Below are positions 1 through 64,000 of a stretch of DNA of 64,000 nt, in pieces. How positions within the stretch are numbered: position 1 is the first letter of the stretch; each line of letters begins with the position of its first letter. The DNA comes from an uncultured Rhodospirillales bacterium (GTDB lineage: Bacteria > Pseudomonadota > Alphaproteobacteria > CAAGCB01 > CAG-977), in the NCBI GenBank assembly GCA_902777205.1, contig CACYSU010000006.1, forward strand, positions 33,599 through 97,598, read 5' to 3'. Position numbers and translations under genes: made by a program. Under the pieces are notes generated by a model that did not search any database, had not been told where the DNA came from, and saw only the letters and a list, made by a program, of their open reading frames with translations.

Positions 1-524
1 TGGTGGAACAATGCGAATCCGCGGCGAAAAACATCATCAGCGTGTTTTCGTCGCTGGAAACGGCGTATTCGCAAAAAGAATGCGGAAAAGATTTGGGCAA
101 GATCAAAAATATGTTCCAAATCAACTATTTTTCCCAAGTCTATTTCCTGTCGGCGGTCGCGCCCGTTTTGCAAAAACAGGCGTGCGGCGAAATCATCGTC
201 ATGGGTTCGACGGCGGGGGAATTCGGGATGCCCGACAACTACGCGTTCGGTTCGACAAAGGCCGCTTTGCACGTTTGGCTGCAGGGATTTCAGGCGCAGA
301 TGGCGCAAAGCCACGTCGCCGTGACGACGGTGAAAACGGACGATTGGGACACGGTCGGCGAACGCAAAAAATCGTTTTTCCAACGCCCGATCAATCCGCA
401 GGCCTGCGCCGCCGCGTGCTATCAATACGCGGGCAAAGGGTTCAAGATCCGCTATTTCCCGTGGTACGCGGGCGTTACGGTGCTGTTCCGGCGGTTTCTG
501 CCGACCCGTCCGGTTCGCAAATAA
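1..524 (+). CDS. SDR-family oxidoreductase, 5'-truncated by window edge, catalytic Tyr replaced
   Basis: Only the C-terminal part (about 173 residues) of a short-chain dehydrogenase is present; the Rossmann TGxxxGxG segment lies before base 1. Visible SDR landmarks are the helix-4 segment MFQINYFSQVYFLSAVAP and the active-site strand with IIVMGSTAGEFG, followed by NYAFGSTKAAL. In family members the last motif normally reads Y-G-S-T-K, with Tyr and Lys catalytic. Here the Tyr position is Phe (codon ttc) and the Lys is kept, so normal SDR chemistry is doubtful. The tail is basic and aromatic (RYFPWYAGVTVLFRRFLP), possibly membrane-associating. A GTG-started gene follows 15 bases downstream, suggesting one operon. 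The exact substrate cannot be told. Confidence 0.8.
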   Translation, partial: VEQCESAAKNIISVFSSLETAYSQKECGKDLGKIKNMFQINYFSQVYFLSAVAPVLQKQACGEIIVMGSTAGEFGMPDNYAFGSTKAALHVWLQGFQAQMAQSHVAVTTVKTDDWDTVGERKKSFFQRPINPQACAAACYQYAGKGFKIRYFPWYAGVTVLFRRFLPTRPVRK

Positions 525-539
525 ACGGCGGGGGCGGCG

Positions 540-2375
540 GTGCGTAAACCTGTTTTTCCGGATGCCTCTTTGCTGCGCGTGAACGACGGCGCGCCCGTCA
601 AGGTCACGTTTGTCCAAACGCGGTCGAACGGCCATATGGTCGGGTTTTACACGTTGGACGCGGGTGCGTTTCACGACATCAGGATTCTGTTTCCGAATGT
701 CGGCGACACGCTGATTCCGAATGTCAGTTCGGTGTTTCTGGGCAACAGGCTGACCGGAAAAACGCCCGTCTTTTTCGTTGTCGAAAACGGCAACACGCTG
801 AACAGGGACGCCGCGTGGTTCAACGACGCCGCGGCGGGGCGAAACGGGTTCTGGCTGTTTTTGAAACGGCCGGAGGAAACGGACGCCGCCCCCGTTTTGG
901 AACAGGGCGAAATCGTTTGGCAAAAAAACGGTGAAACGGTCGAACCGGCGGTCGCGGCCGATTCCGGAACGCCCGCGCCCGTGCTGGTCTGGCAATCCAA
1001 CAGCGGCCGCATCCATATGCCGAAAGGCCGCGTTTTCCACAGTTTCGGATACGGCCTGCATCCTGAAATGAATCCGGACGCGGCGCACCGCTTTTTGCTG
1101 ACGCCGCAAGAGGAAAACGCTTCGGTCGCGCTGAATTTCCTATCGGACGCGGCGCATCCCGAAAAACCGGAAATCACGCTGAACCTGCAAATCGGGGAAC
1201 GGAATTTTCAGGCGTTGACGCGCAACCGGATCGTGAACGCGGCTCTGCCCGTGCCGGATCAAACGATATCGTCCGCGACCGTCCGGATTCCGGACGAATT
1301 CGAGGACACGCTGTATCTGGACGGATTCGAGGGACAGCAGAGCCTGCCCGCCGCCGGAACAGTGTTTTCGATCGAAACGGCCGGAAACGTGCTGACCCTG
1401 ACGGGCGAGGGAACGCCCGCGGTGTACGAAGCACTGCTGTCCTGCGTGAAAATCAGGACGGAAGCCTCCGCGCCGGCCAAAAGCCCCGTTTCCGTGACGT
1501 ATCAAACGGCGTCGGGCGAAATCGTCCGATCCGGCGAATCGGACATCCTGTCCGACAGCGTTTTGCCGTCGCCGCTGCTGACGGGGCTGCCGCCGGTCAA
1601 ACAGCCCGCCGCGGTCAAACCGTTGCCGGAGGGGGTGTTCACTCCCGCCGAACCGCAGGACGAGCTGCCGTCGTTTTTGACGCGTCCCGTCGCCGCGGTC
1701 GAACCCGTCGAACCGAAACCGCAGCCCAAAAGCGGGGCGAAAACCGCGCTGGTCACGGGCGGCGCGCGCAAAATCGGGGCGGAAATCGCCCGCGCGCTGG
1801 CGGCGAAAGGGTGCAACGTGATCGTGCATTGCCACACCGCCGCGGCCGAAGCCGCGCGGCTGGTCGAAGAATTGCGCCGGACGTATCAGGTCAAGGCGGC
1901 CTATTTCCGCGCGGATTTTTCATCCTATGACGAAACGGCCGATCTGGTCGAATCCGTGACGAAAACGTATGGCGCGCCGGATATTCTGGTCAGCTGCGCG
2001 ACCGTCGCGGCCGCCGGCGAAAATCCGCAGGGGTGGGACGAATGTTCGGCCGTCAACGCGCGCGCGCCGTTCATTTTGCTGCGTTCGTTCGCCCGCGCTT
2101 TGCCGAAAGGGAAAAGCGGCTGTTTTCTGGCGGTGTTTCCGCGTCCGGCCGACGAATTGTCCGTCAACGCGTTCAGTTTGTCGGGAATCGGCGGGCTGGT
2201 CGAAATGGCGGCGCGGACGCTGCGGGACAACGTGCGCGTCAACGGCGTCGATTTTCCGGAAAAGGGCGGGGACGCCGACACCGTCCGCCGCGTGGCCGAC
2301 GCCGTCTGTTTTATGGCGCAAACGCCGGTCGTGTCGGGGCAGGTGCTGCATTTGGACGCCGAAAAAAGGAAGTGA
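540..2375 (+). CDS. Beta-rich adhesin-like domain fused to a degenerate SDR domain
   Basis: A 611-residue protein starting at GTG, preceded by a G-rich stretch, 15 bases after the upstream SDR. Residues 1 to about 330 are beta-rich. One part (around 60-190) loosely recalls DUF4114-type domains. Another (around 255-340) has the pattern TVFSIETAGNVLTLTGEG then YEALLSCVKI, typical of cadherin/VCBS-like repeats of bacterial surface proteins. A Pro-rich linker (about 345-405) leads to a C-terminal SDR fold that begins KTALVTGGARKIGAEIA. That SDR keeps the nucleotide-binding glycines, but the active-site Tyr-xxx-Lys is replaced (NAFSLSGIGG: Phe and Gly) and the NAG motif reads VSCATV, so it is probably a pseudoenzyme. 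No signal peptide or membrane segment is visible, odd for an adhesin-like half. Function unknown. Confidence 0.7.
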   Translation: MRKPVFPDASLLRVNDGAPVKVTFVQTRSNGHMVGFYTLDAGAFHDIRILFPNVGDTLIPNVSSVFLGNRLTGKTPVFFVVENGNTLNRDAAWFNDAAAGRNGFWLFLKRPEETDAAPVLEQGEIVWQKNGETVEPAVAADSGTPAPVLVWQSNSGRIHMPKGRVFHSFGYGLHPEMNPDAAHRFLLTPQEENASVALNFLSDAAHPEKPEITLNLQIGERNFQALTRNRIVNAALPVPDQTISSATVRIPDEFEDTLYLDGFEGQQSLPAAGTVFSIETAGNVLTLTGEGTPAVYEALLSCVKIRTEASAPAKSPVSVTYQTASGEIVRSGESDILSDSVLPSPLLTGLPPVKQPAAVKPLPEGVFTPAEPQDELPSFLTRPVAAVEPVEPKPQPKSGAKTALVTGGARKIGAEIARALAAKGCNVIVHCHTAAAEAARLVEELRRTYQVKAAYFRADFSSYDETADLVESVTKTYGAPDILVSCATVAAAGENPQGWDECSAVNARAPFILLRSFARALPKGKSGCFLAVFPRPADELSVNAFSLSGIGGLVEMAARTLRDNVRVNGVDFPEKGGDADTVRRVADAVCFMAQTPVVSGQVLHLDAEKRK

Positions 2376-2714
2376 AAAGCCGAGTCTGTTTCCCTCTTTT
2401 TTCCCGCAGCCCTTGCCAGTCAACGAGTCATCCGTTTTACGCACAACTTATCCACAGGAGGACGCGGCTATTCCAACCGGAAAAATAAATCAAGAAAAAG
2501 TTATGAAAAAAAATTAAAAATAATGCTTGATTATAAAAAATTACAAATTATCAATATGTTACGCGTTTTGCCTATAAAATGGGCAATATGATGAAAAGCT
2601 AAGGAAACCCTTTGGTCAAGGGGGATAAAATCAGACTTTGCACAGAGTTATCCACAGGTTTGGGGAAAACTTCATAATTTGTTTAGGATTTGTGAAAAAG
2701 GGTTATAATTCAAT
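2376..2714. other. AT-rich intergenic region with two perfect DnaA boxes (candidate replication origin)
   Basis: No gene is seen in this 339-base gap. It contains TTATCCACA, the DnaA-box consensus, at 2448-2456 and again at 2648-2656, exactly 200 bases apart and in the same orientation. Between them lies a strongly AT-rich stretch (about 2480-2570) unlike the GC-rich surroundings, which could serve as a DNA-unwinding element. A weaker, inverted near-match (TTATCCCCC on the minus strand) sits near 2622-2630. None of the usual origin neighbours (dnaA, dnaN, hemE, mnmG, parAB) is within the window, and gene orientation does not flip here, so the assignment stays tentative. The alternative is a DnaA-regulated uvrC promoter. 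Confidence 0.35.
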
Positions 2715-4586
2715 ATGATAGATGAAAAATCCGCCGTTTTTCAGGCCGACGAATCAAGCGAATCCGCGCAAAAGCTGACAGGGGCGGCGTATGTCGCGGC
2801 GCATTTGCGGTTTTTTCCGGAACGGCCGGGGGTTTACCGGATGCTGGACGCGGCCGGAAAAGTCCTGTACGTCGGCAAGGCCAAAGTCCTGCGCCGGCGT
2901 TTGGAAAACTACGCGCATCCCGAACGGACGTGTATGCGCATCCAGCGGATGATTTCCCAGATCGACCGGATCGAAATCATCGAAACGACGACCGAGGCCG
3001 AAGCTTTCCTGTTGGAAAACGATCTGATCAAGCGGCTGAAGCCCTATTACAACATCCTGCTGAAGGACGACAAAACGTTTCCCCACATTCTGATCACGAC
3101 GCGGGACGAATGGCCGCAGGTGATGAAACACCGCGGCGCGCGGACGAAAAAGGGCGAATATTTCGGGCCGTTCGCGTCGGTTTTGGCGGTGAACGAAACG
3201 CTGGCCGTTTTGCAAAAGGCGTTTTTGCTGCGTTCCTGCACTGACAACGTTTTTTACCACCGCACGCGCCCGTGCCTGCTGCACCAGATCAAACGGTGCT
3301 GCGCGCCTTGCGCCGGCATGATCGCGCGCGAGGATTATATGCGGCTGGTGGACGAGGCGTGCGCCTTTATGCGCAACAAAAGCACCAAGGTGCAGGAACG
3401 GCTGGCCGTTCAAATGGAGCAGGCCAGCGCGGAAATGCGTTACGAACAGGCGGCCGTTCTGCGCGACCGCATCCGCGCCCTGAACCAGATTCAAATGCAA
3501 AGCAGCGATTTGGACGGCATCGCCGATTGCGATGTCGCGGCGATTTACACGGACAGGGAACAAAGCTGCGTGCAGGTGTTTTTTTACCGCGGCGGGCGCA
3601 GCTGCGGCAACTTCGCGGCGTTTCCGGCGCAAACGTCGGGGCGGACGGACGGCGAGGTTTTGCAGGCTTTCCTTGGCCAGTTTTATATGACGCACACGCC
3701 GCCGCGCGAAATCCTGCTGTCAACGGTGCTGCCCGACGCCGATGTCGTCGCGCAGGCGTTCGGCGAAAAATCGGGATCGGCCGTCAAGCTGACGGACAAC
3801 GCGCGCGGCAACCGCAAACGTTTGGTCAATCGTGCTTTGATGAACGCGAAAGAGGCGTTGATCCGCCGCCGGTGCGAAGGGGCGGCGCGCGCCGAATTGC
3901 TGGAGGAGCTGCGCGAACTGCTGCATATCGACCGCCCGATTGAACGCGTCGAAACCTATGATAACAGCCATATTCAGGGGACAAGCGCGGTCGGCGCGAT
4001 GGTGGTCGCGACGCCTGACGGGTTTGACAAGAAATCGTACCGCAAATTCAACATTTCGTGGGACACGTTCACCCCCGGCGACGATTTCGGCATGATGCGC
4101 GAAGTGCTGACCCGCCGGTTCAAACGCGGGCTGGCGGAACACAACCTGCCGGATGTCGTGTTCATCGACGGCGGCGAAATACAGCTGCGCGTGGCGTTGG
4201 AGGTGTTAAAAGAACTGAACGTCCCCGACGTTGTTGCCGTCGGCGTGGCCAAAGGCGTTGACCGCAATGCGGGCAAGGAAACGCTGCATTTCGCCGACCG
4301 GCCGCCGCTGCATCTGGAATTCGACAATCCGCTGCTGCACTATATCCAGCGTCTGCGCGACGAAGCGCATCGTTTCGCGATCGGCACGCACCGGATCAAA
4401 CGGCGCAACGACACGCTGGTGTCGGCTTTGGACGGCATCGCGGGGATCGGGGCGAAGCGTAAAAAGGCGTTGCTGCAGCATTTCGGATCCGTGCGCGCGA
4501 TCAAAGCCGTCAGCGCCGACGAAATCGCCAAAGTCGATGGGATCAGCCCGACGCTGGCCAAGCAAATCTTTGACGCTTTGAAATAA
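2715..4586 (+). CDS. uvrC: Excinuclease ABC subunit C
   Basis: UvrC makes the two incisions flanking a DNA lesion in nucleotide excision repair, acting in the cytoplasm with UvrA and UvrB. The 623-residue length fits the family. Domains in order: N-terminal GIY-YIG nuclease (about 35-115, with PGVYRMLDAAGKVLYVGKAK), a Cys-rich segment (CLLHQIKRCCAPC), a UvrB-interacting UVR motif near 230, the RNase H-like nuclease domain (YDNSHIQGTSAVGAM, then FIDGGEIQL), and C-terminal helix-hairpin-helix motifs (GIAGIGAKRKKALL). The ATG start follows the AT-rich gap; an AAAAAGGG stretch lies about 10-15 bases upstream. It converges on secA, with a hairpin between them. SOS regulation is not obvious in the upstream region. 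Confidence 0.97.
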   Translation: MIDEKSAVFQADESSESAQKLTGAAYVAAHLRFFPERPGVYRMLDAAGKVLYVGKAKVLRRRLENYAHPERTCMRIQRMISQIDRIEIIETTTEAEAFLLENDLIKRLKPYYNILLKDDKTFPHILITTRDEWPQVMKHRGARTKKGEYFGPFASVLAVNETLAVLQKAFLLRSCTDNVFYHRTRPCLLHQIKRCCAPCAGMIAREDYMRLVDEACAFMRNKSTKVQERLAVQMEQASAEMRYEQAAVLRDRIRALNQIQMQSSDLDGIADCDVAAIYTDREQSCVQVFFYRGGRSCGNFAAFPAQTSGRTDGEVLQAFLGQFYMTHTPPREILLSTVLPDADVVAQAFGEKSGSAVKLTDNARGNRKRLVNRALMNAKEALIRRRCEGAARAELLEELRELLHIDRPIERVETYDNSHIQGTSAVGAMVVATPDGFDKKSYRKFNISWDTFTPGDDFGMMREVLTRRFKRGLAEHNLPDVVFIDGGEIQLRVALEVLKELNVPDVVAVGVAKGVDRNAGKETLHFADRPPLHLEFDNPLLHYIQRLRDEAHRFAIGTHRIKRRNDTLVSALDGIAGIGAKRKKALLQHFGSVRAIKAVSADEIAKVDGISPTLAKQIFDALK

Positions 4587-4588
4587 AA

Positions 4589-4630
4589 AAACAGCCGCCG
4601 AACCCGTCAAAGGCGCAGCGGCCGTGTTTT
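4589..4630. terminator. Hairpin between convergent uvrC and secA
   Basis: Arms at 4589-4598 (aaacagccgc) and 4618-4629 (gcggccgtgttt) pair over 10 bp with a 2-base bulge. A-rich and T-rich flanks on either side could let it end transcription from both converging genes. The loop is long (19 bases), so the call is weak. Confidence 0.4.
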
Positions 4631-4645
4631 ACCCATACCGGAATG

Positions 4646-7387
4646 TCAGGCGATCGCGCCGTGACAATGTTTGTATTTCTTTCCCGAACCGCACGGGCAG
4701 GGCGCGTTGCGCGACACTTTGCCCCATGTGGACGGGTCGTTCGGGTCGATTTCGTCGGATTGCGTGTATTTGAACGGGCTTCGTTCCAATTCGCGGTCGA
4801 TTTCGCGCTGCGACGCCGACGGGTTGCCGAACGCGTCGGTTTCCAATTCGTCGTGGTGCGCGGTCATTTCCTGCTGACGGCGGCGGTTTTCCTCGATCGC
4901 TTCAACGGTTTCGGGCGCCAGTTCGACGTGCGTCAGGAACTGCGTCACCTGTTCGCGCATATTGCCGATCATGCCGCTGAACAGGTAGAAAGCCTCTTTC
5001 TTGTATTCGTTCAAGGGGTCTTTCTGGCCGTAGGCGCGCAAAACGATCGTGTGGCGCATATATTCCAGCACCTGCAGGTGTTCTTTCCAAACCTGATCCA
5101 AAATCTGCAAAGTGATGTTCTTTTCGATCATGTTCATCAGGTCGTCGCCGAACAGACGGCGTTTGGCGGCCATTTTTTCATCGGCGGCCTGCTGCAGGCG
5201 TTCCGTCAGCTCTTGCGTTCCGATGCCTTCGCCGATCCATGAATCAATCGGCAAAGTCAGCCCCAGCAGACGTTCGACATCCTCTTTCAGCGCGGGGATG
5301 TTCCAATCGTCGGCCGCGGCGTCTTCGGGCGTGTAGGTTTCGGTCATCGCCGCGATGATTTCGTCGCGCATATCCTTGATCGTGTCGGTGATCGAATCCG
5401 CCATCATCAATTCCTTGCGCTGGTCGTAAATGACTTTGCGCTGGTCGTTCATCACGTTGTCGTATTTCAGCAGGTTTTTGCGGATGTCAAAGTTGCGGGC
5501 TTCGACCTTTTCCTGCGATTTTTGCAGCGTTCTGGAAATCCACGGGCTGGAAATGACATCCGTGTCGTCCATGCCGCCCAGCGGTTTCAGGAATTTTTCG
5601 ATCCTGTCCGCGCCGAAAATGCGCAACAGGTCGTCTTGCAGGCACAGGAAGAATTTCGACGCGCCGGGGTCGCCCTGACGTCCGGAACGGCCGCGCAGCT
5701 GGTTGTCGATGCGGCGGCTTTCGTGGCGTTCCGTGCCGATGACGTACAGGCCGCCCGCTTTCATGGCAATTTCGCGGCCCTCGTCGATTTCCTTTTTGAT
5801 TTCGGCGACGCGGCGTTCGCGTTCGGCGGGATCGGTCACGTCCGCCAATTCCTGTTCGACGCGCATTTCCAGATTGCCGCCCAGCTGGATGTCCGTGCCG
5901 CGGCCGGCCATGTTCGTGGCGATCGTGATCGCGCCGGGCATCCCCGCCTGCGCGATGATGTACGCTTCCTGTTCGTGATGGCGCGCGTTCAACACGTTGA
6001 ATTTCAGCTTCGTTTCCCGACGCAGGCGGTCGGCCAGCTGTTCCGATTTTTCAATCGAGGTCGTGCCGACCAGAACGGGCTGTTTGCGCGCGGCGCATTC
6101 TTTGATCAGTTCGATGACGGCCTTTAATTTCTGGTCTTCCTTCCAATAGATTTCGTCCTGATGGTCGATGCGGATGCACGGTTTGTTCGTGGGGATGTCG
6201 ATGACCTCCAATCCGTAGATTTCGGCGAATTCGGGGGCTTCGGTCATCGCGGTGCCCGTCATGCCGGCCAGTTTCGGGTACAGGCGGAAATAGTTTTGGA
6301 ACGTGATCGACGCCAGCGTCTGGTTTTCCGGCTGGATCTTGACGCGTTCCTTGGCTTCCAAAGCCTGATGCAGGCCGTCGGAATAGCGGCGTCCCTCCAT
6401 CATGCGGCCGGTGAATTCGTCGATGATGACGACCTGACCGTTGCGCACGATGTAATCGACGTCGCGCTGGAACATTTTGTGCGCTTTCAACGCCTGATCG
6501 ACATAGTGGATGACGGGCGCGTTCACGGCGTCGTACATGGCGCCGGTGATCAATCCGGCCTGCTGCAGCAATTCCTCCATATACAGGGTGCCGCTTTCGG
6601 TCAGGGAAACGGTGCGCTGCTTTTCATCCTTTTCGTAATGTTCGGGTTTCAGCTTGGGGATCAGCGCGTCCACCTGAATGTATTTGTCCGACGAATCCTC
6701 GGCCTGACCGGAAATGATCAAAGGCGTTCTGGCTTCGTCGATCAGGATGGAGTCCACTTCGTCAACGATGGCGAAGTTGAACGGCCGCTGCACCATGTCG
6801 TCAATCGAAAATTTCATGTTGTCGCGCAGATAGTCGAACCCGAATTCGTTGTTCGTCCCGTAAGTGATGTCGCAGGCGTAGGCGGCGCGGCGTTCCGCGT
6901 CCGACATATCGTGCAGGATCGACCCGACCGTCATGCCCAGAAAACGGTAGATGCGCCCCATCCATTCCGTGTCGCGTTTGGCCAGATAGTCGTTGACCGT
7001 GACGACGTGGACGCCCTTGCCCGTCAGCGCGTTCAAATAAACGGCCAGCGTCGCGACCAGCGTTTTGCCTTCGCCCGTGCGCATTTCGGCGATCTGGCCG
7101 CGGTGCAAAACCATGCCGCCGATCAGCTGGACGTCGAAATGGCGCAGCCCGATGGTGCGTTTGGACGCTTCGCGCACGACGGCGAACGCTTCGGGCAGGA
7201 TGTCGTCCAGCGTTTCCCCGTCGGCCAGCCGTTGTTTCAGCGCGGGGGTCTTGTTTTTCAGCTCTTCGTCGGACAACGCCGCGATTTCGGGTTCCATCGC
7301 GTTGATTTTCGCGACGGTTTTATACAATCCCTTGACATACCTGTCGTTCGCGCTGCCGAAAATTTTGCGCATCAAAGAACCGATCAT
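4646..7387 (-). CDS. secA: Preprotein translocase ATPase SecA
   Basis: SecA drives preprotein translocation through SecYEG by ATP hydrolysis at the inner membrane. This 913-residue protein is full length. Visible features: Walker [15 protein letters not shown] near residue 105, DEAD-box-type [19 protein letters not shown] near 210, helicase motif VI region ([13 protein letters not shown]), and a C-terminal Zn-binding SEC-C motif ([14 protein letters not shown]) that contacts SecB/ribosomes. The ATG at 7387 is preceded by AAAGAGG 8 bases upstream; an internal Met six codons on ([14 protein letters not shown]) is an alternative start. It is divergent from the parvulin gene, a sensible pairing of export and periplasmic folding. 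Confidence 0.98.
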
Positions 7388-7515
7388 GACAAAACCTCTT
7401 TATAATAAAATAAAAACACACAAGTTAAGCCCACAAAACCGCGCGTGTCAATCGTTCAGTTGAACATCCCCGCCGAAAAAACATATTTTTCGGGCGTCCG
7501 GCGGAATTTTAAATC

Positions 7516-7543
7516 TTTACCCGTTTTTGAAAGGTGGTATGAT
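7516..7543 (+). promoter_or_regulatory. Putative sigma-70-type promoter of the parvulin gene
   Basis: A -35 like TTTACC (7516-7521) and a -10 TATGAT (7538-7543) are separated by 16 bases, 41 bases before the ATG at 7585. The match is moderate; position and spacing are the support. Confidence 0.4.
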
Positions 7544-7584
7544 AACCGTCAGTCAACATCAACATTGCAAGAAAGGTTGAAACA

Positions 7585-8433
7585 ATGTCCAAAAAAGTTA
7601 TCACCGGCGCTTTGGTCGCCCTGTGCATCGCCATGCCGGCGCAGGCCGCCAAGTCGAAGGCGAAAGCCGTCGCGGCGGATATGGTCGTCGCCACGGTTGA
7701 CGGCAACAAAATCACGCTGTCCGAAATCGAAACCGCGCGGTCGTCGAACCCGCAGCTGGGCGCCATGCCGTTGGAAACCGTTTACGAACCTTTGCTGGAC
7801 AACATCATTGATTTGAACGTTGTCGCCGCCGCGGCCAAGGCCGAAAAGGTGCAGGAAACGCCCGAATACAAAAAGATGCTGAAGGATTTTGAAAAATCCC
7901 TGCTGGCGCGTTACTATCTGGAACAGCGCGCGAAAAAGGAACAGACCAAGGAAAAGCTGGAAGCGTTGTACGAACAGTTCAAAAAGGACAATCCCCCGCA
8001 GGAGGAAATGTCCGCCGCCCACATCCTGCTGAAAACGGAAAAGGAAGCGCGCGACGTGATCAAACAGCTGGAAAAGGGCGCCGATTTCGCGGAATTGGCG
8101 AACAAGCTGTCCGAAAACAAAGGGCTGAAAGACGGCGATCTGGGATATTTTTCGCGTGAACTGATGGTTCCCGAATTTTCCGAAGCGGCTTTCGCCATGA
8201 AAGAGGGCGAAATTTCCAAACAGCCCGTCAAAACGAAATTCGGATATCACGTGATCAAAGCCGGCCCCCGCCGTTTGGCCGAACCCCCGAAATTCGAGGA
8301 AGTCGAACGCGAATTGATGCAGATGCAGGCCGCCAAAACCGTCGAAGACACGATGGCCAAATTGCGCAAAAAGGCCAAAATCGTCAAAACGCCGGTCAAA
8401 TTCGGCGCCGACGGCAAAGTCACCGCGAAATAA
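7585..8433 (+). CDS. Periplasmic parvulin-type peptidyl-prolyl isomerase (SurA/PrsA-like foldase)
   Basis: The 282-residue protein starts with a signal peptide (MSKKVITGALVALCIAMPAQA) for export. An N-terminal helical chaperone segment (about 30-140) precedes a parvulin rotamase domain (about 145-240) containing SAAHILLKTEKEA, the DLGYFSRELMVPEF stretch and KTKFGYHVIKA, all hallmarks of PF00639. A basic C-terminal tail ends the protein. It should assist folding of outer-membrane or periplasmic proteins by prolyl isomerisation. An AGAAAGG ribosome-binding site lies 8 bases before the ATG, and a strong terminator follows, so it is probably monocistronic. With one rotamase domain it resembles PpiD/PrsA-type single-domain foldases more than two-domain SurA. 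Confidence 0.93.
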   Translation: MSKKVITGALVALCIAMPAQAAKSKAKAVAADMVVATVDGNKITLSEIETARSSNPQLGAMPLETVYEPLLDNIIDLNVVAAAAKAEKVQETPEYKKMLKDFEKSLLARYYLEQRAKKEQTKEKLEALYEQFKKDNPPQEEMSAAHILLKTEKEARDVIKQLEKGADFAELANKLSENKGLKDGDLGYFSRELMVPEFSEAAFAMKEGEISKQPVKTKFGYHVIKAGPRRLAEPPKFEEVERELMQMQAAKTVEDTMAKLRKKAKIVKTPVKFGADGKVTAK

Positions 8434-8452
8434 TCGCGTCGTGTTTTAAGGA

Positions 8453-8480
8453 AAAGCCCTCCCGTCCGGAGGGCTTTTTC
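8453..8480 (+). terminator. Rho-independent terminator of the parvulin gene
   Basis: A perfect hairpin, aaagccctcc (8453-8462) with ggagggcttt (8468-8477), 5-base loop, followed by T residues. Confidence 0.9.
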
Positions 8481-8571
8481 GTATGCCGGAAACGCGGAGC
8501 GGCCGACGCAAGGAACAAGCGGTGTTTCATCAAAACGGCGGCGATAAAAAACGGCGTCCGAAAGCGGCAAC

Positions 8572-8600
8572 AAAAAACCCCGCGCGGCGGCGGGGTTTTT
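8572..8600 (-). terminator. Rho-independent terminator of thrS-infC
   Basis: On the minus strand aaaaaccccg and cggggttttt pair around a GC-rich loop and end in a T-run, just 16 bases past the infC stop codon. The absence of rpmI-rplT after it shows that the classical thrS-infC-rpmI-rplT operon is cut short here. Confidence 0.8.
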
Positions 8601-8615
8601 CAAAACGCGGCGGCG

Positions 8616-9152
8616 TTATTTCGGCGCGATCACCATGGTGATCTGTTTGCCTTCCAATTTCGCCGGATGTTCGACTTTGGCGTATAAATCCGAATCTTCG
8701 ACAACGCGGGCCATGATTTCTTCGCCCTGTTCCTGATACGCCATTTCACGGCCGCGGAAACGCAGGGTGAATTTGACTTTGTTGCCTTCGGAAATAAAGC
8801 GCTGCGCGTTACGCAGTTTGACTTCGTAATCGTGCGTGTCGATATTCGGACTCAGCTTGATTTCCTTGATTTCGACAACTTTCTGGTTCTTGCGGGCTTC
8901 CGCTTTTTTCTTTTGCAGTTCATAGCGATATTTGCCCAGATCCAGAATTTTGCAAACGGGCGGGTTGGCGTTCGGCGAAATTTCGATCAGATCCAATCCC
9001 GCTTCTTCGGCCATGCGCAACGCTTCGCGCACGGAAACAACCCCGACGTTTTCGCCGTCGGCGCCGATCAGGCGGACTTCTCTCGCCGTAATGTCTTTGT
9101 TGGCACGCGGCCCCTCACGGGTGGGCGATGCCTGTGTCGTATCGGTAGATAT
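8616..9152 (-). CDS. infC: Translation initiation factor IF-3, probable AUA start codon
   Basis: IF-3 binds the 30S subunit and checks start codons and the initiator tRNA. From 9152 the product is 178 residues, the normal IF-3 length. The N-domain contains [19 protein letters not shown] and the C-domain ends [12 protein letters not shown]. The first ATG/GTG-type start in frame (GTG, 9032) would delete about 40 residues of the conserved N-domain. The only sensible upstream start is ATA at 9150-9152, six bases after a perfect GGAGG and four codons after an in-frame TGA. Rare AUU/AUC/AUA starts in infC are known to allow autoregulation, because IF-3 rejects them. It follows thrS by 22 bases. Confidence 0.93.
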
Positions 9153-9174
9153 AAAAAGCCTCCATCAGTTAAGG

Positions 9175-11094
9175 TTAATCTTCAATATGCGGCCACGCCG
9201 CTTCGGCGGTCAGTTTAGCAACTACGTCGCCAAGTGCAAGCGTTTCTTGCTTTTCCTGTCCCAAACGTCTGATCGTGACGGTTCTGTCGGCGGCCTCTTT
9301 TTTGCCGATGACCAGCACGACGGGAACCTTTTTCATCGAATGTTCGCGGATCTTGTAGCTGATCTTTTCGTTGCGCAGGTCGATTTCGGCGCGGATGCCG
9401 GCCTTTTTCAACGCTTTGACCACTTCGGCCGCGTATTCGTCGCCGTCGTCGGTGATCGTCGCGACGACCGCCTGAACGGGCGCCAGCCAGAACGGGAATT
9501 TGCCCGCGTAATGTTCGATCATGATGCCCGTAAAGCGTTCCAGCGAACCGAACAAAGCGCGGTGCAGCATGATCGGACGGTGTTTTTCGCCGTCTTCGCC
9601 GATATAGGAAACGTCGAAACGTTCCGGCAGGTTCATGTCAACCTGCAGCGTGCCCAGCTGCCATTCGCGGCCGATCGCGTCTTTGACCTTGAAGTCCAGT
9701 TTCGGGCCGTAGAACGCGCCGTCGCCGGGGTTCAGCGTGTATTTATAGCCCATATCGGTCAACGCCTGCGCCAACGCGGTTTCCGTTTTATCCCACAATT
9801 CGTCGGCGCCGATGCGTTCGGCGGGGCGGGTGGACAGTTTGATGCTGACATCTTTCAATCCGAACGCGTCGTAGATGTCCAGCATCAGGCGGACAACCTT
9901 CTGACATTCGTCCTCCAGCTGTTCGGGCGTGCAGAAAATGTGCGCGTCGTCCTGCGTGAACGCGCGGACGCGGAACAATCCGTGCAGCGCGCCGGACGCT
10001 TCATAGCGGTGGACGCGGCCGAATTCGGCGATGTACTGCGGCAGGTCGCGGTAGGATTTGATGCCCTGTTTGAACACCAGAATACCGCCGGGGCAGTTCA
10101 TCGGCTTGACGCAGAAAACGCGGTCTTCGATCGTGGTCGTGAACATATTTTCGCGGTACCAGTCCCAATGCCCCGACGTTTCCCACAAAACGCGGTCCAT
10201 GATCTGCGGCGTGTTGATTTCGACATAGCCGACATCGTTTTGCCGTTTGCGCAGATAGTTGATCAGCGTCTGGAACAGCGTCCAGCCGTGCGGATGCCAG
10301 AAAATGTCGCCGGGGGCGACATCCTCGAAATGGAACAGATCCATTTCGCGTCCCAGCTTGCGGTGGTCGCGTTTTTCGGCCTCTTCCAGCTGAACCAGAT
10401 AGGCGTCCAGAGCTTTTTTGTCCGCCCACGCCGTGCCGTAAATGCGCTGCAGCTGTTCGCGCGAAGAATCGCCGCGCCAATACGCGCCCGCGACCTTCAT
10501 CAATTTGAACGCCTTGCCGACCTTTCCCGTGGACGGCAGATGCGGGCCGCGGCACAGGTCGATGAAGCCGCCCTGACGGTAAAAGCTGATTACCGCGTCG
10601 GCGGGCAGGTCTTCGATCAATTCGACCTTGTATTTTTCGCCTTTGTTTTTGAAAAAGGCGATGGCGTCTTCGCGGGATTTTTCCTCGCGCACAATGGGTT
10701 CGTCGCGATCGACGATTTCCGCCATGCGTTTTTCAATGGCTTCCAAATCGGCCAAAGTGAACGGTTTTTCCCGCGCGAAATCGTAATAGAAGCCGTTTTC
10801 GATCGCCGGTCCGATCGTCACCTGCGTTTCGGGGTACAGTTCCTGCACCGCCTGCGCCATGACGTGCGAACAGGTGTGGCGGATGATGTCCAGCCCTTCG
10901 GGCGATTTCGCGGTGATGATGTCGATGTCGGCGTCGGACGCGATCGGCGTCGCCAGATCCTGCAATTTGCCGTTGACTTTGATCGCCAAAGCCGCTTTGG
11001 CCAGTCCCGCGCCGATTTTTGCGGCGATTTGCGCCCCGTCGGTCGCCCCGTCGAATGACAGCACTGAGCTGTCGGGAAGTTTAATCGAAACCAT
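9175..11094 (-). CDS. thrS: Threonyl-tRNA synthetase
   Basis: Charges tRNA-Thr in the cytoplasm. The 639 residues match the class II bacterial enzyme. In order: TGS domain (1-60), the editing domain with HTCSHVMAQAVQ near 72 and the Cys/His pocket, catalytic core (about 240-535) with motif residues around MNCPGGILVF, GLFRVRAFTQDDAHIF and the class II motif 3 segment HRALFGSLERF, then the anticodon-binding domain (APVQAVVATITDDGDEYA onward). The start is ATG at 11094. It is the first gene of the thrS-infC pair; no leader operator was identified in the 72 bases before it. Confidence 0.98.
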   Translation of the reverse strand: MVSIKLPDSSVLSFDGATDGAQIAAKIGAGLAKAALAIKVNGKLQDLATPIASDADIDIITAKSPEGLDIIRHTCSHVMAQAVQELYPETQVTIGPAIENGFYYDFAREKPFTLADLEAIEKRMAEIVDRDEPIVREEKSREDAIAFFKNKGEKYKVELIEDLPADAVISFYRQGGFIDLCRGPHLPSTGKVGKAFKLMKVAGAYWRGDSSREQLQRIYGTAWADKKALDAYLVQLEEAEKRDHRKLGREMDLFHFEDVAPGDIFWHPHGWTLFQTLINYLRKRQNDVGYVEINTPQIMDRVLWETSGHWDWYRENMFTTTIEDRVFCVKPMNCPGGILVFKQGIKSYRDLPQYIAEFGRVHRYEASGALHGLFRVRAFTQDDAHIFCTPEQLEDECQKVVRLMLDIYDAFGLKDVSIKLSTRPAERIGADELWDKTETALAQALTDMGYKYTLNPGDGAFYGPKLDFKVKDAIGREWQLGTLQVDMNLPERFDVSYIGEDGEKHRPIMLHRALFGSLERFTGIMIEHYAGKFPFWLAPVQAVVATITDDGDEYAAEVVKALKKAGIRAEIDLRNEKISYKIREHSMKKVPVVLVIGKKEAADRTVTIRRLGQEKQETLALGDVVAKLTAEAAWPHIED

Positions 11095-11166
11095 GAAAAC
11101 AGTCTTCTTTCATATTAAAGTTTTAGATGCGCGCATTGTAATTCCGCTTTGTCCGGTATTCAAGAC

Positions 11167-12813
11167 CTAATCCGCTTTTTTTCCGTCGATAATGCCCATG
11201 TACAGGTTGGGAAACGTTTTCAGCAGACTTTGTTCGTCGCCGACGCAGGCGAAGTAAAACAGCGGCTTTTCCCCCGAAACGACGGAAAGCGCGTTCAGCG
11301 GCCGGCAAACGTCGTTCAAAAAAGGAAAGGCCGTGTGGCCGATCGCGACAAACGCGCCGTCGTGGCCGTTGATGACCGCCGCGGTTTTTTCCTTGAATTT
11401 GCCGTATCCCGTGATGCCGTGGGGGGCGATCGCCCAGGTCGAATCCATTTGCGTCGAAAAGCTCATCGCCCGCGATTGCGGATGCCGTTTCAGCCAATCG
11501 ACGACCAGATGCGTGGACGGTTCGTTTAAAATGAAAATCAGCGAATTGTCCGGAATGTCAAACCCGTTCGGCAACGCGATGACGCTTTTGCGGCCGCGCA
11601 GGTGGCTGGTTTCCGACGAAAACGGCGTGACCAGCATCGCGGCGCAGACGAAAACGCACAAGGGAACGTAGGCGCGGCGGAACAGTTTTTTCGATTTCGG
11701 CGCGACGGAAAGCAGGGCGGTTCCGAACAGCACCGGCAGCACGGTTTCAAACGGGATGACGTACCGGATGATGGAAAAGAAAAACAGCCAGACCAGAAAC
11801 GACACTCCCGCGAACGTCATCAAAAACAACGTTTGCGGCCGCGGCTTCGGCGCGTTTTGAAACGTGCGCGAACACAGGAAAACCGCGCCGAACAGGTACA
11901 TGAAGTAAAACCGGACATCCGTGAACCGGTAAAACCCGACCAGCTCTTTTTTCTTTGTGTGGTTGATCAGTTCCAGCGGGACGGACAGGGCGCGTCCGAC
12001 GGAACGGGCGGCGACGTGGATTTGGTCGCGCGTGTTGATTTCCGGAAACCACGGGGATTTGAAAACCGTGTTGAACAGCGGGAAAAACGGGCTGTTGTAG
12101 TTTTGCCACATCAGATACATCCAGTATCCGTTGAACGCCAGAAATCCGGCCAGTCCGCCCGCGATGAACAAAAGCAGCGTCTTGACGGGGGCGGACGAAA
12201 TCCTTTTGCAAAACAGGATGAAAGCGATCCCCGATGTCAGGCAGTAAATCGCCGACGTGTATTTCAGCCCCGCGGCCGATCCCAGCAGAACGCCCGCGAT
12301 GAAAACGGTTTTCAGGTTCGCCGCCGCCGGACGGGCGATCAGCTTCAACAGCAGGTAAACGCCGGTCAGGACAAGGATCGAAACGGGGATTTCATTGGTC
12401 GAACTGCCGATTTGAAACCATGTCGCGAACCCCGTCGCACCGGCGCACAGCGATAACGCCGCCGCGATCCGCCCCCGACGCGTCGATGTGTCGAAAAACA
12501 GGCGGTTGATCAGGAACAGAACGTACATCAGTCCGCCGAAAAACAGCCCCGTAAAGAAACTGTACAGCGGGACGCAGTTGTTGAACGCGCGGATCAGCAG
12601 ATAGACGACACCGTCCGCCAGCGGGTTGAAAAACGACATGATGAACGCCGGCGCCAGATCGAACCCGACGCGGCCGTTCAGCAGGGCGAACCCGTTGTAA
12701 TAGTGGTAATTGTACAAATCCCACGTGTTTTCATGGCGCAGGACGGCGGAAACCAGCCCGCCCGCGATCAAAAACAGGAAAAAAACGAAAATCCCCTTCC
12801 GCTTCGCCGTCAT
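11167..12813 (-). CDS. Multi-spanning membrane protein, GT-C/GT87-like glycosyltransferase candidate
   Basis: A 548-residue integral membrane protein with about ten to twelve hydrophobic spans. After the first span comes RHENTWDLYNYHYYNGFALL, a loop with acidic/aromatic residues like the first periplasmic loop of GT-C glycosyltransferases, which use polyprenyl-phosphate sugars. A soluble segment of about 110 residues follows the last span (from FSSETSHLRGRK), fitting a periplasmic C-terminal domain. Its ATG overlaps the stop of the upstream GT4 gene by 4 bases, so the two are translationally coupled and likely build the same envelope glycan. The donor and acceptor cannot be told, and an O-antigen-ligase-like role is also possible. 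Confidence 0.65.
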   Translation of the reverse strand: MTAKRKGIFVFFLFLIAGGLVSAVLRHENTWDLYNYHYYNGFALLNGRVGFDLAPAFIMSFFNPLADGVVYLLIRAFNNCVPLYSFFTGLFFGGLMYVLFLINRLFFDTSTRRGRIAAALSLCAGATGFATWFQIGSSTNEIPVSILVLTGVYLLLKLIARPAAANLKTVFIAGVLLGSAAGLKYTSAIYCLTSGIAFILFCKRISSAPVKTLLLFIAGGLAGFLAFNGYWMYLMWQNYNSPFFPLFNTVFKSPWFPEINTRDQIHVAARSVGRALSVPLELINHTKKKELVGFYRFTDVRFYFMYLFGAVFLCSRTFQNAPKPRPQTLFLMTFAGVSFLVWLFFFSIIRYVIPFETVLPVLFGTALLSVAPKSKKLFRRAYVPLCVFVCAAMLVTPFSSETSHLRGRKSVIALPNGFDIPDNSLIFILNEPSTHLVVDWLKRHPQSRAMSFSTQMDSTWAIAPHGITGYGKFKEKTAAVINGHDGAFVAIGHTAFPFLNDVCRPLNALSVVSGEKPLFYFACVGDEQSLLKTFPNLYMGIIDGKKAD

Positions 12814-13976
12814 TTGTCCGCGTTTGCCTTTTCGATGATTTCACGGTAAAGGGCGATCGTTTTTTCGCACATTTTCGTTTTGGAAAAATCGTCGCGCACG
12901 CTTTTGACGGCGGCTTCGGTCATTTTCTTTTTCTGCTCCGCGGTCATGTCCAGAACGGCGTCCAGCTTTTGCGCCAAATCGGCGGCGTCGCCGTGTTTGA
13001 ACAAAAATCCCGTTTCGCCGTCGCGGATCGTTTCCGTCGCGCCGCCGTGGTCGGGGCCGACGACCAGCCGCCCCATGGCCTGCGCTTCGGGGACGACGCG
13101 GCCGAACGCCTCGGGATCGGTGGAGGCGGACACGACGATGTCGGACAGCATATAGGCCACGTCCATTTCGCTGCAATGGTCAACCATTTGCACAACGCCC
13201 GTCAGCCCCAGCTTTTTAATCTTCCGTTCCAGTTCGCGGCGGTATCCCGTCCGCCCCTGATCCGAACCGACGAACAGGCAGCGCACGTTTTTGTGTTTCA
13301 TTTGCGCCAAAGCGTCCAGCATGACGATCTGGCCTTTCCAGCGGGTCAGACGGCCGGGCAGCATGATGACGGGCAAATCTTCGGGCAGACGCCATTTCTG
13401 CGACAGGGCGATCATGCGTTCCTGCGACACCTGCGCCGTGTTGAACCGGTCGATGTCGGCGCCGCGGTGGATGACGCGGATCGTTTCAGGATCCTTTTCG
13501 GGATAGTGTTCCAGAATGTAGTTTTTGATAAAGTTCGACACGGCGATCGTCATCACGCCGTCGATCATAACCTTGTTGTATCCCCTTTTAATATTGAACG
13601 GTCCCATGTTGTACGCGCCGTGGAACGTCGTCAAGAAAGGGACGCCCGTCATTTCGCACGCCCATTTGGCGCACCACGCCGGCGCGCGGGATCGGGCGTG
13701 AACGATGTCAACGTTCTTTTCCTTGATGATTTTCGCCAGTTTCGCGGCGTTGCGGCGCATGGTGAACCAGTTTTTGGAATAAACGGGCAAAGCGATGTGT
13801 TCCGTTCCCCCGCGTTCCAGATCGTGCACCAACCGCCCGCCGCCGGAAACGACAACGGATGTCCAGCCGGCGTCTTTGATCGCGGCGGCGATTTCGGTCG
13901 TGCCGCGTTCGACGCCGCCGGTTTCCAATCGCGGCAAAATTTGCAGGATGACGGGATTCTTTTTCTGATCAGTCAT
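12810..13976 (-). CDS. GT4-family glycosyltransferase
   Basis: A 388-residue GT-B fold enzyme. The N-terminal half has the GGVERGTTEIA motif (the acceptor-side glycine loop), and the C-terminal half has PGRLTRWKGQ and the E-x7-E donor motif in STDPEAFGRVVPEAQAMG, then GGATETIRDGETGFLF. These define a retaining, nucleotide-sugar-dependent GT4. Alphaproteobacterial homologues act on lipopolysaccharide core or other envelope glycans in the cytoplasm. The gene lies between a small lipoprotein gene and the GT-C-like membrane protein, all on the minus strand. Confidence 0.9.
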   Translation of the reverse strand: MTDQKKNPVILQILPRLETGGVERGTTEIAAAIKDAGWTSVVVSGGGRLVHDLERGGTEHIALPVYSKNWFTMRRNAAKLAKIIKEKNVDIVHARSRAPAWCAKWACEMTGVPFLTTFHGAYNMGPFNIKRGYNKVMIDGVMTIAVSNFIKNYILEHYPEKDPETIRVIHRGADIDRFNTAQVSQERMIALSQKWRLPEDLPVIMLPGRLTRWKGQIVMLDALAQMKHKNVRCLFVGSDQGRTGYRRELERKIKKLGLTGVVQMVDHCSEMDVAYMLSDIVVSASTDPEAFGRVVPEAQAMGRLVVGPDHGGATETIRDGETGFLFKHGDAADLAQKLDAVLDMTAEQKKKMTEAAVKSVRDDFSKTKMCEKTIALYREIIEKANADK

Positions 13977-14000
13977 GATTTTTTCCGATTCGTTTCAAAG

Positions 14001-14375
14001 TTAAAGCGGGCCGCCGTAGGGACGGCGTTCACGGTATCCGGCTTTGCGCATACAGCGCGCGTAACGCCAGTAAATGACGGTTTTCGACGGGGTGGCCGTG
14101 TTGACGAAAACGGGCATCGCGCCGGGGTAGGGGGAATAGTTCGCCCAGATGCCGCCGTCTTTCAAATTCAGCCGCAGATCCAGCGTTTCGGGACCCATCG
14201 GGTCGAACCCGATGCGACGCCACGGCCAGAAATCGGCTTGGCGCAGGCATTTGTTGTGATCGCTGACGAACCTGTCCGCGCCGGTGTTGTCTTTCGCCCA
14301 ATAATAAACGCGCGTCGGCGAAGAGCAGGCGGTCAGCAGCAGGATAAGGGCGAACAGTCGGCAAATGCGTTTCAT
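14001..14375 (-). CDS. Small lipoprotein of unknown function
   Basis: 124 residues with a lipoprotein signal peptide and lipobox LTAC (lipidated Cys at residue 17). The mature part is rich in Trp/Tyr and has two well-separated Cys residues (HNKCLRQAD and RYARCMRKAGYRE) that could form a disulfide in the periplasm. The CMxxxGY pattern near the C-terminus is common in small Gram-negative lipoproteins. It lies 10 bases after the GST gene and 24 bases before the glycosyltransferase, likely co-transcribed. No function can be assigned. Confidence 0.8.
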   Translation of the reverse strand: MKRICRLFALILLLTACSSPTRVYYWAKDNTGADRFVSDHNKCLRQADFWPWRRIGFDPMGPETLDLRLNLKDGGIWANYSPYPGAMPVFVNTATPSKTVIYWRYARCMRKAGYRERRPYGGPL

Positions 14376-14385
14376 GGCGGTATCC

Positions 14386-15069
14386 TTAAAAATCCAAATC
14401 CCCGTAATGCGGCGCGGCGATGACCCCCGTGATCCGGTCGGCCAGAACGGGACGGAACGACGGTCGGGATTTGACGCGCGCGTACCAGTTTTTCGTTTCC
14501 TCGAACGCGGGCAGCCCGTTTTCCGTTTTGTCCCAAGGCACTTCGCCGAGGTAGTCCAGCACGGAAAACTGCGCCGCCGCCGCGAAATCGGCCATGGAAA
14601 ACGCTTCGCCGGCCAGCCAGTTGCGCTGTTTCAACAGCCATTCCATATAATTCATATGTCCGGCCAGATTCGTTTTCCCCGCGCGGATCGCGTCGGAATC
14701 CGGCACGCCGCCCGTCAGGCGTTTCATAATCTTTTCGCCGGCCAGATAATAGGTGACTTCGTGGAAAAACTTGTCGTCGAACCAATCGCACAGGCGGCGG
14801 ACTTCGGCTTTGTCGCGGGCGTACGCGCCGAACAGGGGGCGCGACGTGATTTCGTCGATGTATTCGCAAATCGGGTGGTGGCCGCACAGGATGTGGCCGT
14901 CGGGTTCCTCCAGCACGGGGACTTCGCCCGCCGGATTCATGGCCAGAAACTCCGGCCGGTATTTCCACGGTTCTTCGGTTTTTGTCGTGAATTCCAGCCC
15001 CTTTTCCGCCAGCACAAGACGCACCTTGCGGGAAAAGGGGTCGGCCGGATGATGGTAAAGCGTGTACAT
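14386..15069 (-). CDS. Glutathione S-transferase family protein
   Basis: 227 residues with a thioredoxin-like N-terminal domain (LYHHPADPFSRKVRLVLAEKG, then NPAGEVPVLEEPDG and the ICEYIDE glutathione-site segment) and an alpha-helical C-terminal domain (LAGEAFSMADFAAAAQFSVLDYLG). The FSRKVR active-site Ser is typical of bacterial GSTs related to FtsZ-localised FzlA of Caulobacter, but equating the two would be guesswork. It starts the minus-strand cluster that continues to the glycosyltransferases. Confidence 0.88.
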   Translation of the reverse strand: MYTLYHHPADPFSRKVRLVLAEKGLEFTTKTEEPWKYRPEFLAMNPAGEVPVLEEPDGHILCGHHPICEYIDEITSRPLFGAYARDKAEVRRLCDWFDDKFFHEVTYYLAGEKIMKRLTGGVPDSDAIRAGKTNLAGHMNYMEWLLKQRNWLAGEAFSMADFAAAAQFSVLDYLGEVPWDKTENGLPAFEETKNWYARVKSRPSFRPVLADRITGVIAAPHYGDLDF

Positions 15070-15197
15070 GGCGGATTTCCTGAAAATAACGACAGTCCTT
15101 TTTATTTTTTATCGAAAAATGGTTTATAGCTTGTAAATTTTGAAAAAAAACTTCACAGTGTCCGCGTCATTATTCAACGTGATGAAAGGATACGCCC

Positions 15198-15992
15198 ATG
15201 CTGCAAACGGTTGTTCTGGCTTTGGTGCAAAGCGTCACCGAATTTCTGCCGGTCAGTTCGTCGGCGCACCTGATTTTGGCGCCGCGGCTGTTCGGGTGGC
15301 CGGATCAGGGGATGGCCGCGGATATCGCGCTGCACGTCGGAACGCTGTTTTCCGTCGCGCTTTATTTCCGGCGGGATGTCGCCGCCGCGGTCGCGGGCGG
15401 ATTCGATTTGCTGAAAAGGGCGTTTTCGACGCCGCGGGCGCGCTTGGCGTTGAATTTGGGCGCCGCGTGCGTTCCCGTGTTTCTGATCGGATTCTTTTGC
15501 AACGATTATATCGAGGAAAACTTCCGCAGCCCGCGGGTGATCGCCGTCACCGCGATCGTTTTCGGCGTTTTGCTGTATCTGGCGGACAGAACCGGAAAAA
15601 CGGACGGCGCCGTCGCGGATATGACGGTCAAGCAGGCGCTGCTGATCGGCGCGGCGCAGGTGCTGGCGCTGATTCCGGGGGTCAGCCGGTCGGGCGTGAC
15701 GATGACGGCGGCGCGGGCGTTGGGAATCGGCCGCGCGGAATCGGCGCGTTTTTCGATGCTGCTGTCCGTTCCGACGATCGGCGCGGCGGGCGCGCTGGGC
15801 GTTTTGAAGATTTTGACGGCCGCCGAATCGCAAACGCTGTCCGTTCCGGAGATCGGAACGGGCGTTCTGCTGTCGTTCGCGGGCGGCGTTCTGGCAATCG
15901 GATTTTTGATGAAATGGCTGAAAAACTCTTCGTTTGCGGTGTTCGCGGCGTACCGGATCGCATTGGGAATTTATCTTTTTTGCATTTTTTGA
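15198..15992 (+). CDS. uppP: Undecaprenyl-diphosphatase UppP (BacA)
   Basis: Dephosphorylates undecaprenyl diphosphate at the membrane to recycle the lipid carrier for peptidoglycan and LPS/O-antigen synthesis. The 264-residue protein is hydrophobic throughout and keeps both family signatures: VQSVTEFLPVSSSAHLIL near the N-terminus (catalytic Glu) and the PGVSRSGVTMTAA motif near residue 157. The ATG at 15198 has GAAAGGA 7 bases upstream. It lies upstream of tRNA-Leu and the LPS-export block, and a T-rich stretch after the stop may end its transcript. Confidence 0.97.
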   Translation: MLQTVVLALVQSVTEFLPVSSSAHLILAPRLFGWPDQGMAADIALHVGTLFSVALYFRRDVAAAVAGGFDLLKRAFSTPRARLALNLGAACVPVFLIGFFCNDYIEENFRSPRVIAVTAIVFGVLLYLADRTGKTDGAVADMTVKQALLIGAAQVLALIPGVSRSGVTMTAARALGIGRAESARFSMLLSVPTIGAAGALGVLKILTAAESQTLSVPEIGTGVLLSFAGGVLAIGFLMKWLKNSSFAVFAAYRIALGIYLFCIF

Positions 15993-16001
15993 TTTTTTTT
16001 G

Positions 16002-16030
16002 TTGACGAACGGTTCGCTTCGTAATAAAAG
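16002..16030 (+). promoter_or_regulatory. Promoter of tRNA-Leu
   Basis: TTGACG (16002-16007), a 17-base spacer and TAAAAG (16025-16030), 20 bases before the mature tRNA 5' end. The -35 matches five of six consensus bases and the -10 four. Confidence 0.6.
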
Positions 16031-16049
16031 AACGGCTGTAGCTTGTTTT

Positions 16050-16136
16050 GCCCAAATGGCGGAATTGGTAGACGCGCTAGCTTCAGGTGCTAGTACTCGC
16101 AAGGGTGTGTAGGTTCGAGTCCTATTTTGGGCACCA
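16050..16136 (+). tRNA. tRNA-Leu (anticodon CAG)
   Basis: The acceptor stem GCCCAAA pairs with TTTGGGC, followed by encoded ACCA. The anticodon arm is CTAGC-TTCAGGT-GCTAG, giving CAG. The long variable arm (tactcgcaagggtgt region) is the class II shape expected for leucine, and the T-loop GGTTCGAGTCC is present. 87 nt including CCA. Confidence 0.97.
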
Positions 16137-16154
16137 AGACAAGCTTCTAAAGGC

Positions 16155-16184
16155 AAGGGGCGGTTTTTCAGCCCCTTTCTTTTT
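16155..16184 (+). terminator. Terminator after tRNA-Leu
   Basis: aaggggc (16155-16161) pairs with gcccctt (16171-16177), followed by a T-run. It separates the tRNA from the RNase D-like gene. Confidence 0.8.
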
Positions 16185-16207
16185 TGGACGAAAGGGGAAT
16201 GGAGTCA

Positions 16208-16822
16208 ATGACGCAAATTTACTTTCACGAAGGGGATTTGCCCGCGTCTGTTCATTTTTCGGGCGCCGTGGCCGTCGATACCGAAACGATGGGGTTGGAA
16301 TTGCACCGCGACCGGCTGTGTCTGGTTCAGCTGGGGGACGGCAAGGGAAACGCCCATATCGCCCGTTTCAAAAAAGGATGCTATGACGCGCCGAATCTGA
16401 AAGCGCTGTTGCAGGACGCGTCCGTTTTAAAGATTTTCCAATACGCCCGATTCGATGTCGCGGCGCTGTATTTGTATCTGGGGGTCGTGTGCGCGCCGGT
16501 CTATTGCACCAAGGTCGCGTCCAAAATCGCCCGCACGAACGCCCCGTCGCACAGCCTGAAATCGCTGTGTTCGTCCCTGCTGGGCGTCGAACTGGAAAAG
16601 GAACAGCAGTGTTCCGACTGGGGGGCGGACGAATTGAGCGAAGAACAGCTGAAATACGCCGCGAACGACGTTTTGTACCTGCACGCTTTAAAGGAAAAGT
16701 TGGACGCTTTGCTGGAACGCGAAGGACGCGCGGCCTATGCGCGGGCGTGTTTCGATTTTCTGCCGCACGTCGGCATGATGGACATCGCGGGGTTTGATTG
16801 CTGCGATGTTTTGGTTCACTGA
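16208..16822 (+). CDS. RNase D-like 3'-5' exonuclease (exonuclease domain only)
   Basis: A 204-residue DEDD-family exonuclease. Motif I is AVDTETMGL, motif II lies around YARFDVAAL, and motif III is YAANDVLYL, whose Tyr/Asp pair marks the DEDDy type. The HRDC domains of E. coli RNase D are missing; short exo-only versions are common in alphaproteobacteria. A TTG at 16184 is in frame, but the ATG at 16208 is preferred: AAAGGGG lies about 11 bases upstream and homologous proteins typically start MTxxFHEGDLP. Likely role is tRNA or other structured-RNA 3' trimming. It is the first gene of the kdsD-lpt block. Confidence 0.9.
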   Translation: MTQIYFHEGDLPASVHFSGAVAVDTETMGLELHRDRLCLVQLGDGKGNAHIARFKKGCYDAPNLKALLQDASVLKIFQYARFDVAALYLYLGVVCAPVYCTKVASKIARTNAPSHSLKSLCSSLLGVELEKEQQCSDWGADELSEEQLKYAANDVLYLHALKEKLDALLEREGRAAYARACFDFLPHVGMMDIAGFDCCDVLVH

Positions 16823-16843
16823 TTTTTCAACGGGGATTTTTCG

Positions 16844-17815
16844 ATGCTGACACCCGCCGATCTTTTGCAAACCGCCCATTATGTTCTGGATTTGGAAAGC
16901 GAATCCCTGAAACTGCTGTCCGACAGTCTGGATGATTCATTCGTTCAGGCGGTTAATACGATCAACGCGGCCAAAGGACGCGTCGTCATCACCGGCATGG
17001 GCAAAAGCGGGCACGTCGGCCGCAAAATCGCCGCGTCGCTGTCGTCGTTGGGAACAACGGCGTACTTCGTCCACCCCGGCGAAGCCAGTCACGGTGATTT
17101 GGGCATGATCGAACCCGATGACATCGTGATCGCGCTGTCCAATTCCGGCGAAGCCCCCGAATTGGGCGACATCATCGCGTTCTGCCGCCGTTTCGGCATC
17201 AAGATCATCGGCATGACCGGCAAACGCGACAGCACGCTGGGGCGTCAGTCCGACGTTGTGCTGTGCCTGCCCCCGATCAAGGAAGCCTGCCCGTTCGGCA
17301 TGGCGCCGACGACTTCGACGACGCTGATGATGGCGTTGGGCGACGCTTTGGCGATCGCTTTGCTGAAAATGCACAATTTTTCCAAGGACGAATACAAACT
17401 GCGCCACCCCGGCGGAAAGCTGGGCAAAATGATGCTGACGGTCGCCGATTTGATGCATACGGGCGACGAAATGCCGCTGGTCAAACCGGATCTGAACATG
17501 GCGGATGCTTTGGTCGAAATGAGCGACAAGGGATTCGGATGCTTGGGCGTGGTTGACGGCGACGGCAAATTCTGCGGCGTGTTCACCGACGGCGATTTGC
17601 GCCGCGCCATGGCGCCCGACCTGCTGACGAAAACGGTCGGCGACGTGATGACGCGCACGCCGAAAACGACGACGACGCAGACGCTGGCGATCGACGCGCT
17701 GCGCATCATGAACACGACGGGCAAGGGGATCACCAGCCTGTTCGTCATCGGCGCGGACAACCGTCCGGTCGGATTGCTGCATATGCACGACTGCCTGCGC
17801 GCCGGAGTCGCCTGA
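16844..17815 (+). CDS. kdsD: D-arabinose 5-phosphate isomerase (KpsF/GutQ family)
   Basis: Converts ribulose 5-phosphate to arabinose 5-phosphate, the first step to the LPS sugar Kdo, in the cytoplasm. The 323 residues comprise a sugar-isomerase (SIS) domain (about 35-185, with ITGMGKSGHVGRKIAASLSS and TTSTTLMMALGDALA) and two C-terminal CBS motifs (about 205-323). Its stop overlaps the lptC start by one base (TGATG), so Kdo supply and LPS export are coupled. The position before lptC is a conserved arrangement in Gram-negative bacteria. Confidence 0.96.
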   Translation: MLTPADLLQTAHYVLDLESESLKLLSDSLDDSFVQAVNTINAAKGRVVITGMGKSGHVGRKIAASLSSLGTTAYFVHPGEASHGDLGMIEPDDIVIALSNSGEAPELGDIIAFCRRFGIKIIGMTGKRDSTLGRQSDVVLCLPPIKEACPFGMAPTTSTTLMMALGDALAIALLKMHNFSKDEYKLRHPGGKLGKMMLTVADLMHTGDEMPLVKPDLNMADALVEMSDKGFGCLGVVDGDGKFCGVFTDGDLRRAMAPDLLTKTVGDVMTRTPKTTTTQTLAIDALRIMNTTGKGITSLFVIGADNRPVGLLHMHDCLRAGVA

Positions 17816-18507
17816 TGGCCGGAAAGGTGGTCGATATCAGCGATGTCAAGTGGGGCAAAACCCGCACGGCGGGCGCGGCCGATTGGCAGCGCCGTCAGAC
17901 AAAGCGGATGAACCGCCACAGCCGTTTGGTCGTTTCCCTGAAAGTCCTGTTCCCCAGTTTGGCGGCCGTTTTGGTCGGGCTGGTGATTTTGTGGCCGCAA
18001 ATGATGGCGCAGCAGGAGGAAAACATTTCCCTGATCGCCGAAGAGGTGGACAAGCTGAAACTGCCCGACGATCAGGCGATGGTCAATCCGCGCTTTTTCG
18101 TCGTGGACGCAGCCGGCGAACCGTTCAACCTGACGGCGCAGACCGCTTACGAGCTGGAGGGCGACACCCGCCGCGTCCAGCTGGACGGGATCAAGGCCGA
18201 TTTATTGCGCAAGGACGACCGCTGGTACGCTTTGGACGCCGAAACGGGCATCTATTCGCAGGCGGACGACACGATGGAATTGCTGAAACAGGTCAGCCTT
18301 TATACCGAAACCGGCGATGAAATCGAAACGACGCAGGCGTTGGTCGATATGAAAAACCGCAGCGTTCGGGGCGACAGGGACGTGTTCGTCCGCACGCCGT
18401 CCGGATTCGCCCGCGCCGAAGGATTCTCAATCACGCAGAACGGAACGGTCGTCCGCCTGACGGGCAGGACGAAAGCCGTTTTTTATCCCGATAACGAGGA
18501 AGAATGA
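17815..18507 (+). CDS. lptC: LPS export component LptC
   Basis: LptC is the bitopic inner-membrane partner of LptB2FG that passes LPS to LptA. The 230-residue protein has a cytoplasmic basic N-terminus, one transmembrane span (about 42-62, SLKVLFPSLAAVLVGLVIL) and a periplasmic beta-jellyroll domain with MVNPRFFVVDAAGEPFNLTA and repeated short strands. The N-terminal extension is longer than in E. coli (191 residues), which is usual for alphaproteobacteria. It follows kdsD without a gap and precedes lptA by one base. Confidence 0.93.
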   Translation: MAGKVVDISDVKWGKTRTAGAADWQRRQTKRMNRHSRLVVSLKVLFPSLAAVLVGLVILWPQMMAQQEENISLIAEEVDKLKLPDDQAMVNPRFFVVDAAGEPFNLTAQTAYELEGDTRRVQLDGIKADLLRKDDRWYALDAETGIYSQADDTMELLKQVSLYTETGDEIETTQALVDMKNRSVRGDRDVFVRTPSGFARAEGFSITQNGTVVRLTGRTKAVFYPDNEEE

Positions 18508-18508
18508 A

Positions 18509-19423
18509 ATGCGCCGCAGTCAACAGATATTTTTCACCGCTTTTCTGGCCGTTTTGATGACGGCCGGCGCCGCGTCCGCCAAAAAGGCGGCGGAAAAACC
18601 GCAGCAGGTCGAATTGACATCGGAAGGCGGGCTGGAATGGGACGCCAACAAAAAAACGCTGACGGCGGAAAAAAAGGCGCTGGTCGTGCGCGGCGACACG
18701 GCCATGGGGGCGGACAAAATCACCGCGTATTACAAGGACGGCGAAAACGGCCGCGACGGCGAGGTTTATCAGGTCAGGGCGTTCGGCAACATCGTCATCA
18801 CGACGCCGAAACAATCCGTTTGGGCGGATTCCGCGGTGTATGAAATTGAAAAATCGGTAATCATTCTTAAAGGAAATCCGGTTAAGCTGGTCGCCGGTCG
18901 TGAACAGTTGACCGCCAGAGTGTTGGAGCTGTGGCAAAACGAGGATATGGCCGTCGCGCGCCGCAGCGTCATGGCGCAAAAGGATGCGCGCCGGTTGGAA
19001 GCCGATGTCGTCAAAGCTTATTTCGTCAAGCGTGACGGCAAGTCGCAGGTCGAACGGTTTGAAGCCGAAAACAACGTCGTCATCACCAATGACAAGGAAA
19101 AGGTGCAGGGCGATTCCGGCGTCTATCTGGTGGATCGGGAAACGGCCACGCTGCAGGGAAACGTCAAAATTTCCCAGGGCAACAACTTTATCGTCGGCGA
19201 AGTCGCCGATATAAATATGAAAACGGGCGTCAGCCGCTTGCAAATGCAGACGGAAAAGGGTAAATCTAAAAAGCAGGTGCGCGGCGTTTTCGTTCCCGAC
19301 GGCAAACAAAAGCCGGTCAAGGCCGAAAAACGGCGGGCGCCGGACGCTTTAAAGGACAACAATGGTGACGGACGCAAAGAAAACAAAAAAATCCCCGACC
19401 CCGCAGCCGCAGGGGAACAATAA
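18509..19423 (+). CDS. lptA: LPS transport periplasmic bridge protein LptA (OstA-like)
   Basis: A 304-residue exported protein with a signal peptide cleaved after about residue 24 ([10 protein letters not shown]). Two OstA-type beta-jellyroll units are visible: [20 protein letters not shown] through [13 protein letters not shown], and [13 protein letters not shown] through [13 protein letters not shown]. LptA proteins line up across the periplasm to carry LPS. The C-terminal 60 residues are Lys/Arg/Pro-rich and disordered; the last 62 bases are shared with the lptB start in another frame. It is longer than E. coli LptA (185 residues). Confidence 0.92.
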
Positions 19424-20177
19424 CACCACGCCGCCGCGTCTGGCCGCTTCGACCGAAATGGGGCTGCGCGCCACCTGTCTGTCAAAGGCGTATAAAAAAC
19501 GTCCCGTCCTGCGCAACGTGTCGTTCAAGGTTGACCGCGGCGAGGCTGTCGGTCTGCTGGGGCCCAACGGCGCGGGGAAAACGACCTCCTTTTACTGCAT
19601 CACCGGTTTGATTACGCCCGATTCCGGCACCGTGACCGTGGACGGCGTCGATGTCACCGCTTTGCCGATGTACCGCCGCGCCCGTTTGGGAATCGGCTAT
19701 CTGCCGCAAGAGGCGTCCATTTTCCGCAGCCTGAACGTCGAAAACAACATCCGCGCGATTTTAGAGGTTGTCGAACCCCGTTGGGACCGGCGCGAAGAAA
19801 TGCTGGAAGAGCTGCTGAACGAATTTTCCATCGCCCATTTACGCCGCGCGCCGGCTTTGGCGTTGTCGGGGGGCGAACGCCGCCGCGTCGAAATCGCGCG
19901 CGCTCTGGCGTCGTCGCCGTCGTTCATTTTGCTGGACGAACCGCTGGCGGGGATCGACCCCATATCCGTGGGCGAAATCAGGGATCTGGTGTCCCATTTG
20001 AAACACCGCGGAATCGGCGTTTTGATCACCGACCACAACGTGCGCGAAACGCTGGACATCATCGACCGCGCCTATATTTTGCATGACGGCGTCGTTTTGA
20101 TGGAAGGCAACCCGCAGGATGTCATTCACCACGAAGATGTCCGCCGCGTCTATCTGGGCGAAAAATTCGCGCTTTAA
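19362..20177 (+). CDS. lptB: LPS export ABC transporter ATPase LptB
   Basis: The cytoplasmic ATPase that powers LPS extraction with LptFG. Walker A is [15 protein letters not shown]-loop [10 protein letters not shown], signature [16 protein letters not shown], Walker [14 protein letters not shown] and switch His in ITDHN. The ATG at 19362 overlaps lptA by 62 bases but has AAAGGA 7 bases upstream, while the internal ATG at 19458, which would give the E. coli-like 239 residues, has no ribosome-binding site. The extra 32 residues are Lys/Pro/Gln/Asn-rich and look disordered. Confidence 0.96.
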
Positions 20178-20198
20178 TCCGGCGCAAGGGGATGAACG

Positions 20199-21698
20199 AT
20201 GGCCATAACCCCCCGTTTGGATCTGCGGCAATCCCAAAATCTGGCGATGACGCCGCGGCTGCAGCAGGCGATCCGGCTGCTGCAGATGTCCGCACTGGAA
20301 TTGGAAACGGCCGTCACCGAGGAATTGGAGCAAAACCCTTTTTTGGAACGCGAGGGGAAAACGGACGGCGGCGATGATGTTGCCGCCGCGCCGGACGATG
20401 ATTCCGGATACGGCGAGCTTCCGGCTTTGATGGATTCGACGGGGCAGGAAGAGGCGCCGCCCGACACGAACGACGTTCCGACCGAGGACAGTTTTTACGA
20501 ACAGGCGGACGCGCCGGCGGAAACGCCGGACGAACCGTTCGATTTTTCAATGGACGGATGGACGGGGGCGGGCGCCGCCGGTTATGACGGCGAAGTTTCG
20601 GCCGTCGATTTGTGCGCCGCTCCGCGGATGTCCCTGCACGATTGGCTGGCGTCGCAGATCAATATGGCTTTCCGCGATGAAAACGACCGGCGGGCGGCTT
20701 TTGTTTTGCTGGAACGGCTGGACGCGAACGGGTGGTTGGCCGACACGGCGCCGGACATCCTGCCGCCGGAAACGGCCGCGCGGATTCTGCCCGTGCTGCA
20801 GGGATTTTCCCCGACGGGGGTTTTCGCCCGCAATCTGGCCGAATGTCTGGCGATCCAGCTGCGGGAAAACGACCGGCTCGACCCCGCCATGGCGGCGATG
20901 CTGGAGCATTTGGATCTGGTCGCCGCCCGCGAATACAAAAAGCTGTCGAAACTGTGCGGCGTGGACGGGGACGACATCGCGGACATGGTCGCGGAGATCC
21001 GGCGGCTGAACCCGAAACCGGCCGGCGCGTACGACGCGGCAACGCCCGCCGCCGTGATTCCCGACGTGCTGGTGCGCCGCGGAAAGACGGGGGATTTCAT
21101 CGTCGAACTGAACCAATCCGTTTTGCCGCGCGTGCTGATCAACCGCACTTACGCGGCGGAGGTGGCGCGGGCGGCCGGAAAGGACAAGGCGGCCAAAAAA
21201 TTCCTGTCGCAGCATTTGTCCGCCGCGAACTGGCTGGTCAAAGCGTTGAATCAGCGCGCGGAAACGGTGTTGAAGGTCGCGTCCGAAATCGTCGAACGCC
21301 AGCGGGAGTTTTTTTTGAACGGCGAACGGGCGTTGAAACCCATGGTGCTGCGCGACGTGGCCGAGGCCGCCGGTCTGCACGAAAGCACGGTCAGCCGCGT
21401 GACGGCGCAAAAGTATCTGGCGTGCGCGCGCGGCGTGTTTGAACTGAAATACTTTTTTTCGCAGGGGCTGGAAACGCGCGGCGGCGACGATCAGGTGTCG
21501 GCGCAGGCCGTCCGCGGCCGGATCAGAGAGCTGATCGACGCGGAAACGCCGCAAAACGTCCTGTCCGACGAAGATGTCGTCGCGCTGCTGAAACGCGAAA
21601 ACATCGAAATCGCGCGGCGCACCGTCGCCAAATACCGCGAAGCCATGGGCATCCCGACATCCGCGCGGCGCAAACGCGACAAACGGCTGAAAGCTTGA
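20199..21698 (+). CDS. rpoN: RNA polymerase sigma-54 factor
   Basis: Sigma-54 directs RNA polymerase to -24/-12 promoters and needs enhancer-binding ATPases. The 499 residues contain the N-terminal Gln/Leu-rich region I (LDLRQSQNLAMTPRLQQAI), an acidic region II (about 45-120), the core-binding region III, the helix-turn-helix (DVAEAAGLHESTVSRVTAQK) and the RpoN box in its usual place (ARRTVAKYREAMGIP). It lies 21 bases after lptB and upstream of hpf and ptsN, the usual proteobacterial order. No sigma-54 activator gene is in the window. Confidence 0.97.
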   Translation: MAITPRLDLRQSQNLAMTPRLQQAIRLLQMSALELETAVTEELEQNPFLEREGKTDGGDDVAAAPDDDSGYGELPALMDSTGQEEAPPDTNDVPTEDSFYEQADAPAETPDEPFDFSMDGWTGAGAAGYDGEVSAVDLCAAPRMSLHDWLASQINMAFRDENDRRAAFVLLERLDANGWLADTAPDILPPETAARILPVLQGFSPTGVFARNLAECLAIQLRENDRLDPAMAAMLEHLDLVAAREYKKLSKLCGVDGDDIADMVAEIRRLNPKPAGAYDAATPAAVIPDVLVRRGKTGDFIVELNQSVLPRVLINRTYAAEVARAAGKDKAAKKFLSQHLSAANWLVKALNQRAETVLKVASEIVERQREFFLNGERALKPMVLRDVAEAAGLHESTVSRVTAQKYLACARGVFELKYFFSQGLETRGGDDQVSAQAVRGRIRELIDAETPQNVLSDEDVVALLKRENIEIARRTVAKYREAMGIPTSARRKRDKRLKA

Positions 21699-21725
21699 AT
21701 TTTCCCGCCGGAGTGTAACATTTTC

Positions 21726-21754
21726 TTGACTTACGGCGCATAGGGTCGTACCTT
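21726..21754 (+). promoter_or_regulatory. Putative hpf-ptsN promoter
   Basis: CTTGACT with TTGACT as -35 (21726-21731), a 17-base spacer and a weak -10 TACCTT (21749-21754), 60 bases before the hpf ATG. The -35 is good and the -10 poor. It would let hpf be expressed apart from rpoN. Confidence 0.4.
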
Positions 21755-21813
21755 TTCGTTTCAGGCGGAAAATCCGCTAAGGTTTTTAACTTTTAACAAA
21801 CGAGAACGGCACT

Positions 21814-22374
21814 ATGAAAATTGCTATTACAGGGAAACAGATCGACATCGGTACCAGTCTGCGCTCTTATGTCGAAGAACGCATCGAAAATACCGTCAAA
21901 AAGTATTTTGACACGCCTTTGAACGCTTCCGTCGCTTTTTCAAAAGAAGGCAACCTCATCAAAGCGGACATCTCCGCCCACCCGATGAGCAGCGTTTTGA
22001 TTCAGGGTTCCTCCTCGAACGCCGACGCCTACGCCGCCTTTGACGCCGCCAACGACCGCATCGCCAAACAGCTGCAGCGTTACAAAAAACGCCTGACCGA
22101 CCACAAGGCGACCGCCGAAACGGTCAACTTCGCCGTGATCGAACCGGAAAAGGAAGCGGACGAAGATTCCCTGCCGCAGGATGAATCCGCGCCCGTCGTC
22201 GTCGCCGAAATGCAGTCCGAACTGCCGCTGTGCACGGTCAGCGGCGCCGTCATGCGCATGGATTTGGCCGATCTGCCCGCTTTGATGTTCAGAAACATCG
22301 CCCACGGCGGTTTGAACATGGTTTACCGCCGCGCCGACGGCAACATCGGTTGGGTCGATCCGCAGGCGAACTGA
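21814..22374 (+). CDS. hpf: Ribosome hibernation promoting factor, long form
   Basis: Long HPF dimerises 70S ribosomes into inactive 100S particles in stationary phase. The 186 residues have the N-terminal S30AE domain (1-105; MKIAITGKQIDIGTSLRSYVEERI, YKKRLTDHK) and the C-terminal dimerisation domain (about 130-186; PALMFRNIAHGGLNMVYRRADGNIGWVDP). AAACGAGAA lies before the ATG. It is 115 bases after rpoN with its own likely promoter and 7 bases before ptsN. Confidence 0.96.
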   Translation: MKIAITGKQIDIGTSLRSYVEERIENTVKKYFDTPLNASVAFSKEGNLIKADISAHPMSSVLIQGSSSNADAYAAFDAANDRIAKQLQRYKKRLTDHKATAETVNFAVIEPEKEADEDSLPQDESAPVVVAEMQSELPLCTVSGAVMRMDLADLPALMFRNIAHGGLNMVYRRADGNIGWVDPQAN

Positions 22375-22381
22375 GGCTGAC

Positions 22382-22837
22382 GTGCTGATTTCGGATTTGT
22401 TGACGCCGCAGACGATCATTCCCGATCTGAAAGCGACAAGCAAAAAGCAGGCGTTGCAGGAAATGGCGTCTTTCGCGGCTGAACAGCTGGGGTTGGAAGA
22501 CCGCGTCATTCTGGACGTTTTGCTGGAACGCGAACGTTTGGGATCGACGGGCGTCGGCCACGGCGTCGCCATTCCGCACGGCAAAATGACGGATTTGGAC
22601 AAGCTGTATGTCCAATTCGCCCGCCTGTCGTCGCCGGTCGATTTTGATTCGCCGGACGGACGCCCCGTGGATTTGATGCTTTTGCTGCTGACGCCGGAAA
22701 ACGCGGGCGGGGATCATTTGACCGCCTTGGCCAAGGCGTCGCGGTTGTTGCGCGATGAAAAGGTTTGCACCATGCTGCGCGGCAGCGATAACGCCGAAGC
22801 GATCTATTCCGCGATCATGGAAAGCGAACAGGTCTGA
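22382..22837 (+). CDS. ptsN: Nitrogen-PTS enzyme IIA (PtsN)
   Basis: A cytoplasmic regulatory phosphocarrier of the PTS-Ntr chain (EINtr-NPr-EIIANtr), linked to nitrogen, potassium and envelope control. The 151 residues form a PTS EIIA type-2 domain with the phospho-acceptor His in GVGHGVAIPHGK. It starts at GTG (22382), 7 bases after hpf. A strong terminator follows, closing the block that began at the RNase D-like gene. Confidence 0.95.
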   Translation: MLISDLLTPQTIIPDLKATSKKQALQEMASFAAEQLGLEDRVILDVLLERERLGSTGVGHGVAIPHGKMTDLDKLYVQFARLSSPVDFDSPDGRPVDLMLLLLTPENAGGDHLTALAKASRLLRDEKVCTMLRGSDNAEAIYSAIMESEQV

Positions 22838-22858
22838 AAACGTTTTTTATTTCAAGGG

Positions 22859-22898
22859 CAAAACCGATGGCGTTTTTCGCTGTCGGTTTTGTTTTTTT
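22859..22898 (+). terminator. Terminator of the lpt-rpoN-ptsN block
   Basis: caaaaccga (22859-22867) pairs with tcggttttg (22883-22891); an inner stem tggcg/cgctg extends it, and seven T residues follow. Confidence 0.88.
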
Positions 22899-22950
22899 AT
22901 GCCCGTTTTCCGCAATCGGACGGATTTTGAAAAAAATGCAAAATAAAGTG

Positions 22951-22979
22951 TTGACATTTGCGCCGGATTGGGGAATATT
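22951..22979 (+). promoter_or_regulatory. Promoter of tRNA-Ala
   Basis: A perfect TTGACA (22951-22956), 17-base spacer and AATATT (22974-22979), 12 bases before the tRNA 5' end. Confidence 0.7.
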
Positions 22980-22991
22980 ACAAACCGTCGT

Positions 22992-23067
22992 GGGGGTGTA
23001 GCTCAGCTGGGAGAGCGACGCGTTCGCAATGCGTAGGTCAGGAGTTCGATCCTCCTCATCTCCACCA
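22992..23067 (+). tRNA. tRNA-Ala (anticodon CGC)
   Basis: The acceptor GGGGGTG pairs with CATCTCC and includes the G3-U70 wobble that specifies alanine; ACCA is encoded. The anticodon arm ACGCG-TTCGCAA-TGCGT gives CGC, which reads GCG codons. 76 nt including CCA, with D-arm GCTCagctgggaGAGC and T-loop GTTCGATCC. Confidence 0.96.
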
Positions 23068-23068
23068 T

Positions 23069-23104
23069 AAGAAAGCCGCAGGTGAAAATCTGCGGCTTTC
23101 TTAT
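23069..23104 (+). terminator. Terminator after tRNA-Ala
   Basis: A perfect 13-bp stem, aagaaagccgcag (23069-23081) with ctgcggctttctt (23090-23102), 8-base loop. The T-tract is short and partly within the stem. Confidence 0.75.
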
Positions 23105-23117
23105 ATGCGGGGAAACA

Positions 23118-24002
23118 ATGCACGATATTTGGAATCCGTGGCACGGCTGCGTGAAAAAAAGCGAAGGCTGCGCCCACTGCTATATGTATTTTCTGGATGC
23201 CAAGCGCGGAATGGACGGATCGCGCGTGTTCAAAGTGCAAAACAATTTCGACTATCCGCTGGCCAAGGACAGATCCGGAAACTATAAAATCAAAAGCGGC
23301 GAACATATCCGCGTGTGCATGACCTCCGATTTCTTTTTGCCGCAGGCGGACGAATGGCGCGCCGACGCGTGGCGCGTCATCAAACAACGGCCGGATGTCG
23401 TGTTCTTTTTGCTGACCAAGCGTCCCGAACGCGCGGCGGATTGTCTGCCGCCGGATTGGGGTGACGGCTGGGAAAACGTGTTTTTCAACGTGACGTGCGA
23501 AAATCAGGCGCGCGCGGACGAACGGATACCGGTTTTGTTCGACTTGCCGTTCAAGCACAAGGGGATTATGGCCGCGCCGTTCATCGGGGCGGTTTCGATC
23601 GCGCGGTATCTGCCCGCGGGACAGATCGAACAAGTGCTGGCGGGCGGTGAAAATTACGACGGGGCGCGGCCGCTGCGCTATGAATGGGTGAAAAGCCTGC
23701 GCGACGAATGCGCGGCGGCGAACGTGACGTTCTGCTTTGTCGAAACGGGGACGAACTTTGTCAAGGACGGCAAGACCTACCATATGCCGGACAAGGCGTT
23801 GCAAAGCCGGATGGCGTTCAAATCCGGATTGGGGTTCAAGGGCAAACCGATTGATTTCAAACTGATGTTTCCGCAGCCGTCGCTGTTCGCGGCGGCGGAG
23901 CGTTACAAACCGTTTTTCGGAAAACAGTGCGCGGAATGCGGGCGGCGGATATGCTGCAACGGGTGTTCGCGGTGCGGCGCGTGCGGCGGCGAAAAGGCTT
24001 AA
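23118..24002 (+). CDS. DUF5131 / phage Gp37-Gp68-type protein with radical-SAM-like Cys cluster
   Basis: 294 residues of the PF07505 family. The N-terminal motif WNPWHGCVKKSEGCAHCY has the C-x7-C-x2-C spacing typical of the family and resembles an iron-sulfur radical-SAM site. VCMTSDFFLPQADEWR, FLLTKRPER and NVTCENQARAD are further family signatures, and LAGGENYDGARPLRYEWV is the conserved C-terminal motif. The last 30 residues hold an extra cluster of seven Cys, likely metal binding. Start at ATG 23118 with GGGGAAA upstream; an in-frame start at 23082 sits inside the terminator. The family name comes from phage, but no other phage gene is nearby. Its molecular role is unsettled. The 3' end overlaps flaF by 4 bases, convergently. 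Confidence 0.88.
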   Translation: MHDIWNPWHGCVKKSEGCAHCYMYFLDAKRGMDGSRVFKVQNNFDYPLAKDRSGNYKIKSGEHIRVCMTSDFFLPQADEWRADAWRVIKQRPDVVFFLLTKRPERAADCLPPDWGDGWENVFFNVTCENQARADERIPVLFDLPFKHKGIMAAPFIGAVSIARYLPAGQIEQVLAGGENYDGARPLRYEWVKSLRDECAAANVTFCFVETGTNFVKDGKTYHMPDKALQSRMAFKSGLGFKGKPIDFKLMFPQPSLFAAAERYKPFFGKQCAECGRRICCNGCSRCGACGGEKA

Positions 24003-24403
24003 CCCTGCGCGGGGGCGGCGGATTCGGCCTGTTGGGCGCGGCGCAGGCTCTGTTCGTTCAAACCGCGGGCGATGTTCATGTTGATGTTGATCAGGATGTC
24101 CAGCGATTTGGCTTCGGGTTTGGCCATGACGGCAAACGTGTGTTTGAAAATGAAATGCGCCAGATTAAAGATGTTCTGCTTGATTTCAACGGGCAGGGGG
24201 TTGGATTCCTCGGTCGCGCCGGTCACCAAAATCGTCCACAGCTTCCGGTTCAAATCCAATGCTTCGTTCAATTCGGCGACGGGGACGGGCCAGCGTTCCT
24301 TGATGCCGTTCAGGCGCGACGCCGTGCGGATCAGCGCGCGGGCTTCCAATTCGTTTTGCGGCATGGCGGAGGATTCGGTGGTCATATACGGGTTGGTGTT
24401 CAT
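23999..24403 (-). CDS. flaF: Flagellar biosynthesis regulator FlaF
   Basis: 134 residues. The segment ALDLNRKLWTILVTGATEESNPLP followed by IKQNIFNLAHFIFKHT and the C-terminal INMNIARGL match FlaF, an alphaproteobacterial protein that works with FlbT to set flagellin translation and secretion. AAGGAG lies 6-7 bases before the ATG. Unusually, it stands alone: flagellin, flbT and hook genes are absent here, and only fliN, about 19.6 kb away, is another flagellar gene in the window. Confidence 0.88.
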   Translation of the reverse strand: MNTNPYMTTESSAMPQNELEARALIRTASRLNGIKERWPVPVAELNEALDLNRKLWTILVTGATEESNPLPVEIKQNIFNLAHFIFKHTFAVMAKPEAKSLDILININMNIARGLNEQSLRRAQQAESAAPAQG

Positions 24404-24545
24404 GGGGCGCTCCTTGGGAAAAAACAGAATCAGGATAACCTAAAGTGTGTTAAAAATCAAAAAACTTTGCTAGATTATAGAAATGAAAAGATTAAGGATG
24501 CGTTGAACCCGACGACGCGTTTTTCATAAAACAAGGATGAAGCAC

Positions 24546-25493
24546 ATGAAAAAAACACGGATTTTTCTGACGATTCTGGCCGCCGCCCTTTTCGCCGCGC
24601 AAACCGCCGCCGCCGCGCCCGCCGCCAAAAAGCGCAGCCCGTATCCGGTTGACGATTGCGGCGCCAGCAACAACGGGCAGGATTTCCGCATCGCCGGTTT
24701 CAAGGATTACCCGCCGTTTTCGTGGGCGGAGCTGGATCAAACCTTTTTGCGGGACACCGGCGGCGAACGCTACGCCTATCACGGATTCGTCCTCGACCCG
24801 CTGAAACAGGCGCTGAAAGACATCAATGTCATTCATGTCAAGGAATTGGCGTTCGACACGTTCAACGACGCGCAGCGCAGCGTTTTGCACGGCAAGGTCG
24901 ATCTGTTGTTTTCCAGTTATTACGTGGACGAAGGCAAATCGGGGCAGGATTACATCTATCCCGCCTATTTCGGCAACCCGTTCATCGCCGTTTCCAGAAA
25001 AACGAAACCGGTTGACGTTCAGGACATTTCCGAATTGAAAGGGCTGAAAGGCGTCGTCCGGCGCGAAGAGGAGGTCGAACCGCTGATTCGCGGATTGCTG
25101 CCGACGGATACGAAACTGGTCGTCGTGGACGGGCCGCAGGACGCGTTTAAAATGCTGTTGTCCGGCGACGCCGATTTCATGATCACCAGCCCTTACGCCG
25201 CCGACGCGGAGGCAAAGCGTTTTCAGGTCAAGGACAAACTGCATTTCGGCAAAAAGGTGTTGCGCCACATCAAATACTTTATGGCGTTTTCCAAAATGTC
25301 GCCGTGCCGTCCGTACAAAGGCGTGTTCGCGCAAAAATTCAACGAACGCTTTAAAAACAAAGAGGAAGTGGAAAAGCTGATCCACAAATACATCGACATC
25401 TGGGTGGAACGCCACGCCGGCGAACCGCCGTTGGAATACACGCCGGCCGCGGACGGGCAAGCGGGCGGACAAGGACAGACGGGCGGGCAATAA
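24546..25493 (+). CDS. Periplasmic solute-binding protein, family 3-like
   Basis: 315 residues with a signal peptide (MKKTRIFLTILAAALFAAQTAAAA). The mature part follows the family 3 pattern: IAGFKDYPPFSWAEL (first strand and ligand loop), GFVLDPLKQAL, a KVDLLFSSYYVDEGK segment, and the second lobe from GLKGVVRREEEVEP with LLSGDADFMITS. Such proteins bind amino acids or similar small ligands for ABC importers or act as sensors. No permease or ATPase gene is adjacent, so it is an orphan. The second ATG (24546) is preferred over 24537 because AAGGA then has normal spacing. The C-terminal tail is Gly/Gln-rich. Confidence 0.82.
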   Translation: MKKTRIFLTILAAALFAAQTAAAAPAAKKRSPYPVDDCGASNNGQDFRIAGFKDYPPFSWAELDQTFLRDTGGERYAYHGFVLDPLKQALKDINVIHVKELAFDTFNDAQRSVLHGKVDLLFSSYYVDEGKSGQDYIYPAYFGNPFIAVSRKTKPVDVQDISELKGLKGVVRREEEVEPLIRGLLPTDTKLVVVDGPQDAFKMLLSGDADFMITSPYAADAEAKRFQVKDKLHFGKKVLRHIKYFMAFSKMSPCRPYKGVFAQKFNERFKNKEEVEKLIHKYIDIWVERHAGEPPLEYTPAADGQAGGQGQTGGQ

Positions 25494-25512
25494 AACGCGC
25501 CGCGTGACAAAA

Positions 25513-25550
25513 AAAAGCCCCTTGGCCGGCGACGGTCAAGGGGTTGTCTT
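25513..25550. terminator. Bidirectional terminator between solute-binding protein and adenosine deaminase genes
   Basis: ccccttggcc (25518-25527) and ggtcaagggg (25534-25543) pair with one G-T wobble; an A-run precedes and a T-rich stretch follows, fitting both converging genes. Confidence 0.85.
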
Positions 25551-25564
25551 TTGCGTTCAACGAA

Positions 25565-26836
25565 TCAGCGGTTGTGCGCCTGTTTGGCAAACAGAGCCAT
25601 ACGGGACGCGCGCATCGCGTTCATCGTTTTGGCGCGCCGCTGCTGGATTTCCATTTTCTTGGCGACCTTTTCGCCTTCGGCGACGCGGGTTTCCAAACGC
25701 TGTTTCAGGTACGGATTTTTCGCGTTGTCGGCCAGCTCTTTCATTTCCTTGCGGTCGTCGGCCGTCATGGTTTTATAGACGTTTTCCTTGATCTGCTTGC
25801 GCGTTTTCACGTCGGCGAACGAATTTTCAACCGCGCACAGCGTGATATCCAGCATTTCGGCCTTGGAAAATCCGAATTCCTTCGCGCTGATGCGGTGTTC
25901 CTTGCCCGTGCGGGTGCCGAAAATGCCGCCGTCGTCGGGGTTGATGGAAATGCGCACGCCCGCGTCGTACAGCTTGCGCGCCGGATGGTTCGCCAGATCG
26001 CCTTTCAAATCCGTGACCAGAATGCGGTTGGATGTCGGGCAGACCTCAACCATGATGTTCTTTTCCGCCAATTCCTTGACCAAAGCGGGGTCTTGCGGCG
26101 CGGAAACGCCGTGGCCGATGCGGGACGCGCCCAGATTGACGGCGTCGCGGATGCTTTCGGGGCCGCGGATCTCGCCGGCGTGGACGGCCAGTTTCAATCC
26201 GGCGGATTTGGCGATCGACAAAGCTTCGGCGAAATCCTTGAATTCACCGGCGCGTTCGTTGCCCGCGATGCCGAATCCCGTCACCAGCGGATGCGGATTG
26301 TCGCGCACGAATTTGGCAACCTCCGTTACGTTTTCGGCGCCCAGATTGCGCACGCCCGTCGCGACGAAACGGGTTTCCAGTCCGGTTTCCTCTTTGACCT
26401 CGTCAACGGCGCGGGTCATCGCGTCCAGCATGGCGTGATAGCGCGGGGCGGACAGCTCGGCCTTGCCCGTTTCGGGGTTGACTTCGGTCGCCATGTGCAT
26501 GGGGGAAACGATCAGTTCCGCGTAAACGCCGCCCTCGGCCGCGTTTTTGGACAGGTAATCCTTTGTCACGTCGTAATAATCCTGCGGCGTGCGCATCAAA
26601 TCGGCGACGGTGTCGTAAGTGTTGATGAAAGCCCAGAAATCGCTTTCGTCATAAGCGTACCGCCCGTTCGGGAAATCGCTTTTGTTGTATTCGCCGTCCT
26701 TCATCACGAAATTTTCGGGCAGCTTGACATGATGGCGCTGCGCCAGTTTTTCCGCCATTTCCGGCGTGACGGTTCCTTCGATATGTTCGTGCAGGGTCGC
26801 CTTGGGCAGATCCGCCGTATTGAATTCCTGTGTCAT
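25565..26836 (-). CDS. add: Adenosine deaminase with helical C-terminal extension
   Basis: Hydrolytic deamination of adenosine or a related purine, in the cytoplasm. The 423-residue protein has the metal-dependent amidohydrolase motifs in order: LHEHIEGT (metal His pair) near 15, HAGEIRGPESI (His and catalytic Glu) near 220, IGHGVSAPQDP near 250, VCPTSN near 278 and SINPDDGGIFG near 312. The last 80 or so residues are highly charged helices (from VKTRKQIKENVYKTM) beyond the usual 330-350 residue enzyme, with a Met/Arg/Gln-rich end. GGAAGGTGG precedes the ATG. Adenine or N6-modified substrates are alternatives that sequence alone cannot exclude. Confidence 0.88.
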   Translation of the reverse strand: MTQEFNTADLPKATLHEHIEGTVTPEMAEKLAQRHHVKLPENFVMKDGEYNKSDFPNGRYAYDESDFWAFINTYDTVADLMRTPQDYYDVTKDYLSKNAAEGGVYAELIVSPMHMATEVNPETGKAELSAPRYHAMLDAMTRAVDEVKEETGLETRFVATGVRNLGAENVTEVAKFVRDNPHPLVTGFGIAGNERAGEFKDFAEALSIAKSAGLKLAVHAGEIRGPESIRDAVNLGASRIGHGVSAPQDPALVKELAEKNIMVEVCPTSNRILVTDLKGDLANHPARKLYDAGVRISINPDDGGIFGTRTGKEHRISAKEFGFSKAEMLDITLCAVENSFADVKTRKQIKENVYKTMTADDRKEMKELADNAKNPYLKQRLETRVAEGEKVAKKMEIQQRRAKTMNAMRASRMALFAKQAHNR

Positions 26837-26869
26837 TTTCCACCTTCCGGAGCCTTTAACGACTCTCTA

Positions 26870-26875
26870 ATTATA
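26870..26875 (-). promoter_or_regulatory. -10 element upstream of adenosine deaminase
   Basis: A perfect TATAAT on the minus strand, 34 bases before the ATG at 26836. The -35 region (around ATTAAG) is weak. Confidence 0.4.
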
Positions 26876-27102
26876 GTTACACTTATAATCTTCTTAATCC
26901 GGTAGAATACCCTGTTCCTTTGCGGTTGTCAACAATTTGTCCAGTTTGTCCACAACTTTTTTTTCAAAGGCTTTGTCCGCGCCGGATTTTGCGAAAACGC
27001 CGCGCGGTTTTTTCTGAAAAACTGTTTTCCAAAGTCTGCTTGCGATTTCAAACGCGCCCCTGTAATATAAAGCCGTTGTTTTTTTTATGCGGAGTGGGGG
27101 AT

Positions 27103-28029
27103 ATGGCGGTTTCTTCGACGTTTTCCAAAACGGTTTTCGGGCTTTGCCTTTTGACGCTGGGCGCGTGTTCGTCCGCGAACGACGCGGAACTTTTCGGCTA
27201 TGACGACAATTTCGCCGCGCCGGAACCGGACATGGTTCCCGTGACGCCCGACGACAGGCCGGGGCGGACGGTGGATGAAATGCTGGACGTGAACGTTTCC
27301 GCCGCGACGGTGAACAAAGGCGATTATCGGGCGGCGGCCGAAACGGACAAAATGTACGAACACGCCGGACGTTTCGGATCGAAAGAGAAAATCGCCCTGC
27401 GCAAAGGGCTGAACGCGCCGGATTCCGGAATCGTGTACGGCGGGGCGAAACGCCGCGCGGCCGATGTCGTGCGTCCGCTGGAATTGAAAGAGCGGGAAAA
27501 GGACGGTTTGGCCGCCATGTCCGATGACGAGATGCTGGCCGAAATCATCGCGCCCAAACCCGCGCAGGTCGAAATGGTCGAGGTCGTCGCGGCGGAAAAG
27601 CGCGAGGATCGGGCGGAACGGCCGCAAACGGCGCAAACGCCGATGCCGGAAATCGTGCCGCTGACGCCGGCAAAGCCCGAACCCGCGGTTGTTCCCGAAC
27701 TCGCCGCCGAACCCGAACCCGCGGCAGAGCCTGAACCCGCGCCGGAAAACGAAGCGGCCGCCGTGCCCGTCACGCTGCCGATGCCGCAGCCGTCGCGCCC
27801 CGTCGTGATTAACGAACCGCTGGTCGAACCCGCGCCCGCGCCGATGCTGAGGTGGCCGGAACCCGCGTCCGAACCCGAACCGGAAACGTTCGTTCTGACG
27901 CCGCCGGAAACGGAGGCCGCGCCCGTTTTGACGCCGCCGTCGCAGCGGGAAAATGAAAGCGGCTTTGTTCTGATTCCGCCCGCGGCGGAGGAATCCGAAT
28001 CTTCGGTTGATGTGTTTATTGTGGAATAG
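27103..28029 (+). CDS. Lipoprotein with Pro/Glu-rich C-terminal half
   Basis: 308 residues. The ATG at 27103 (GGAGTGGGGG upstream) is chosen because it gives a clear lipoprotein signal with lipobox LGAC; an upstream in-frame start would add 61 residues without a signal. The mature N-terminal half contains GFGSKEKIALRKG-like sequence (RFGSKEKIALRKGLNAP), and the second half is low complexity with many PEPxPEP units, likely an extended periplasmic spacer. Function unknown; envelope-spanning or peptidoglycan-associated proteins often have such spacers. It ends 7 bases before hom. Confidence 0.78.
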   Translation: MAVSSTFSKTVFGLCLLTLGACSSANDAELFGYDDNFAAPEPDMVPVTPDDRPGRTVDEMLDVNVSAATVNKGDYRAAAETDKMYEHAGRFGSKEKIALRKGLNAPDSGIVYGGAKRRAADVVRPLELKEREKDGLAAMSDDEMLAEIIAPKPAQVEMVEVVAAEKREDRAERPQTAQTPMPEIVPLTPAKPEPAVVPELAAEPEPAAEPEPAPENEAAAVPVTLPMPQPSRPVVINEPLVEPAPAPMLRWPEPASEPEPETFVLTPPETEAAPVLTPPSQRENESGFVLIPPAAEESESSVDVFIVE

Positions 28030-28036
28030 GTGGAAT

Positions 28037-29332
28037 ATGTCGGATGCGTTCAAGGTCGCTTTGGCCGGATTGGGAACCGTCGGCGGCGGTGTTGTCAAGC
28101 TGCTGCTGGAACAAAAGGATGTTTTGAAAAAAAGGTGCGGCTGGCCGATCGAACTGGCCGCGGTGGCCGATTTGAATCCGGATCGCGCGCGGGCTTTGGG
28201 CGTGCCGGAAACGACCGCCTTTTACACGGACGCGCGGGAAATGGTCGAAAAAACGGACGCCGACGTGGTGATCGAACTGATCGGCGGGGCGGACGGGATC
28301 GCGTACGATCTGTGCCGGTCGGCGCTGGGGCGCGGCAAAAGCTTCGTCACGGCGAACAAGGCGATGATCGCGCACCACGGCAACGAATTGGCGCGTCTGG
28401 CGGAGGAACGCGGCGTCTTTTTCGGGTACGAGGCGGCGGTCGCCGGCGGCATTCCGATCATCAAATCGCTGCGCGAAGGGTTGGTCGGCAACCGGATCTC
28501 CGAAATTTACGGCATTTTGAACGGGACGTGCAACTACATCCTGACGGTGATGCGCGAAACGGGGCGGCCGTTCGGCGACGTTCTGGCGGACGCGCAGAAA
28601 CTGGGCTATGCCGAGGCGGATCCGAGTTTTGACATCGACGGGATCGACACGGCGCACAAAACGTGCATCTTGGGGGCTTTGGCGTTCGGAATGCCGGTCG
28701 ATCTGGCGGCGTTGAGCGTCGAAGGCATCCGTTCCGTCGCCGACACGGACATCGATTTCGCCGAGGAATTGGGTTTCAGGATCAAGCTGCTGGGCGTCGG
28801 GCGGCGGTGCGACGGCGGCGTTTCGCTGAACGTCTATCCGTGCATGATCCCGCAGACGGCGGAAATCGCCCATGTGGACGGCGTGTTCAACGCCGTCGTC
28901 GTCGAAGGCGATTTCATCGGTCACACGATGTTCGTCGGGCGCGGCGCGGGCGAACGCCCCACGGCGTCGGCGGTGGTGGCCGACATCGCGGACGCGGCGA
29001 TGCACCGCGGCTTGCCTTTGCTGAACGTCGCGAACAAAGAAGTGCGGCCGGTTGCCATTGTCCCCCTGTCGGAACGCGTCGGCGAATACTATGTCCGGTT
29101 CGAGGTGGACGACCGTCCGGGGGTGGTGGCCGACATCGCCCGTGTTTTGGGGGTTAACGGCGTGTCGATCGCGTCGATGATCCAGCGCGGACGCCGTCCG
29201 GACGGGACGGTTCCGCTGATCATGACGTTCCACCGGTCGAAAGAAAGCGCGGTGACGGCGGCTTTGTCGGAAATCGAACGGCTGCCGTGCGTTTCGGGCA
29301 AACCGTGCATGATCAGAATCGAACGGTTGTGA
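28037..29332 (+). CDS. hom: Homoserine dehydrogenase
   Basis: Reduces aspartate semialdehyde to homoserine in the threonine/methionine pathway. The 431 residues show the NAD(P)-binding GLGTVGGGVVKLL at the N-terminus, GKSFVTANKAM, the catalytic region GIPIIKSLREGLVGNRI and GILNGTCNYIL, the AEADPSFDIDGIDTAHK motif, and a C-terminal ACT domain (YYVRFEVDDRPGVVADIA) for feedback control by an amino acid, normally threonine. The ATG at 28037 has AGGTGGA upstream. recJ starts one base after its stop, the common alphaproteobacterial hom-recJ-type order (glpX absent here). Confidence 0.97.
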   Translation: MSDAFKVALAGLGTVGGGVVKLLLEQKDVLKKRCGWPIELAAVADLNPDRARALGVPETTAFYTDAREMVEKTDADVVIELIGGADGIAYDLCRSALGRGKSFVTANKAMIAHHGNELARLAEERGVFFGYEAAVAGGIPIIKSLREGLVGNRISEIYGILNGTCNYILTVMRETGRPFGDVLADAQKLGYAEADPSFDIDGIDTAHKTCILGALAFGMPVDLAALSVEGIRSVADTDIDFAEELGFRIKLLGVGRRCDGGVSLNVYPCMIPQTAEIAHVDGVFNAVVVEGDFIGHTMFVGRGAGERPTASAVVADIADAAMHRGLPLLNVANKEVRPVAIVPLSERVGEYYVRFEVDDRPGVVADIARVLGVNGVSIASMIQRGRRPDGTVPLIMTFHRSKESAVTAALSEIERLPCVSGKPCMIRIERL

Positions 29333-29333
29333 C

Positions 29334-31115
29334 ATGGCGGAGCGGACGGCGGTTTTAGGGGTTGAAAGTTCGCTGACCTCCCAATTCTGGGCGGCGGGCG
29401 AAGTGTCGCAGGACGCGGTCGAATCCGTCGCCCGCGCGGCGGCCGTGCCGGAAATCGTGGCGCGGCTGCTGGCCGAACGTCACGTCGCGCCTGAAAACGT
29501 TTCGTTTTTCCTGTCGCCGTCCTTTCGCAATCATCTGCCCGACCCGTACATCCTGCGCGATATGGAAAAGGCGGCCGAACGCATAGCCAAAGCCGTTATG
29601 AACGGTGAAAAGATCGGCGTTTTCGGCGATTACGATGTGGACGGGGCGACATCCGGCGCGCTGATGACCCGATTTTTGAAAAAAGTCGGCGCCGATGTCA
29701 CGACCAGAATCCCCGAACGCGAAGAGGGGTACGGCCCCGGTGAAAAGGCGATGCGCGAATTCGTCGATGCGGGGGTGAAGCTGGCCGTCACGGTCGATTG
29801 CGGCACGACGGCGTTCGATCCGCTGGCGTTTTTGACGCGGCAGGGCGTGGATGTGATCGTGATCGACCACCACGAACCCGACGTGGTTCTGCCGGACGTT
29901 ACGGCCGTCGTCAACCCGAAACGGCTGGACGAACCCGTTGACAACCCGTGCCGTCAAATGGCGGCCGTCGGCGTCGTTTTCATGACGCTGGTCGCGGTCA
30001 ACCGGCTGTTGCGGGAAAAGGGGTTTTACACCCCCGACAGGCCGGAGCCGAATTTGATGAACGCGCTGGATCTGGTCGCGCTGGGGACGGTTTGCGACGT
30101 GGTCGCCTTGCGCGGGCTGAACCGCCTGTTCGTCAAATCGGGACTGGCCGCCATGGCGCAGCGGCGCAACAAAGGGCTGTGCGTTTTGATCGACGCGGCG
30201 AATATCAAGGAAAAGCCGACGGCCTATCATCTGGGATTCGTTTTGGGGCCGCGGCTGAACGCGGGCGGGCGGATCGGCTGCGCGTCGCTGGGGATGCGGC
30301 TGCTTTGCGCCGCGGACGAGGCGGAGGCCGCCGACATCGCGCAAAAGCTGGAAGAGCTGAACACCGTTCGCCGGCAGATGTGCGAAAACATCTATAAACA
30401 GGCGATCGCGCAGGTGGAAAGCAAGGCGGAACACGACGGCGTCGTGTTCGTTTCCGGCAACGATTGGCACGCCGGCGTGATCGGCATCATCGCCGGCCGG
30501 CTGAAAGAACGGTACAATCTGCCGGCTTTGGTTATGGCGCGGGTCGGGGACGAACTGCGCGGATCGGGGCGTTCCGTCGCGGGCGCCGATTTGGGCGCGG
30601 CCGTTTTGGCGGCGAAGGAAAAAGGGATTTTGACGGCCGGCGGCGGCCACGCGATGGCGGCCGGATTTTCGCTGAACGCCGACAGGGCGGACGAATTCAA
30701 GGCGTTTTTGGTTGATTATTTCAAAACGCACGGTTCGACGGTTCGGCAAGCGGCGGATTTCACGATTGATTCCGTCATCGACATCGGCGCCGTTTCGTCC
30801 GACCTGCTGGAAACGCTGAGCGCCATGGAACCGTTCGGCGAAGGCAATCCGGAACCGCGTTTCGCTTTGCCCGACGTGGCGGTTTCTGGGGCGCGGATCG
30901 TCGGATCGGGGCACGTTTCATGCACGTTCGTCGGCCGCAACGGGAAAAGCCGCATCCGCGCGATCGCTTTCCGCGCGGCGGATTCGATCGTCGGCACGTC
31001 GCTCTTGAACGCCAAAGGGACGCTGTTCCATGCGGCGGGGTACATCCGTCCGGACACGTTCCGCGGCGAAGGCGCCGCCCAGTTCGTGATCGAGGATCTG
31101 GCTTTGGCCGTATAA
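29334..31115 (+). CDS. recJ: Single-stranded-DNA-specific exonuclease RecJ
   Basis: A 5'-3' exonuclease on single-stranded DNA in recombination and mismatch repair. The 593 residues carry DHH-family motifs: FGDYDVDGATSG, VDCGTTAFDP, DHHEPDVVLPDV and NPKR, followed by the DHHA1 domain with GGGHAMAAGFSL and a C-terminal OB fold. The ATG follows hom by one base. Length is typical. Confidence 0.96.
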   Translation: MAERTAVLGVESSLTSQFWAAGEVSQDAVESVARAAAVPEIVARLLAERHVAPENVSFFLSPSFRNHLPDPYILRDMEKAAERIAKAVMNGEKIGVFGDYDVDGATSGALMTRFLKKVGADVTTRIPEREEGYGPGEKAMREFVDAGVKLAVTVDCGTTAFDPLAFLTRQGVDVIVIDHHEPDVVLPDVTAVVNPKRLDEPVDNPCRQMAAVGVVFMTLVAVNRLLREKGFYTPDRPEPNLMNALDLVALGTVCDVVALRGLNRLFVKSGLAAMAQRRNKGLCVLIDAANIKEKPTAYHLGFVLGPRLNAGGRIGCASLGMRLLCAADEAEAADIAQKLEELNTVRRQMCENIYKQAIAQVESKAEHDGVVFVSGNDWHAGVIGIIAGRLKERYNLPALVMARVGDELRGSGRSVAGADLGAAVLAAKEKGILTAGGGHAMAAGFSLNADRADEFKAFLVDYFKTHGSTVRQAADFTIDSVIDIGAVSSDLLETLSAMEPFGEGNPEPRFALPDVAVSGARIVGSGHVSCTFVGRNGKSRIRAIAFRAADSIVGTSLLNAKGTLFHAAGYIRPDTFRGEGAAQFVIEDLALAV

Positions 31116-31141
31116 TGCGCTTTGATGCCGGAGGAGGGGGA

Positions 31142-32893
31142 ATGAAAAGCCGCGTGTTCTTTGCGATATTTATCGCTTTCATCGCGATCGTCGGCGGCCG
31201 CCGGCTGTATCTGATGAACAACGCCGCCGAAGCGCTGAGCGACCGGAACGGCGATTTTCTGTTCTGTCTGCCGAAAAACCGGCTGCACAGCGTCAAAGTC
31301 CTGTCCGCCGACGGGGCGTCGTTCAAGAAAAATCCGCCCTACCGCGTTGTTGACGGCAACGATTGCCTGCGTTTTTCGTTGAAAACGAACTTGACCTATT
31401 CCAAAACGCGGATCGTCCTTGAAACGGAAAGGAACGTTTCGCCGACGGTCGTTTTTTCCGGCCCGAAAAAGAAAGGGCGGCGTCTGAACGTCGATTTCCG
31501 GAATTTTTATCTGGACGGCGAAAGGGAATTCGACGGCAAACAGACGGCCAGTTACGTCGATCCGCTGAAATACCGGTTTTCGATGAAAAAAGGGGACAAG
31601 GCGGTGATCGAATTCGAGCATCGCCGGCATCTGCCCGCCGGTTCGGACATTTGCTGGTGGGTGCTGTTGACGGTCGCGGCGGTCGGCGCGATGACCGGAT
31701 GGCGGTTCGGCGGGGCTTTCGGGGTGTTCGCCGGACGGTTGGCGGCGCGCGGCAAAACGGGCGAGCTGGCGTTTTTAATCGCGCTGTTCGCGATGCTGTG
31801 CGTGCCCGCTTCGCATATCGACCGGCGCGAGGAATCCAAACTGGAAAACAGGCGGCTGGTCGCGTGGCCGGAACTGCTGCTGAGCGGCCGGTACGGCCAA
31901 GGCGCGGTCAAGCCGTCGTTCGGCAAATATTTTGAATTTTGGTTCAACGACCGGTTTTTCGGCCGGCTGCAAATGTTGCAGATGCGCCACGCGATCGCCA
32001 AAACACTGCGTTTCCGGTTGAAAACGCCCAAAGCCTATATCGGGCGGGACGGCTATATTTTCCGTCAGTCCGATATGAAAGCGACCGATCCGGAATACCT
32101 CGGCTTTTTAAACAAACACTTTTCATGGTTTGTCGGAAAATTCATCAATCTGCGCAAATGGGCGAAGCGGAACGGCATCAAAATGTATGTCGTCATCCTG
32201 CCCGTCAAGGAAAACGTTTTGTTCGACAAACTGGGACGGGGCGCGCCGCGGGACACGGCCGGATTCGACGATTGGCTGAAACGGCTGGGGCAAAGGACGG
32301 GGATTGATTTCGTCTATCCGAAACGGGAGCTGATCGAAGCGGCGGCGCACGCGAAATATCCCGTCGCGTATAAAAACGACCACCATTACACCGAATACGG
32401 GACTTTTTTCACCTATCGGGTGTTGATGGAACGGATCAAACGCGATTTTCCGGACATTCCCGTTTTGACCGAAAACGATTTCAACGTCGTTTTGCGCCCC
32501 GACATCCGCAACGCGGGCGGCGACGGGTGGAAACAGATGACGCGGTCGTGCGTCGCGCTGATGGTTATGAACGACGACGAATGTGTCCGTCTGGCCGCGC
32601 CGTACCCGTTTTACGAATACAAACGGCCGGATCGGGTCGAAATCACCAAATCGTATCCCGATTTCGTCCGTTATGAAAACAAGGACGGCAAACACAGCCT
32701 GTATTTGCTGGGAACGTCGCACGTCAACCAGCTGGCGCCGATTTTGGCGTACAGTTTTGAAACGGCGGTCAAGGAAACGGGCAACACGGAAACGATGACG
32801 AAAAAATCCGTCGCGCCCGCCAAACCCGACGTGATGGTCTTGATTTTCCAATCGACGGTTTTTGACGATCTGAAAGTCTTTTTTAAGGATTGA
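31142..32893 (+). CDS. AlgX/AlgJ-like SGNH acetyltransferase-type protein
   Basis: 583 residues. The start at 31142 follows GGAGGAGGGG and gives an N-terminal membrane anchor (about 5-25). A beta-rich region (45-160), a further pair of hydrophobic spans (about 175-235) and a large SGNH-like domain follow, beginning RREESKLENRRLVAWP. That region has the DGYIFRQSD segment and NDHHYTEYGTF, which replaces the DxHW motif of AlgX/AlgJ. LLGTSHVNQL near the end occupies the place of the nucleophile GxS. With the MBOAT gene four bases downstream it likely forms an O-acetylation module, the MBOAT moving acetyl groups across the membrane and this protein transferring them to a polysaccharide. Confidence 0.78.
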   Translation: MKSRVFFAIFIAFIAIVGGRRLYLMNNAAEALSDRNGDFLFCLPKNRLHSVKVLSADGASFKKNPPYRVVDGNDCLRFSLKTNLTYSKTRIVLETERNVSPTVVFSGPKKKGRRLNVDFRNFYLDGEREFDGKQTASYVDPLKYRFSMKKGDKAVIEFEHRRHLPAGSDICWWVLLTVAAVGAMTGWRFGGAFGVFAGRLAARGKTGELAFLIALFAMLCVPASHIDRREESKLENRRLVAWPELLLSGRYGQGAVKPSFGKYFEFWFNDRFFGRLQMLQMRHAIAKTLRFRLKTPKAYIGRDGYIFRQSDMKATDPEYLGFLNKHFSWFVGKFINLRKWAKRNGIKMYVVILPVKENVLFDKLGRGAPRDTAGFDDWLKRLGQRTGIDFVYPKRELIEAAAHAKYPVAYKNDHHYTEYGTFFTYRVLMERIKRDFPDIPVLTENDFNVVLRPDIRNAGGDGWKQMTRSCVALMVMNDDECVRLAAPYPFYEYKRPDRVEITKSYPDFVRYENKDGKHSLYLLGTSHVNQLAPILAYSFETAVKETGNTETMTKKSVAPAKPDVMVLIFQSTVFDDLKVFFKD

Positions 32894-32897
32894 AAAA

Positions 32898-34286
32898 ATG
32901 CTGTTTTCATCCATGACGTTTTTATTCATCTTTTTGCCCGCGGTCGCCGCCGCGTATTTTGCGGCGCCGAAGCGGTTCAAAAACGACGTTCTGCTGGTCG
33001 CCAGCTTTCTGTTCTACGCGTTCGGCGAACCGTGGTACGTTTTTTTGATGATCGCGTCCGTGTTCGTCAACTACGCCGGCGCGCGTCTGATCGAATCGAC
33101 GCGGTTTAAAAAGACGGTTCTGTTTTTGACCGTCGCGGCGAATCTGGGGACGCTGGGGTATTTCAAATACTTCAACTTCGTCGTTGAAAACGTCAACGCC
33201 GTGTTCGGCGCGCGGCTGGATCCGGTTTATATCGTTTTGCCGGTCGGGATATCCTTTTACACGTTTCAGGCGCTGTCCTATGTGATCGACGTGTATCGCG
33301 GTCAGGTCGCGGCGCAAAAGGACGCGTACCGTCTGGCGCTGTACATCATGCTGTTTCCGCAGCTGATCGCGGGGCCGATCGTGAAATACCACGACATCGC
33401 CGGCCAGATCGACAACCGCGGCGAGGACATCGACGACGTGTATTACGGCGCGCTGCGCTTTATCGGCGGGCTGGCGAAGAAAATGCTGATCGCGGACACG
33501 CTGGGAATGCTGGCGGACGAAGTGTTCGGCGGCGATCTGCGCTATGTTTCGACGCCGGTCGCGTGGGCGGGCGCGATCGCCTATATGTTCCAAATCTATT
33601 ACGATTTCAGCGGGTATTCCGACATGGCGATCGGGCTGTGCCGGATGTTCGGATTCAAAATCCCCGAAAACTTCGACCACCCCTATGTGTCGCGGTCGAT
33701 CACGGAATTCTGGCGCCGCTGGCACATCAGCCTGTCAACGTGGTTCAAGGAATACCTGTACATCCCCTTGGGCGGCAGCCGCGTGTCCAAACCGCGCACG
33801 GCGTTCAACCTGATGTTCGTGTTTTTGATGACCGGATTGTGGCACGGCGCGGGGTGGACGTTCGTCCTGTGGGGCGCGTTCCACGGCGTTTTGATCGTTT
33901 GTGAAAAGCTGGCCGGTCTGGACACGGCGAAACGGGGACGGGCGCGCGACTTTTTCATGCGGGGTTACACGCTGGCCGCCGTTTTGGCGGGGTGGGTGCT
34001 GTTTCGGGCGGAAAGCCTGCCCGCCGCGGTCGATTATTTCAAAAAGATGCTGGGGCTGATCCCCGACGAATACGCCGCTCTGGATTTCGTTTACTACGTT
34101 GACGGCGAAGAGGCGCTGGCCTTCGCGTTCGCGGCCGTTTTGTCCGCGCCGGTCGCAAAGGATTTTTTCACCGCGCGGAACAAACATCCGGCGTTGGCGC
34201 GCGCGGTCGCTCTGGCGTTGTTTTTGCTGTCGGTGACGGTGATCGGCGCGGGGACGTTCAACCCGTTCATTTATTTCAGGTTCTAG
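32898..34286 (+). CDS. MBOAT-family O-acyltransferase (AlgI-like)
   Basis: A 462-residue polytopic membrane protein with the AlgI/DltB signatures: PVGISFYTFQALSYVIDVYRG, FPQLIAGPIVKYHDI, YDFSGYSDMAIGLCRMFGF, SITEFWRRWHISLSTWFKEYLYIPLGGS and the catalytic-His region GLWHGAGWTFVLWGAFHG. It should pass acetyl (or another acyl) groups from acetyl-CoA across the inner membrane to the AlgX/J-like partner upstream. Which glycan is modified is not shown by the sequence. Its end overlaps the convergent GH114-like gene by 4 bases. Confidence 0.93.
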   Translation: MLFSSMTFLFIFLPAVAAAYFAAPKRFKNDVLLVASFLFYAFGEPWYVFLMIASVFVNYAGARLIESTRFKKTVLFLTVAANLGTLGYFKYFNFVVENVNAVFGARLDPVYIVLPVGISFYTFQALSYVIDVYRGQVAAQKDAYRLALYIMLFPQLIAGPIVKYHDIAGQIDNRGEDIDDVYYGALRFIGGLAKKMLIADTLGMLADEVFGGDLRYVSTPVAWAGAIAYMFQIYYDFSGYSDMAIGLCRMFGFKIPENFDHPYVSRSITEFWRRWHISLSTWFKEYLYIPLGGSRVSKPRTAFNLMFVFLMTGLWHGAGWTFVLWGAFHGVLIVCEKLAGLDTAKRGRARDFFMRGYTLAAVLAGWVLFRAESLPAAVDYFKKMLGLIPDEYAALDFVYYVDGEEALAFAFAAVLSAPVAKDFFTARNKHPALARAVALALFLLSVTVIGAGTFNPFIYFRF

Positions 34287-35395
34287 TCGATCGGGATGAT
34301 GCGCTCGAACGTTTTGTGTTCGTCAACGCCCTGCAAAACGACGCCGTCGAATCCCAGTTCCATAATGCTTTTGAAATAAATGCCGACAATACGTTTCCAC
34401 GCGGGGTTCCAATAATCGACGATGACGCCGGCGGGGTTCGTTTTCGACGGAAAACGCAGCCACGCGGGATCGCCGGTTTTCCACCCCTGTTCCCAATACA
34501 GGCGCGTGTCTTCGGCCACGGCGATGTTCAAAACGGCGAACACCAGCCGCCGCGCCCCCAGTTTTTTGGATCGGATTTCTTTGACCTCGTCCTTTGTCAG
34601 CGGGATGTTCCATTTGAAAAACGGTTCGATGACCAGCAAATCGTAATTGGTCGCGCCCAGTGCTTTGACCCACAAATCCTTGTCGGAAAAGCGGCGCGTG
34701 TTCGTCATGATCAGCATATTGCGGACTTTGGCCGTTGAATCGACGTTGTCCGGATTTTCCAGAAACAAAGCCGTCCTTGCCGGAATCCGGTCGAACGCGG
34801 CCGTTTTGTCCGTGTCCGCGTGGACGGGGATTTTTTTCTTGGCCAAAGCGGCGACGGCGGCGGCGCGTTCCTTTTCCGACGCGCAATGTTCGGCCGCGAT
34901 GACGGACAGGCCGTAATCGGCGATGATCTTTTCAACGCGGGCGGGCGTTTTGTCCTTGGCCTTGCCGCAAACGCCGTTGGTCAGCAGCACGCCGTCAACG
35001 GCGGAAATGTAGCGGCGCACGGGCGTTCCCGCCGCGACAGGATGTTCGGGGGAAAACAGTTTGAGTAAAAAACGTTCGTCGTCGGTTTTCGCCCCCGCCA
35101 TTTCGGCGCGGTGCAGGTCGTCCAGATCGTTTTCCCATTCGCCGCGCGTCATCAATTCCAGCCCGCCGTCCAGAAAAACCTTGAATTCCGGCCGCGTCGC
35201 GCGCGCGTACTGTCCCAAAGCGACGACAACGTCGCGCATCATTTCGCGATAGTTCGGAATGTACGCGCCTTCGATTTTCAACCGTTCCTCCAGCGGGTCG
35301 AAATCGTCGGGGATTTGCGCCGGAACCTGCGCCGCCGCCGGCGCGGCCAGCGTCAAAAAGCACCACAGGACGCAAAAATATGCTCTTTTGACCAT
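34283..35395 (-). CDS. GH114-like (endo-alpha-1,4-polygalactosaminidase-type) exported protein
   Basis: 370 residues with a signal peptide (MVKRAYFCVLWCFLTLAAPAAAQ). The C-terminal 150 residues follow the GH114/TM1410 TIM-barrel pattern: NYDLLVIEPFFKW, RRLVFAVLNIAVAEDTRLYW, WLRFPSKTNPAGVIVDYWNPAWKRIV and GFDGVVLQGVDE. In active members a catalytic Asp and Glu sit in the strands read here as YDLLVIE and LNIAVAE; the final GFDGVxLD Asp is Gln here. The family hydrolyses galactosamine-type exopolysaccharides, as the PelA hydrolase domain does. It sits next to the O-acetylation pair, suggesting a common glycan. Confidence 0.75.
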   Translation of the reverse strand: MVKRAYFCVLWCFLTLAAPAAAQVPAQIPDDFDPLEERLKIEGAYIPNYREMMRDVVVALGQYARATRPEFKVFLDGGLELMTRGEWENDLDDLHRAEMAGAKTDDERFLLKLFSPEHPVAAGTPVRRYISAVDGVLLTNGVCGKAKDKTPARVEKIIADYGLSVIAAEHCASEKERAAAVAALAKKKIPVHADTDKTAAFDRIPARTALFLENPDNVDSTAKVRNMLIMTNTRRFSDKDLWVKALGATNYDLLVIEPFFKWNIPLTKDEVKEIRSKKLGARRLVFAVLNIAVAEDTRLYWEQGWKTGDPAWLRFPSKTNPAGVIVDYWNPAWKRIVGIYFKSIMELGFDGVVLQGVDEHKTFERIIPID

Positions 35396-35484
35396 GAAAG
35401 GAAACTTTCTTGATGTTTTTTTGTCAGAATTTTAGTTATTCTATGTGAAATTCATTTGAAATTCATTAACAAAAGAAGGATGCC

Positions 35485-36465
35485 GTGACGGATAAAACAG
35501 TATGGGTGCTGGCCGACGACAGAGCCGGAAACACCGCGCAGGCCATGGGAACGGCCGAAGCCATGGGCGTGACGCCGATCGTTAAAACAGTTCGTTACAC
35601 CAAGGCCGTTTTGCTGCCGAACGCTTTGCGCGGATCGTCAACCGTCGGGGTGACGCGCGAAACGGTTGACGGGATCAAACCGCCGTTTCCCGACGTGGCG
35701 ATCGCCGCGGGACGCCGCGCCGCGCCTTTGCTGCGCCATATCAAAAAGCTTTCGGGCGGAAAAACGAAAATCGTGCAGATCATGTTCCCCGGATTGATCG
35801 GGTTAAGCGATTTCGATCTGGTCGTCCTGCCCAATCACGACGGGTGCAAGGCCGTGCGTCCGAACATTCTGCGCACGACGGGCGCGCCGCACCGCATCAC
35901 GCCGCGGCGTCTGGCCGCCGAACGCGAAAAATGGGAAAAGGTTTTCGCCGGTCTGCCCGAACCGCGCATCGCTTTGATCGTCGGCGGGGCGACAAAGGAC
36001 AAGCCCTTTACGCCGGAAATGGCGCGCGATCTGGCCGCGCGCGCGGTCGCCCTGTCGCGGGCGGCGGGCGGCGGGTCGTTTCTGGTCACGACATCGCGCC
36101 GCACGGGGGCGGAACAGGAAAAGATCATCCGCGACGCTTTGCCCGATCCGCAATTCTTTTACGGGTGGGGCAATAAAGAGATTGAAAATCCGTACTTCGG
36201 TTTTCTGGCGCTGGCGGATCACATCATCGTGACGGGCGATTCCGTTTCCATGTGTTCCGAAGCCTGCGCGGCCGGCGCGCCGGTTTACATTTACGCGCCC
36301 GCGGGGACAGTCGGGAAAAAACACGCCCTGCTGCATCGGGAGCTGTATCAAAACGGATACGCCGTCGAATTGACGGAAAATCCCGTTCCCGTTGCAAACG
36401 GCGACCGCAAACGGTTGAACGCGGCGCGGGATGTTGCTGAAAAAATCAAGGAAATGGTGGGCTGA
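35485..36465 (+). CDS. ELM1/DUF1022-family protein
   Basis: 326 residues, start GTG with AAGGA 6 bases upstream. WVLADDRAGNTAQAMGTAEAMG at the N-terminus and the later GDSVSMCSEACAAGAPVYIY are family signatures of the mitochondrial-fission ELM1-like group (DUF1022). The fold resembles GT-B glycosyltransferases, the latter motif lying where a donor sugar would bind. Bacterial members are common in alphaproteobacteria but lack a settled role. It heads the operon that runs to fliN. Confidence 0.85.
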   Translation: MTDKTVWVLADDRAGNTAQAMGTAEAMGVTPIVKTVRYTKAVLLPNALRGSSTVGVTRETVDGIKPPFPDVAIAAGRRAAPLLRHIKKLSGGKTKIVQIMFPGLIGLSDFDLVVLPNHDGCKAVRPNILRTTGAPHRITPRRLAAEREKWEKVFAGLPEPRIALIVGGATKDKPFTPEMARDLAARAVALSRAAGGGSFLVTTSRRTGAEQEKIIRDALPDPQFFYGWGNKEIENPYFGFLALADHIIVTGDSVSMCSEACAAGAPVYIYAPAGTVGKKHALLHRELYQNGYAVELTENPVPVANGDRKRLNAARDVAEKIKEMVG

Positions 36466-36466
36466 A

Positions 36467-37228
36467 ATGGTTTCTTTTTGCGCGGACATAGATCGGTTGT
36501 TTACGGAAATCCCGTTTTTGCAGCGGTGCAAAGCCGCCCGCGACGCGGGGTTTTCATCGGTTGAATTCACAATGCCCGACGGCGTCGGATTGGGCGAATT
36601 GGGGGACGCCGCCGCTTATAAGGGGCTGAAACTGTCCGTGCTGACCATGCCGGCGGAACAGTCGGCTTTGGCGTTTGACGCGAAATCGAAACGCGCGTTT
36701 CTGGACGCGTTCGACGCTTTGCTGGACAAGGCGGATTTTCTGGAATGCAAGCAAATCCACATCGCCGGCCGCCCGTTGGACGAAGAACGGTTCGACGCCG
36801 CCCGCGACGCTTTCGTTTCGGCTTTGCACGCCGCCGCGCCCCGCGCGCGTCAGGCGGGGGTGAAGATTTTGCTGGGATTTAAAAACCCGACGGAAAATCC
36901 GGATTTCTATCCGGCTTCGACGCTGGAGGTTTTGGAATTGATGGACGAGCTGAACGACGACAAAGTGTTCGCCTATCTGTTCGACGTTTACCAATCCCAA
37001 ATGACCGAAGGCGGGCTGGGCAACACGATTGATTCCCTGATTTCCCTGATCGGCCACGTCCGCATCGCGGGCGTTCCGTCCGGCGCGGAACCCGACGCGG
37101 GCGAAGTGAATTACGATTACATCCTGTCGTCGCTGGAAACGCAGGGGTATCGGGGGCACGTCGGATGTTCCTATACGCCGCGGCTGAAAACGGCCGACGG
37201 GCTGAAATGGATGAAAAAGTATGTATGA
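36467..37228 (+). CDS. hyi: Hydroxypyruvate isomerase-like TIM-barrel protein
   Basis: 253 residues of the xylose-isomerase-like TIM-barrel family. FCADIDRLFTEIPFLQRCKAARDAGF is the Hyi N-terminal signature, and the later segments QIHIAGRPL, YLFDVYQSQMTEG, GHVRIAGVPSGAEPDAGEVNY and GHVGCSYTPR match the family. Hyi interconverts hydroxypyruvate and tartronate semialdehyde; related members act on other small sugars. The last 8 bases overlap the HisN-like gene, so the two are coupled. The ATG is 2 bases after the ELM1-like stop. Confidence 0.85.
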   Translation: MVSFCADIDRLFTEIPFLQRCKAARDAGFSSVEFTMPDGVGLGELGDAAAYKGLKLSVLTMPAEQSALAFDAKSKRAFLDAFDALLDKADFLECKQIHIAGRPLDEERFDAARDAFVSALHAAAPRARQAGVKILLGFKNPTENPDFYPASTLEVLELMDELNDDKVFAYLFDVYQSQMTEGGLGNTIDSLISLIGHVRIAGVPSGAEPDAGEVNYDYILSSLETQGYRGHVGCSYTPRLKTADGLKWMKKYV

Positions 37229-38000
37229 GGATCGCGCCGATTTCGCCTGCGCGCTGGCCGACGCGGCGGCTGGTGTGATCATGCGCGCTTTCCGCCGGCC
37301 GGTCGAAGTGACGGACAAATCCGATTCAACCCCCGTGACGGCCGCCGACAAAAACGCCGAACGGGCGATGCGCGAAATGATCGAACGGGAATTTCCCCGC
37401 GACGGCATCGTCGGCGAGGAATACGGGACGGAAAACGCGGAATCGGAATACGTCTGGGTGCTGGATCCGATCGACGGGACGCAGTCGTTCATCGCGGGCG
37501 TGCCGCTGTTCGGGACGCTGGTCGCGCTGCTGCGCCGCGGGGTGCCGGTTGCGGGCGTGATCAACCAGCCGTTTACAAAGGAACGCTGGGTCGGCGTCGC
37601 GGGGCGTCAAACGACGCTGAACGGCCGGCCCGTTCAAACGCGGAAATGCGCGTCGCTGGATCGGGCGGTTTTGTTTTCGACGGCGGATAAGACGATGTTT
37701 GCAAACGCGGACGACAAAAAACGGTTCGACGCCCTGCGCGATCGGGTGAAATCGGCGCGTTACAGCACGGATTGCTACGGTTACGGGCTGGTGGCCGCGG
37801 GGTGCGGCGACATCGTGTGCGAAGCCGATTTGAAGCTGTACGATTACGCGGCGCTGGTGCCGGTCGTGCGCGGCGCGGGCGGCGAAATGACCGATTGGAC
37901 GGGACGCCCCCTGTCGCCGGAAAACGACGGCGGCGGCCGGATATTGGCGGTCGGGGACGCGCGTTTGATCGCTCAAACGGCGGAGGTTTTGAACCCGTGA
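37221..38000 (+). CDS. Inositol-monophosphatase-family phosphatase (HisN-like)
   Basis: 259 residues with the Mg-binding motifs of the family: GEEYGTENAESEYVWVLDPIDGTQSFIAGVP near 70-95 and LYDYAALVPVVRGAGGEMTDW near 205. The YDYAALVPV form and the TDW follow-up are typical of histidinol-phosphate phosphatases (HisN) of alphaproteobacteria, so histidine biosynthesis is the best guess; other small phosphate monoesters cannot be excluded. It is coupled to hyi upstream and to yejA downstream by a 4-base overlap. Confidence 0.88.
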   Translation: MYEDRADFACALADAAAGVIMRAFRRPVEVTDKSDSTPVTAADKNAERAMREMIEREFPRDGIVGEEYGTENAESEYVWVLDPIDGTQSFIAGVPLFGTLVALLRRGVPVAGVINQPFTKERWVGVAGRQTTLNGRPVQTRKCASLDRAVLFSTADKTMFANADDKKRFDALRDRVKSARYSTDCYGYGLVAAGCGDIVCEADLKLYDYAALVPVVRGAGGEMTDWTGRPLSPENDGGGRILAVGDARLIAQTAEVLNP

Positions 38001-39883
38001 AAAAGCTGTTGCCGATCCTGTTTGTTTTGTTCGCCGTTTTGCCCGCCGCCGCGCAGCAATATCAAGCGACGCCGGCCAAGGGCGCGGCGATGCACGGCTA
38101 TCCGAAATACGGGTGGAATTTCAAAAACTTCGACTACGTCAATCCCGACGCGCCGAAAGGCGGAACGCTGACCATGGCGGCGTTCGGCAGTTTCGACACG
38201 TTCAATCCCTTTACGATCAAAGGCGTTCCTGCGGCCGGAACGGGATTGCTGTTCGATACGCTGATGGTGGAATCCGCCGACGAACCGTTTTCAGAATACG
38301 GGTTGGTCGCCGAAACGGTCGAAATGCCCAAAGACCGGTCGTGGGTGGCGTTCAACCTGAACCGCAAGGCGCGGTTTTCCGACGGATCGCCCGTGACGGC
38401 GGACGATGTCGTTTTTTCCTTTGACATCCTGCGCGCCAAAGGGCTGCCGATGTACCGCTATTACTACGGCAACGTTGAAAAGGCGACGGCGGAATCCCCG
38501 CGTCGCGTCCTGTTCACGTTCAAAGCCGGCGACAACCGCGAACTGCCGTTGATTTTGGGGCAGATGCCCGTGCTGTCCAAAGCGTACTGGCAAAACAGGG
38601 ATTTCACGGCGACGACGCTGGAACCGCCGTTGGGCGGCGGCGCGTACAAGGTCGCGGCGTTTGAAACGGGGCGGTACGTCGTGTATGAACGCGACCCCGA
38701 CTATTGGGCGAAAGACTTGCCGTCCGTCAAGGGATTCAACAACTTTGACCGGATACGTTACGACTATTACCGCGACGCGACCGTCGCCGTCGAAGCGTTC
38801 AAAACGGGCGCGTTCGACCTGCGCGTCGAAAACGAAGCGAAAAAATGGGTGTCGGCCTACAACGGTTTTTCGCAAAAGGACGGGCTGGTCAAAGGCGAAT
38901 TTTCCCACGGGCTGCCGTCCGGAATGCAAGGGTTCGTTTTCAACACCCGCCGGCCGCTGTTCGCCGACCGCCGCGTGCGCGAAGCTGTCGGGCTGGCGTT
39001 CGATTTTGAATGGTCGAATAAAAACCTGTTTTACGGGCTGTACAAGCGCACGCAAAGCTATTTCGACAATTCGGAGCTGGCGGCCAAAGGATTGCCGAAA
39101 GGCGAAGAGCTGAAGCTGTTGAACGCGTATCGCGACAAACTGCCCGCAGAGGTGTTTAAAAAGCCGTTTTCCCTGCCGAAAACGTCGGGTGACGGCAACA
39201 TCCGCCCGCAGTTGGAACGCGCTTTCAAATTGCTGGAAGAGGCCGGATGGACGGTGCAAGACGGCGTTTTGAAAAACGCGCAGGGGCGGCCGTTCGCGTT
39301 TGAGATTTTGCTGGATTCGGCGTCCGCGCCCGCGTGGGAACGCATCGCGCTGCCGTATGTGCGCAACCTGAAACGGCTGGGGATTCAGGCGGTCGTGCGC
39401 GCCGTCGATACGACGCAGTACAAAAACCGGACGGACGCGTTCGATTACGACATGATCGTGAACATCTGGGGGCAATCGACTTCGCCGGGGAACGAACAGC
39501 GGTATTTCTGGGGGTCGAAAGCGGCCGCCGCCGCGGGATCGCAGAACTACGCCGGCATCGAAAACCCCGTCGTTGACGATTTGATCGAAAAGGTCGTCGA
39601 GGCGGCCGACCGCAAAAAGCTGGTCGCAGCCGTTCGGGCGTTGGATCGCGTTTTGTTGTGGGAATATTACGTCGTGCCGCATTGGTATGTGCCGTCCACG
39701 CGTTTGGTGTATTGGGACAAATTCGGCAAACCCGCCGGATCGCCGATGAAAGGCGTCCAGCTGATGAGCTGGTGGATCGACGGCAAAAAGGACGCCGCTT
39801 TGCGCAAAAAACGCGCGGGCGGTCGGAACCAAGCGGCCGGACGGGAAAAAACGGTGTTTCAACAGGTAAGGGAGTGGTTCTGA
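37997..39883 (+). CDS. yejA: Microcin C/peptide ABC transporter substrate-binding protein YejA
   Basis: 628 residues with a signal peptide after a GTG start (37997; MKKLLPILFVLFAVLPAAAQ) overlapping the previous stop. SBP_bac_5 hallmarks are present: YGWNFKNFDYVNPDAPKGG, DTLMVESADEPFSEYGLVAE, ARFSDGSPVTADDVVFSFD and GMQGFVFNTRRPLFAD. YejABEF imports oligopeptides and peptide-nucleotide antibiotics such as microcin C. The whole operon yejABEF follows in order with overlaps. Confidence 0.93.
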   Translation: MKKLLPILFVLFAVLPAAAQQYQATPAKGAAMHGYPKYGWNFKNFDYVNPDAPKGGTLTMAAFGSFDTFNPFTIKGVPAAGTGLLFDTLMVESADEPFSEYGLVAETVEMPKDRSWVAFNLNRKARFSDGSPVTADDVVFSFDILRAKGLPMYRYYYGNVEKATAESPRRVLFTFKAGDNRELPLILGQMPVLSKAYWQNRDFTATTLEPPLGGGAYKVAAFETGRYVVYERDPDYWAKDLPSVKGFNNFDRIRYDYYRDATVAVEAFKTGAFDLRVENEAKKWVSAYNGFSQKDGLVKGEFSHGLPSGMQGFVFNTRRPLFADRRVREAVGLAFDFEWSNKNLFYGLYKRTQSYFDNSELAAKGLPKGEELKLLNAYRDKLPAEVFKKPFSLPKTSGDGNIRPQLERAFKLLEEAGWTVQDGVLKNAQGRPFAFEILLDSASAPAWERIALPYVRNLKRLGIQAVVRAVDTTQYKNRTDAFDYDMIVNIWGQSTSPGNEQRYFWGSKAAAAAGSQNYAGIENPVVDDLIEKVVEAADRKKLVAAVRALDRVLLWEYYVVPHWYVPSTRLVYWDKFGKPAGSPMKGVQLMSWWIDGKKDAALRKKRAGGRNQAAGREKTVFQQVREWF

Positions 39884-40977
39884 TGCTGCGTTATTTCATC
39901 CGCCGTCTGGCTTTGATCCCTTTGACCCTGTTCGGCATCATGGCCGTGAATTTCCTGTTCGTCCAGCTGGCGCCCGGCGGGCCCGTCGAACAGGTCGTCG
40001 CAAAACTGCAAAGCGGGCAGGGCGCGGGAAAAACGATCGGCGACGGCGGCATGATCGGCGCGGGAACGGGACGGCAGGATTTCGCGGTGCAATCGAAATA
40101 CCGCGGCGCGCAGGGGCTCGACCCCGCGTTGATCAAAGAGTTGGAGGTTCAGTTCGGATTCGACAAACCTTTGCACGCGCGTTTTTTCACCATGATGAAA
40201 AACTATCTGCGTTTCGATTTCGGCAAAAGCTTTTACCGCGACGTGCCCGTGACGGATCTGATCCGCGAAAAAATGCCCGTGTCGGTTTCGCTGGGGGTGT
40301 GGACGACGCTGATCATCTATCTGGTTTCCGTGCCGCTGGGCATCGCCAAAGCCGTGCGCGACGGGTCGAAATTCGACGCGGCGACCAGCTGGGCGGTCAT
40401 CATCGGATACGCGGTTCCCGCCTTTTTGTTCGCGATGGTGATGATCGTCCTGTTTTGCGGCGGGCGGTATTGGAACGTGTTTCCCCTGCGCGGGCTGTTT
40501 TCGGAAAACTGGGATCAAATGGGGACGGTTGACAAGGTCAAGGATTACCTGTGGCATTTGGTTCTGCCCGTCGGGTCGATGGTCGCGGGCGGTTTCGCGG
40601 GGCTGACCATGCTGACCAAAAATTCGTTTTTGGAAGAGATTTCAAAACAGTACGTCCTGACCGCCAAAGCCAAGGGATTGGACGACACGGCCGTTTTGTA
40701 CGGCCATGTGTTCCGCAACGCGATGCTGATCGTTCTGGCCGGTTTTCCGGCGGTTCTGGTCGGAATGCTGTTCACGGGGTCCGTGCTGATCGAAGTCGTT
40801 TTTTCATTGGACGGGTTGGGGCTGCTGGGTTTTGAATCCGTCATGACCCGCGATTATCCCGTGATTTTCGGGACGCTGTACATTTTCGGATTGATCGGGT
40901 TGGTGCTGAACCTGATTTGCGACATGACGTATCATCTGGTCGATCCGCGCATAGATTTCGGAGGCCGCCATGAATGA
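39883..40977 (+). CDS. yejB: Peptide ABC transporter permease YejB
   Basis: 364 residues; the ATG shares one base with the yejA stop (TGATG). Inner-membrane permease with N-terminal span (LIPLTLFGIMAVNFLFVQLAPGGPVEQV), the YejB-type insert (SGQGAGKTIGDGG then QSKYRGAQGLDPALIKELEVQFGFDKP), and the permease EAA loop near SKQYVLTAKAKGLDDTAVLYGHVFRNA. Pairs with YejE to form the channel. Confidence 0.95.
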   Translation: MLRYFIRRLALIPLTLFGIMAVNFLFVQLAPGGPVEQVVAKLQSGQGAGKTIGDGGMIGAGTGRQDFAVQSKYRGAQGLDPALIKELEVQFGFDKPLHARFFTMMKNYLRFDFGKSFYRDVPVTDLIREKMPVSVSLGVWTTLIIYLVSVPLGIAKAVRDGSKFDAATSWAVIIGYAVPAFLFAMVMIVLFCGGRYWNVFPLRGLFSENWDQMGTVDKVKDYLWHLVLPVGSMVAGGFAGLTMLTKNSFLEEISKQYVLTAKAKGLDDTAVLYGHVFRNAMLIVLAGFPAVLVGMLFTGSVLIEVVFSLDGLGLLGFESVMTRDYPVIFGTLYIFGLIGLVLNLICDMTYHLVDPRIDFGGRHE

Positions 40978-41986
40978 ACGCAGCCGTGAACGTTGGCGCA
41001 AATTCAAATCGAACCGGCGCGGGTTTTACGCTTTCATCCTGTTTTGCGTGATTTTGGCGTTCGTTTCGGCCGCCGGTTTCATCGCGAACGACAAACCGCT
41101 GGTCGTACGGTACGACGGCGGGTGGTATTTTCCGGTCTTTCGCGAATATCCGGAAACGACGTTCGGCGGAAAGTTCAAAACCGCGGCGGATTACAGGGAT
41201 CCCTATGTGCAGAACTGCATCAATAAAAAGGGTTTTTTCATCATGCCGCCCGTTCCGTTCAGCTATGACACGATCAATTACAACCTGCCGTCGCCCGCCC
41301 CGTCGGCGCCCGGCCGCGAAAACCGGCTGGGGACGGACGATTTGGGGCGCGACGTGTTGGCGCGGCTGATCTACGGGACGCGGTCGTCGCTGTTTTTCGG
41401 GCTGATCCTGACGGCGCTGTCGTCTGCGATCGGCATTTTCGCCGGCGCGGTGCAGGGGTATTTCGGCGGTAAAATCGACTTGTTCGCCCAGCGGTTTTTG
41501 GAAATCTGGGGGTCGCTGCCCCAGCTGTTCGTTTTGATCATCGTGTCCAGCATCATCGCCCCCGGATTTTGGACGCTGCTGTTCGTTTTGCTGCTGTTTT
41601 CATGGACGGCGCTGGTGCCCGTGGTGCGCGCCGAATTCCTGCGCGCCCGCAATTTCGATTACGTCAAGGCGGCCTACGCGATGGGGACGCCGGACTTTGT
41701 CATCATTTTCCGCCACGTGTTCCCCAACGCGATGGTGGCGACGCTGACCTATCTGCCGTTCATTCTGTCGGGCGCGGTCGTGTCGCTGACGGCGTTGGAT
41801 TTTCTGGGGTTCGGGATGCCGGCGGGCGCGCCGTCGCTGGGCGATTTGGTGCGTCAGGGCAAAGAAAACCTGCAGGCGCCGTGGCTGGCGGCTTCGGCGT
41901 TCGTGTCACTGGCCTTTTTGCTGACCGTGCTGGTTTTTATCGGCGAAGCCGTGCGCGACGCCTTTGATCCGAGGAAAAACAAATGA
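40970..41986 (+). CDS. yejE: Peptide ABC transporter permease YejE
   Basis: 338 residues, overlapping yejB by 8 bases. The N-terminal SRERWRKFKSNRRGFYAFILF is typical of YejE, followed by the conserved periplasmic insert (FREYPETTFGGKFKTAADYRDPYV) and ENRLGTDDLGRDVLARLIYGTRSSL. The EAA loop is ARNFDYVKAAYAMGTPDFVIIFRHVFPNA. Confidence 0.95.
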   Translation: MNERSRERWRKFKSNRRGFYAFILFCVILAFVSAAGFIANDKPLVVRYDGGWYFPVFREYPETTFGGKFKTAADYRDPYVQNCINKKGFFIMPPVPFSYDTINYNLPSPAPSAPGRENRLGTDDLGRDVLARLIYGTRSSLFFGLILTALSSAIGIFAGAVQGYFGGKIDLFAQRFLEIWGSLPQLFVLIIVSSIIAPGFWTLLFVLLLFSWTALVPVVRAEFLRARNFDYVKAAYAMGTPDFVIIFRHVFPNAMVATLTYLPFILSGAVVSLTALDFLGFGMPAGAPSLGDLVRQGKENLQAPWLAASAFVSLAFLLTVLVFIGEAVRDAFDPRKNK

Positions 41987-43566
41987 GCTTGCTGTCCGTT
42001 CAAAACCTGACCGTCCGGTTCGGGCAAAACCCGCCCGTCGTCAACGGTGTGTCGTTTCAAATCAATAAAGGGGAAACGCTGGCTTTGGTCGGGGAAAGCG
42101 GATCGGGCAAGACGGTCACGGCGCTGTCGGTTCTGCAGCTGCTGGATTATCCGCACGCGTCGCATCCGGCGGGGTCGGTCAAATTCGACGGGCGCGAGCT
42201 GATCGGCGCGGACGATTGCGTTCTGCGCGATATTCGCGGCAGCCGCGCGGCCATGATTTTTCAAGAACCGATGACATCGCTGAACCCGCTGCACACGATT
42301 GAACGGCAGGTCGCCGAAACGATTCTGCTGCATACGGACGCGACGGCGCAAGAGGCGCGCGACCGCGTTGTCGAATTGCTGAAAACGGTCGGGCTGCGCG
42401 ACGCGGAAAAACGGTTGGACGCGCTGCCGCACGAACTGTCGGGCGGGGAACGCCAGCGCGTGATGATCGCGATGGCTTTGGCCAACGATCCCGATTTGCT
42501 GATCGCGGACGAACCGACGACGGCGCTGGACGTGACGGTGCAGGCGCAGATTCTGAAACTGCTGTCGTCTTTGCAAAAACGGCTGGGGCTGGCGATGCTG
42601 TTCATTTCACACGATCTGGATGTCGTCGCGCGGATCGCCGACCGCGTGTGCGTGATGAAAGACGGGCAAATCGTCGAAAGCGGGGATTGTTCGACCGTTT
42701 TGAACAATCCGACGCATCCATATACGAAAACGCTGGTCGCGTCGAAACCGTCCGGCGCGCCGGTGCGCTGCGCGGAAAAGGCGGAAACGCTGCTGTCGGC
42801 GCGGGATGTCAGGGTGTCTTTCCCGTTGAAAAAAAGCCTGTTCGGCAAACCGTTGTCCGTTTTGAACGCCGTGGACGGCGTGTCCCTGACGCTCAAGGAA
42901 GGGCAGGCGGTCGGTTTGGTCGGGGAAAGCGGATCGGGCAAATCGACGCTGGGGTTCGCGCTGTTGAAACTGCAGGCGTCAACGGGGGAAATCGTTTTCG
43001 ATCAAACGGACGTTTCGGCGCTGAAAGGCGAAAAGCTGCGCCGTTTGCGCCCGCAGATGCAAATCGTTTTTCAGGATCCGTATTCGTCGCTCAGCCCGCG
43101 GATGACAGTCGCGCAAATCGTCGGCGAGGGGCTGAACGTTCACCGCAAGGATATGACCAAAGATCAAAAACGCGTCGCCGTCGAACGGGCGGTCAAGGAT
43201 GTCGGGTTGGACGCTGACGTTTTGAACCGCTATCCCAATATGTTTTCCGGCGGTCAGCGCCAGCGGATCGCGTTGGCGCGCGCGCTGGTTTTGCAGCCGC
43301 GGCTGATCGTTTTGGACGAACCGACCAGCGCGTTGGACGTGACGGTGCAGTCGCGCATGATAGAACTTTTGAAAAAACTGCAAAAAAGGTATAATATGGC
43401 GTATCTGTTCATCAGCCACGATATGCGCGTCGTCAAAGCGTTGGCGGAATACGTATATGTGATGAAGGACGGACGGATCGTCGAATCGGGCGCTAACCCC
43501 GATTTGTTCGACAATCCGCAGCAACCCTACACCCGCCGGCTGATGACGGCGGCCTTTGACAATTAA
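41983..43566 (+). CDS. yejF: Peptide ABC transporter ATPase YejF (two fused nucleotide-binding domains)
   Basis: 527 residues comprising two complete ATP-binding cassettes. First: Walker A GESGSGKTVTALS, signature LSGGERQRVMIAM, Walker B LLIADEPTTALDV. Second: GESGSGKSTLGFA, FSGGQRQRIALARALV, LIVLDEPTSALDV. Each cassette ends with an oligopeptide-type C-terminal extension (NPTHPYTKTL, NPQQPYTRRL). Overlaps yejE by 4 bases. It energises the YejBE channel from the cytoplasm. Confidence 0.96.
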   Translation: MSLLSVQNLTVRFGQNPPVVNGVSFQINKGETLALVGESGSGKTVTALSVLQLLDYPHASHPAGSVKFDGRELIGADDCVLRDIRGSRAAMIFQEPMTSLNPLHTIERQVAETILLHTDATAQEARDRVVELLKTVGLRDAEKRLDALPHELSGGERQRVMIAMALANDPDLLIADEPTTALDVTVQAQILKLLSSLQKRLGLAMLFISHDLDVVARIADRVCVMKDGQIVESGDCSTVLNNPTHPYTKTLVASKPSGAPVRCAEKAETLLSARDVRVSFPLKKSLFGKPLSVLNAVDGVSLTLKEGQAVGLVGESGSGKSTLGFALLKLQASTGEIVFDQTDVSALKGEKLRRLRPQMQIVFQDPYSSLSPRMTVAQIVGEGLNVHRKDMTKDQKRVAVERAVKDVGLDADVLNRYPNMFSGGQRQRIALARALVLQPRLIVLDEPTSALDVTVQSRMIELLKKLQKRYNMAYLFISHDMRVVKALAEYVYVMKDGRIVESGANPDLFDNPQQPYTRRLMTAAFDN

Positions 43567-43580
43567 CGGATGGAAAAACG

Positions 43581-43919
43581 ATGACACAAAAGGATGAAAC
43601 GGACAACACCGTGCTGCAGCGCGTTTTCGGCGACGAGGCGCTGATGGAGGTCAACGTCGATCTGTCCGTCGTTTTGGGGCGCACGCTGCTGCGTGTTTAC
43701 CAGCTGTTGAAACTGGGGCGCGGGGCGGTCGTCGAATTGAACCAGCTGCTGAACGACCCCGTTGAAATTCTGGCCAATGAAATCCCTATCGCAAAGGGCG
43801 AAGTGATCGTCACAGACGAAGGGTACATCGGCGTGAAAATCACGGAATTGCTGACATCCCAAAAAGGATCGGGCGGATCGCTGGTCAGCAAATCCGCCGT
43901 CGGTTCGTTCGGGAAATAG
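43581..43919 (+). CDS. fliN: Flagellar motor switch protein FliN
   Basis: 112 residues matching the SpoA/FliN C-ring domain: VNVDLSVVLGRTLLRVYQLLKLGRGAVVELN, then NDPVEILANEIPIAKGEVIVTDEGYIGVKITEL. FliN forms the rotor C-ring with FliM and FliG. It is 14 bases after yejF and closes that operon, far from any other C-ring gene. Length agrees with single-domain FliN. Confidence 0.93.
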   Translation: MTQKDETDNTVLQRVFGDEALMEVNVDLSVVLGRTLLRVYQLLKLGRGAVVELNQLLNDPVEILANEIPIAKGEVIVTDEGYIGVKITELLTSQKGSGGSLVSKSAVGSFGK

Positions 43920-43925
43920 CGCGGC

Positions 43926-44354
43926 CTATCCCTGTCGCCGTTCGGCGCGCAGTTTGCGGATGCGTCCGCACAAATCCTTGATAATGTTGCGTTCCAACGC
44001 CTTGTGTTCGTTCATCAGGCGGTACAGCGCCGTGCCGGAGATTTTGAAAAACGACGAATCTTCAACCGCCGTCGCCGTCACGTCCGCGGGCGCCTGATCC
44101 AGCGCGGCCAGTTCGCCGAAAACGTCCAAGGCGTTCAATTCCTTGACGGTCTGGCCGTTTCTGTGCAGTCTGACCTGCCCCTGCAGGATGATGTACATAT
44201 CGTTCCACGGTTCGCCGGCTTTGACGATGTCCGCGCCGATCATGGCGGCCGTTTCGTCCGCCGCGGCGACGATGTCGGACAGGGCGGCTTCGGGAATGCC
44301 CGCGAACAGCGGCACGTTCTTTAAAACCAATACTTTTTCAAGCGTCAACAGCAT
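43926..44354 (-). CDS. Cyclic-nucleotide-binding-fold protein without DNA-binding domain
   Basis: 142 residues, a lone Crp-type beta-roll. AGEPWNDMYIILQGQVRLHRNG and FGELAALDQAPADVTATA are the family landmarks. In true cAMP/cGMP binders the phosphate cassette ends in PRxAT/S; here it reads APADVTAT, so the phosphate-binding Arg is lost and the domain may sense another ligand or act structurally. It follows the transporter-HEAT gene by 12 bases on the same strand. In other bacteria these three domains can occur in one polypeptide, so the two genes likely work together. Confidence 0.8.
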   Translation of the reverse strand: MLLTLEKVLVLKNVPLFAGIPEAALSDIVAAADETAAMIGADIVKAGEPWNDMYIILQGQVRLHRNGQTVKELNALDVFGELAALDQAPADVTATAVEDSSFFKISGTALYRLMNEHKALERNIIKDLCGRIRKLRAERRQG

Positions 44355-44366
44355 AAACGGTACTCC

Positions 44367-47174
44367 TTAAAAAGCGATATGTCCCGCGCCGTCCGTGATG
44401 AAACGCGCCATGCGGGCGACGGGGGCGCACGGGTCGGTCAGACATCCGGAAATCAATCGGGCGGATTCGTCGCGGGGCAGAATTTCGCCGATCGCCCAAA
44501 CGGCCGTTTCCCGCACGATGGGATCGACATCGGTCAGCAAAACGACCAACGCGTCAACGAACATTTTGTCCTTGATCGTTCCCGCGGCGAACGCGGCGCA
44601 CGCGCGCGTCCAATCGGTCAATTCGCCGACGGGCGTTTTCAAAATGTCGCAAACGTGTCCGGCGACGGACAGAACGGGCGGATAGAAATGCGGCCGCAGC
44701 AGGGCGAGTTTTTCGCGCACGGTCTTTTTTTCAAACAAAGGCAGGCACAGCGTCCGCAATTCGCCCGACAGGACGCGGTCAACGATTTTGACGGTTTCCC
44801 CGTTGTCGTCCTGCGCCGTGTCGTACCGGCCGAGCAGTTCTTTGATCGCGGGCGACGGCTGCAGCAAAGCCAGCAACAGCAGCAGGCGTTCCTTGATGTA
44901 TTCGATTTCGCCGTTCAGCGCGGATTTCAAAATGTCCAAAGCGCGCGTGAACGCGTCGTTTTTGTTCGTGTCCAAAACGGCGGCGGCGGCCAGCAGCCCC
45001 GTCGCGGTTTCGATTTCGTCGTACAGGCACAGACGCACCGCGCCGGCGTTTTTGCCCGCGGCCTTGAAATCGCCCAGAACCAACGATTTCAACACGTTGA
45101 AACGCACGCGCCGGTCGTCGATGCCGATGTGTTTGAACAACAGTTTTTCCGACGCGACGGACGGGATTTTTCCGGCGACTCTGGCCAGCAGCATCCGGAA
45201 CTGAACCGGATAGCGGGCGTCCGTCATCACCTTTTCAATCTGATCCAAGGCTTTGTCGCCGTATTGCATCAAAACGGCGACGGCGTCTTCGCGCAATTCG
45301 GGAAAGCGGAACGTTTCCATCACGGCGGGCAGCAGCGGAACGATCAGCAGTTTGCCCGCGGCGTCCAAAGCCGCGCGGCACACCGCCGGATCGTCGTCGT
45401 TCAACAGGTCGTTCAGCGGGTGGTAAAACGCTTGATTCCCCGCGTTGCCCAATACCTTGGCCGCCAGACATCTGGCCGGTGCGTCGAATGAAACGCTTAA
45501 CGCCGCGACGTGTTCAATGGCGGAAAAGACGCCTTCGCGCCCCGCGGCCAGCAGACCGGTCAGAACGCCTTCGCACAAATCGGGATCGGGCAGCAGGGAA
45601 ACGGCCTTCGCGCGGTCGTCGCCGCCGCCCAGACGGCACAGGATGCGCCACGCCTCCCGCCGGACTTTGGTGCTGAAATCCGTTTCGGCCATATCGCGGA
45701 CGAAATCGACGGCCGCCGTCAGACGCGCGTTTTCAATGCGCGACAGGGCGTACAGCCGCACGTCGGCGTTTTCGTGGCGCAAGGCCAGCTTCAGGCTTTT
45801 GATAAACAGCGGGGAACGCGATTCCTCAATGACGCGCAGGGCGTACAGCGCCTCTTGCGAATCGCGGCCGTCCAGACGGCTTTTCAAATACTTTTTAATC
45901 CGCTTGCCCGTCAGGATCAAACGCCCGCCGCGCCACAAATGCGATTCCAGCTGGTTCAAAACCAGACGCAGGTACGTTGCGCGCGCGGCGCAAATGACAA
46001 TCAGAACGACGGCGGCCAGCGCGGCCATGAAACAGATCAGACGCTGTTCCGTGATGTGGGATTCCGCATACCATAAAAACGCGCCGCACAACGCCAGCGC
46101 CAGCGGTTCGACCGCCGATTTGCGGATCACGGTCGCCCTGAATCCGGAACGCAGGGATACGGCCAGCGGCACGGTTTGCAGCGCGGTTTCGCGCGCTTCG
46201 CCCGCCGTCAATTCCAGCAAAGCCTTGCCCGCGACGATCAGGGGGAACGCCGCGAACCACCCGCCGGCCGCCGCCGTCAGCAAAATCACGGGGAACAGGT
46301 ACAAAACGGTGAAAACGGACACCGCCCCTTTCGCCGCCAGCGCGATGAACGCGGCGGTCAAAACGCCGGACAGCGCGTAAACCCCGCCGAACGTCCGCGC
46401 CATTTGAACCGTTTGACCGTCAAACGTCAGGGCGGTGATGTTTAAGAAGTAATAGTTGAAAACGCCCGCGGCGAAAAACAAAACGCCGGCCAGAACGTAA
46501 AAACGCCGGTACAGCTTTTTTTGCGTGCTGTCGTAACCGGAACGGCGGATCTGGCGTTTTTTGACGGCGATTTTTTCGGCGATCGGCGCTGATCCGTTGT
46601 CAATCAGCACTTTCAGCAAAGCGGCGGCGGTCAAAACGGCCAGCGAAGCGGCCAGCACGGACGTTTCCGGCGCAAAACCGCGGATGAACGCGCCGGCGGC
46701 GAACGCGGCCAGAGCCTGCGCCCCCAAAACGGCGGTCAGGGTTTTCATTTTGGCGTTGAACAGGCCGTAACGGAACGCGGCGATCCAAAACGCGGTTTCG
46801 GCGACGACGCGGAAAGCGTCCTTGAACACCATGGCGCACGCGCGGGGCGCACCGGCGGACGACAGCGAAACGGCCGCGTACAGCGCCAGTCCGGCGACGG
46901 CGGCCGTGGCGGAAACAAGGGCGGGCGCGGCGGTTTTCCGTCCCCGCAGCGACGCCAGAGCCGGCCACAAAACGGCCAGCGCGACGGCCGTCGCGACAAA
47001 CGTTTGCGCGATGTAATGACCGGCGTAGGCGTTCAGGAACAAAACGGACGATCCGGCGTCCATGGCGGCGACGGCGAATGTTTTGAAAAACGAACACAAG
47101 ACCAGCAAAGCGGCGGGAGCGGCCTCCTGCACCGAAATGTAAACGCCCGTCCCCAGTTGTTTCGCGCGGTTCAT
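44367..47174 (-). CDS. NTT (ATP/ADP translocase)-like membrane transporter with HEAT-repeat C-terminus
   Basis: 935 residues. The first 405 or so hold 10-12 hydrophobic spans in the MFS-like arrangement of the Npt1/Npt2 nucleotide-transporter relatives, including FLNAYAGHYIAQTF and the loop after span 6 (KKRQIRRSGYDSTQKKLYRRFY). The remaining 500 form HEAT-like helical repeats, for example DVRLYALSRIENARL, DPAVCRAALDAAGKLLIVP and DPIVRETAVWAIGEILP. The ATG overlaps the ftsY stop by 4 bases. No substrate can be assigned: transport of nucleotides is only one option, since many free-living members are not characterised. The HEAT tail probably docks a partner, perhaps the cNMP-fold protein encoded next. 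Confidence 0.75.
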   Translation of the reverse strand: MNRAKQLGTGVYISVQEAAPAALLVLCSFFKTFAVAAMDAGSSVLFLNAYAGHYIAQTFVATAVALAVLWPALASLRGRKTAAPALVSATAAVAGLALYAAVSLSSAGAPRACAMVFKDAFRVVAETAFWIAAFRYGLFNAKMKTLTAVLGAQALAAFAAGAFIRGFAPETSVLAASLAVLTAAALLKVLIDNGSAPIAEKIAVKKRQIRRSGYDSTQKKLYRRFYVLAGVLFFAAGVFNYYFLNITALTFDGQTVQMARTFGGVYALSGVLTAAFIALAAKGAVSVFTVLYLFPVILLTAAAGGWFAAFPLIVAGKALLELTAGEARETALQTVPLAVSLRSGFRATVIRKSAVEPLALALCGAFLWYAESHITEQRLICFMAALAAVVLIVICAARATYLRLVLNQLESHLWRGGRLILTGKRIKKYLKSRLDGRDSQEALYALRVIEESRSPLFIKSLKLALRHENADVRLYALSRIENARLTAAVDFVRDMAETDFSTKVRREAWRILCRLGGGDDRAKAVSLLPDPDLCEGVLTGLLAAGREGVFSAIEHVAALSVSFDAPARCLAAKVLGNAGNQAFYHPLNDLLNDDDPAVCRAALDAAGKLLIVPLLPAVMETFRFPELREDAVAVLMQYGDKALDQIEKVMTDARYPVQFRMLLARVAGKIPSVASEKLLFKHIGIDDRRVRFNVLKSLVLGDFKAAGKNAGAVRLCLYDEIETATGLLAAAAVLDTNKNDAFTRALDILKSALNGEIEYIKERLLLLLALLQPSPAIKELLGRYDTAQDDNGETVKIVDRVLSGELRTLCLPLFEKKTVREKLALLRPHFYPPVLSVAGHVCDILKTPVGELTDWTRACAAFAAGTIKDKMFVDALVVLLTDVDPIVRETAVWAIGEILPRDESARLISGCLTDPCAPVARMARFITDGAGHIAF

Positions 47175-48103
47175 TCATCCTCCTTTACCGGCAACCCCAT
47201 CAGGGACGCGGCGTAATCGCGCGCCTTGAACGGGTGCAGATCCGTTATTTGTTCGCCGACCCCGATCAGGTGCAGCGGCAGTTTGAATTCGTCCGCCAAA
47301 GCCACGGCGACGCCGCCTTTGGCCGTTCCGTCCAGTTTTGTCAGGATCAATCCCGTGACAGGGACGGCTTGGGAAAACAGTTTGACCTGCGAATGGGCGT
47401 TCTGTCCGACGGTGGCGTCCAGCACCTGCAAACAGGCGTGCGGGGCGTCCGGAATTTGTTTTTTGATGATGCGGACGATTTTCTGCAGCTCCTCCATCAA
47501 TTCGGATTTGTTCTGCAGCCGTCCGGCCGTGTCGATGAACAAAACGTCGTCGCCGTTTTTTTTCGCCGCGGCCAAAGCGTCGAACACCAATCCCGCGGCG
47601 TCCGCCCCCGCCGGTTTGGAAACGACGGGGCATCCCGTCCGTTCGCCCCATACTTTCAGCTGTTCAACCGCGGCCGCGCGGAACGTGTCGGCGGCGGCGA
47701 AGCTGATTTTCAGGCCTGTTTCCTTCATCTGCTGCGCCATTTTGCCGATCGTCGTCGTTTTGCCCGCGCCGTTGACGCCGACCATCAGGATGACGAACGG
47801 CTTTTTGTCCGGATCGACAACCAGCGGTTTGGCGAAAGGTTCCAGTTTCTGCGCGATTTTATCGGCGAAAAAGGCGCGCACCTCTTTGTCCGTCGTTTCC
47901 TTGTCGAATTTGTCTTTGGCCAGTTCGGCCGTCATCGCCGCCGCCGTTTTCGTGCCGACATCGGCCATGATCAGCAGGTCTTCGATGTCCTGCAGGGTGT
48001 CCTTGTCCAGCCGGCGTTTGGTCAGCAATCCGCCGATGCCGGAAACCAGCGGCGCGGCCGTGCGCGACAATCCTTGCTTTATCCGTTCCAGCCAACCGGT
48101 CAT
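47171..48103 (-). CDS. ftsY: Signal recognition particle receptor FtsY
   Basis: 310 residues, essentially the NG domain without the acidic A domain. The GTPase motifs are GVNGAGKTTTIGKMAQQ (G1), AADTFRAAAVEQLKVW (insertion box), LFIDTAGRLQNK (G3) and LILTKLDGTAKGG (G4). It receives SRP-bound ribosomes at the inner membrane for co-translational insertion. It starts 3 bases after the mtaB stop, the classical alphaproteobacterial mtaB-ftsY pair. Confidence 0.97.
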   Translation of the reverse strand: MTGWLERIKQGLSRTAAPLVSGIGGLLTKRRLDKDTLQDIEDLLIMADVGTKTAAAMTAELAKDKFDKETTDKEVRAFFADKIAQKLEPFAKPLVVDPDKKPFVILMVGVNGAGKTTTIGKMAQQMKETGLKISFAAADTFRAAAVEQLKVWGERTGCPVVSKPAGADAAGLVFDALAAAKKNGDDVLFIDTAGRLQNKSELMEELQKIVRIIKKQIPDAPHACLQVLDATVGQNAHSQVKLFSQAVPVTGLILTKLDGTAKGGVAVALADEFKLPLHLIGVGEQITDLHPFKARDYAASLMGLPVKEDE

Positions 48104-48106
48104 GGT

Positions 48107-49321
48107 TTAAATCGCGCTCCCTTCAAAAACACCCGCCTGACGGACACCCGTCAAACGCACGGGGACGAATTGCCCCGCGGTGAAATCGCCGTCGATGTGA
48201 ACGGGCAGGTAGTGTTCGCACAGTCCCTTTTGATCCGCTTCGTACAAAACAACGGCCGTCGAGCCTATTCTGCCTTGCATATAATCAAAAAGCAAGCGTT
48301 CTCCCGTTTCGCGCAGGATTTTGGCGCGCTCTTTGCGGACGGGAACGGGGACTTGCGGCATTTTCGCGGCGGGCGTTCCGCTGCGTTCGGAATAGGGGAA
48401 GACGTGCAGGTGCGTGATGTTCGCCCGTTCGACCAGATCGACCGTGTTGTTGAACATCGCGTCGGTTTCCGTCGGGAATCCCGTGATGAAATCCGCGCCG
48501 AACACAACGTCGGGGCGGACGGCGCGCACCTTTTCGCACAAAGCGGCGACATCTTCGCGTGTGTGGCGGCGCGCCATGCGTTTCAACACCATGTTGTCGC
48601 CGGATTGGACGGACAGGTGGATGTGCGGCTGCAAAACGTCCGATTCCCCGAACAGGCCGATCAGCCGGTCGTTTAAGCACGCGGGATCCAGCGACCCCAG
48701 CCGCAGCCGTTTCAGCCCGTCCGTTTTCGCCAACGCCGCGACCAGTCCGGCGAAGTCGGGATAGTCGGTGATGTCAACGCCGGTCAGCCCGATTTCCGCA
48801 TATCCCTTTTCGACCAGCGCGCGCGCGTAATGCAATATCTTTTCCGCGTCCAGATACACGCTTTTGCCCCGCGCCTGCGGGATGATGCAAAACGTGCAGC
48901 GGTTGTCGCAGCCCTGCTGAATCTGGATGAAGGCGCGGCACCGGCCGTCGAAAAACACGGGTTCGGCGGCGGCGATGTCCGCGGGTTCGGCGATGTCTTG
49001 CACGGCGACGGCGGGGCTTTGCGGCAGAAAGTTTTTCGGGTCGAGCTTTTCGCGGTTGCCCAGCACGCGATCGACTTCGGGCATACGGGCGTACAGTTCG
49101 GGGTGAACCTGCGCCGCGCATCCCGTCACCACCAGAAAGGCGTCGGGGTGTTCGCGTCGGGCTTTGCGGACGGCTTGGCGGCATTGGCGTTCGGCTTCGC
49201 CCGTGACGGCGCAGGTGTTGACGACGACGATGTCGCGGCCGCAATTTTCCAGTTCCTGACCGATGGCGGCGGATTCAAAAGTGTTCAAACGGCAGCCGAA
49301 AGTGATGATTTTCGCGGGCAT
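48107..49321 (-). CDS. mtaB: tRNA t6A37 methylthiotransferase MtaB
   Basis: A radical-SAM enzyme that adds a methylthio group to t6A37 in ANN-reading tRNAs. 404 residues from ATG 49321 (MPAKIITFGCRLNTFESA); an in-frame start 13 codons upstream lacks the family N-terminus. The MTTase N-domain Cys residues are in FGCRLN, VNTCAV and VTGCAA; the radical-SAM Cys motif is QQGCDNRCTFCIIPQARG; a TRAM domain ends the protein (GRIGSTAVVLYE onward). Confidence 0.96.
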   Translation of the reverse strand: MPAKIITFGCRLNTFESAAIGQELENCGRDIVVVNTCAVTGEAERQCRQAVRKARREHPDAFLVVTGCAAQVHPELYARMPEVDRVLGNREKLDPKNFLPQSPAVAVQDIAEPADIAAAEPVFFDGRCRAFIQIQQGCDNRCTFCIIPQARGKSVYLDAEKILHYARALVEKGYAEIGLTGVDITDYPDFAGLVAALAKTDGLKRLRLGSLDPACLNDRLIGLFGESDVLQPHIHLSVQSGDNMVLKRMARRHTREDVAALCEKVRAVRPDVVFGADFITGFPTETDAMFNNTVDLVERANITHLHVFPYSERSGTPAAKMPQVPVPVRKERAKILRETGERLLFDYMQGRIGSTAVVLYEADQKGLCEHYLPVHIDGDFTAGQFVPVRLTGVRQAGVFEGSAI

Positions 49322-49363
49322 GGCACGATCCGATAAAGTTGATTTGTTCAAAAGTAACAAAAA

Positions 49364-49391
49364 ACGCCGGTCGAAGTAAAGACCGGCGTCG
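49364..49391 (-). terminator. Terminator of the 50491-49411 gene pair
   Basis: acgccggtc (49364-49372) pairs with gaccggcgt (49381-49389); on the minus strand a T-run follows. It isolates mtaB from the pair upstream. Confidence 0.82.
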
Positions 49392-49410
49392 TTTGTTCCG
49401 ATAAAAAAGA

Positions 49411-50136
49411 TTACCGTCCGCCCGCCATTTTTTTGCGCAGCGCGGCCGCGTTTTTCGCCAGCGATTCCGTGACGGCGCGAACGCCGAAAGCCTGCTTGGA
49501 CGGTTTTTTCTTCAGCTCTTGCAAAATGTCTTTGGATATTTTGCGGGTCGAGGAAAAACGCCCCAGAATTTTAGCCGCCGCCTGTCCCAGTTTCTGTTTG
49601 ATCTTTTGCGCTTTGCCGTAAACGCGGATGCCCAGAACGGCCGCGGCGGGGTTGTGGAACAACGGCTGGGGCGGCAGTTTCAATCCGGCCTGTTTCATCG
49701 CTTTGTACGCGAACAAAACGCAGTTGCCGGAAAAGATTTGGTATTTCGGCGGGTTTTTCTTTTGTTCGTCGGCGTAGGCCTTGATCTTGTCATACTGTTT
49801 TTGGGAAATGTGATAGACCATTTTGTCGTCGTACGGTTCCTTGGAATCGTCGCCGACAAAGCCGTCGTATTTGCCGGACAGCAGGAATTTCAAACGCGTG
49901 CCCAGCGTGATGTCCGCGTTTTCGGGCAATCCGGCGGCGGAATGGAATCCATAGACGGTTTCCTTGCCGTCCTTGTCCGTGATGCCGATGAACGCGTGTC
50001 CCGTCGTCGCGCCGACATCGCCTTCGCGGTTCATGACGGCGTTTTTCAAATGGGGCGGGATCATCACTGCGGGCGATTCGACATAAAGGGTCGCTTTGCA
50101 CGGTGTGTTTTCGCCGGTCGCCTCAGTCTTCTTCAT
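49411..50136 (-). CDS. Putative thiol hydrolase of circularly permuted NlpC/P60-like type
   Basis: 241 residues. GHAFIGITDKDGKETVYGFH near 46-65 supplies a candidate catalytic His, and SGNCVLFAYKAMKQAGLKLPP near 135-157 supplies the Cys. Having His before Cys is the permuted NlpC/P60 (YiiX/LRAT-like) order. Such enzymes cleave peptide, amide or ester bonds, some acting on peptidoglycan as secreted antibacterial effectors. The last 85 residues are Lys/Arg-rich helices. No signal peptide is present. The start overlaps the end of the small acidic gene by 14 bases. Substrate and export route are unknown. Confidence 0.55.
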   Translation of the reverse strand: MKKTEATGENTPCKATLYVESPAVMIPPHLKNAVMNREGDVGATTGHAFIGITDKDGKETVYGFHSAAGLPENADITLGTRLKFLLSGKYDGFVGDDSKEPYDDKMVYHISQKQYDKIKAYADEQKKNPPKYQIFSGNCVLFAYKAMKQAGLKLPPQPLFHNPAAAVLGIRVYGKAQKIKQKLGQAAAKILGRFSSTRKISKDILQELKKKPSKQAFGVRAVTESLAKNAAALRKKMAGGR

Positions 50137-50491
50137 GTTCGTCCCCCTCGTTTTCCGTCTGCGCCAAAGCTTCGACCGCGGCCAAAGCGTCGTGCAGAGC
50201 GTCGATTTTCATTTCGTTGTCCATATCCGCGGACGCCAGAATCTCCGCCGCCCATTCGTATTCGGGCGACACGGCGTAATCCGCGGGCAGCCGCCACAGG
50301 AAATCGACGACCAGCATCATGTCGGATTCCGTGTCGAACCCGTGTTCCAACGCCGTTTGGCAATCGTCGATCAGTTTGTTTTTCAACGCTTCGTCGTCCA
50401 TGTCCCGCGTTTTTTCGGGAAAGGTCGATTTCAGGTACTGCATCGCGCGGTGGATGAAACGTTCGGCTTCCAGCTCTTGTTGTTTTGACAT
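50123..50491 (-). CDS. Small acidic helical protein paired with the thiol hydrolase
   Basis: 122 residues from ATG 50491 (AAAGGA upstream); longer in-frame readings add a basic, unlikely N-terminus. FIHRAMQYLKSTFPEKTRDMDDEALKNKLIDDC, then TALEHGFDTESDMMLVVDFLW and EYEWAAEILASADMDNEMKIDALHDAL resemble small helical proteins often found beside secreted-effector genes in other proteobacteria (an impression from pattern, not a search). The C-terminal tail is very acidic (ENEGDEHEED) against the basic tail of its neighbour, which suggests that the two bind: a chaperone, adaptor or immunity protein. Confidence 0.6.
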   Translation of the reverse strand: MSKQQELEAERFIHRAMQYLKSTFPEKTRDMDDEALKNKLIDDCQTALEHGFDTESDMMLVVDFLWRLPADYAVSPEYEWAAEILASADMDNEMKIDALHDALAAVEALAQTENEGDEHEED

Positions 50492-50555
50492 GACGGATCC
50501 TTTGCAAACTTTAACGCATTGTGGCAGAAAAAAAACGGTTTGAAAAGTTTTTTGT

Positions 50556-51947
50556 CTAATCTTTCGCGCTTTTTTTCCAAAATCCGGCGGCCGTTTGTTC
50601 GATCTGCAACGCTTCGGCCGCGTCGTTTTGATCGCGCGGGTCGGGACTTTGCGCCGTTTTTTCCGCCTCCGCCGGATAGCTTTTCCGGATCTTGAACACG
50701 GCCGCCAGCCAGACGCCGGAAAACAAGATGCCGATATAGGGCAGAATTTTTTCAACGATCAGCGCGTCGTTTTCGGACAGCTTGCCGATCACGATCAGAA
50801 TCGCCGACCCGATCACGCCGCCCAGCGGGTTCAGCACACCCTCCAGCAGGGTGCGGATCTTGCCGCGGATGGCGCGCGCGAACACGTTGAACGACACCTG
50901 CACGGAATTGGACTGCACCGACATTCCGATCAGCGTCTGCATGAACACGGCCGCGACGATCGGGTACAGCCCCGGCGCCGCCAGCATGACGGCAAAGCAC
51001 AGGATTTGCGAACAGGGCAGAAAGAAAAAACCGTTGCGCACGCCCGTCGTTTTCAACAGCTTCGATCCCAGAAACGTTTGGATCAGCAGGGCGGTGACGT
51101 TGGCGGCGGTCGTGTATCCGCCGTAAAAGGACGCCATTTCCTCGGATGTCGCGTAGGTTTTGTCCAGCGTTTTGGCGTAACAGAAATCAATGATCGTGCA
51201 GACCAGCCAGAACGATATGAACACGACGCTGAGATGCAGGGCGAACGCCGACGATTTGTAATGGAAAAATCCGTCTTTGAAATTGCGCGCCAAATCGGCC
51301 GGCGTCGTTTTTTCCGCGCTTTGCCCGCCGGTGACGCCGCTTTGTTTCAACAGGCGGGTCAGCGCGGCCGTGACGGCGATCGCGATCAAAACGCACGCGC
51401 CCCACGTCGCGACCAGCGATTCCGTCGGCCAGAATTTCGGCATCCGGTTGGCCGCGAATCCGCCCGCGATGCTGCCGATCAGGGGGGCGGTCGTCAACAA
51501 GGGATAGATGTCGGCCGCGCTTTTCGGGGAAAAGGTTTTGTTGATCAGGTTCCACGTCTGGATGATGAACACCGACGGGACGGAGATGATCAGAACGGCC
51601 AGAAAGATCAGCGTCCCCCTGAAACACGGCGCGGAAAAGGACGGTTCGGCGCGCAGAACGGCCAAATCGGCGGCCAGAACGGCGATGAATCCGATAAACG
51701 ACAGCTGAACCAGCTTTTCGCTGGCGACGCGGTCGGCGAAAAACATCAAAATCAGGTTTAAAACGAACGACCCCAGCGCGGAAAACAGGAAAAAGCAGGA
51801 CAGCGACTGCGTGCTGGTTTTCTTGATCAAAATCGAATAGACGCCCGACCACCCCGCGCCGTGTCCGAAATTGATCAGAAACAGCACGATCCAGAACAGG
51901 ACGGACAGGACGGCGACCGGCCGCCCGTATTTTCTTAAAGGCGTCAT
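50556..51947 (-). CDS. MFS/NTT-like membrane transporter
   Basis: 463 residues with about 12 hydrophobic spans. FGHGAGWSGVYSILIKKTSTQSLSCFFLFSALG at the N-terminus, LINKTFSPKSAADIYPLLTTAPLIGSIAGGFAA in the middle and SNSVQVSFNVFARAIRGKIRTLLEGVLNPLGG near the end recall the Npt1/Npt2 nucleotide-transporter relatives. It is shorter than the HEAT-tailed protein at 44.4-47.2 kb but of the same general kind. The ATG shares 4 bases with the stop of the alpha-amylase-like gene, so the two are co-translated. Substrate unknown. Confidence 0.7.
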   Translation of the reverse strand: MTPLRKYGRPVAVLSVLFWIVLFLINFGHGAGWSGVYSILIKKTSTQSLSCFFLFSALGSFVLNLILMFFADRVASEKLVQLSFIGFIAVLAADLAVLRAEPSFSAPCFRGTLIFLAVLIISVPSVFIIQTWNLINKTFSPKSAADIYPLLTTAPLIGSIAGGFAANRMPKFWPTESLVATWGACVLIAIAVTAALTRLLKQSGVTGGQSAEKTTPADLARNFKDGFFHYKSSAFALHLSVVFISFWLVCTIIDFCYAKTLDKTYATSEEMASFYGGYTTAANVTALLIQTFLGSKLLKTTGVRNGFFFLPCSQILCFAVMLAAPGLYPIVAAVFMQTLIGMSVQSNSVQVSFNVFARAIRGKIRTLLEGVLNPLGGVIGSAILIVIGKLSENDALIVEKILPYIGILFSGVWLAAVFKIRKSYPAEAEKTAQSPDPRDQNDAAEALQIEQTAAGFWKKSAKD

Positions 51948-54493
51948 GGCAGTTCCAAGTAATCTTCGATCAAATAGGGTTTGTACGTTTTCGTTTCATC
52001 GTCGGGCAGGCGTTCGACAACGGGGAATTTTTCCGGCGGGTGTTCGCCCCACCGTCCGCCCGCGCTCCAGACAAAGGGGGCGACGCCGGTTTTCCCCCGC
52101 GGCAGGACGCCGTCGGCGACCATGACGTAAAACGCGTCCGGCGTTTCAAAAACGAACGATTTGCCAACGGCGGCGACGCCGAAATTGCGCATCGCGTTGA
52201 TGTCGGTTTGAACGCGGCCGTATTTGATGTGGCGTTCGTACAAAATCATGCTGTCAACGGGACGGCGGGATACGACTTCGGGCAAATGCCAAAAGGTCGT
52301 CTTGCGCTGGACGCGGGGACGGTCAAGCGAGCTGACGAACAAAATGAAATCGACGCCGCCGTTCAACGGCAGGGCGTTTTCCGCCGACCGTTCGATTTTG
52401 AAATAGCGGAAATTGCCGTCTTTTCCCGTATATAGGGCGCGCAGGTTTTTGTTCCGGCCGCTTTCGGCCAGCAAGGTCAGGTTTTCCGGAACGGCCGAGG
52501 CCGGCGGCGCGTTTTCCACCCGAAACCGGAGGCCGGCGGTTGAAAAGGCGGCCGCGTCCGTCACTCCCGTCAAAACGGGGATCGTCACGTCGCCGTCCGT
52601 CGTGTCCAAAACGCCGTCGAACGTTTCCGACAGCTTGCCGTCGCCGTAAACGGAATAGGCGGTCAGTCGGGTTTTTCCCTGTCCTTTGAACAGGCGCAGG
52701 ACGGCGCCGGATTCGGGCGGGTTCAAAACGTAAACCGCGGCGGGATCGGACACGTCCGTTTCGCCGATGGCGACGCGGACGGCCTGTTCATCCAGTGTGT
52801 CGCGTTTTTCGGGAAAAGCGGTTCGGTCGAATTTTTTAAATTCATATACGAACGTTTCGCGGGGCGGTACGGTTCCCCGCACAACGCCTCCCTTTGTCCG
52901 GATGTCGATTTTGCCGCGTCCGAACAGCTTTTTCATCCCGTCGGGGCGGAACGCCGACAGGTCGATCGCGAACTTTTCCGGTTTGCCGGACAGGTTGATC
53001 AGCACCATCGCGGTTTCGTTCCCGCCGTTCAGCAAATAGGCGTAAACCTTGTCGTTGCCGGCGTTCAAAGCGGCGCGTTCGCCCTTGAAAAACAGATCGG
53101 GGCGACTGTTTTTCAGCTTCAGCAGATTGCGGTAATGGTTCAGCAGGGACGTTTCATCCTTGTCCTGCGATTTGACATTGACGGCGGCGTAATCGTCCGT
53201 GACCGGCACGACGGGCGCGTCCGACGTTGAAAATCCGCCGTTTTCGGAATCGTCCCACGCCATGGTGGCCACGGTCGCGTGAAACCATTTGTTTTTGAAA
53301 TCTTTGAAATCCGAAAACCCTTTGATCCCCGTTTCGTCGCCGGCGTACAGCTTGACGTGGGCGGGGGTCAGCAGCAGGATCGACGCGGCGATTTTCAGCC
53401 GGTCGGGCGTCGGTTCGGCCAATCGGGTCGCCAGCCGCGCGCCGTCGTGATCCGAATGATAGACCAGCCGGTTCTTTAACGGCGTCAGCCTGAAAACGTC
53501 CGGATTGCCGAAAAAAGAATGCAGATAGGGGGCGGAATACAGCAGATCCGCGTCCGTTTCCCGATACGGGTAGATGTCGTTGATGAACGTGGAATCGAAC
53601 ATCAAATCGAACATTTCGCGATTCGGCGTCACATAGGCGATGTTGTTCGGCACGGGGATCGTTTCGGCAATCAACACTTTGTCCGCGCCGTATTTTTCCG
53701 TGATGTGACGGCGCAGTTCTTTCCAAAATTCAAAATTTTCGGGCTGGTGGTACTGCTTCGATTCCCCCGCGCCGTTGATGTACAGATGTTTGGTCGCGTC
53801 AATGCGGAAACCGTCCGCCCCCGCGTCCAGCCAGAAATCGACGACGGACAGGATATAGTCGCGCACCGCGGGATTGTGGTAATCCAGAAACGGCGAATTG
53901 CCCCACAGGGAATAGTAATACCCGCCGAACGGCAGCGGTTTCCACGCGGACGATTTGAACTGTTCCGCGTAATCGTTGAAATTCATCCATTCGCCGGCGG
54001 GGATTTCGTCGGCCGTGATGATCCAGCTTTTGTATTTGCTGTCGGGATTGGTCAGGATGTCTTGGAAAAAGGGATGCCGGACGGAAATGACGGTCGTGAT
54101 GAAATCCAATACGATGTGCAGGCCGCGTTTGTGCGCCTCTTTCGTCAGCGTTTTGAAATCGCTCATCGTGCCGTAATCGGGGTGGATGTTTTTAAAATCC
54201 GTGATTTCGTATCCGTATTGGCTGCGCGGCATTTCGGGGACGTTCAGCGCCGGCGTCAGCGGCAGGGGGTGGATCGTGTTGACGTTCAGGCTTTTGATGT
54301 AATCCAGCTTTTGCGTCAGCCCTTTCAAATCACCTTTGCCGTCGCCGTCGGAATCGTAAAACGATTTGACCAGAACGTGGTACATGGACACCGTTTCATA
54401 CCACGGATGCTTTTTTTCCGGCGAACAGGCCGCCGCGAAAATCAGGACGAAAAGAAAAAGGGATGTTTTGAAAACGTTTCGCACCGCCGCCAT
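51944..54493 (-). CDS. GH13 (alpha-amylase-family) lipoprotein with altered active-site region I
   Basis: 849 residues with a lipoprotein signal (lipobox AAAC, Cys near 23). The ATG at 54493 is chosen because GGAA lies before it and it gives a proper signal. The GH13 barrel shows region II DGFRIDATKHL (nucleophile Asp), region III LIAETIP (acid/base Glu) and region IV YHSDHDGARL. Region I, normally DxxxNH, reads DFITTV, so the conserved Asn and His of subsite -1 are absent. A long beta-rich C-terminal part (about 560-849), with DOMON-like segments, may bind carbohydrate. Likely an outer-membrane or periplasmic glucan- or trehalose-acting enzyme, or a binding derivative. Confidence 0.85.
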   Translation of the reverse strand: MAAVRNVFKTSLFLFVLIFAAACSPEKKHPWYETVSMYHVLVKSFYDSDGDGKGDLKGLTQKLDYIKSLNVNTIHPLPLTPALNVPEMPRSQYGYEITDFKNIHPDYGTMSDFKTLTKEAHKRGLHIVLDFITTVISVRHPFFQDILTNPDSKYKSWIITADEIPAGEWMNFNDYAEQFKSSAWKPLPFGGYYYSLWGNSPFLDYHNPAVRDYILSVVDFWLDAGADGFRIDATKHLYINGAGESKQYHQPENFEFWKELRRHITEKYGADKVLIAETIPVPNNIAYVTPNREMFDLMFDSTFINDIYPYRETDADLLYSAPYLHSFFGNPDVFRLTPLKNRLVYHSDHDGARLATRLAEPTPDRLKIAASILLLTPAHVKLYAGDETGIKGFSDFKDFKNKWFHATVATMAWDDSENGGFSTSDAPVVPVTDDYAAVNVKSQDKDETSLLNHYRNLLKLKNSRPDLFFKGERAALNAGNDKVYAYLLNGGNETAMVLINLSGKPEKFAIDLSAFRPDGMKKLFGRGKIDIRTKGGVVRGTVPPRETFVYEFKKFDRTAFPEKRDTLDEQAVRVAIGETDVSDPAAVYVLNPPESGAVLRLFKGQGKTRLTAYSVYGDGKLSETFDGVLDTTDGDVTIPVLTGVTDAAAFSTAGLRFRVENAPPASAVPENLTLLAESGRNKNLRALYTGKDGNFRYFKIERSAENALPLNGGVDFILFVSSLDRPRVQRKTTFWHLPEVVSRRPVDSMILYERHIKYGRVQTDINAMRNFGVAAVGKSFVFETPDAFYVMVADGVLPRGKTGVAPFVWSAGGRWGEHPPEKFPVVERLPDDETKTYKPYLIEDYLELP

Positions 54494-54575
54494 TATGCAA
54501 TTCCAATCAATCGGATAACCTGTCAAAAGGATACAGGAGAGGCGGGACGAACGCAATCTTTGCGCAAAAGTTTTT

Positions 54576-56255
54576 TTACCGTCCGTTTTCCAACGCGAAC
54601 AGATCCTGTTCCGCGCTGGACACCAGATCGGCGCGGGATTTGTATTTTTCCAGATCGCCGTGCGTGTTGATGTCCGTCAGCGGCAGGTCGTCTTTCAATT
54701 CGATTTCGCGGATATAGTCCGAATGTTCGATCAGCGCCGGCGTCCAATGGGAATCTTCGGGAATGATTTTGACGTATTTGAACAAATCGCGCGGCCACAA
54801 AACGGGATTGTGGCGGACGCCGTTGTACGACGGCATGACGACGGGCGGGCGTTTGGCCTTCGCGTCGAACGCGTCGATCATGCGGTCGATGTATTCTTCC
54901 GTGAACGCGGGCATATCTGCGGGCAGAACGACCGCGCCCGCGATATCGGGCGGCAGGACGGACAGCCCCAGACGGATCGACCCCAGAACGCCGGAAACGT
55001 AATCGGGGTTGCGCACGATTTTGACATCGTAGGGTTCCAGCCGCTTTTCAATGAATTTCGCGTCGTGTCCCGTGACGACGACGACATAATCCGCTTTGGA
55101 CGACAGCGCCGAACGCACGGCGTGTTCGATCATCGCCAGCCCGTGCAAAGGTTCCAGCAGCTTGTTCGATCCGATCATCCGGCGCGACGCCCCCGCCGCC
55201 AAAATGACAATGGCGATTTTTTCGCTGTCCGAAACGGATCCGACGGCGACCGAGTTTTCCGCCTGTTCCGCCGTGATGCGTTTCGCCTGCCGCTGCAGGG
55301 ACAGGCTGTTTTCGGCCAAAGACGGGAACGCGGACGCATCGGGCAGGGATTTCGTCGCCAGAAAACGCATCAGCGTGTCCAGCGCCGGTTTGTCCGCGTC
55401 GTCGGCGCAATACCCCAGCAGCTTCACGTCGTTTTTATGCCCGATGACCAGCGACAGCCCCGTATCGACCGGCCAGCCCAGCCTGTCGATATCGCCGGCG
55501 GATTCCTTGATGGCCGTCGGGACGACATCGTCGCGGTGCAAAGGCGGGTGGGGGCTTTCGATCAAAACGATTTCGGCGTGGGCGTCGATGGCGTCGCGCA
55601 CCGCCTTTTCCAGCCGCTGCGAATTGTGTTCGCACAAATCGTGATAAACGACCTCGAACCCGTACACGCCGAACCGCGCGGCCAGCTCTTTTTCATCCAA
55701 AGGGGTGACGTGCGCGGGATCGGCGACGGTTCGGATGAATCCGATTTTGCAAAAAGCGTAGGGCGCGATTTTCAGCAGCGATCCCGTGCCCGATATTTTC
55801 GTGATCGCCTCGTTCAGCGTTTGCGCCGCGACCGCCGGTTCAAACAGGCGCAAATTCGCGACGAACTGACCTTTGTAAACGGGGCGGTAGGATTGCACCG
55901 TCATCAAAGAAACGCTTTCGCTGTGCGCGTTGAAACGGTGCAGCCGTTCCGTTTCGTAAACGAACACGCCGTCCGTGTCCGCGAAAATTTCGCTGTATCC
56001 CGTTTCGTCGGGCAGGGTGTAGCGCAAAAAATCGCCCGCCATGACTTTCAACAAAATGTCCGCGGCGGTTTGCGGCATGACATCCTGCGCGGAAAACTGG
56101 ACGCCGACAACGGTTTTAACGCCCGCGTATTGCAGCAAGCCGATGTCGGCGGATGTCAGGATGTGGCCTTTTTTCAGGGTTTTTTCCCGACATTTGACGG
56201 GATGGGTCAATTCGACGCCCAACGCGTCATATACAGGAAACTCCCCGAATTTCAT
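54576..56255 (-). CDS. Molybdopterin-binding/MobA-like nucleotidyltransferase fusion
   Basis: 559 residues. The first 335 or so follow the MoeA/MogA-like molybdopterin-binding pattern (HPVKCREKTLKKGHILTSADIGLLQYAGV, then VVYHDLCEHNSQRL and the IESPHPPLHRDDVVPTAIKESAG segment). The C-terminal 210 residues are an NTP-transferase (MobA/MocA) domain with ILAAGASRRMIGSNKLLEPLHG, NPDYVSGVLGSIRLGLSVLP and VVLPADMPAFTEEYIDR. Such fusions are known in alphaproteobacteria and probably cytidylate or guanylate molybdenum cofactor. No other cofactor gene is nearby. The product name 'glycosyltransferase' often attached to such proteins is misleading. Confidence 0.82.
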   Translation of the reverse strand: MKFGEFPVYDALGVELTHPVKCREKTLKKGHILTSADIGLLQYAGVKTVVGVQFSAQDVMPQTAADILLKVMAGDFLRYTLPDETGYSEIFADTDGVFVYETERLHRFNAHSESVSLMTVQSYRPVYKGQFVANLRLFEPAVAAQTLNEAITKISGTGSLLKIAPYAFCKIGFIRTVADPAHVTPLDEKELAARFGVYGFEVVYHDLCEHNSQRLEKAVRDAIDAHAEIVLIESPHPPLHRDDVVPTAIKESAGDIDRLGWPVDTGLSLVIGHKNDVKLLGYCADDADKPALDTLMRFLATKSLPDASAFPSLAENSLSLQRQAKRITAEQAENSVAVGSVSDSEKIAIVILAAGASRRMIGSNKLLEPLHGLAMIEHAVRSALSSKADYVVVVTGHDAKFIEKRLEPYDVKIVRNPDYVSGVLGSIRLGLSVLPPDIAGAVVLPADMPAFTEEYIDRMIDAFDAKAKRPPVVMPSYNGVRHNPVLWPRDLFKYVKIIPEDSHWTPALIEHSDYIREIELKDDLPLTDINTHGDLEKYKSRADLVSSAEQDLFALENGR

Positions 56256-56264
56256 CAGCCCCTC

Positions 56265-59213
56265 TTATTTCTTCATGTAATCCTGCAGCGACAGCAGAAT
56301 GTCGGACGGGATTTCCATCAATCCGCTTTCCTGTTTCAAGAGGTTTTTGAAGCTTCCCTTGAAATCGAAAGAAACGTCCTGATCCTCTTCCTCCGTATCC
56401 AGCGGGGAATGCCCAGTTATGGATACATTAAAAGCGACCGGTCCGTCCATCTGGCCTTTAGCTGTAACTTTCATCTTTTTGACGATGACATCCTTGAGGA
56501 AATCGCGCATCTGCGGATTCATCTTTTTCGCCGTCGCGGCAGACGGGGCGAAATGCAGCGTGCCGGGCAGCTTCGATGTCAGCACCGCTTTGACGATGTT
56601 CAGCTGTTTGCCCGTGTAGGACAGCTGCCATTCGGAATTCATCACGCCGTCGATCTGCAGCGCGCTGGATTTCAGGTTGCCGGTTACGGACGACAGGTTG
56701 ATGCCGCTGCCTTCCAGCAAAATCTGCGACGTTTGGCCTTCGTAGGGGATGAAGAACGGCTTGATCGTTTTGAACTGGCCTTCGGCGTATTTCATGCGCG
56801 CGTTGGCGACTTCGATCCCCTGATTGGCGACGACGCGGAAATTGAACAGCGCGTTTTGCATCGGCAGCCCCGTTTTCAGCGCGCCGACGTACAGCTTCTG
56901 GTTCGCCGGCGTTTCCACCGGATACAGCGACGAGAACGTCAGAACGCCGTTCATTCCCTCGATCCCGATGCCGTTCCACGCCGTTTCCATGTTTTCCAGC
57001 AGGATTTCAATCGGCCCCGTGACCTTGCCGTCCTTGACGGACAGGCGGCCTCTGGCGGCCAGACCGCCGCGCGTGTCCGCGGGCAGATAGGATTTCATGA
57101 ACGGCAGGACGTTTTCCAACGTCAGCCCGTTGTCGGACAGGATGAATTTGGGAACGACCGCGTACATATTCCATTCGTGCGAAGGCAGGGTGTACGACCC
57201 GTTGGCCGTCGCCGTCACCAGCCCGTTTTGAAGCGCGAAGTTGGCGTCCATGCCGAATTCGCTCTGGCTCATCGGGCGGAAACGCAGGTCGGCGGAAAAC
57301 GCGGGCAGGATGTCGGGACGCGTCAGCTCGGCTTTGGCGACGCGCAGACGGACGTCCGGCAGCGCCGCTTTGGTGAACGACGCGATGCCCTGAATGCCGG
57401 TCATCTTCAAATCCTTGCTGGCGAAACCGGATTGGGCGAACGTGGCGTCGCCGGAATACGCGCCGGAAAACACGTTATAGCTGAAATGCGATTTCGTCCC
57501 GTTGACCGCGACGGCGACCTGCGTGTTGGCGATGTTGTCCGCGATGAACACGTGCGTCGAAAACGCGGACAGCGGCAGCGTGAAGCGCAGTTCCCCGCCC
57601 GCCGAAGTCATGAACGGATCGTTCGCGTCGGGATTGATCGTCAGTTCCAGCGGTGTGAACAGCTTGATCTGGCGGAAATAGGCGTTCGCCTGCAGGCTGG
57701 AAAATCCCGCTTTCATCGGTTTTTTCAGCTTTACCGTGCAATTCGCGTCCGCGCATGAAAAATACAGATCGGCGTCGGTTTTCAAATCGCGGACGGCCAT
57801 TTTCCCGTTGGTCAGCGATGTCGCCGCGATTTGCAGCGGCAGTTCGCCGTCGAATTTTTTGAAAGTGCCCTTCACTTTGACATCCGACGCTTTCAAATTC
57901 AAATCGCCGACAAATTTTCCGGCGGCGTCCTGCGGGTTTTCAAACGACCGGCTCAGATCCGCCACCACGTCGAACGCGCCGTCCTTGGGCGTGACATCGG
58001 CTTTCAATTTCAGCTGTTGCGACGACGACGACAGCGTCAGGTCGGCCTGTCCCTTGGTCAGCACGCCGCCGTTGACGGTGATTTCCAGATTGCCGGAAAC
58101 GGATCCGGTTTTTTCGCCGTCTTTCATCAAATCGCCTTCGGTGATTTCCGCGACGATCTGCGACGCCAGCGCGGTTTTGCTCAGCGATGTCTGCGTTTTC
58201 AAATTCATCTGCGGCGTCGCGTAATCGGTCGAAACGCGCATGGTCAGGCCGGTTTTGCCCAACGTGCCGTCGGCGGTGAAATTGACGTAGATCGTGTTAT
58301 CGACTTCCTCTTCTTCGCCGAATTCGTTGACGATTTTTTCACGCGGCGCGTCGTTGGACATGACAAAGCGGCCGTTCGTCACTTTCAGCGAGTTAATGGT
58401 GATTTCCTTGCCTTTTTTGGCGTTGACGGGCGAAGCGATCAGCCCGCCGATCGCGCCCAAGGAAATCCCGTCGCTGCGTTTTTCGCCGTTGATCGTGACG
58501 CCGTTCAGCTCCATCGACCGGATGATGTTGTTGGAAAACAGGCTGTACAGCGAGTAGTTGAATTTCATGTTGGAAATGGACAGCGTACCCGACGAATCGG
58601 AAACGTTCGTCAATTCCATCGTGTCGATCGTGATTTGTTTCAGCCGGAACGATTTGAACGGCATACCGTTCGCCGCGAAAATTTCGGGCAGCTTCTTTTC
58701 TGCGATCGTCGGCAGGGACGAATACACGCCGTAGCAGATCACGCCCAGCAGAACGACGAAAATCGCCAGCTTGTTCCATTTGTTCGACAACAGGGAACGC
58801 GCTTTCATTTTCGTTTTTTTCAGTTGCGCTTCCATTTTCTTTTTGGCTTCGTCCGACGCGGAGGGGGCGGCCGCGGACGAAGAACCGCGGCGTTTTTTGC
58901 GCACGGGGGCTTTTTCGATTTCCTTGGCCTCGATCGGCTGTTCGGCCACTTGGTTTTTGTTTTCGGGGGGCAGTTCGGGTTCCGGCGCGGGCGCGGACTG
59001 CGCGGGCTCGGTTTGCGCAGGCTGTGCGGGCTGCGCGGCGGCCGGTGCCGCGGGTTGGGCGGGCTGAGCCGGCTTGGCCGCCTGCGGCGGGGTTCCGGCG
59101 GGACGGACGGTCGGAATTTTGATCCGTTTGACCAGCGGCGCCTTGGTTCCGGCGGGACGCGGCGCGGGTGCGGGCGCGGCGGTCGGGTTGTTGGTGTTGT
59201 CGTTGTTTTCCAT
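56265..59213 (-). CDS. YdbH-like AsmA-family inter-membrane lipid-transport protein
   Basis: 982 residues. A disordered cytoplasmic N-terminus rich in Pro/Ala/Gln (about 1-140, with repeated PAQPAQ) precedes one transmembrane span (about 148-167) and a long periplasmic beta-rich region with AsmA-type repeats. The C-terminal DUF2125/YdbH-like part has NVLPFMKSYLPADTRGGLAARG, NGVLTFSSLYPVET and LEGSGINLSSV. YdbH, TamB and YhdP bridge inner and outer membranes for phospholipid passage. It is divergent from the Panacea gene. The PAQ tail is unusually long for the family. Confidence 0.78.
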   Translation of the reverse strand: MENNDNTNNPTAAPAPAPRPAGTKAPLVKRIKIPTVRPAGTPPQAAKPAQPAQPAAPAAAQPAQPAQTEPAQSAPAPEPELPPENKNQVAEQPIEAKEIEKAPVRKKRRGSSSAAAPSASDEAKKKMEAQLKKTKMKARSLLSNKWNKLAIFVVLLGVICYGVYSSLPTIAEKKLPEIFAANGMPFKSFRLKQITIDTMELTNVSDSSGTLSISNMKFNYSLYSLFSNNIIRSMELNGVTINGEKRSDGISLGAIGGLIASPVNAKKGKEITINSLKVTNGRFVMSNDAPREKIVNEFGEEEEVDNTIYVNFTADGTLGKTGLTMRVSTDYATPQMNLKTQTSLSKTALASQIVAEITEGDLMKDGEKTGSVSGNLEITVNGGVLTKGQADLTLSSSSQQLKLKADVTPKDGAFDVVADLSRSFENPQDAAGKFVGDLNLKASDVKVKGTFKKFDGELPLQIAATSLTNGKMAVRDLKTDADLYFSCADANCTVKLKKPMKAGFSSLQANAYFRQIKLFTPLELTINPDANDPFMTSAGGELRFTLPLSAFSTHVFIADNIANTQVAVAVNGTKSHFSYNVFSGAYSGDATFAQSGFASKDLKMTGIQGIASFTKAALPDVRLRVAKAELTRPDILPAFSADLRFRPMSQSEFGMDANFALQNGLVTATANGSYTLPSHEWNMYAVVPKFILSDNGLTLENVLPFMKSYLPADTRGGLAARGRLSVKDGKVTGPIEILLENMETAWNGIGIEGMNGVLTFSSLYPVETPANQKLYVGALKTGLPMQNALFNFRVVANQGIEVANARMKYAEGQFKTIKPFFIPYEGQTSQILLEGSGINLSSVTGNLKSSALQIDGVMNSEWQLSYTGKQLNIVKAVLTSKLPGTLHFAPSAATAKKMNPQMRDFLKDVIVKKMKVTAKGQMDGPVAFNVSITGHSPLDTEEEDQDVSFDFKGSFKNLLKQESGLMEIPSDILLSLQDYMKK

Positions 59214-59327
59214 GAAAAACAGTCCCCCCTTGGACAGGCTTTAACGATTTCTTTATTCGATAACGTTAAAGCTTTGATAAAACTTGCGCATTTATCCCTT
59301 TTTATCTGAAATCCGGAGAAATTTCAA

Positions 59328-59864
59328 ATGGAAATACCGTCCGCGGAGTCTGTTTTTGATGTGGCCGAATGGTTTTTGGACACGGCGTTGAACGACGGGG
59401 AATATTTGCAGCCGATGAAAATGCAGCGCCTGATGTACCTGTGTCAGGGGTATTACGCGGCCTTGACGGGCGGAAAGCGTTTCATCCCCGCCGTTTTTCT
59501 GGCGACGGAAACGGGGCCCGTCGAACCGTCGTCCTATCGGGTGTACGCGTCCGGCCGGCCGACATTGGGGTACCGGTCGATGGATCGGAAAACGCAGTCG
59601 TTTTTGCAGACTGTTTGGGCGCGGTTCGGGGCGTATTCGGCGGATTACCTCGGCCGGCTGATATCGACGCACGCCCCGTACGCAGACGCGTTCGCCGCCG
59701 GAAACATGACCGAAATCGACCAAGCCGCTTTGGCCGCGTATTACGCCGGCGCGAAAGGCCGCGACGAACGCATCCGATCCGGCGAAATGTCGCAGACGCG
59801 CGTGATGCGGTCGCAAACGGGCAAGGCCGTGGCCGTCAAAAAGTGGATTCCGCAGAAAAAATAA
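59328..59864 (+). CDS. Panacea/SocA-type (DUF4065) protein
   Basis: 178 residues with the DUF4065 signature PMKMQRLMYLCQGYYAALTGG and the FLATETGPVEPSSYRVYA segment. Members include antitoxins of diverse toxin pairs and SocA of Caulobacter, a proteolysis adaptor for toxin SocB. The C-terminus is basic (QTRVMRSQTGKAVAVKKWIPQKK). No toxin-like gene is evident beside it (the next gene encodes an unrelated membrane-anchored protein), so it may be a stand-alone adaptor or remnant of a toxin pair. Confidence 0.85.
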   Translation: MEIPSAESVFDVAEWFLDTALNDGEYLQPMKMQRLMYLCQGYYAALTGGKRFIPAVFLATETGPVEPSSYRVYASGRPTLGYRSMDRKTQSFLQTVWARFGAYSADYLGRLISTHAPYADAFAAGNMTEIDQAALAAYYAGAKGRDERIRSGEMSQTRVMRSQTGKAVAVKKWIPQKK

Positions 59865-59951
59865 CGCGCCGCGGAAAACGGTTGTTCATAGATAATTAAG
59901 AACTTGCTCTTAATCTTTGGAAATAAAACCCTTATCCGATGGAGCGGACTG

Positions 59952-60860
59952 ATGGAAAATTTGGAATTGCGTATTCAACAGCTGGAAAAGAAATACCGTA
60001 CCTTGAAATATCTGGTGACGGGATTGACGTGCTTCGCCGTTTACACCGGATTGGCGGGCGCGCCGGTCAACACGTCGTTCGCCCAGCAGAAAAAGGATGA
60101 GGAAATCAGCAAGGCCGACGCCGGCATCCCCGTCGTCGTCGAAGCCGAAGTGTTCATGCTGAAAGATTCCGCCGGCAACATCCGCGGCATTTGGACGGCG
60201 GACAACGACACGACTTCGTTCGCCATGATGCACAAAGACAAATACCCGATCGCCGCGATGGCCGTTGACCGCAAAAACGCCACCTTGTCCCTGACGGACG
60301 TTTACGCCGGCAAAATCAGCTTGGGGCTGACCGATTCCATCCGTTCCATCGCCATTACGGACGATACGAAGAAAAACAACATTTATCTGGGCTTGACCGG
60401 TTCGGGCGAAGCGTCGTTCGACATGGTCAGCACGGGCAGTTCGTCCGTTACGGTGGACGGTTCGACATCCACGCTGGATCTGTCGGGCGACACGGCGATC
60501 ATGGCTTTGACGGAAACGGTCGGTTCGGCCGTGGCGTTGAAAGCGCAGCCGTCCGCTTCCGCCCTGACGTTCTTGGATTACCAGAACAAATCGACGGTCG
60601 ATTTGACGACGGTTGACGGCAAAACCCAGCTGCGCATGGTTTCGCCCGCGACGCAGGACGAAAAGACGATCGACACGACGGCCGCCGAAATGTTGAAGCT
60701 GAACGAAATGCTGGAACAGCGCAAGGCCGCCGAAGCCGGCGCCGTTGACGCCGCCGCCGACAAAAAGGACGAGGCCGGCGAAACAAAGGCCGAAGAGAAA
60801 AAGGACAAGGAAAAAGACCAGTCCGTCAATATAAAGACGTATTCGCCCTTTTCCAAATGA
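59952..60860 (+). CDS. Membrane-anchored protein of unknown function with beta-rich repeats
   Basis: 302 residues from ATG 59952 (GGAGCGG 7 bases upstream). An N-terminal coiled segment (ENLELRIQQLEKKYRTLK) leads to a single span or signal anchor (YLVTGLTCFAVYTGLAGAPV). The exported part has successive short beta strands (AEVFMLKDSAGNIRGIWTAD, KNATLSLTDVYAGKISLGL, STSTLDLSGDTAIMALTE) resembling a beta-helix or repeat sheet. The last 70 residues are Lys/Glu/Ala-rich and coiled. No known family is recognised. A strong terminator follows. Confidence 0.75.
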   Translation: MENLELRIQQLEKKYRTLKYLVTGLTCFAVYTGLAGAPVNTSFAQQKKDEEISKADAGIPVVVEAEVFMLKDSAGNIRGIWTADNDTTSFAMMHKDKYPIAAMAVDRKNATLSLTDVYAGKISLGLTDSIRSIAITDDTKKNNIYLGLTGSGEASFDMVSTGSSSVTVDGSTSTLDLSGDTAIMALTETVGSAVALKAQPSASALTFLDYQNKSTVDLTTVDGKTQLRMVSPATQDEKTIDTTAAEMLKLNEMLEQRKAAEAGAVDAAADKKDEAGETKAEEKKDKEKDQSVNIKTYSPFSK

Positions 60861-60872
60861 TCAAACAACAGG

Positions 60873-60906
60873 CGAGCCGTTTTGATCGAACGGCTCGTTT
60901 TTTTTC
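60873..60906 (+). terminator. Terminator after the 59952-60860 gene
   Basis: A perfect 9-bp stem cgagccgtt (60873-60881) with aacggctcg (60889-60897), followed by eight T residues. Confidence 0.9.
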
Positions 60907-60917
60907 GGGAGGCTGAA

Positions 60918-61409
60918 GTGAAACGCTTTGTTTTGATTTTGGGGCTGGCTTTGCTGGCGGGATGTTCGCCGGAAAAATCGTCGCAGCCGTCCGCCGCCGT
61001 CGTTTTTGAAAAGGACGGCGCCCGAATAGTGCGTCAGGACGGGACGGCGACGGCGCTGACGGTCGAAATCGCGGACACGAACGCGAAACGGGAACGCGGG
61101 TTGATGTATCGCACGGGATTGCGGGACGATCAGGGGATGCTGTTCCTGTTTCCCGTCGATCAGCGGATCGGGATGTGGATGGCAAACACGCCGGAACCGC
61201 TGGATATGATTTTCATTGACAGCCGCGGCGAAATCAAAGAGATCGTCGAAAACACGGTTCCCTTTTCCCATGACGAGATCCGGTCGCAAAACAGCGTTCG
61301 TGCGGTTTTGGAGGTTAAAGCCGGTTTTTGCGCCAAGACGGGCGTTAAAACGGGCGATCTGGTCGAACACGCTTTTTTTAAGCTTGAAAAACACTCCTCC
61401 ACCCGTTAG
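60918..61409 (+). CDS. DUF192-family lipoprotein
   Basis: 163 residues, GTG start (60918) with GGGAGG upstream. The lipobox is LAGC. The mature part matches DUF192 (PF02643): ALTVEIADTNAKRERGLMYR, then GMLFLFPVDQRIGMWMANTPEPLDMIFIDSRGEI and AVLEVKAGFCAKTGVKTGDLVE. The family is widespread and periplasmic in Gram-negatives, of unknown function. The likely promoter of tRNA-Pro lies inside its last codons. Confidence 0.9.
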   Translation: MKRFVLILGLALLAGCSPEKSSQPSAAVVFEKDGARIVRQDGTATALTVEIADTNAKRERGLMYRTGLRDDQGMLFLFPVDQRIGMWMANTPEPLDMIFIDSRGEIKEIVENTVPFSHDEIRSQNSVRAVLEVKAGFCAKTGVKTGDLVEHAFFKLEKHSSTR

Positions 61410-61412
61410 ATA
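61384..61412 (+). promoter_or_regulatory. Promoter of tRNA-Pro
   Basis: TTGAAA (61384-61389), 17-base spacer and TAGATA (61407-61412), 16 bases before the tRNA 5' end and overlapping the preceding gene's end. Confidence 0.5.
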
Positions 61413-61428
61413 TGGGGCGACGGACAAA

Positions 61429-61505
61429 CGGAGCGTAGCGCAGTCTGGTAGCGCATTTGATTTGGGATCAAAAGGCCGCTGGTTCGAATCCAGTCGCTCC
61501 GACCA
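61429..61505 (+). tRNA. tRNA-Pro (anticodon TGG)
   Basis: The acceptor CGGAGCG pairs with CGCTCCG; ACCA is encoded. The anticodon arm TTTGA-TTTGGGA-TCAAA gives TGG, the tRNA that reads CCN codons. 77 nt with CCA. A further partial copy of its 3' end lies 170 bases downstream (61660-61675). Confidence 0.97.
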
Positions 61506-61510
61506 TAAAA

Positions 61511-61540
61511 AAAGCCACTCTTTGTGAGTGGTTTTTTTTA
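61511..61540 (+). terminator. Terminator after tRNA-Pro
   Basis: aagccactc (61512-61520) pairs with gagtggttt (61526-61534), 5-base loop, T-run downstream. Confidence 0.82.
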
Positions 61541-61659
61541 TGGTATGAGGTTTGAAGCTCCGGAGAAGGAGGTTCGACTACAAGCGCAAGGCAGACGGAA
61601 GTATGCCGATAAACCGAAGGTTTATGTGCGCCCGTGCGGTGGAGTGAAACGATGTCAAA

Positions 61660-61675
61660 CCAGTCACTCCGACCA
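61660..61675 (+). repeat. Partial direct repeat of the tRNA-Pro 3' end (attachment-site-like)
   Basis: ccagtcactccgacca matches the tRNA 3' end ccagtcgctccgacca (61490-61505) in 15 of 16 bases, same strand. A preceding ggagtga (61641-61647) can pair with its tcactcc, like a small acceptor stem. Such copies are left when an element integrates into a tRNA 3' end. The DNA beyond it becomes AT-rich. Confidence 0.55.
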
Positions 61676-61759
61676 ACTATATAACATAATATGTGTATAC
61701 CTTCTATGTTATTTTTTTATCTAATGTAATTTAATTATATTTTTCAATAATGAAAAAAA

Positions 61760-62257
61760 TTATGATTCTTTTTTTAAATATCTTGGTGGAATATAGCCGT
61801 CTTTAACCACAATCAGATAATGGCGCACCACAGCATATAATAAATCTTTGGCAGTATCAACTTTTTCCCAAGTTAAAGGCGATAAGTCAATATCTTCTGG
61901 TCTGACCTGAAAGAATTTTTCATTGTATCCGCCAGCATCAGAACCGTTTTTGCACCAAATAGATTCCACAAGTCCATCTTTAATTAAATCTTCAAGTTCA
62001 AATGAAAATAAAACGGAACGATCAACAATCGCTTTTAATACCGCATCATTTCCTTGCCATTTTATTGGCTCGGTTAAACAGGAAATTGCTCGACTGCGAC
62101 CAATAAAAGTCTTATCAAGCCATACCATAATATCATCACGATTTTCCGAACCGGCACGGTGTGCATAAGCGCGTAAATCCCTCGGACCCTTTGATATTGA
62201 AAGCAACCCTATTTCTTTTACGGTATTTTCTTTTGGTGCGTAATGATATAATTTCAT
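61760..62257 (-). CDS. Unknown protein in AT-rich, probably transferred stretch
   Basis: 165 residues. ATG 62257 has AAGGAG 6 bases upstream; a longer in-frame start lacks this. The gene has clearly lower GC and A/T-ending codons compared with its neighbours. It begins MKLYHYAPKENTVKEIGLLS and contains RAYAHRAGSENRDDIMVWLD and GNDAVLKAIVDRSVLFSFELEDLI; the LYHY start is shared by several ADP-ribosyltransferase-like families but this is not enough to assign one. No membrane segment or signal peptide. It lies just after the duplicated tRNA-Pro end. Confidence 0.75.
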   Translation of the reverse strand: MKLYHYAPKENTVKEIGLLSISKGPRDLRAYAHRAGSENRDDIMVWLDKTFIGRSRAISCLTEPIKWQGNDAVLKAIVDRSVLFSFELEDLIKDGLVESIWCKNGSDAGGYNEKFFQVRPEDIDLSPLTWEKVDTAKDLLYAVVRHYLIVVKDGYIPPRYLKKES

Positions 62258-62725
62258 GAATTGCTCCTTTTCATCTTTCAAAACTACTTGATTAGTATAA
62301 AGAATAGCCACAAATATTTAAAGATAAATTTTTGATGGTATCTTTTTCCTAATTTAAGTGGGGTATGGCCGACCATTCCGTTTTTCTCCGCCGTTGGCGG
62401 AGAAAAACGGAATAGCCTGTGAACAGATAATTCGAACCGGCGGAGCTGGTTCAGCCGGAGCGTCAGCGCAGGCAACGCCGGAACGGCGATCTTGATATCC
62501 GATTTTTCGTTTCCGTCATATGTTTTCCCGTGGGGGCGGGGGTAATCCCTCAATCGCTCCTTTTAATTCTCCGGATAACCGCTTTTCTTCATCCTTTTTA
62601 ATAAACGAGCGCAGGCGGAATAAATCGCCGCCGGAAAAGCAGCGCGGCTTGAAAAAAATGCTTGACCTAAAGTTGACTTTACCTGTTAACGTGTGAAAAA
62701 GCAGAACAAAAAAGGAGAAAACCTG
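62258..62725. other. Intergenic region with perfect inverted repeat; no convincing gene
   Basis: 468 bases between the AT-rich gene and the SDR gene. An 89-codon minus-strand reading frame (62284-62553, TTG start) runs through the inverted repeat, and its sequence is low in convincing protein features. The region changes from AT-rich (to about 62360) to GC-rich (62380-62480). The SDR Shine-Dalgarno AAAGGAG is at its end (62710-62716). Confidence 0.5.
62375..62413. repeat. Perfect 18-bp inverted repeat with 3-base loop
   Basis: attccgtttttctccgcc (62375-62392), gtt, ggcggagaaaaacggaat (62396-62413). It could be a bidirectional terminator, a dispersed intergenic palindrome (REP/MITE-like) or a protein binding site. 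The stem is too long and AT-capped to be chance. Confidence 0.8.
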
Positions 62726-63559
62726 ATGTCAAAAGACGTTATGATTTTAACCGGCGCGGGGCAAATCGGAATGGCGATCGCCCGCCGCGTCGGGGCGGAC
62801 AAGAAAATCGTCATCGGCGACAAAAACATTGACAACGCGCGCGCCGTCGCGGATGTGATGAACAAAGCCGGTTTCGATGTCGAACCGGTGGAAATGGATT
62901 TGTCGTCGCGCGACGACATCCGCCGTTTGATTGAAAAGGCGCAAACCTGCGGCGACATCGCCATGCTGGTCAACGCGGCCGGCGTTTCGCCCAGTCAGGC
63001 GCCCGTCGAAGTCATTTTAAAGGTGGATTTGTACGGGACGGCCGTTTTGTTGGAAGAGGTCGGCAAAGTGATCAAGCGCGGCGGCGCGGGTGTCACCGTT
63101 TCCAGCCAGTCGGGGCACAGGATGCCTGCGCTGACGCCGAAAGAGGACGAGCTGCTGGCCTGCACGCCGGCGGAAGAGCTGCTGAAACTGGATATGCTGC
63201 GGCCGGAAAACATCCGCGACACGCTGCACGCGTATCAAATGGCCAAGCGATGCAATGTCAAGCGCGTTATGGCCGAAGCGGTCAAGTGGGGACGGCGCGG
63301 CGCGCGGATCAATTCGATTTCCCCCGGCATTATCGTGACGCCGCTGGCCATTGACGAATTCAACGGGCCGCGCGGCGGCTTTTACAAAAATATGTTCGCC
63401 AAATGTCCGGCCGGCCGCCCCGGAACGGCGGACGAAGTGGCGAACGCGGCGGAATTGATGCTGTCGTCGCGCGGGGCGTTCATCACGGGATCGGATTTCC
63501 TGATCGACGGCGGGGCGACGGCTTCGTTCTTTTACGGGCCTTTGAAACCGGAGGGATGA
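62726..63559 (+). CDS. SDR-family oxidoreductase (catalytic residues intact)
   Basis: 277 residues; ATG 62726 with AAAGGAG 9 bases upstream is preferred over GTG 62693. N-terminal MILTGAGQIGMAIARRVG binds NAD(P); VNAAGVSPSQ, TVSSQSGHRMP and YQMAKRCNVKRVM (Tyr-xxx-Lys) are the active-site segments, and INSISPGIIVTPL and FLIDGGATASF close the pattern. The stretch between Ser and Tyr (about 60 residues, with TPKEDELLACTPAEELLKLD) is longer than usual, forming a substrate loop. Substrate unknown. A terminator follows 43 bases later. Confidence 0.92.
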   Translation: MSKDVMILTGAGQIGMAIARRVGADKKIVIGDKNIDNARAVADVMNKAGFDVEPVEMDLSSRDDIRRLIEKAQTCGDIAMLVNAAGVSPSQAPVEVILKVDLYGTAVLLEEVGKVIKRGGAGVTVSSQSGHRMPALTPKEDELLACTPAEELLKLDMLRPENIRDTLHAYQMAKRCNVKRVMAEAVKWGRRGARINSISPGIIVTPLAIDEFNGPRGGFYKNMFAKCPAGRPGTADEVANAAELMLSSRGAFITGSDFLIDGGATASFFYGPLKPEG

Positions 63560-63662
63560 CGGCGAAAGCGGCGCGTTGAAAAACGTCGCGCGGGCGTTGC
63601 GAAAGGCGGCAATGATTTTGCCGCTTTTCTTTTGCCCGCTTTTCAGGTATCCTGATTATGTT
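63560..63662 (+). other. Short gap with terminator of the SDR gene
   Basis: The hairpin aaaggcggcaa (63602-63612) with ttgccgctttt (63618-63628) and a following T-rich stretch ends SDR transcription. A possible weak promoter (TTGCCC at 63632, TATGTT at 63657) precedes the structured region. Confidence 0.6.
63602..63630 (+). terminator. Rho-independent terminator after the SDR gene
   Basis: gcggcaa (63606-63612) pairs with ttgccgc (63618-63624), extended by aaag/cttt, followed by a T-rich tail. Confidence 0.85.
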
Positions 63663-63940
63663 CGCACGGGATTGCCCGTGCGGAAAGTGCCTTAGCGGGT
63701 GCGGAGCCTTAGAACAGCTCTCTTAATCTTACTCGGCGCAGAGATGCGCCGTCATCCGTTTGCTTAACGCAAAACGGAAAACATCCCCCGACCGTCCTTG
63801 CCGATGGTTCGGGGAGCTTTTGGCGTATGTTCAGAAGTCCCGATTGCAATCGGATTGCTTTAAAGGTCAAAAGGATCATTTGGTAAGATTATGATTGTTC
63901 TAACTCCCCGATATGGTTTTAAAGCGTTTTCGCTTTTTAT
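63663..63940 (+). ncRNA. Candidate highly structured non-coding RNA with its own terminator
   Basis: No reading frame. A hairpin cgcacggg/cccgtgcg (63663-63682) opens it. Two blocks far apart pair: TTAGAACA (63709-63716) with TGTTCTAA (63896-63903), and TAATCTTAC (63724-63732) with GTAAGATTA (63883-63891), giving 17 bp around an uneven internal loop. Inside lie four more hairpins: cggcgca/tgcgccg (63734-63751), ccgtttgc/gcaaaacgg (63756-63777), ccccga/tcgggg with an inner extension (63786-63814) and the palindrome ccgattgcaatcgg (63840-63853). CGGGGAG (63810-63816) can also pair with CTCCCCG (63904-63910), a pseudoknot or switch. The hairpin aaagcg-tttt-cgcttt followed by T (63921-63939) ends it on the plus strand. 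Identity unknown. Confidence 0.6.
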
Positions 63941-64000
63941 CGTCAAGTTTTAACATCTTGAATTAAAACGGACTTTTGCGATTTTGCTGCCATCTGATTT
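63941..64000. other. AT-rich window end, no gene visible
   Basis: Contains a short inverted repeat gttttaa (63947-63953) with ttaaaac (63963-63969). The downstream gene, if any, lies beyond the window. Confidence 0.4.

Follow-up and report, generated by a model that had tools for sequence, protein, structure and literature searches.

The right edge of the window (by which we mean the whole 64,000-nucleotide stretch analyzed here) carries an RNA that is a variant of the C4 / sRNA-Xcc1 kind and is not listed in Rfam. We think that it probably works as a C4-type antisense attenuator for the next gene, where the pairing of two upstream boxes (a1 and b1) with two boxes in an antisense domain (a' and b') is predicted to decide whether transcription stops at the terminator. 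If this reading holds, bacteria would have turned an RNA of phage immunity into a control device of general use, with many private antisense switches per genome that are placed before surface and DNA-modification genes and, on tumor-inducing and symbiosis plasmids, before traM as well. Three Rfam entries that are kept apart (C4, c4-a1b1 and sRNA-Xcc1) are linked here with an unlisted leader RNA.

The RNA at the end of the contig and its copies

The 278-nt stretch at 63663–63940 (forward strand, as are all features below) folds at -110.2 kcal/mol, compared with a mean of -80.5 (sd 4.6) for 200 dinucleotide shuffles, which gives a z of -6.4 with none of the 200 shuffles as low. A sequence-only reading of this DNA had described a highly structured RNA here, and the folding bears that out. 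The long helix that it had drawn, with an uneven internal loop and four hairpins inside, is present in the minimum-energy fold (63703–63732 with 63883–63907), and the terminator that it had placed after the structure is there as a hairpin with a U-run. It had also called the RNA undescribed and none of tmRNA, RNase P or 6S; scanning the window with Rfam at two settings gave no match to these or to a riboswitch. As to the extent, the stable fold does cover 63663–63940, but the conserved core is narrower, at about 63684–63911. The window also has a tRNA gene at 61429–61502 (Rfam, 71 bits). The window stops where contig C6 (97598 bases) stops, base 64000 being the last of both, so the assembly does not show which gene this copy precedes.

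With window 63640–64000 as query, BLAST gave 15 matches in the window's own genome, and 11 of the 61 genomes searched had matches. A covariance model, R1, was built from 34 of the 37 copies. It matches this genome 17 times and the genomes of its family 76 times, in 11 of the 12; among 385 genomes of the class, 26 have a match, 21 of these being in 13 other families. When the phylum was searched, 8 of 398 genomes matched and all were of the same class, although we do not claim restriction to the class because the share of the 398 that lies outside it was not listed. A fixed-letter pattern picked out 69 stretches in a named genome collection, 66 in records titled Alphaproteobacteria, proteobacterium or Pseudomonadota, many of them from rumen and gut, and 3 in records titled otherwise. 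Since these loci (L101–L169) were found by the fixed letters, the conservation of those letters there is not independent. Three of the RNA-bearing records (L117, L132 and L147) are titled Gastranaerophilales or Erysipelotrichaceae, and the odd titles are likely the result of binning error. Two copies, L042 and L045, are half-copies, one retaining the 5' part alone and the other the 3' part alone, which suggests decay or recombination between copies.

The 5' part of the RNA holds the target boxes. A -10-like hexamer (TATCCT, 63648–63653), seen by eye and found at a similar place in many copies, is a putative promoter; the signal is weak, with such a hexamer in 123 of 162 copies versus 109.6 expected from shuffles. 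The 5' hairpin (63663–63682) is part of the minimum-energy fold, and its sequence is variable between copies in the alignment. Hairpin P1 (63687–63702) has 96.6% of alignment cells paired and two-sided changes in 4 of 6 pairs. The TTAGC at 63692–63696, which had been likened to a retron branch site, is present but turns out to be the variable loop of this hairpin. Hairpin P2 (63703–63720, 73.5% of cells paired) carries box a1 (UUAGAACA, 63709–63716) in its loop. Its GGAG also pairs with CUCC at 63904–63907, and each of those four pairs has a two-sided change in at least one copy. Box b1 (AAUCUUAC) follows at 63725–63732. Next come hairpin P5 (63734–63751, 96.5% of cells paired, two-sided changes in 3 of 5 pairs) and hairpin P6 (63756–63777, 70% of cells, 4 of 6 pairs). 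The 5' strand of P7 (63785–63791) pairs with 63809–63814 and so blocks the C4-like stem; 98.5% of its cells are paired, and since it has no two-sided change at all, covariation speaks neither for nor against it.

The antisense domain, similar to C4 and sRNA-Xcc1, occupies 63806–63911 and is closed by an outer stem of 63809–63816 with 63904–63911. A second model, R2, matches the window copy at 63807–63915 with 72.1 bits, the window copy itself being among the 53 sequences behind the model. Inside the stem is hairpin P8/P9 (63817–63873) with conserved UAUGUUCAGA and UUUAAAG and two-sided changes in 7 of 8 P8 pairs, and then hairpin P10 (63874–63896), seen in the sequence, with 50% of cells paired where the alignment is poor. 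The loop of P10 holds box b' (GUAAGAUU, 63883–63890), the partner of b1. Box a' (UGUUCUAA, 63896–63903), the partner of a1, lies directly 5' of the 3' strand of the stem, placed as a' is in phage P1 C4.

Behind the domain, the terminator-like hairpin and U-run at 63921–63939 were recognized from the sequence and are common to copies L003, L009 and L012; this hairpin is unlike the CCRCC..GGYGG terminator of most copies. The window copy and these same three also have a common sequence after CTCCCCGA (window 63912–64000), at or near contig ends. By eye it contains a 17-codon frame (MVLKRFRFLS...) with mostly synonymous differences; in G006:C19 it is followed by a serine-recombinase-like ORF.

Box pairing and two alternative folds

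Fold A. In this fold GGAG pairs with CUCC, a1 with a' and b1 with b', around P5, P6, P7 and P8. We scored it on a MAFFT alignment that had not been fitted to any structure and that held 34 of the 37 BLAST-found copies, leaving out L026 (the same RNA as L020) and the half-copies L042 and L045. In this alignment 85.7% of cells pair (79.0 when shuffled), a value that none of 500 shuffles reached. Two-sided changes occur in 34 of 52 pairs, where the shuffled mean is 19.5, no shuffle of 500 was as high, and structures slid along the alignment gave 14–18. The outer part of the long helix has such changes in 9 of 12 pairs. Its inner part, b1 with b', is badly aligned in the MAFFT alignment (46% of cells paired), and it does co-vary when tested copy by copy.

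The copy-by-copy test covered 140 of 163 copies, as 23 had no recognizable 3' stem strand, and its permutations ignore relatedness, which is close among some of the 163 copies. With that in mind, a1 pairs with its own a' better than with swapped partners (15.0 versus 9.6, 0 of 1000 permutations), and the same is true for b1 and b' (15.3 versus 10.4, 0 of 1000). The crossed combination of b1 with a' was at chance (235 of 1000 permutations). Crossing a1 with b' did exceed the permutations (12.6 versus 10.8, 0 of 1000), probably owing to overlap between the two search windows. For the whole a1b1:a'b' duplex over all 163 copies, own pairing came to -28.8 versus -18.5 for swapped partners, and in 11 copies the self-pairing was worse than the median swap. 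Covariation is thus found in the closing duplex that had been predicted from the sequence, and the possible pseudoknot predicted with it gains support as a pseudoknot-like pairing of the boxes.

Fold B. Here the outer stem of UCGGGGAG with CUCCCCGA closes around P8/P9 and P10, and GAGC is free to pair with GCUC. Two-sided changes were counted in 24 of 43 pairs (14.1 when shuffled, 0 of 500 as high). The outer stem hardly varies, with 98.2% of cells paired and a two-sided change in 1 of 8 pairs. Beyond six pairs the stem continues for 4.2 bp with its own partner versus 3.6 bp with swapped ones (0 of 2000 permutations, on 130 of the 163 copies with 33 left out). Of 140 copies, 123 have a GGW close to where the stem begins, a count that has no chance control.

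Homology to sRNA-Xcc1 and proposed kinship with C4

The annotated order in the phage P1 record is promoters, putative C4 target sites a1 and b1, C4 RNA, a2 and b2, and icd, and Rfam matches this region with C4 (68.8 bits) and c4-a1b1 (51.0 bits). The RNA described here has the same order of parts as C4 and c4-a1b1 of phages P1 and P7 (RF01695, RF03163), namely a promoter, a hairpin, a1 in a hairpin loop, b1 and the antisense domain. By its sequence and the counts for fold B, that domain has the layout of phage P1 C4: an outer stem, two hairpins, b' in the loop of the last one and a' before the 3' stem strand. Even the stem start is similar (AUGGU in the window RNA, UAUGGU in phage P1). It differs from phage P1 in standing with other genes and in having a terminator instead of a2 and b2 at the ribosome-binding site. 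The downstream a2/b2 boxes, which are the tested target in phage P1, were absent when we looked for them in 158 copies (mean z 0.05, 8 of the 158 below -2; another 5 of the 163 had too little downstream DNA). Because a1 and b1 are the only target boxes found, the role of such upstream boxes in C4 systems is directly testable here.

The window copy has no Rfam match to C4, c4-a1b1 or sRNA-Xcc1 even at E 10. Two R1 homologues, picked because a first scan had flagged them, have sub-threshold matches in their 3' halves: L189 to sRNA-Xcc1 with 32.8 bits (cut-off 53) and to C4 with 26 bits (cut-off 45), and L235 to sRNA-Xcc1 with 29.6 bits (cut-off 53). There are four places (G181:C32, G198:C1, G368:C1 and G005:C34) where R1 and the sRNA-Xcc1 model RF02221 both match on the same strand. 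In a search with R1, phage P1 C4 was not found (the best plus-strand score was 1.6 bits) and neither was any of 15 RF02221 loci. R2 covers the 3' domain and was built from R1-type domains without any sRNA-Xcc1 locus. With it, 4 of the 15 RF02221 loci are matched in register at E 0.003 or better; the remaining 11 do not reach that level, and phage P1 C4 is not detected.

For sRNA-Xcc1, Rfam models the 87-nt 3' domain only. We found that 12 of the 15 RF02221 loci (L242–L256) have a complement of their own a'b' part upstream, outside this 87-nt model, with at most 10 of 200 shuffles as good; 2 of the 15 have one downstream, and phage P1 has both. Locus L248 also has a terminator and a gene behind it, as the RNA here does. 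The central loop is AAUACAAUACCC..GGGAAUAA in sRNA-Xcc1 and UAUGUUCAGA..UUUAAAG in our RNA. The two share the same C4-like domain, with models matching in both directions at some loci, and the matches of R1, R2 and RF02221 support homology of the 3' domain to sRNA-Xcc1. The proposed kinship with phage P1 C4 rests on the layout, one sub-threshold Rfam match and the chain via sRNA-Xcc1.

Related RNAs have been reported in other settings. In Xanthomonas integron cassettes sRNA-Xcc1 lies upstream of symE (PMC12444791), and it has been described as an sRNA with many predicted targets (PMC2996969). Acinetobacter baumannii has multi-copy group 1 C4-like sRNAs, which resemble the RNA here in their many copies per genome and variable a'; C4-like sRNAs of this species start with GGW, and in phage P1 the cut that RNase P makes in C4 is at the 5' end of the stem (PMC5320573). 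The A. baumannii RNAs are treated there as sRNAs with distant targets, and the passages that we covered describe no terminator-gene arrangement. In the literature that we covered, which included few subscription papers, we found no report of this leader RNA or of a C4-like RNA before traM.

Downstream genes, a probable attenuator and other readings

A same-strand ORF of at least 60 aa starts within 130 nt downstream in 147 of 163 distinct copies, and several of the other 16 end at a contig edge. Of 158 copies, 93 have a terminator of the strict CCRCC..GGYGG pattern, and with looser criteria a terminator helix is seen in 108 of 163. Genes for the cell surface, the sugar coat or DNA modification come directly after several of the copies. 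Family scans were done on 137 of the 147 downstream ORFs, with ten left out (L038, the second of L037, L122, L136, L140, L146, L102, L205, L215 and L009). Among the 25 of 67 Pfam families listed for these 137 proteins, the most frequent were glycosyltransferase 2 (9) and HTH_3 (7), followed by EcoRI methylase, RgpF and PEGA (5 each) and TraM (4); we claim no enrichment, as there is no genome background to set these counts against. Outer-membrane barrels, polymorphic membrane repeats, DNA methylases and pilin families are also among the listed families.

In 101 of the 108 terminator-bearing copies fold A is the more stable fold, with a median gap of 16.2 kcal/mol, and the C4-like stem and the terminator overlap in 101 of the 108. 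In 90 of the 108, fold B makes the terminator weaker, by a median of 2.7 kcal/mol, and in 5 it does the opposite, so that the effect is moderate. From these results we infer an attenuator that is off by default and whose release needs occupied upstream boxes. By default, a1b1 would pair with a'b' within one molecule, the C4-like stem would stay open, the terminator would form and the gene would be off. Should a1 and b1 be occupied, most simply by a processed C4-like RNA made from a second transcript of that copy, the outer stem of the C4-like domain would close, the terminator would be weaker by about 3 kcal/mol, and transcription would pass. RNase P, the processor of phage P1 C4, would be expected to act at the GGU that immediately precedes the stem. 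Because the boxes vary between copies, the RNA from one copy would act mainly on that copy. For the window copy the coupling of fold and terminator is less certain, since its terminator is another hairpin without stem overlap.

There are other ways to read these data. In phage P1, C4 has a second target, and the RNA here could likewise be an sRNA gene in its own right, with a 3' domain that is processed and then represses distant mRNAs, the next gene being a mere neighbor; the many predicted targets of sRNA-Xcc1 (PMC2996969) and the multi-copy sRNAs of A. baumannii (PMC5320573) would agree with this. We judge it possible but rather unlikely, given that the same-strand ORF lies so close in most copies and that a' and b' are hidden by the default fold in most of them. 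In addition, an exact-match search with one pattern, the a1..b1 sequence of the window, found no other place in its own genome except its own a'b' complement. A leader that senses a ligand or a protein, such as a riboswitch or a processive antitermination RNA, could use the same two mutually exclusive folds and the terminator directly before the gene, and the unpaired UAUGUUCAGA and UUUAAAG are as strongly conserved as one might expect of it. The box pairing would then be merely structural, yet the boxes vary between copies and stay complementary, which a ligand pocket does not need. Since the layout is also that of a1-b1-C4 in phage P1 and the downstream genes share no metabolite, we consider a sensing leader improbable.

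It would be more surprising still if the RNA were a mobile repeat, carried with a recombinase-linked element and spread by selfishness rather than for regulation. The sequence shared after CTCCCCGA by the window copy and three others, at or near contig ends, would fit such an element, as would the serine-recombinase-like ORF in G006:C19, but most copies lack that sequence and are followed by unrelated genes, and an exact scan of viral contigs with the same kind of fixed-letter pattern gave no match. Least credible of all is the guide RNA or retron RNA that the sequence-only reading had brought up. It had compared the long duplex interrupted by an internal loop to tracrRNA, OMEGA guides and retrons, a comparison that the analysis does not support: what closes the structure is sense-antisense pairing of a1b1 with a'b', as in a C4-like system, which explains the layout, and TTAGC is not conserved. 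No cas9, iscB, tnpB or reverse transcriptase was among the listed Pfam families (25 of 67) for the 137 first-downstream ORFs of relatives that were scanned, out of 147.

The attenuator that we favor could be taken one step further, into a bistable switch made of RNA only. Once processed, the C4-like RNA of a copy would capture a1 and b1 on other transcripts from that copy; their C4-like stems would then close, the terminator would fail and more C4-like RNA would be released. We put this forward tentatively and think it doubtful. If true, surface and restriction-modification genes would have heritable on and off states without any change in DNA, each gene under a private switch of its own. On Ti and symbiosis plasmids traM, the brake on quorum sensing, would then be gated by this module too.

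A distant member of the RNA is matched by 250 plasmid records. R1 matches all 12 of the plasmid stretches that we fetched, with E from 2e-13 to 4e-6. The next gene on the ten annotated stretches is traM in 4 and an HTH regulator in 2, the rest being hypothetical or other; two stretches have no annotation there. The plasmid versions have the hairpin GCGGGGGCGYACCGC instead of a U-run terminator. A hairpin close to GCGGGGGCGYACCGC is found behind all twelve (L230–L241) although the next genes differ.

The Agrobacterium Ti plasmid reportedly has an sRNA named QfsR (Diel et al. 2019). QfsR is a regulatory RNA tied to quorum sensing (PMC7912708), and our RNA precedes traM on Ti-type plasmids; we liken the two by plasmid type and the quorum-sensing link alone. 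On pTiBo542 (L236, 3505–3750) and on other listed Ti plasmids, the RNA and traM come right after a ProQ/FinO-family gene. Proteins of the ProQ/FinO family are chaperones that bind antisense RNAs.
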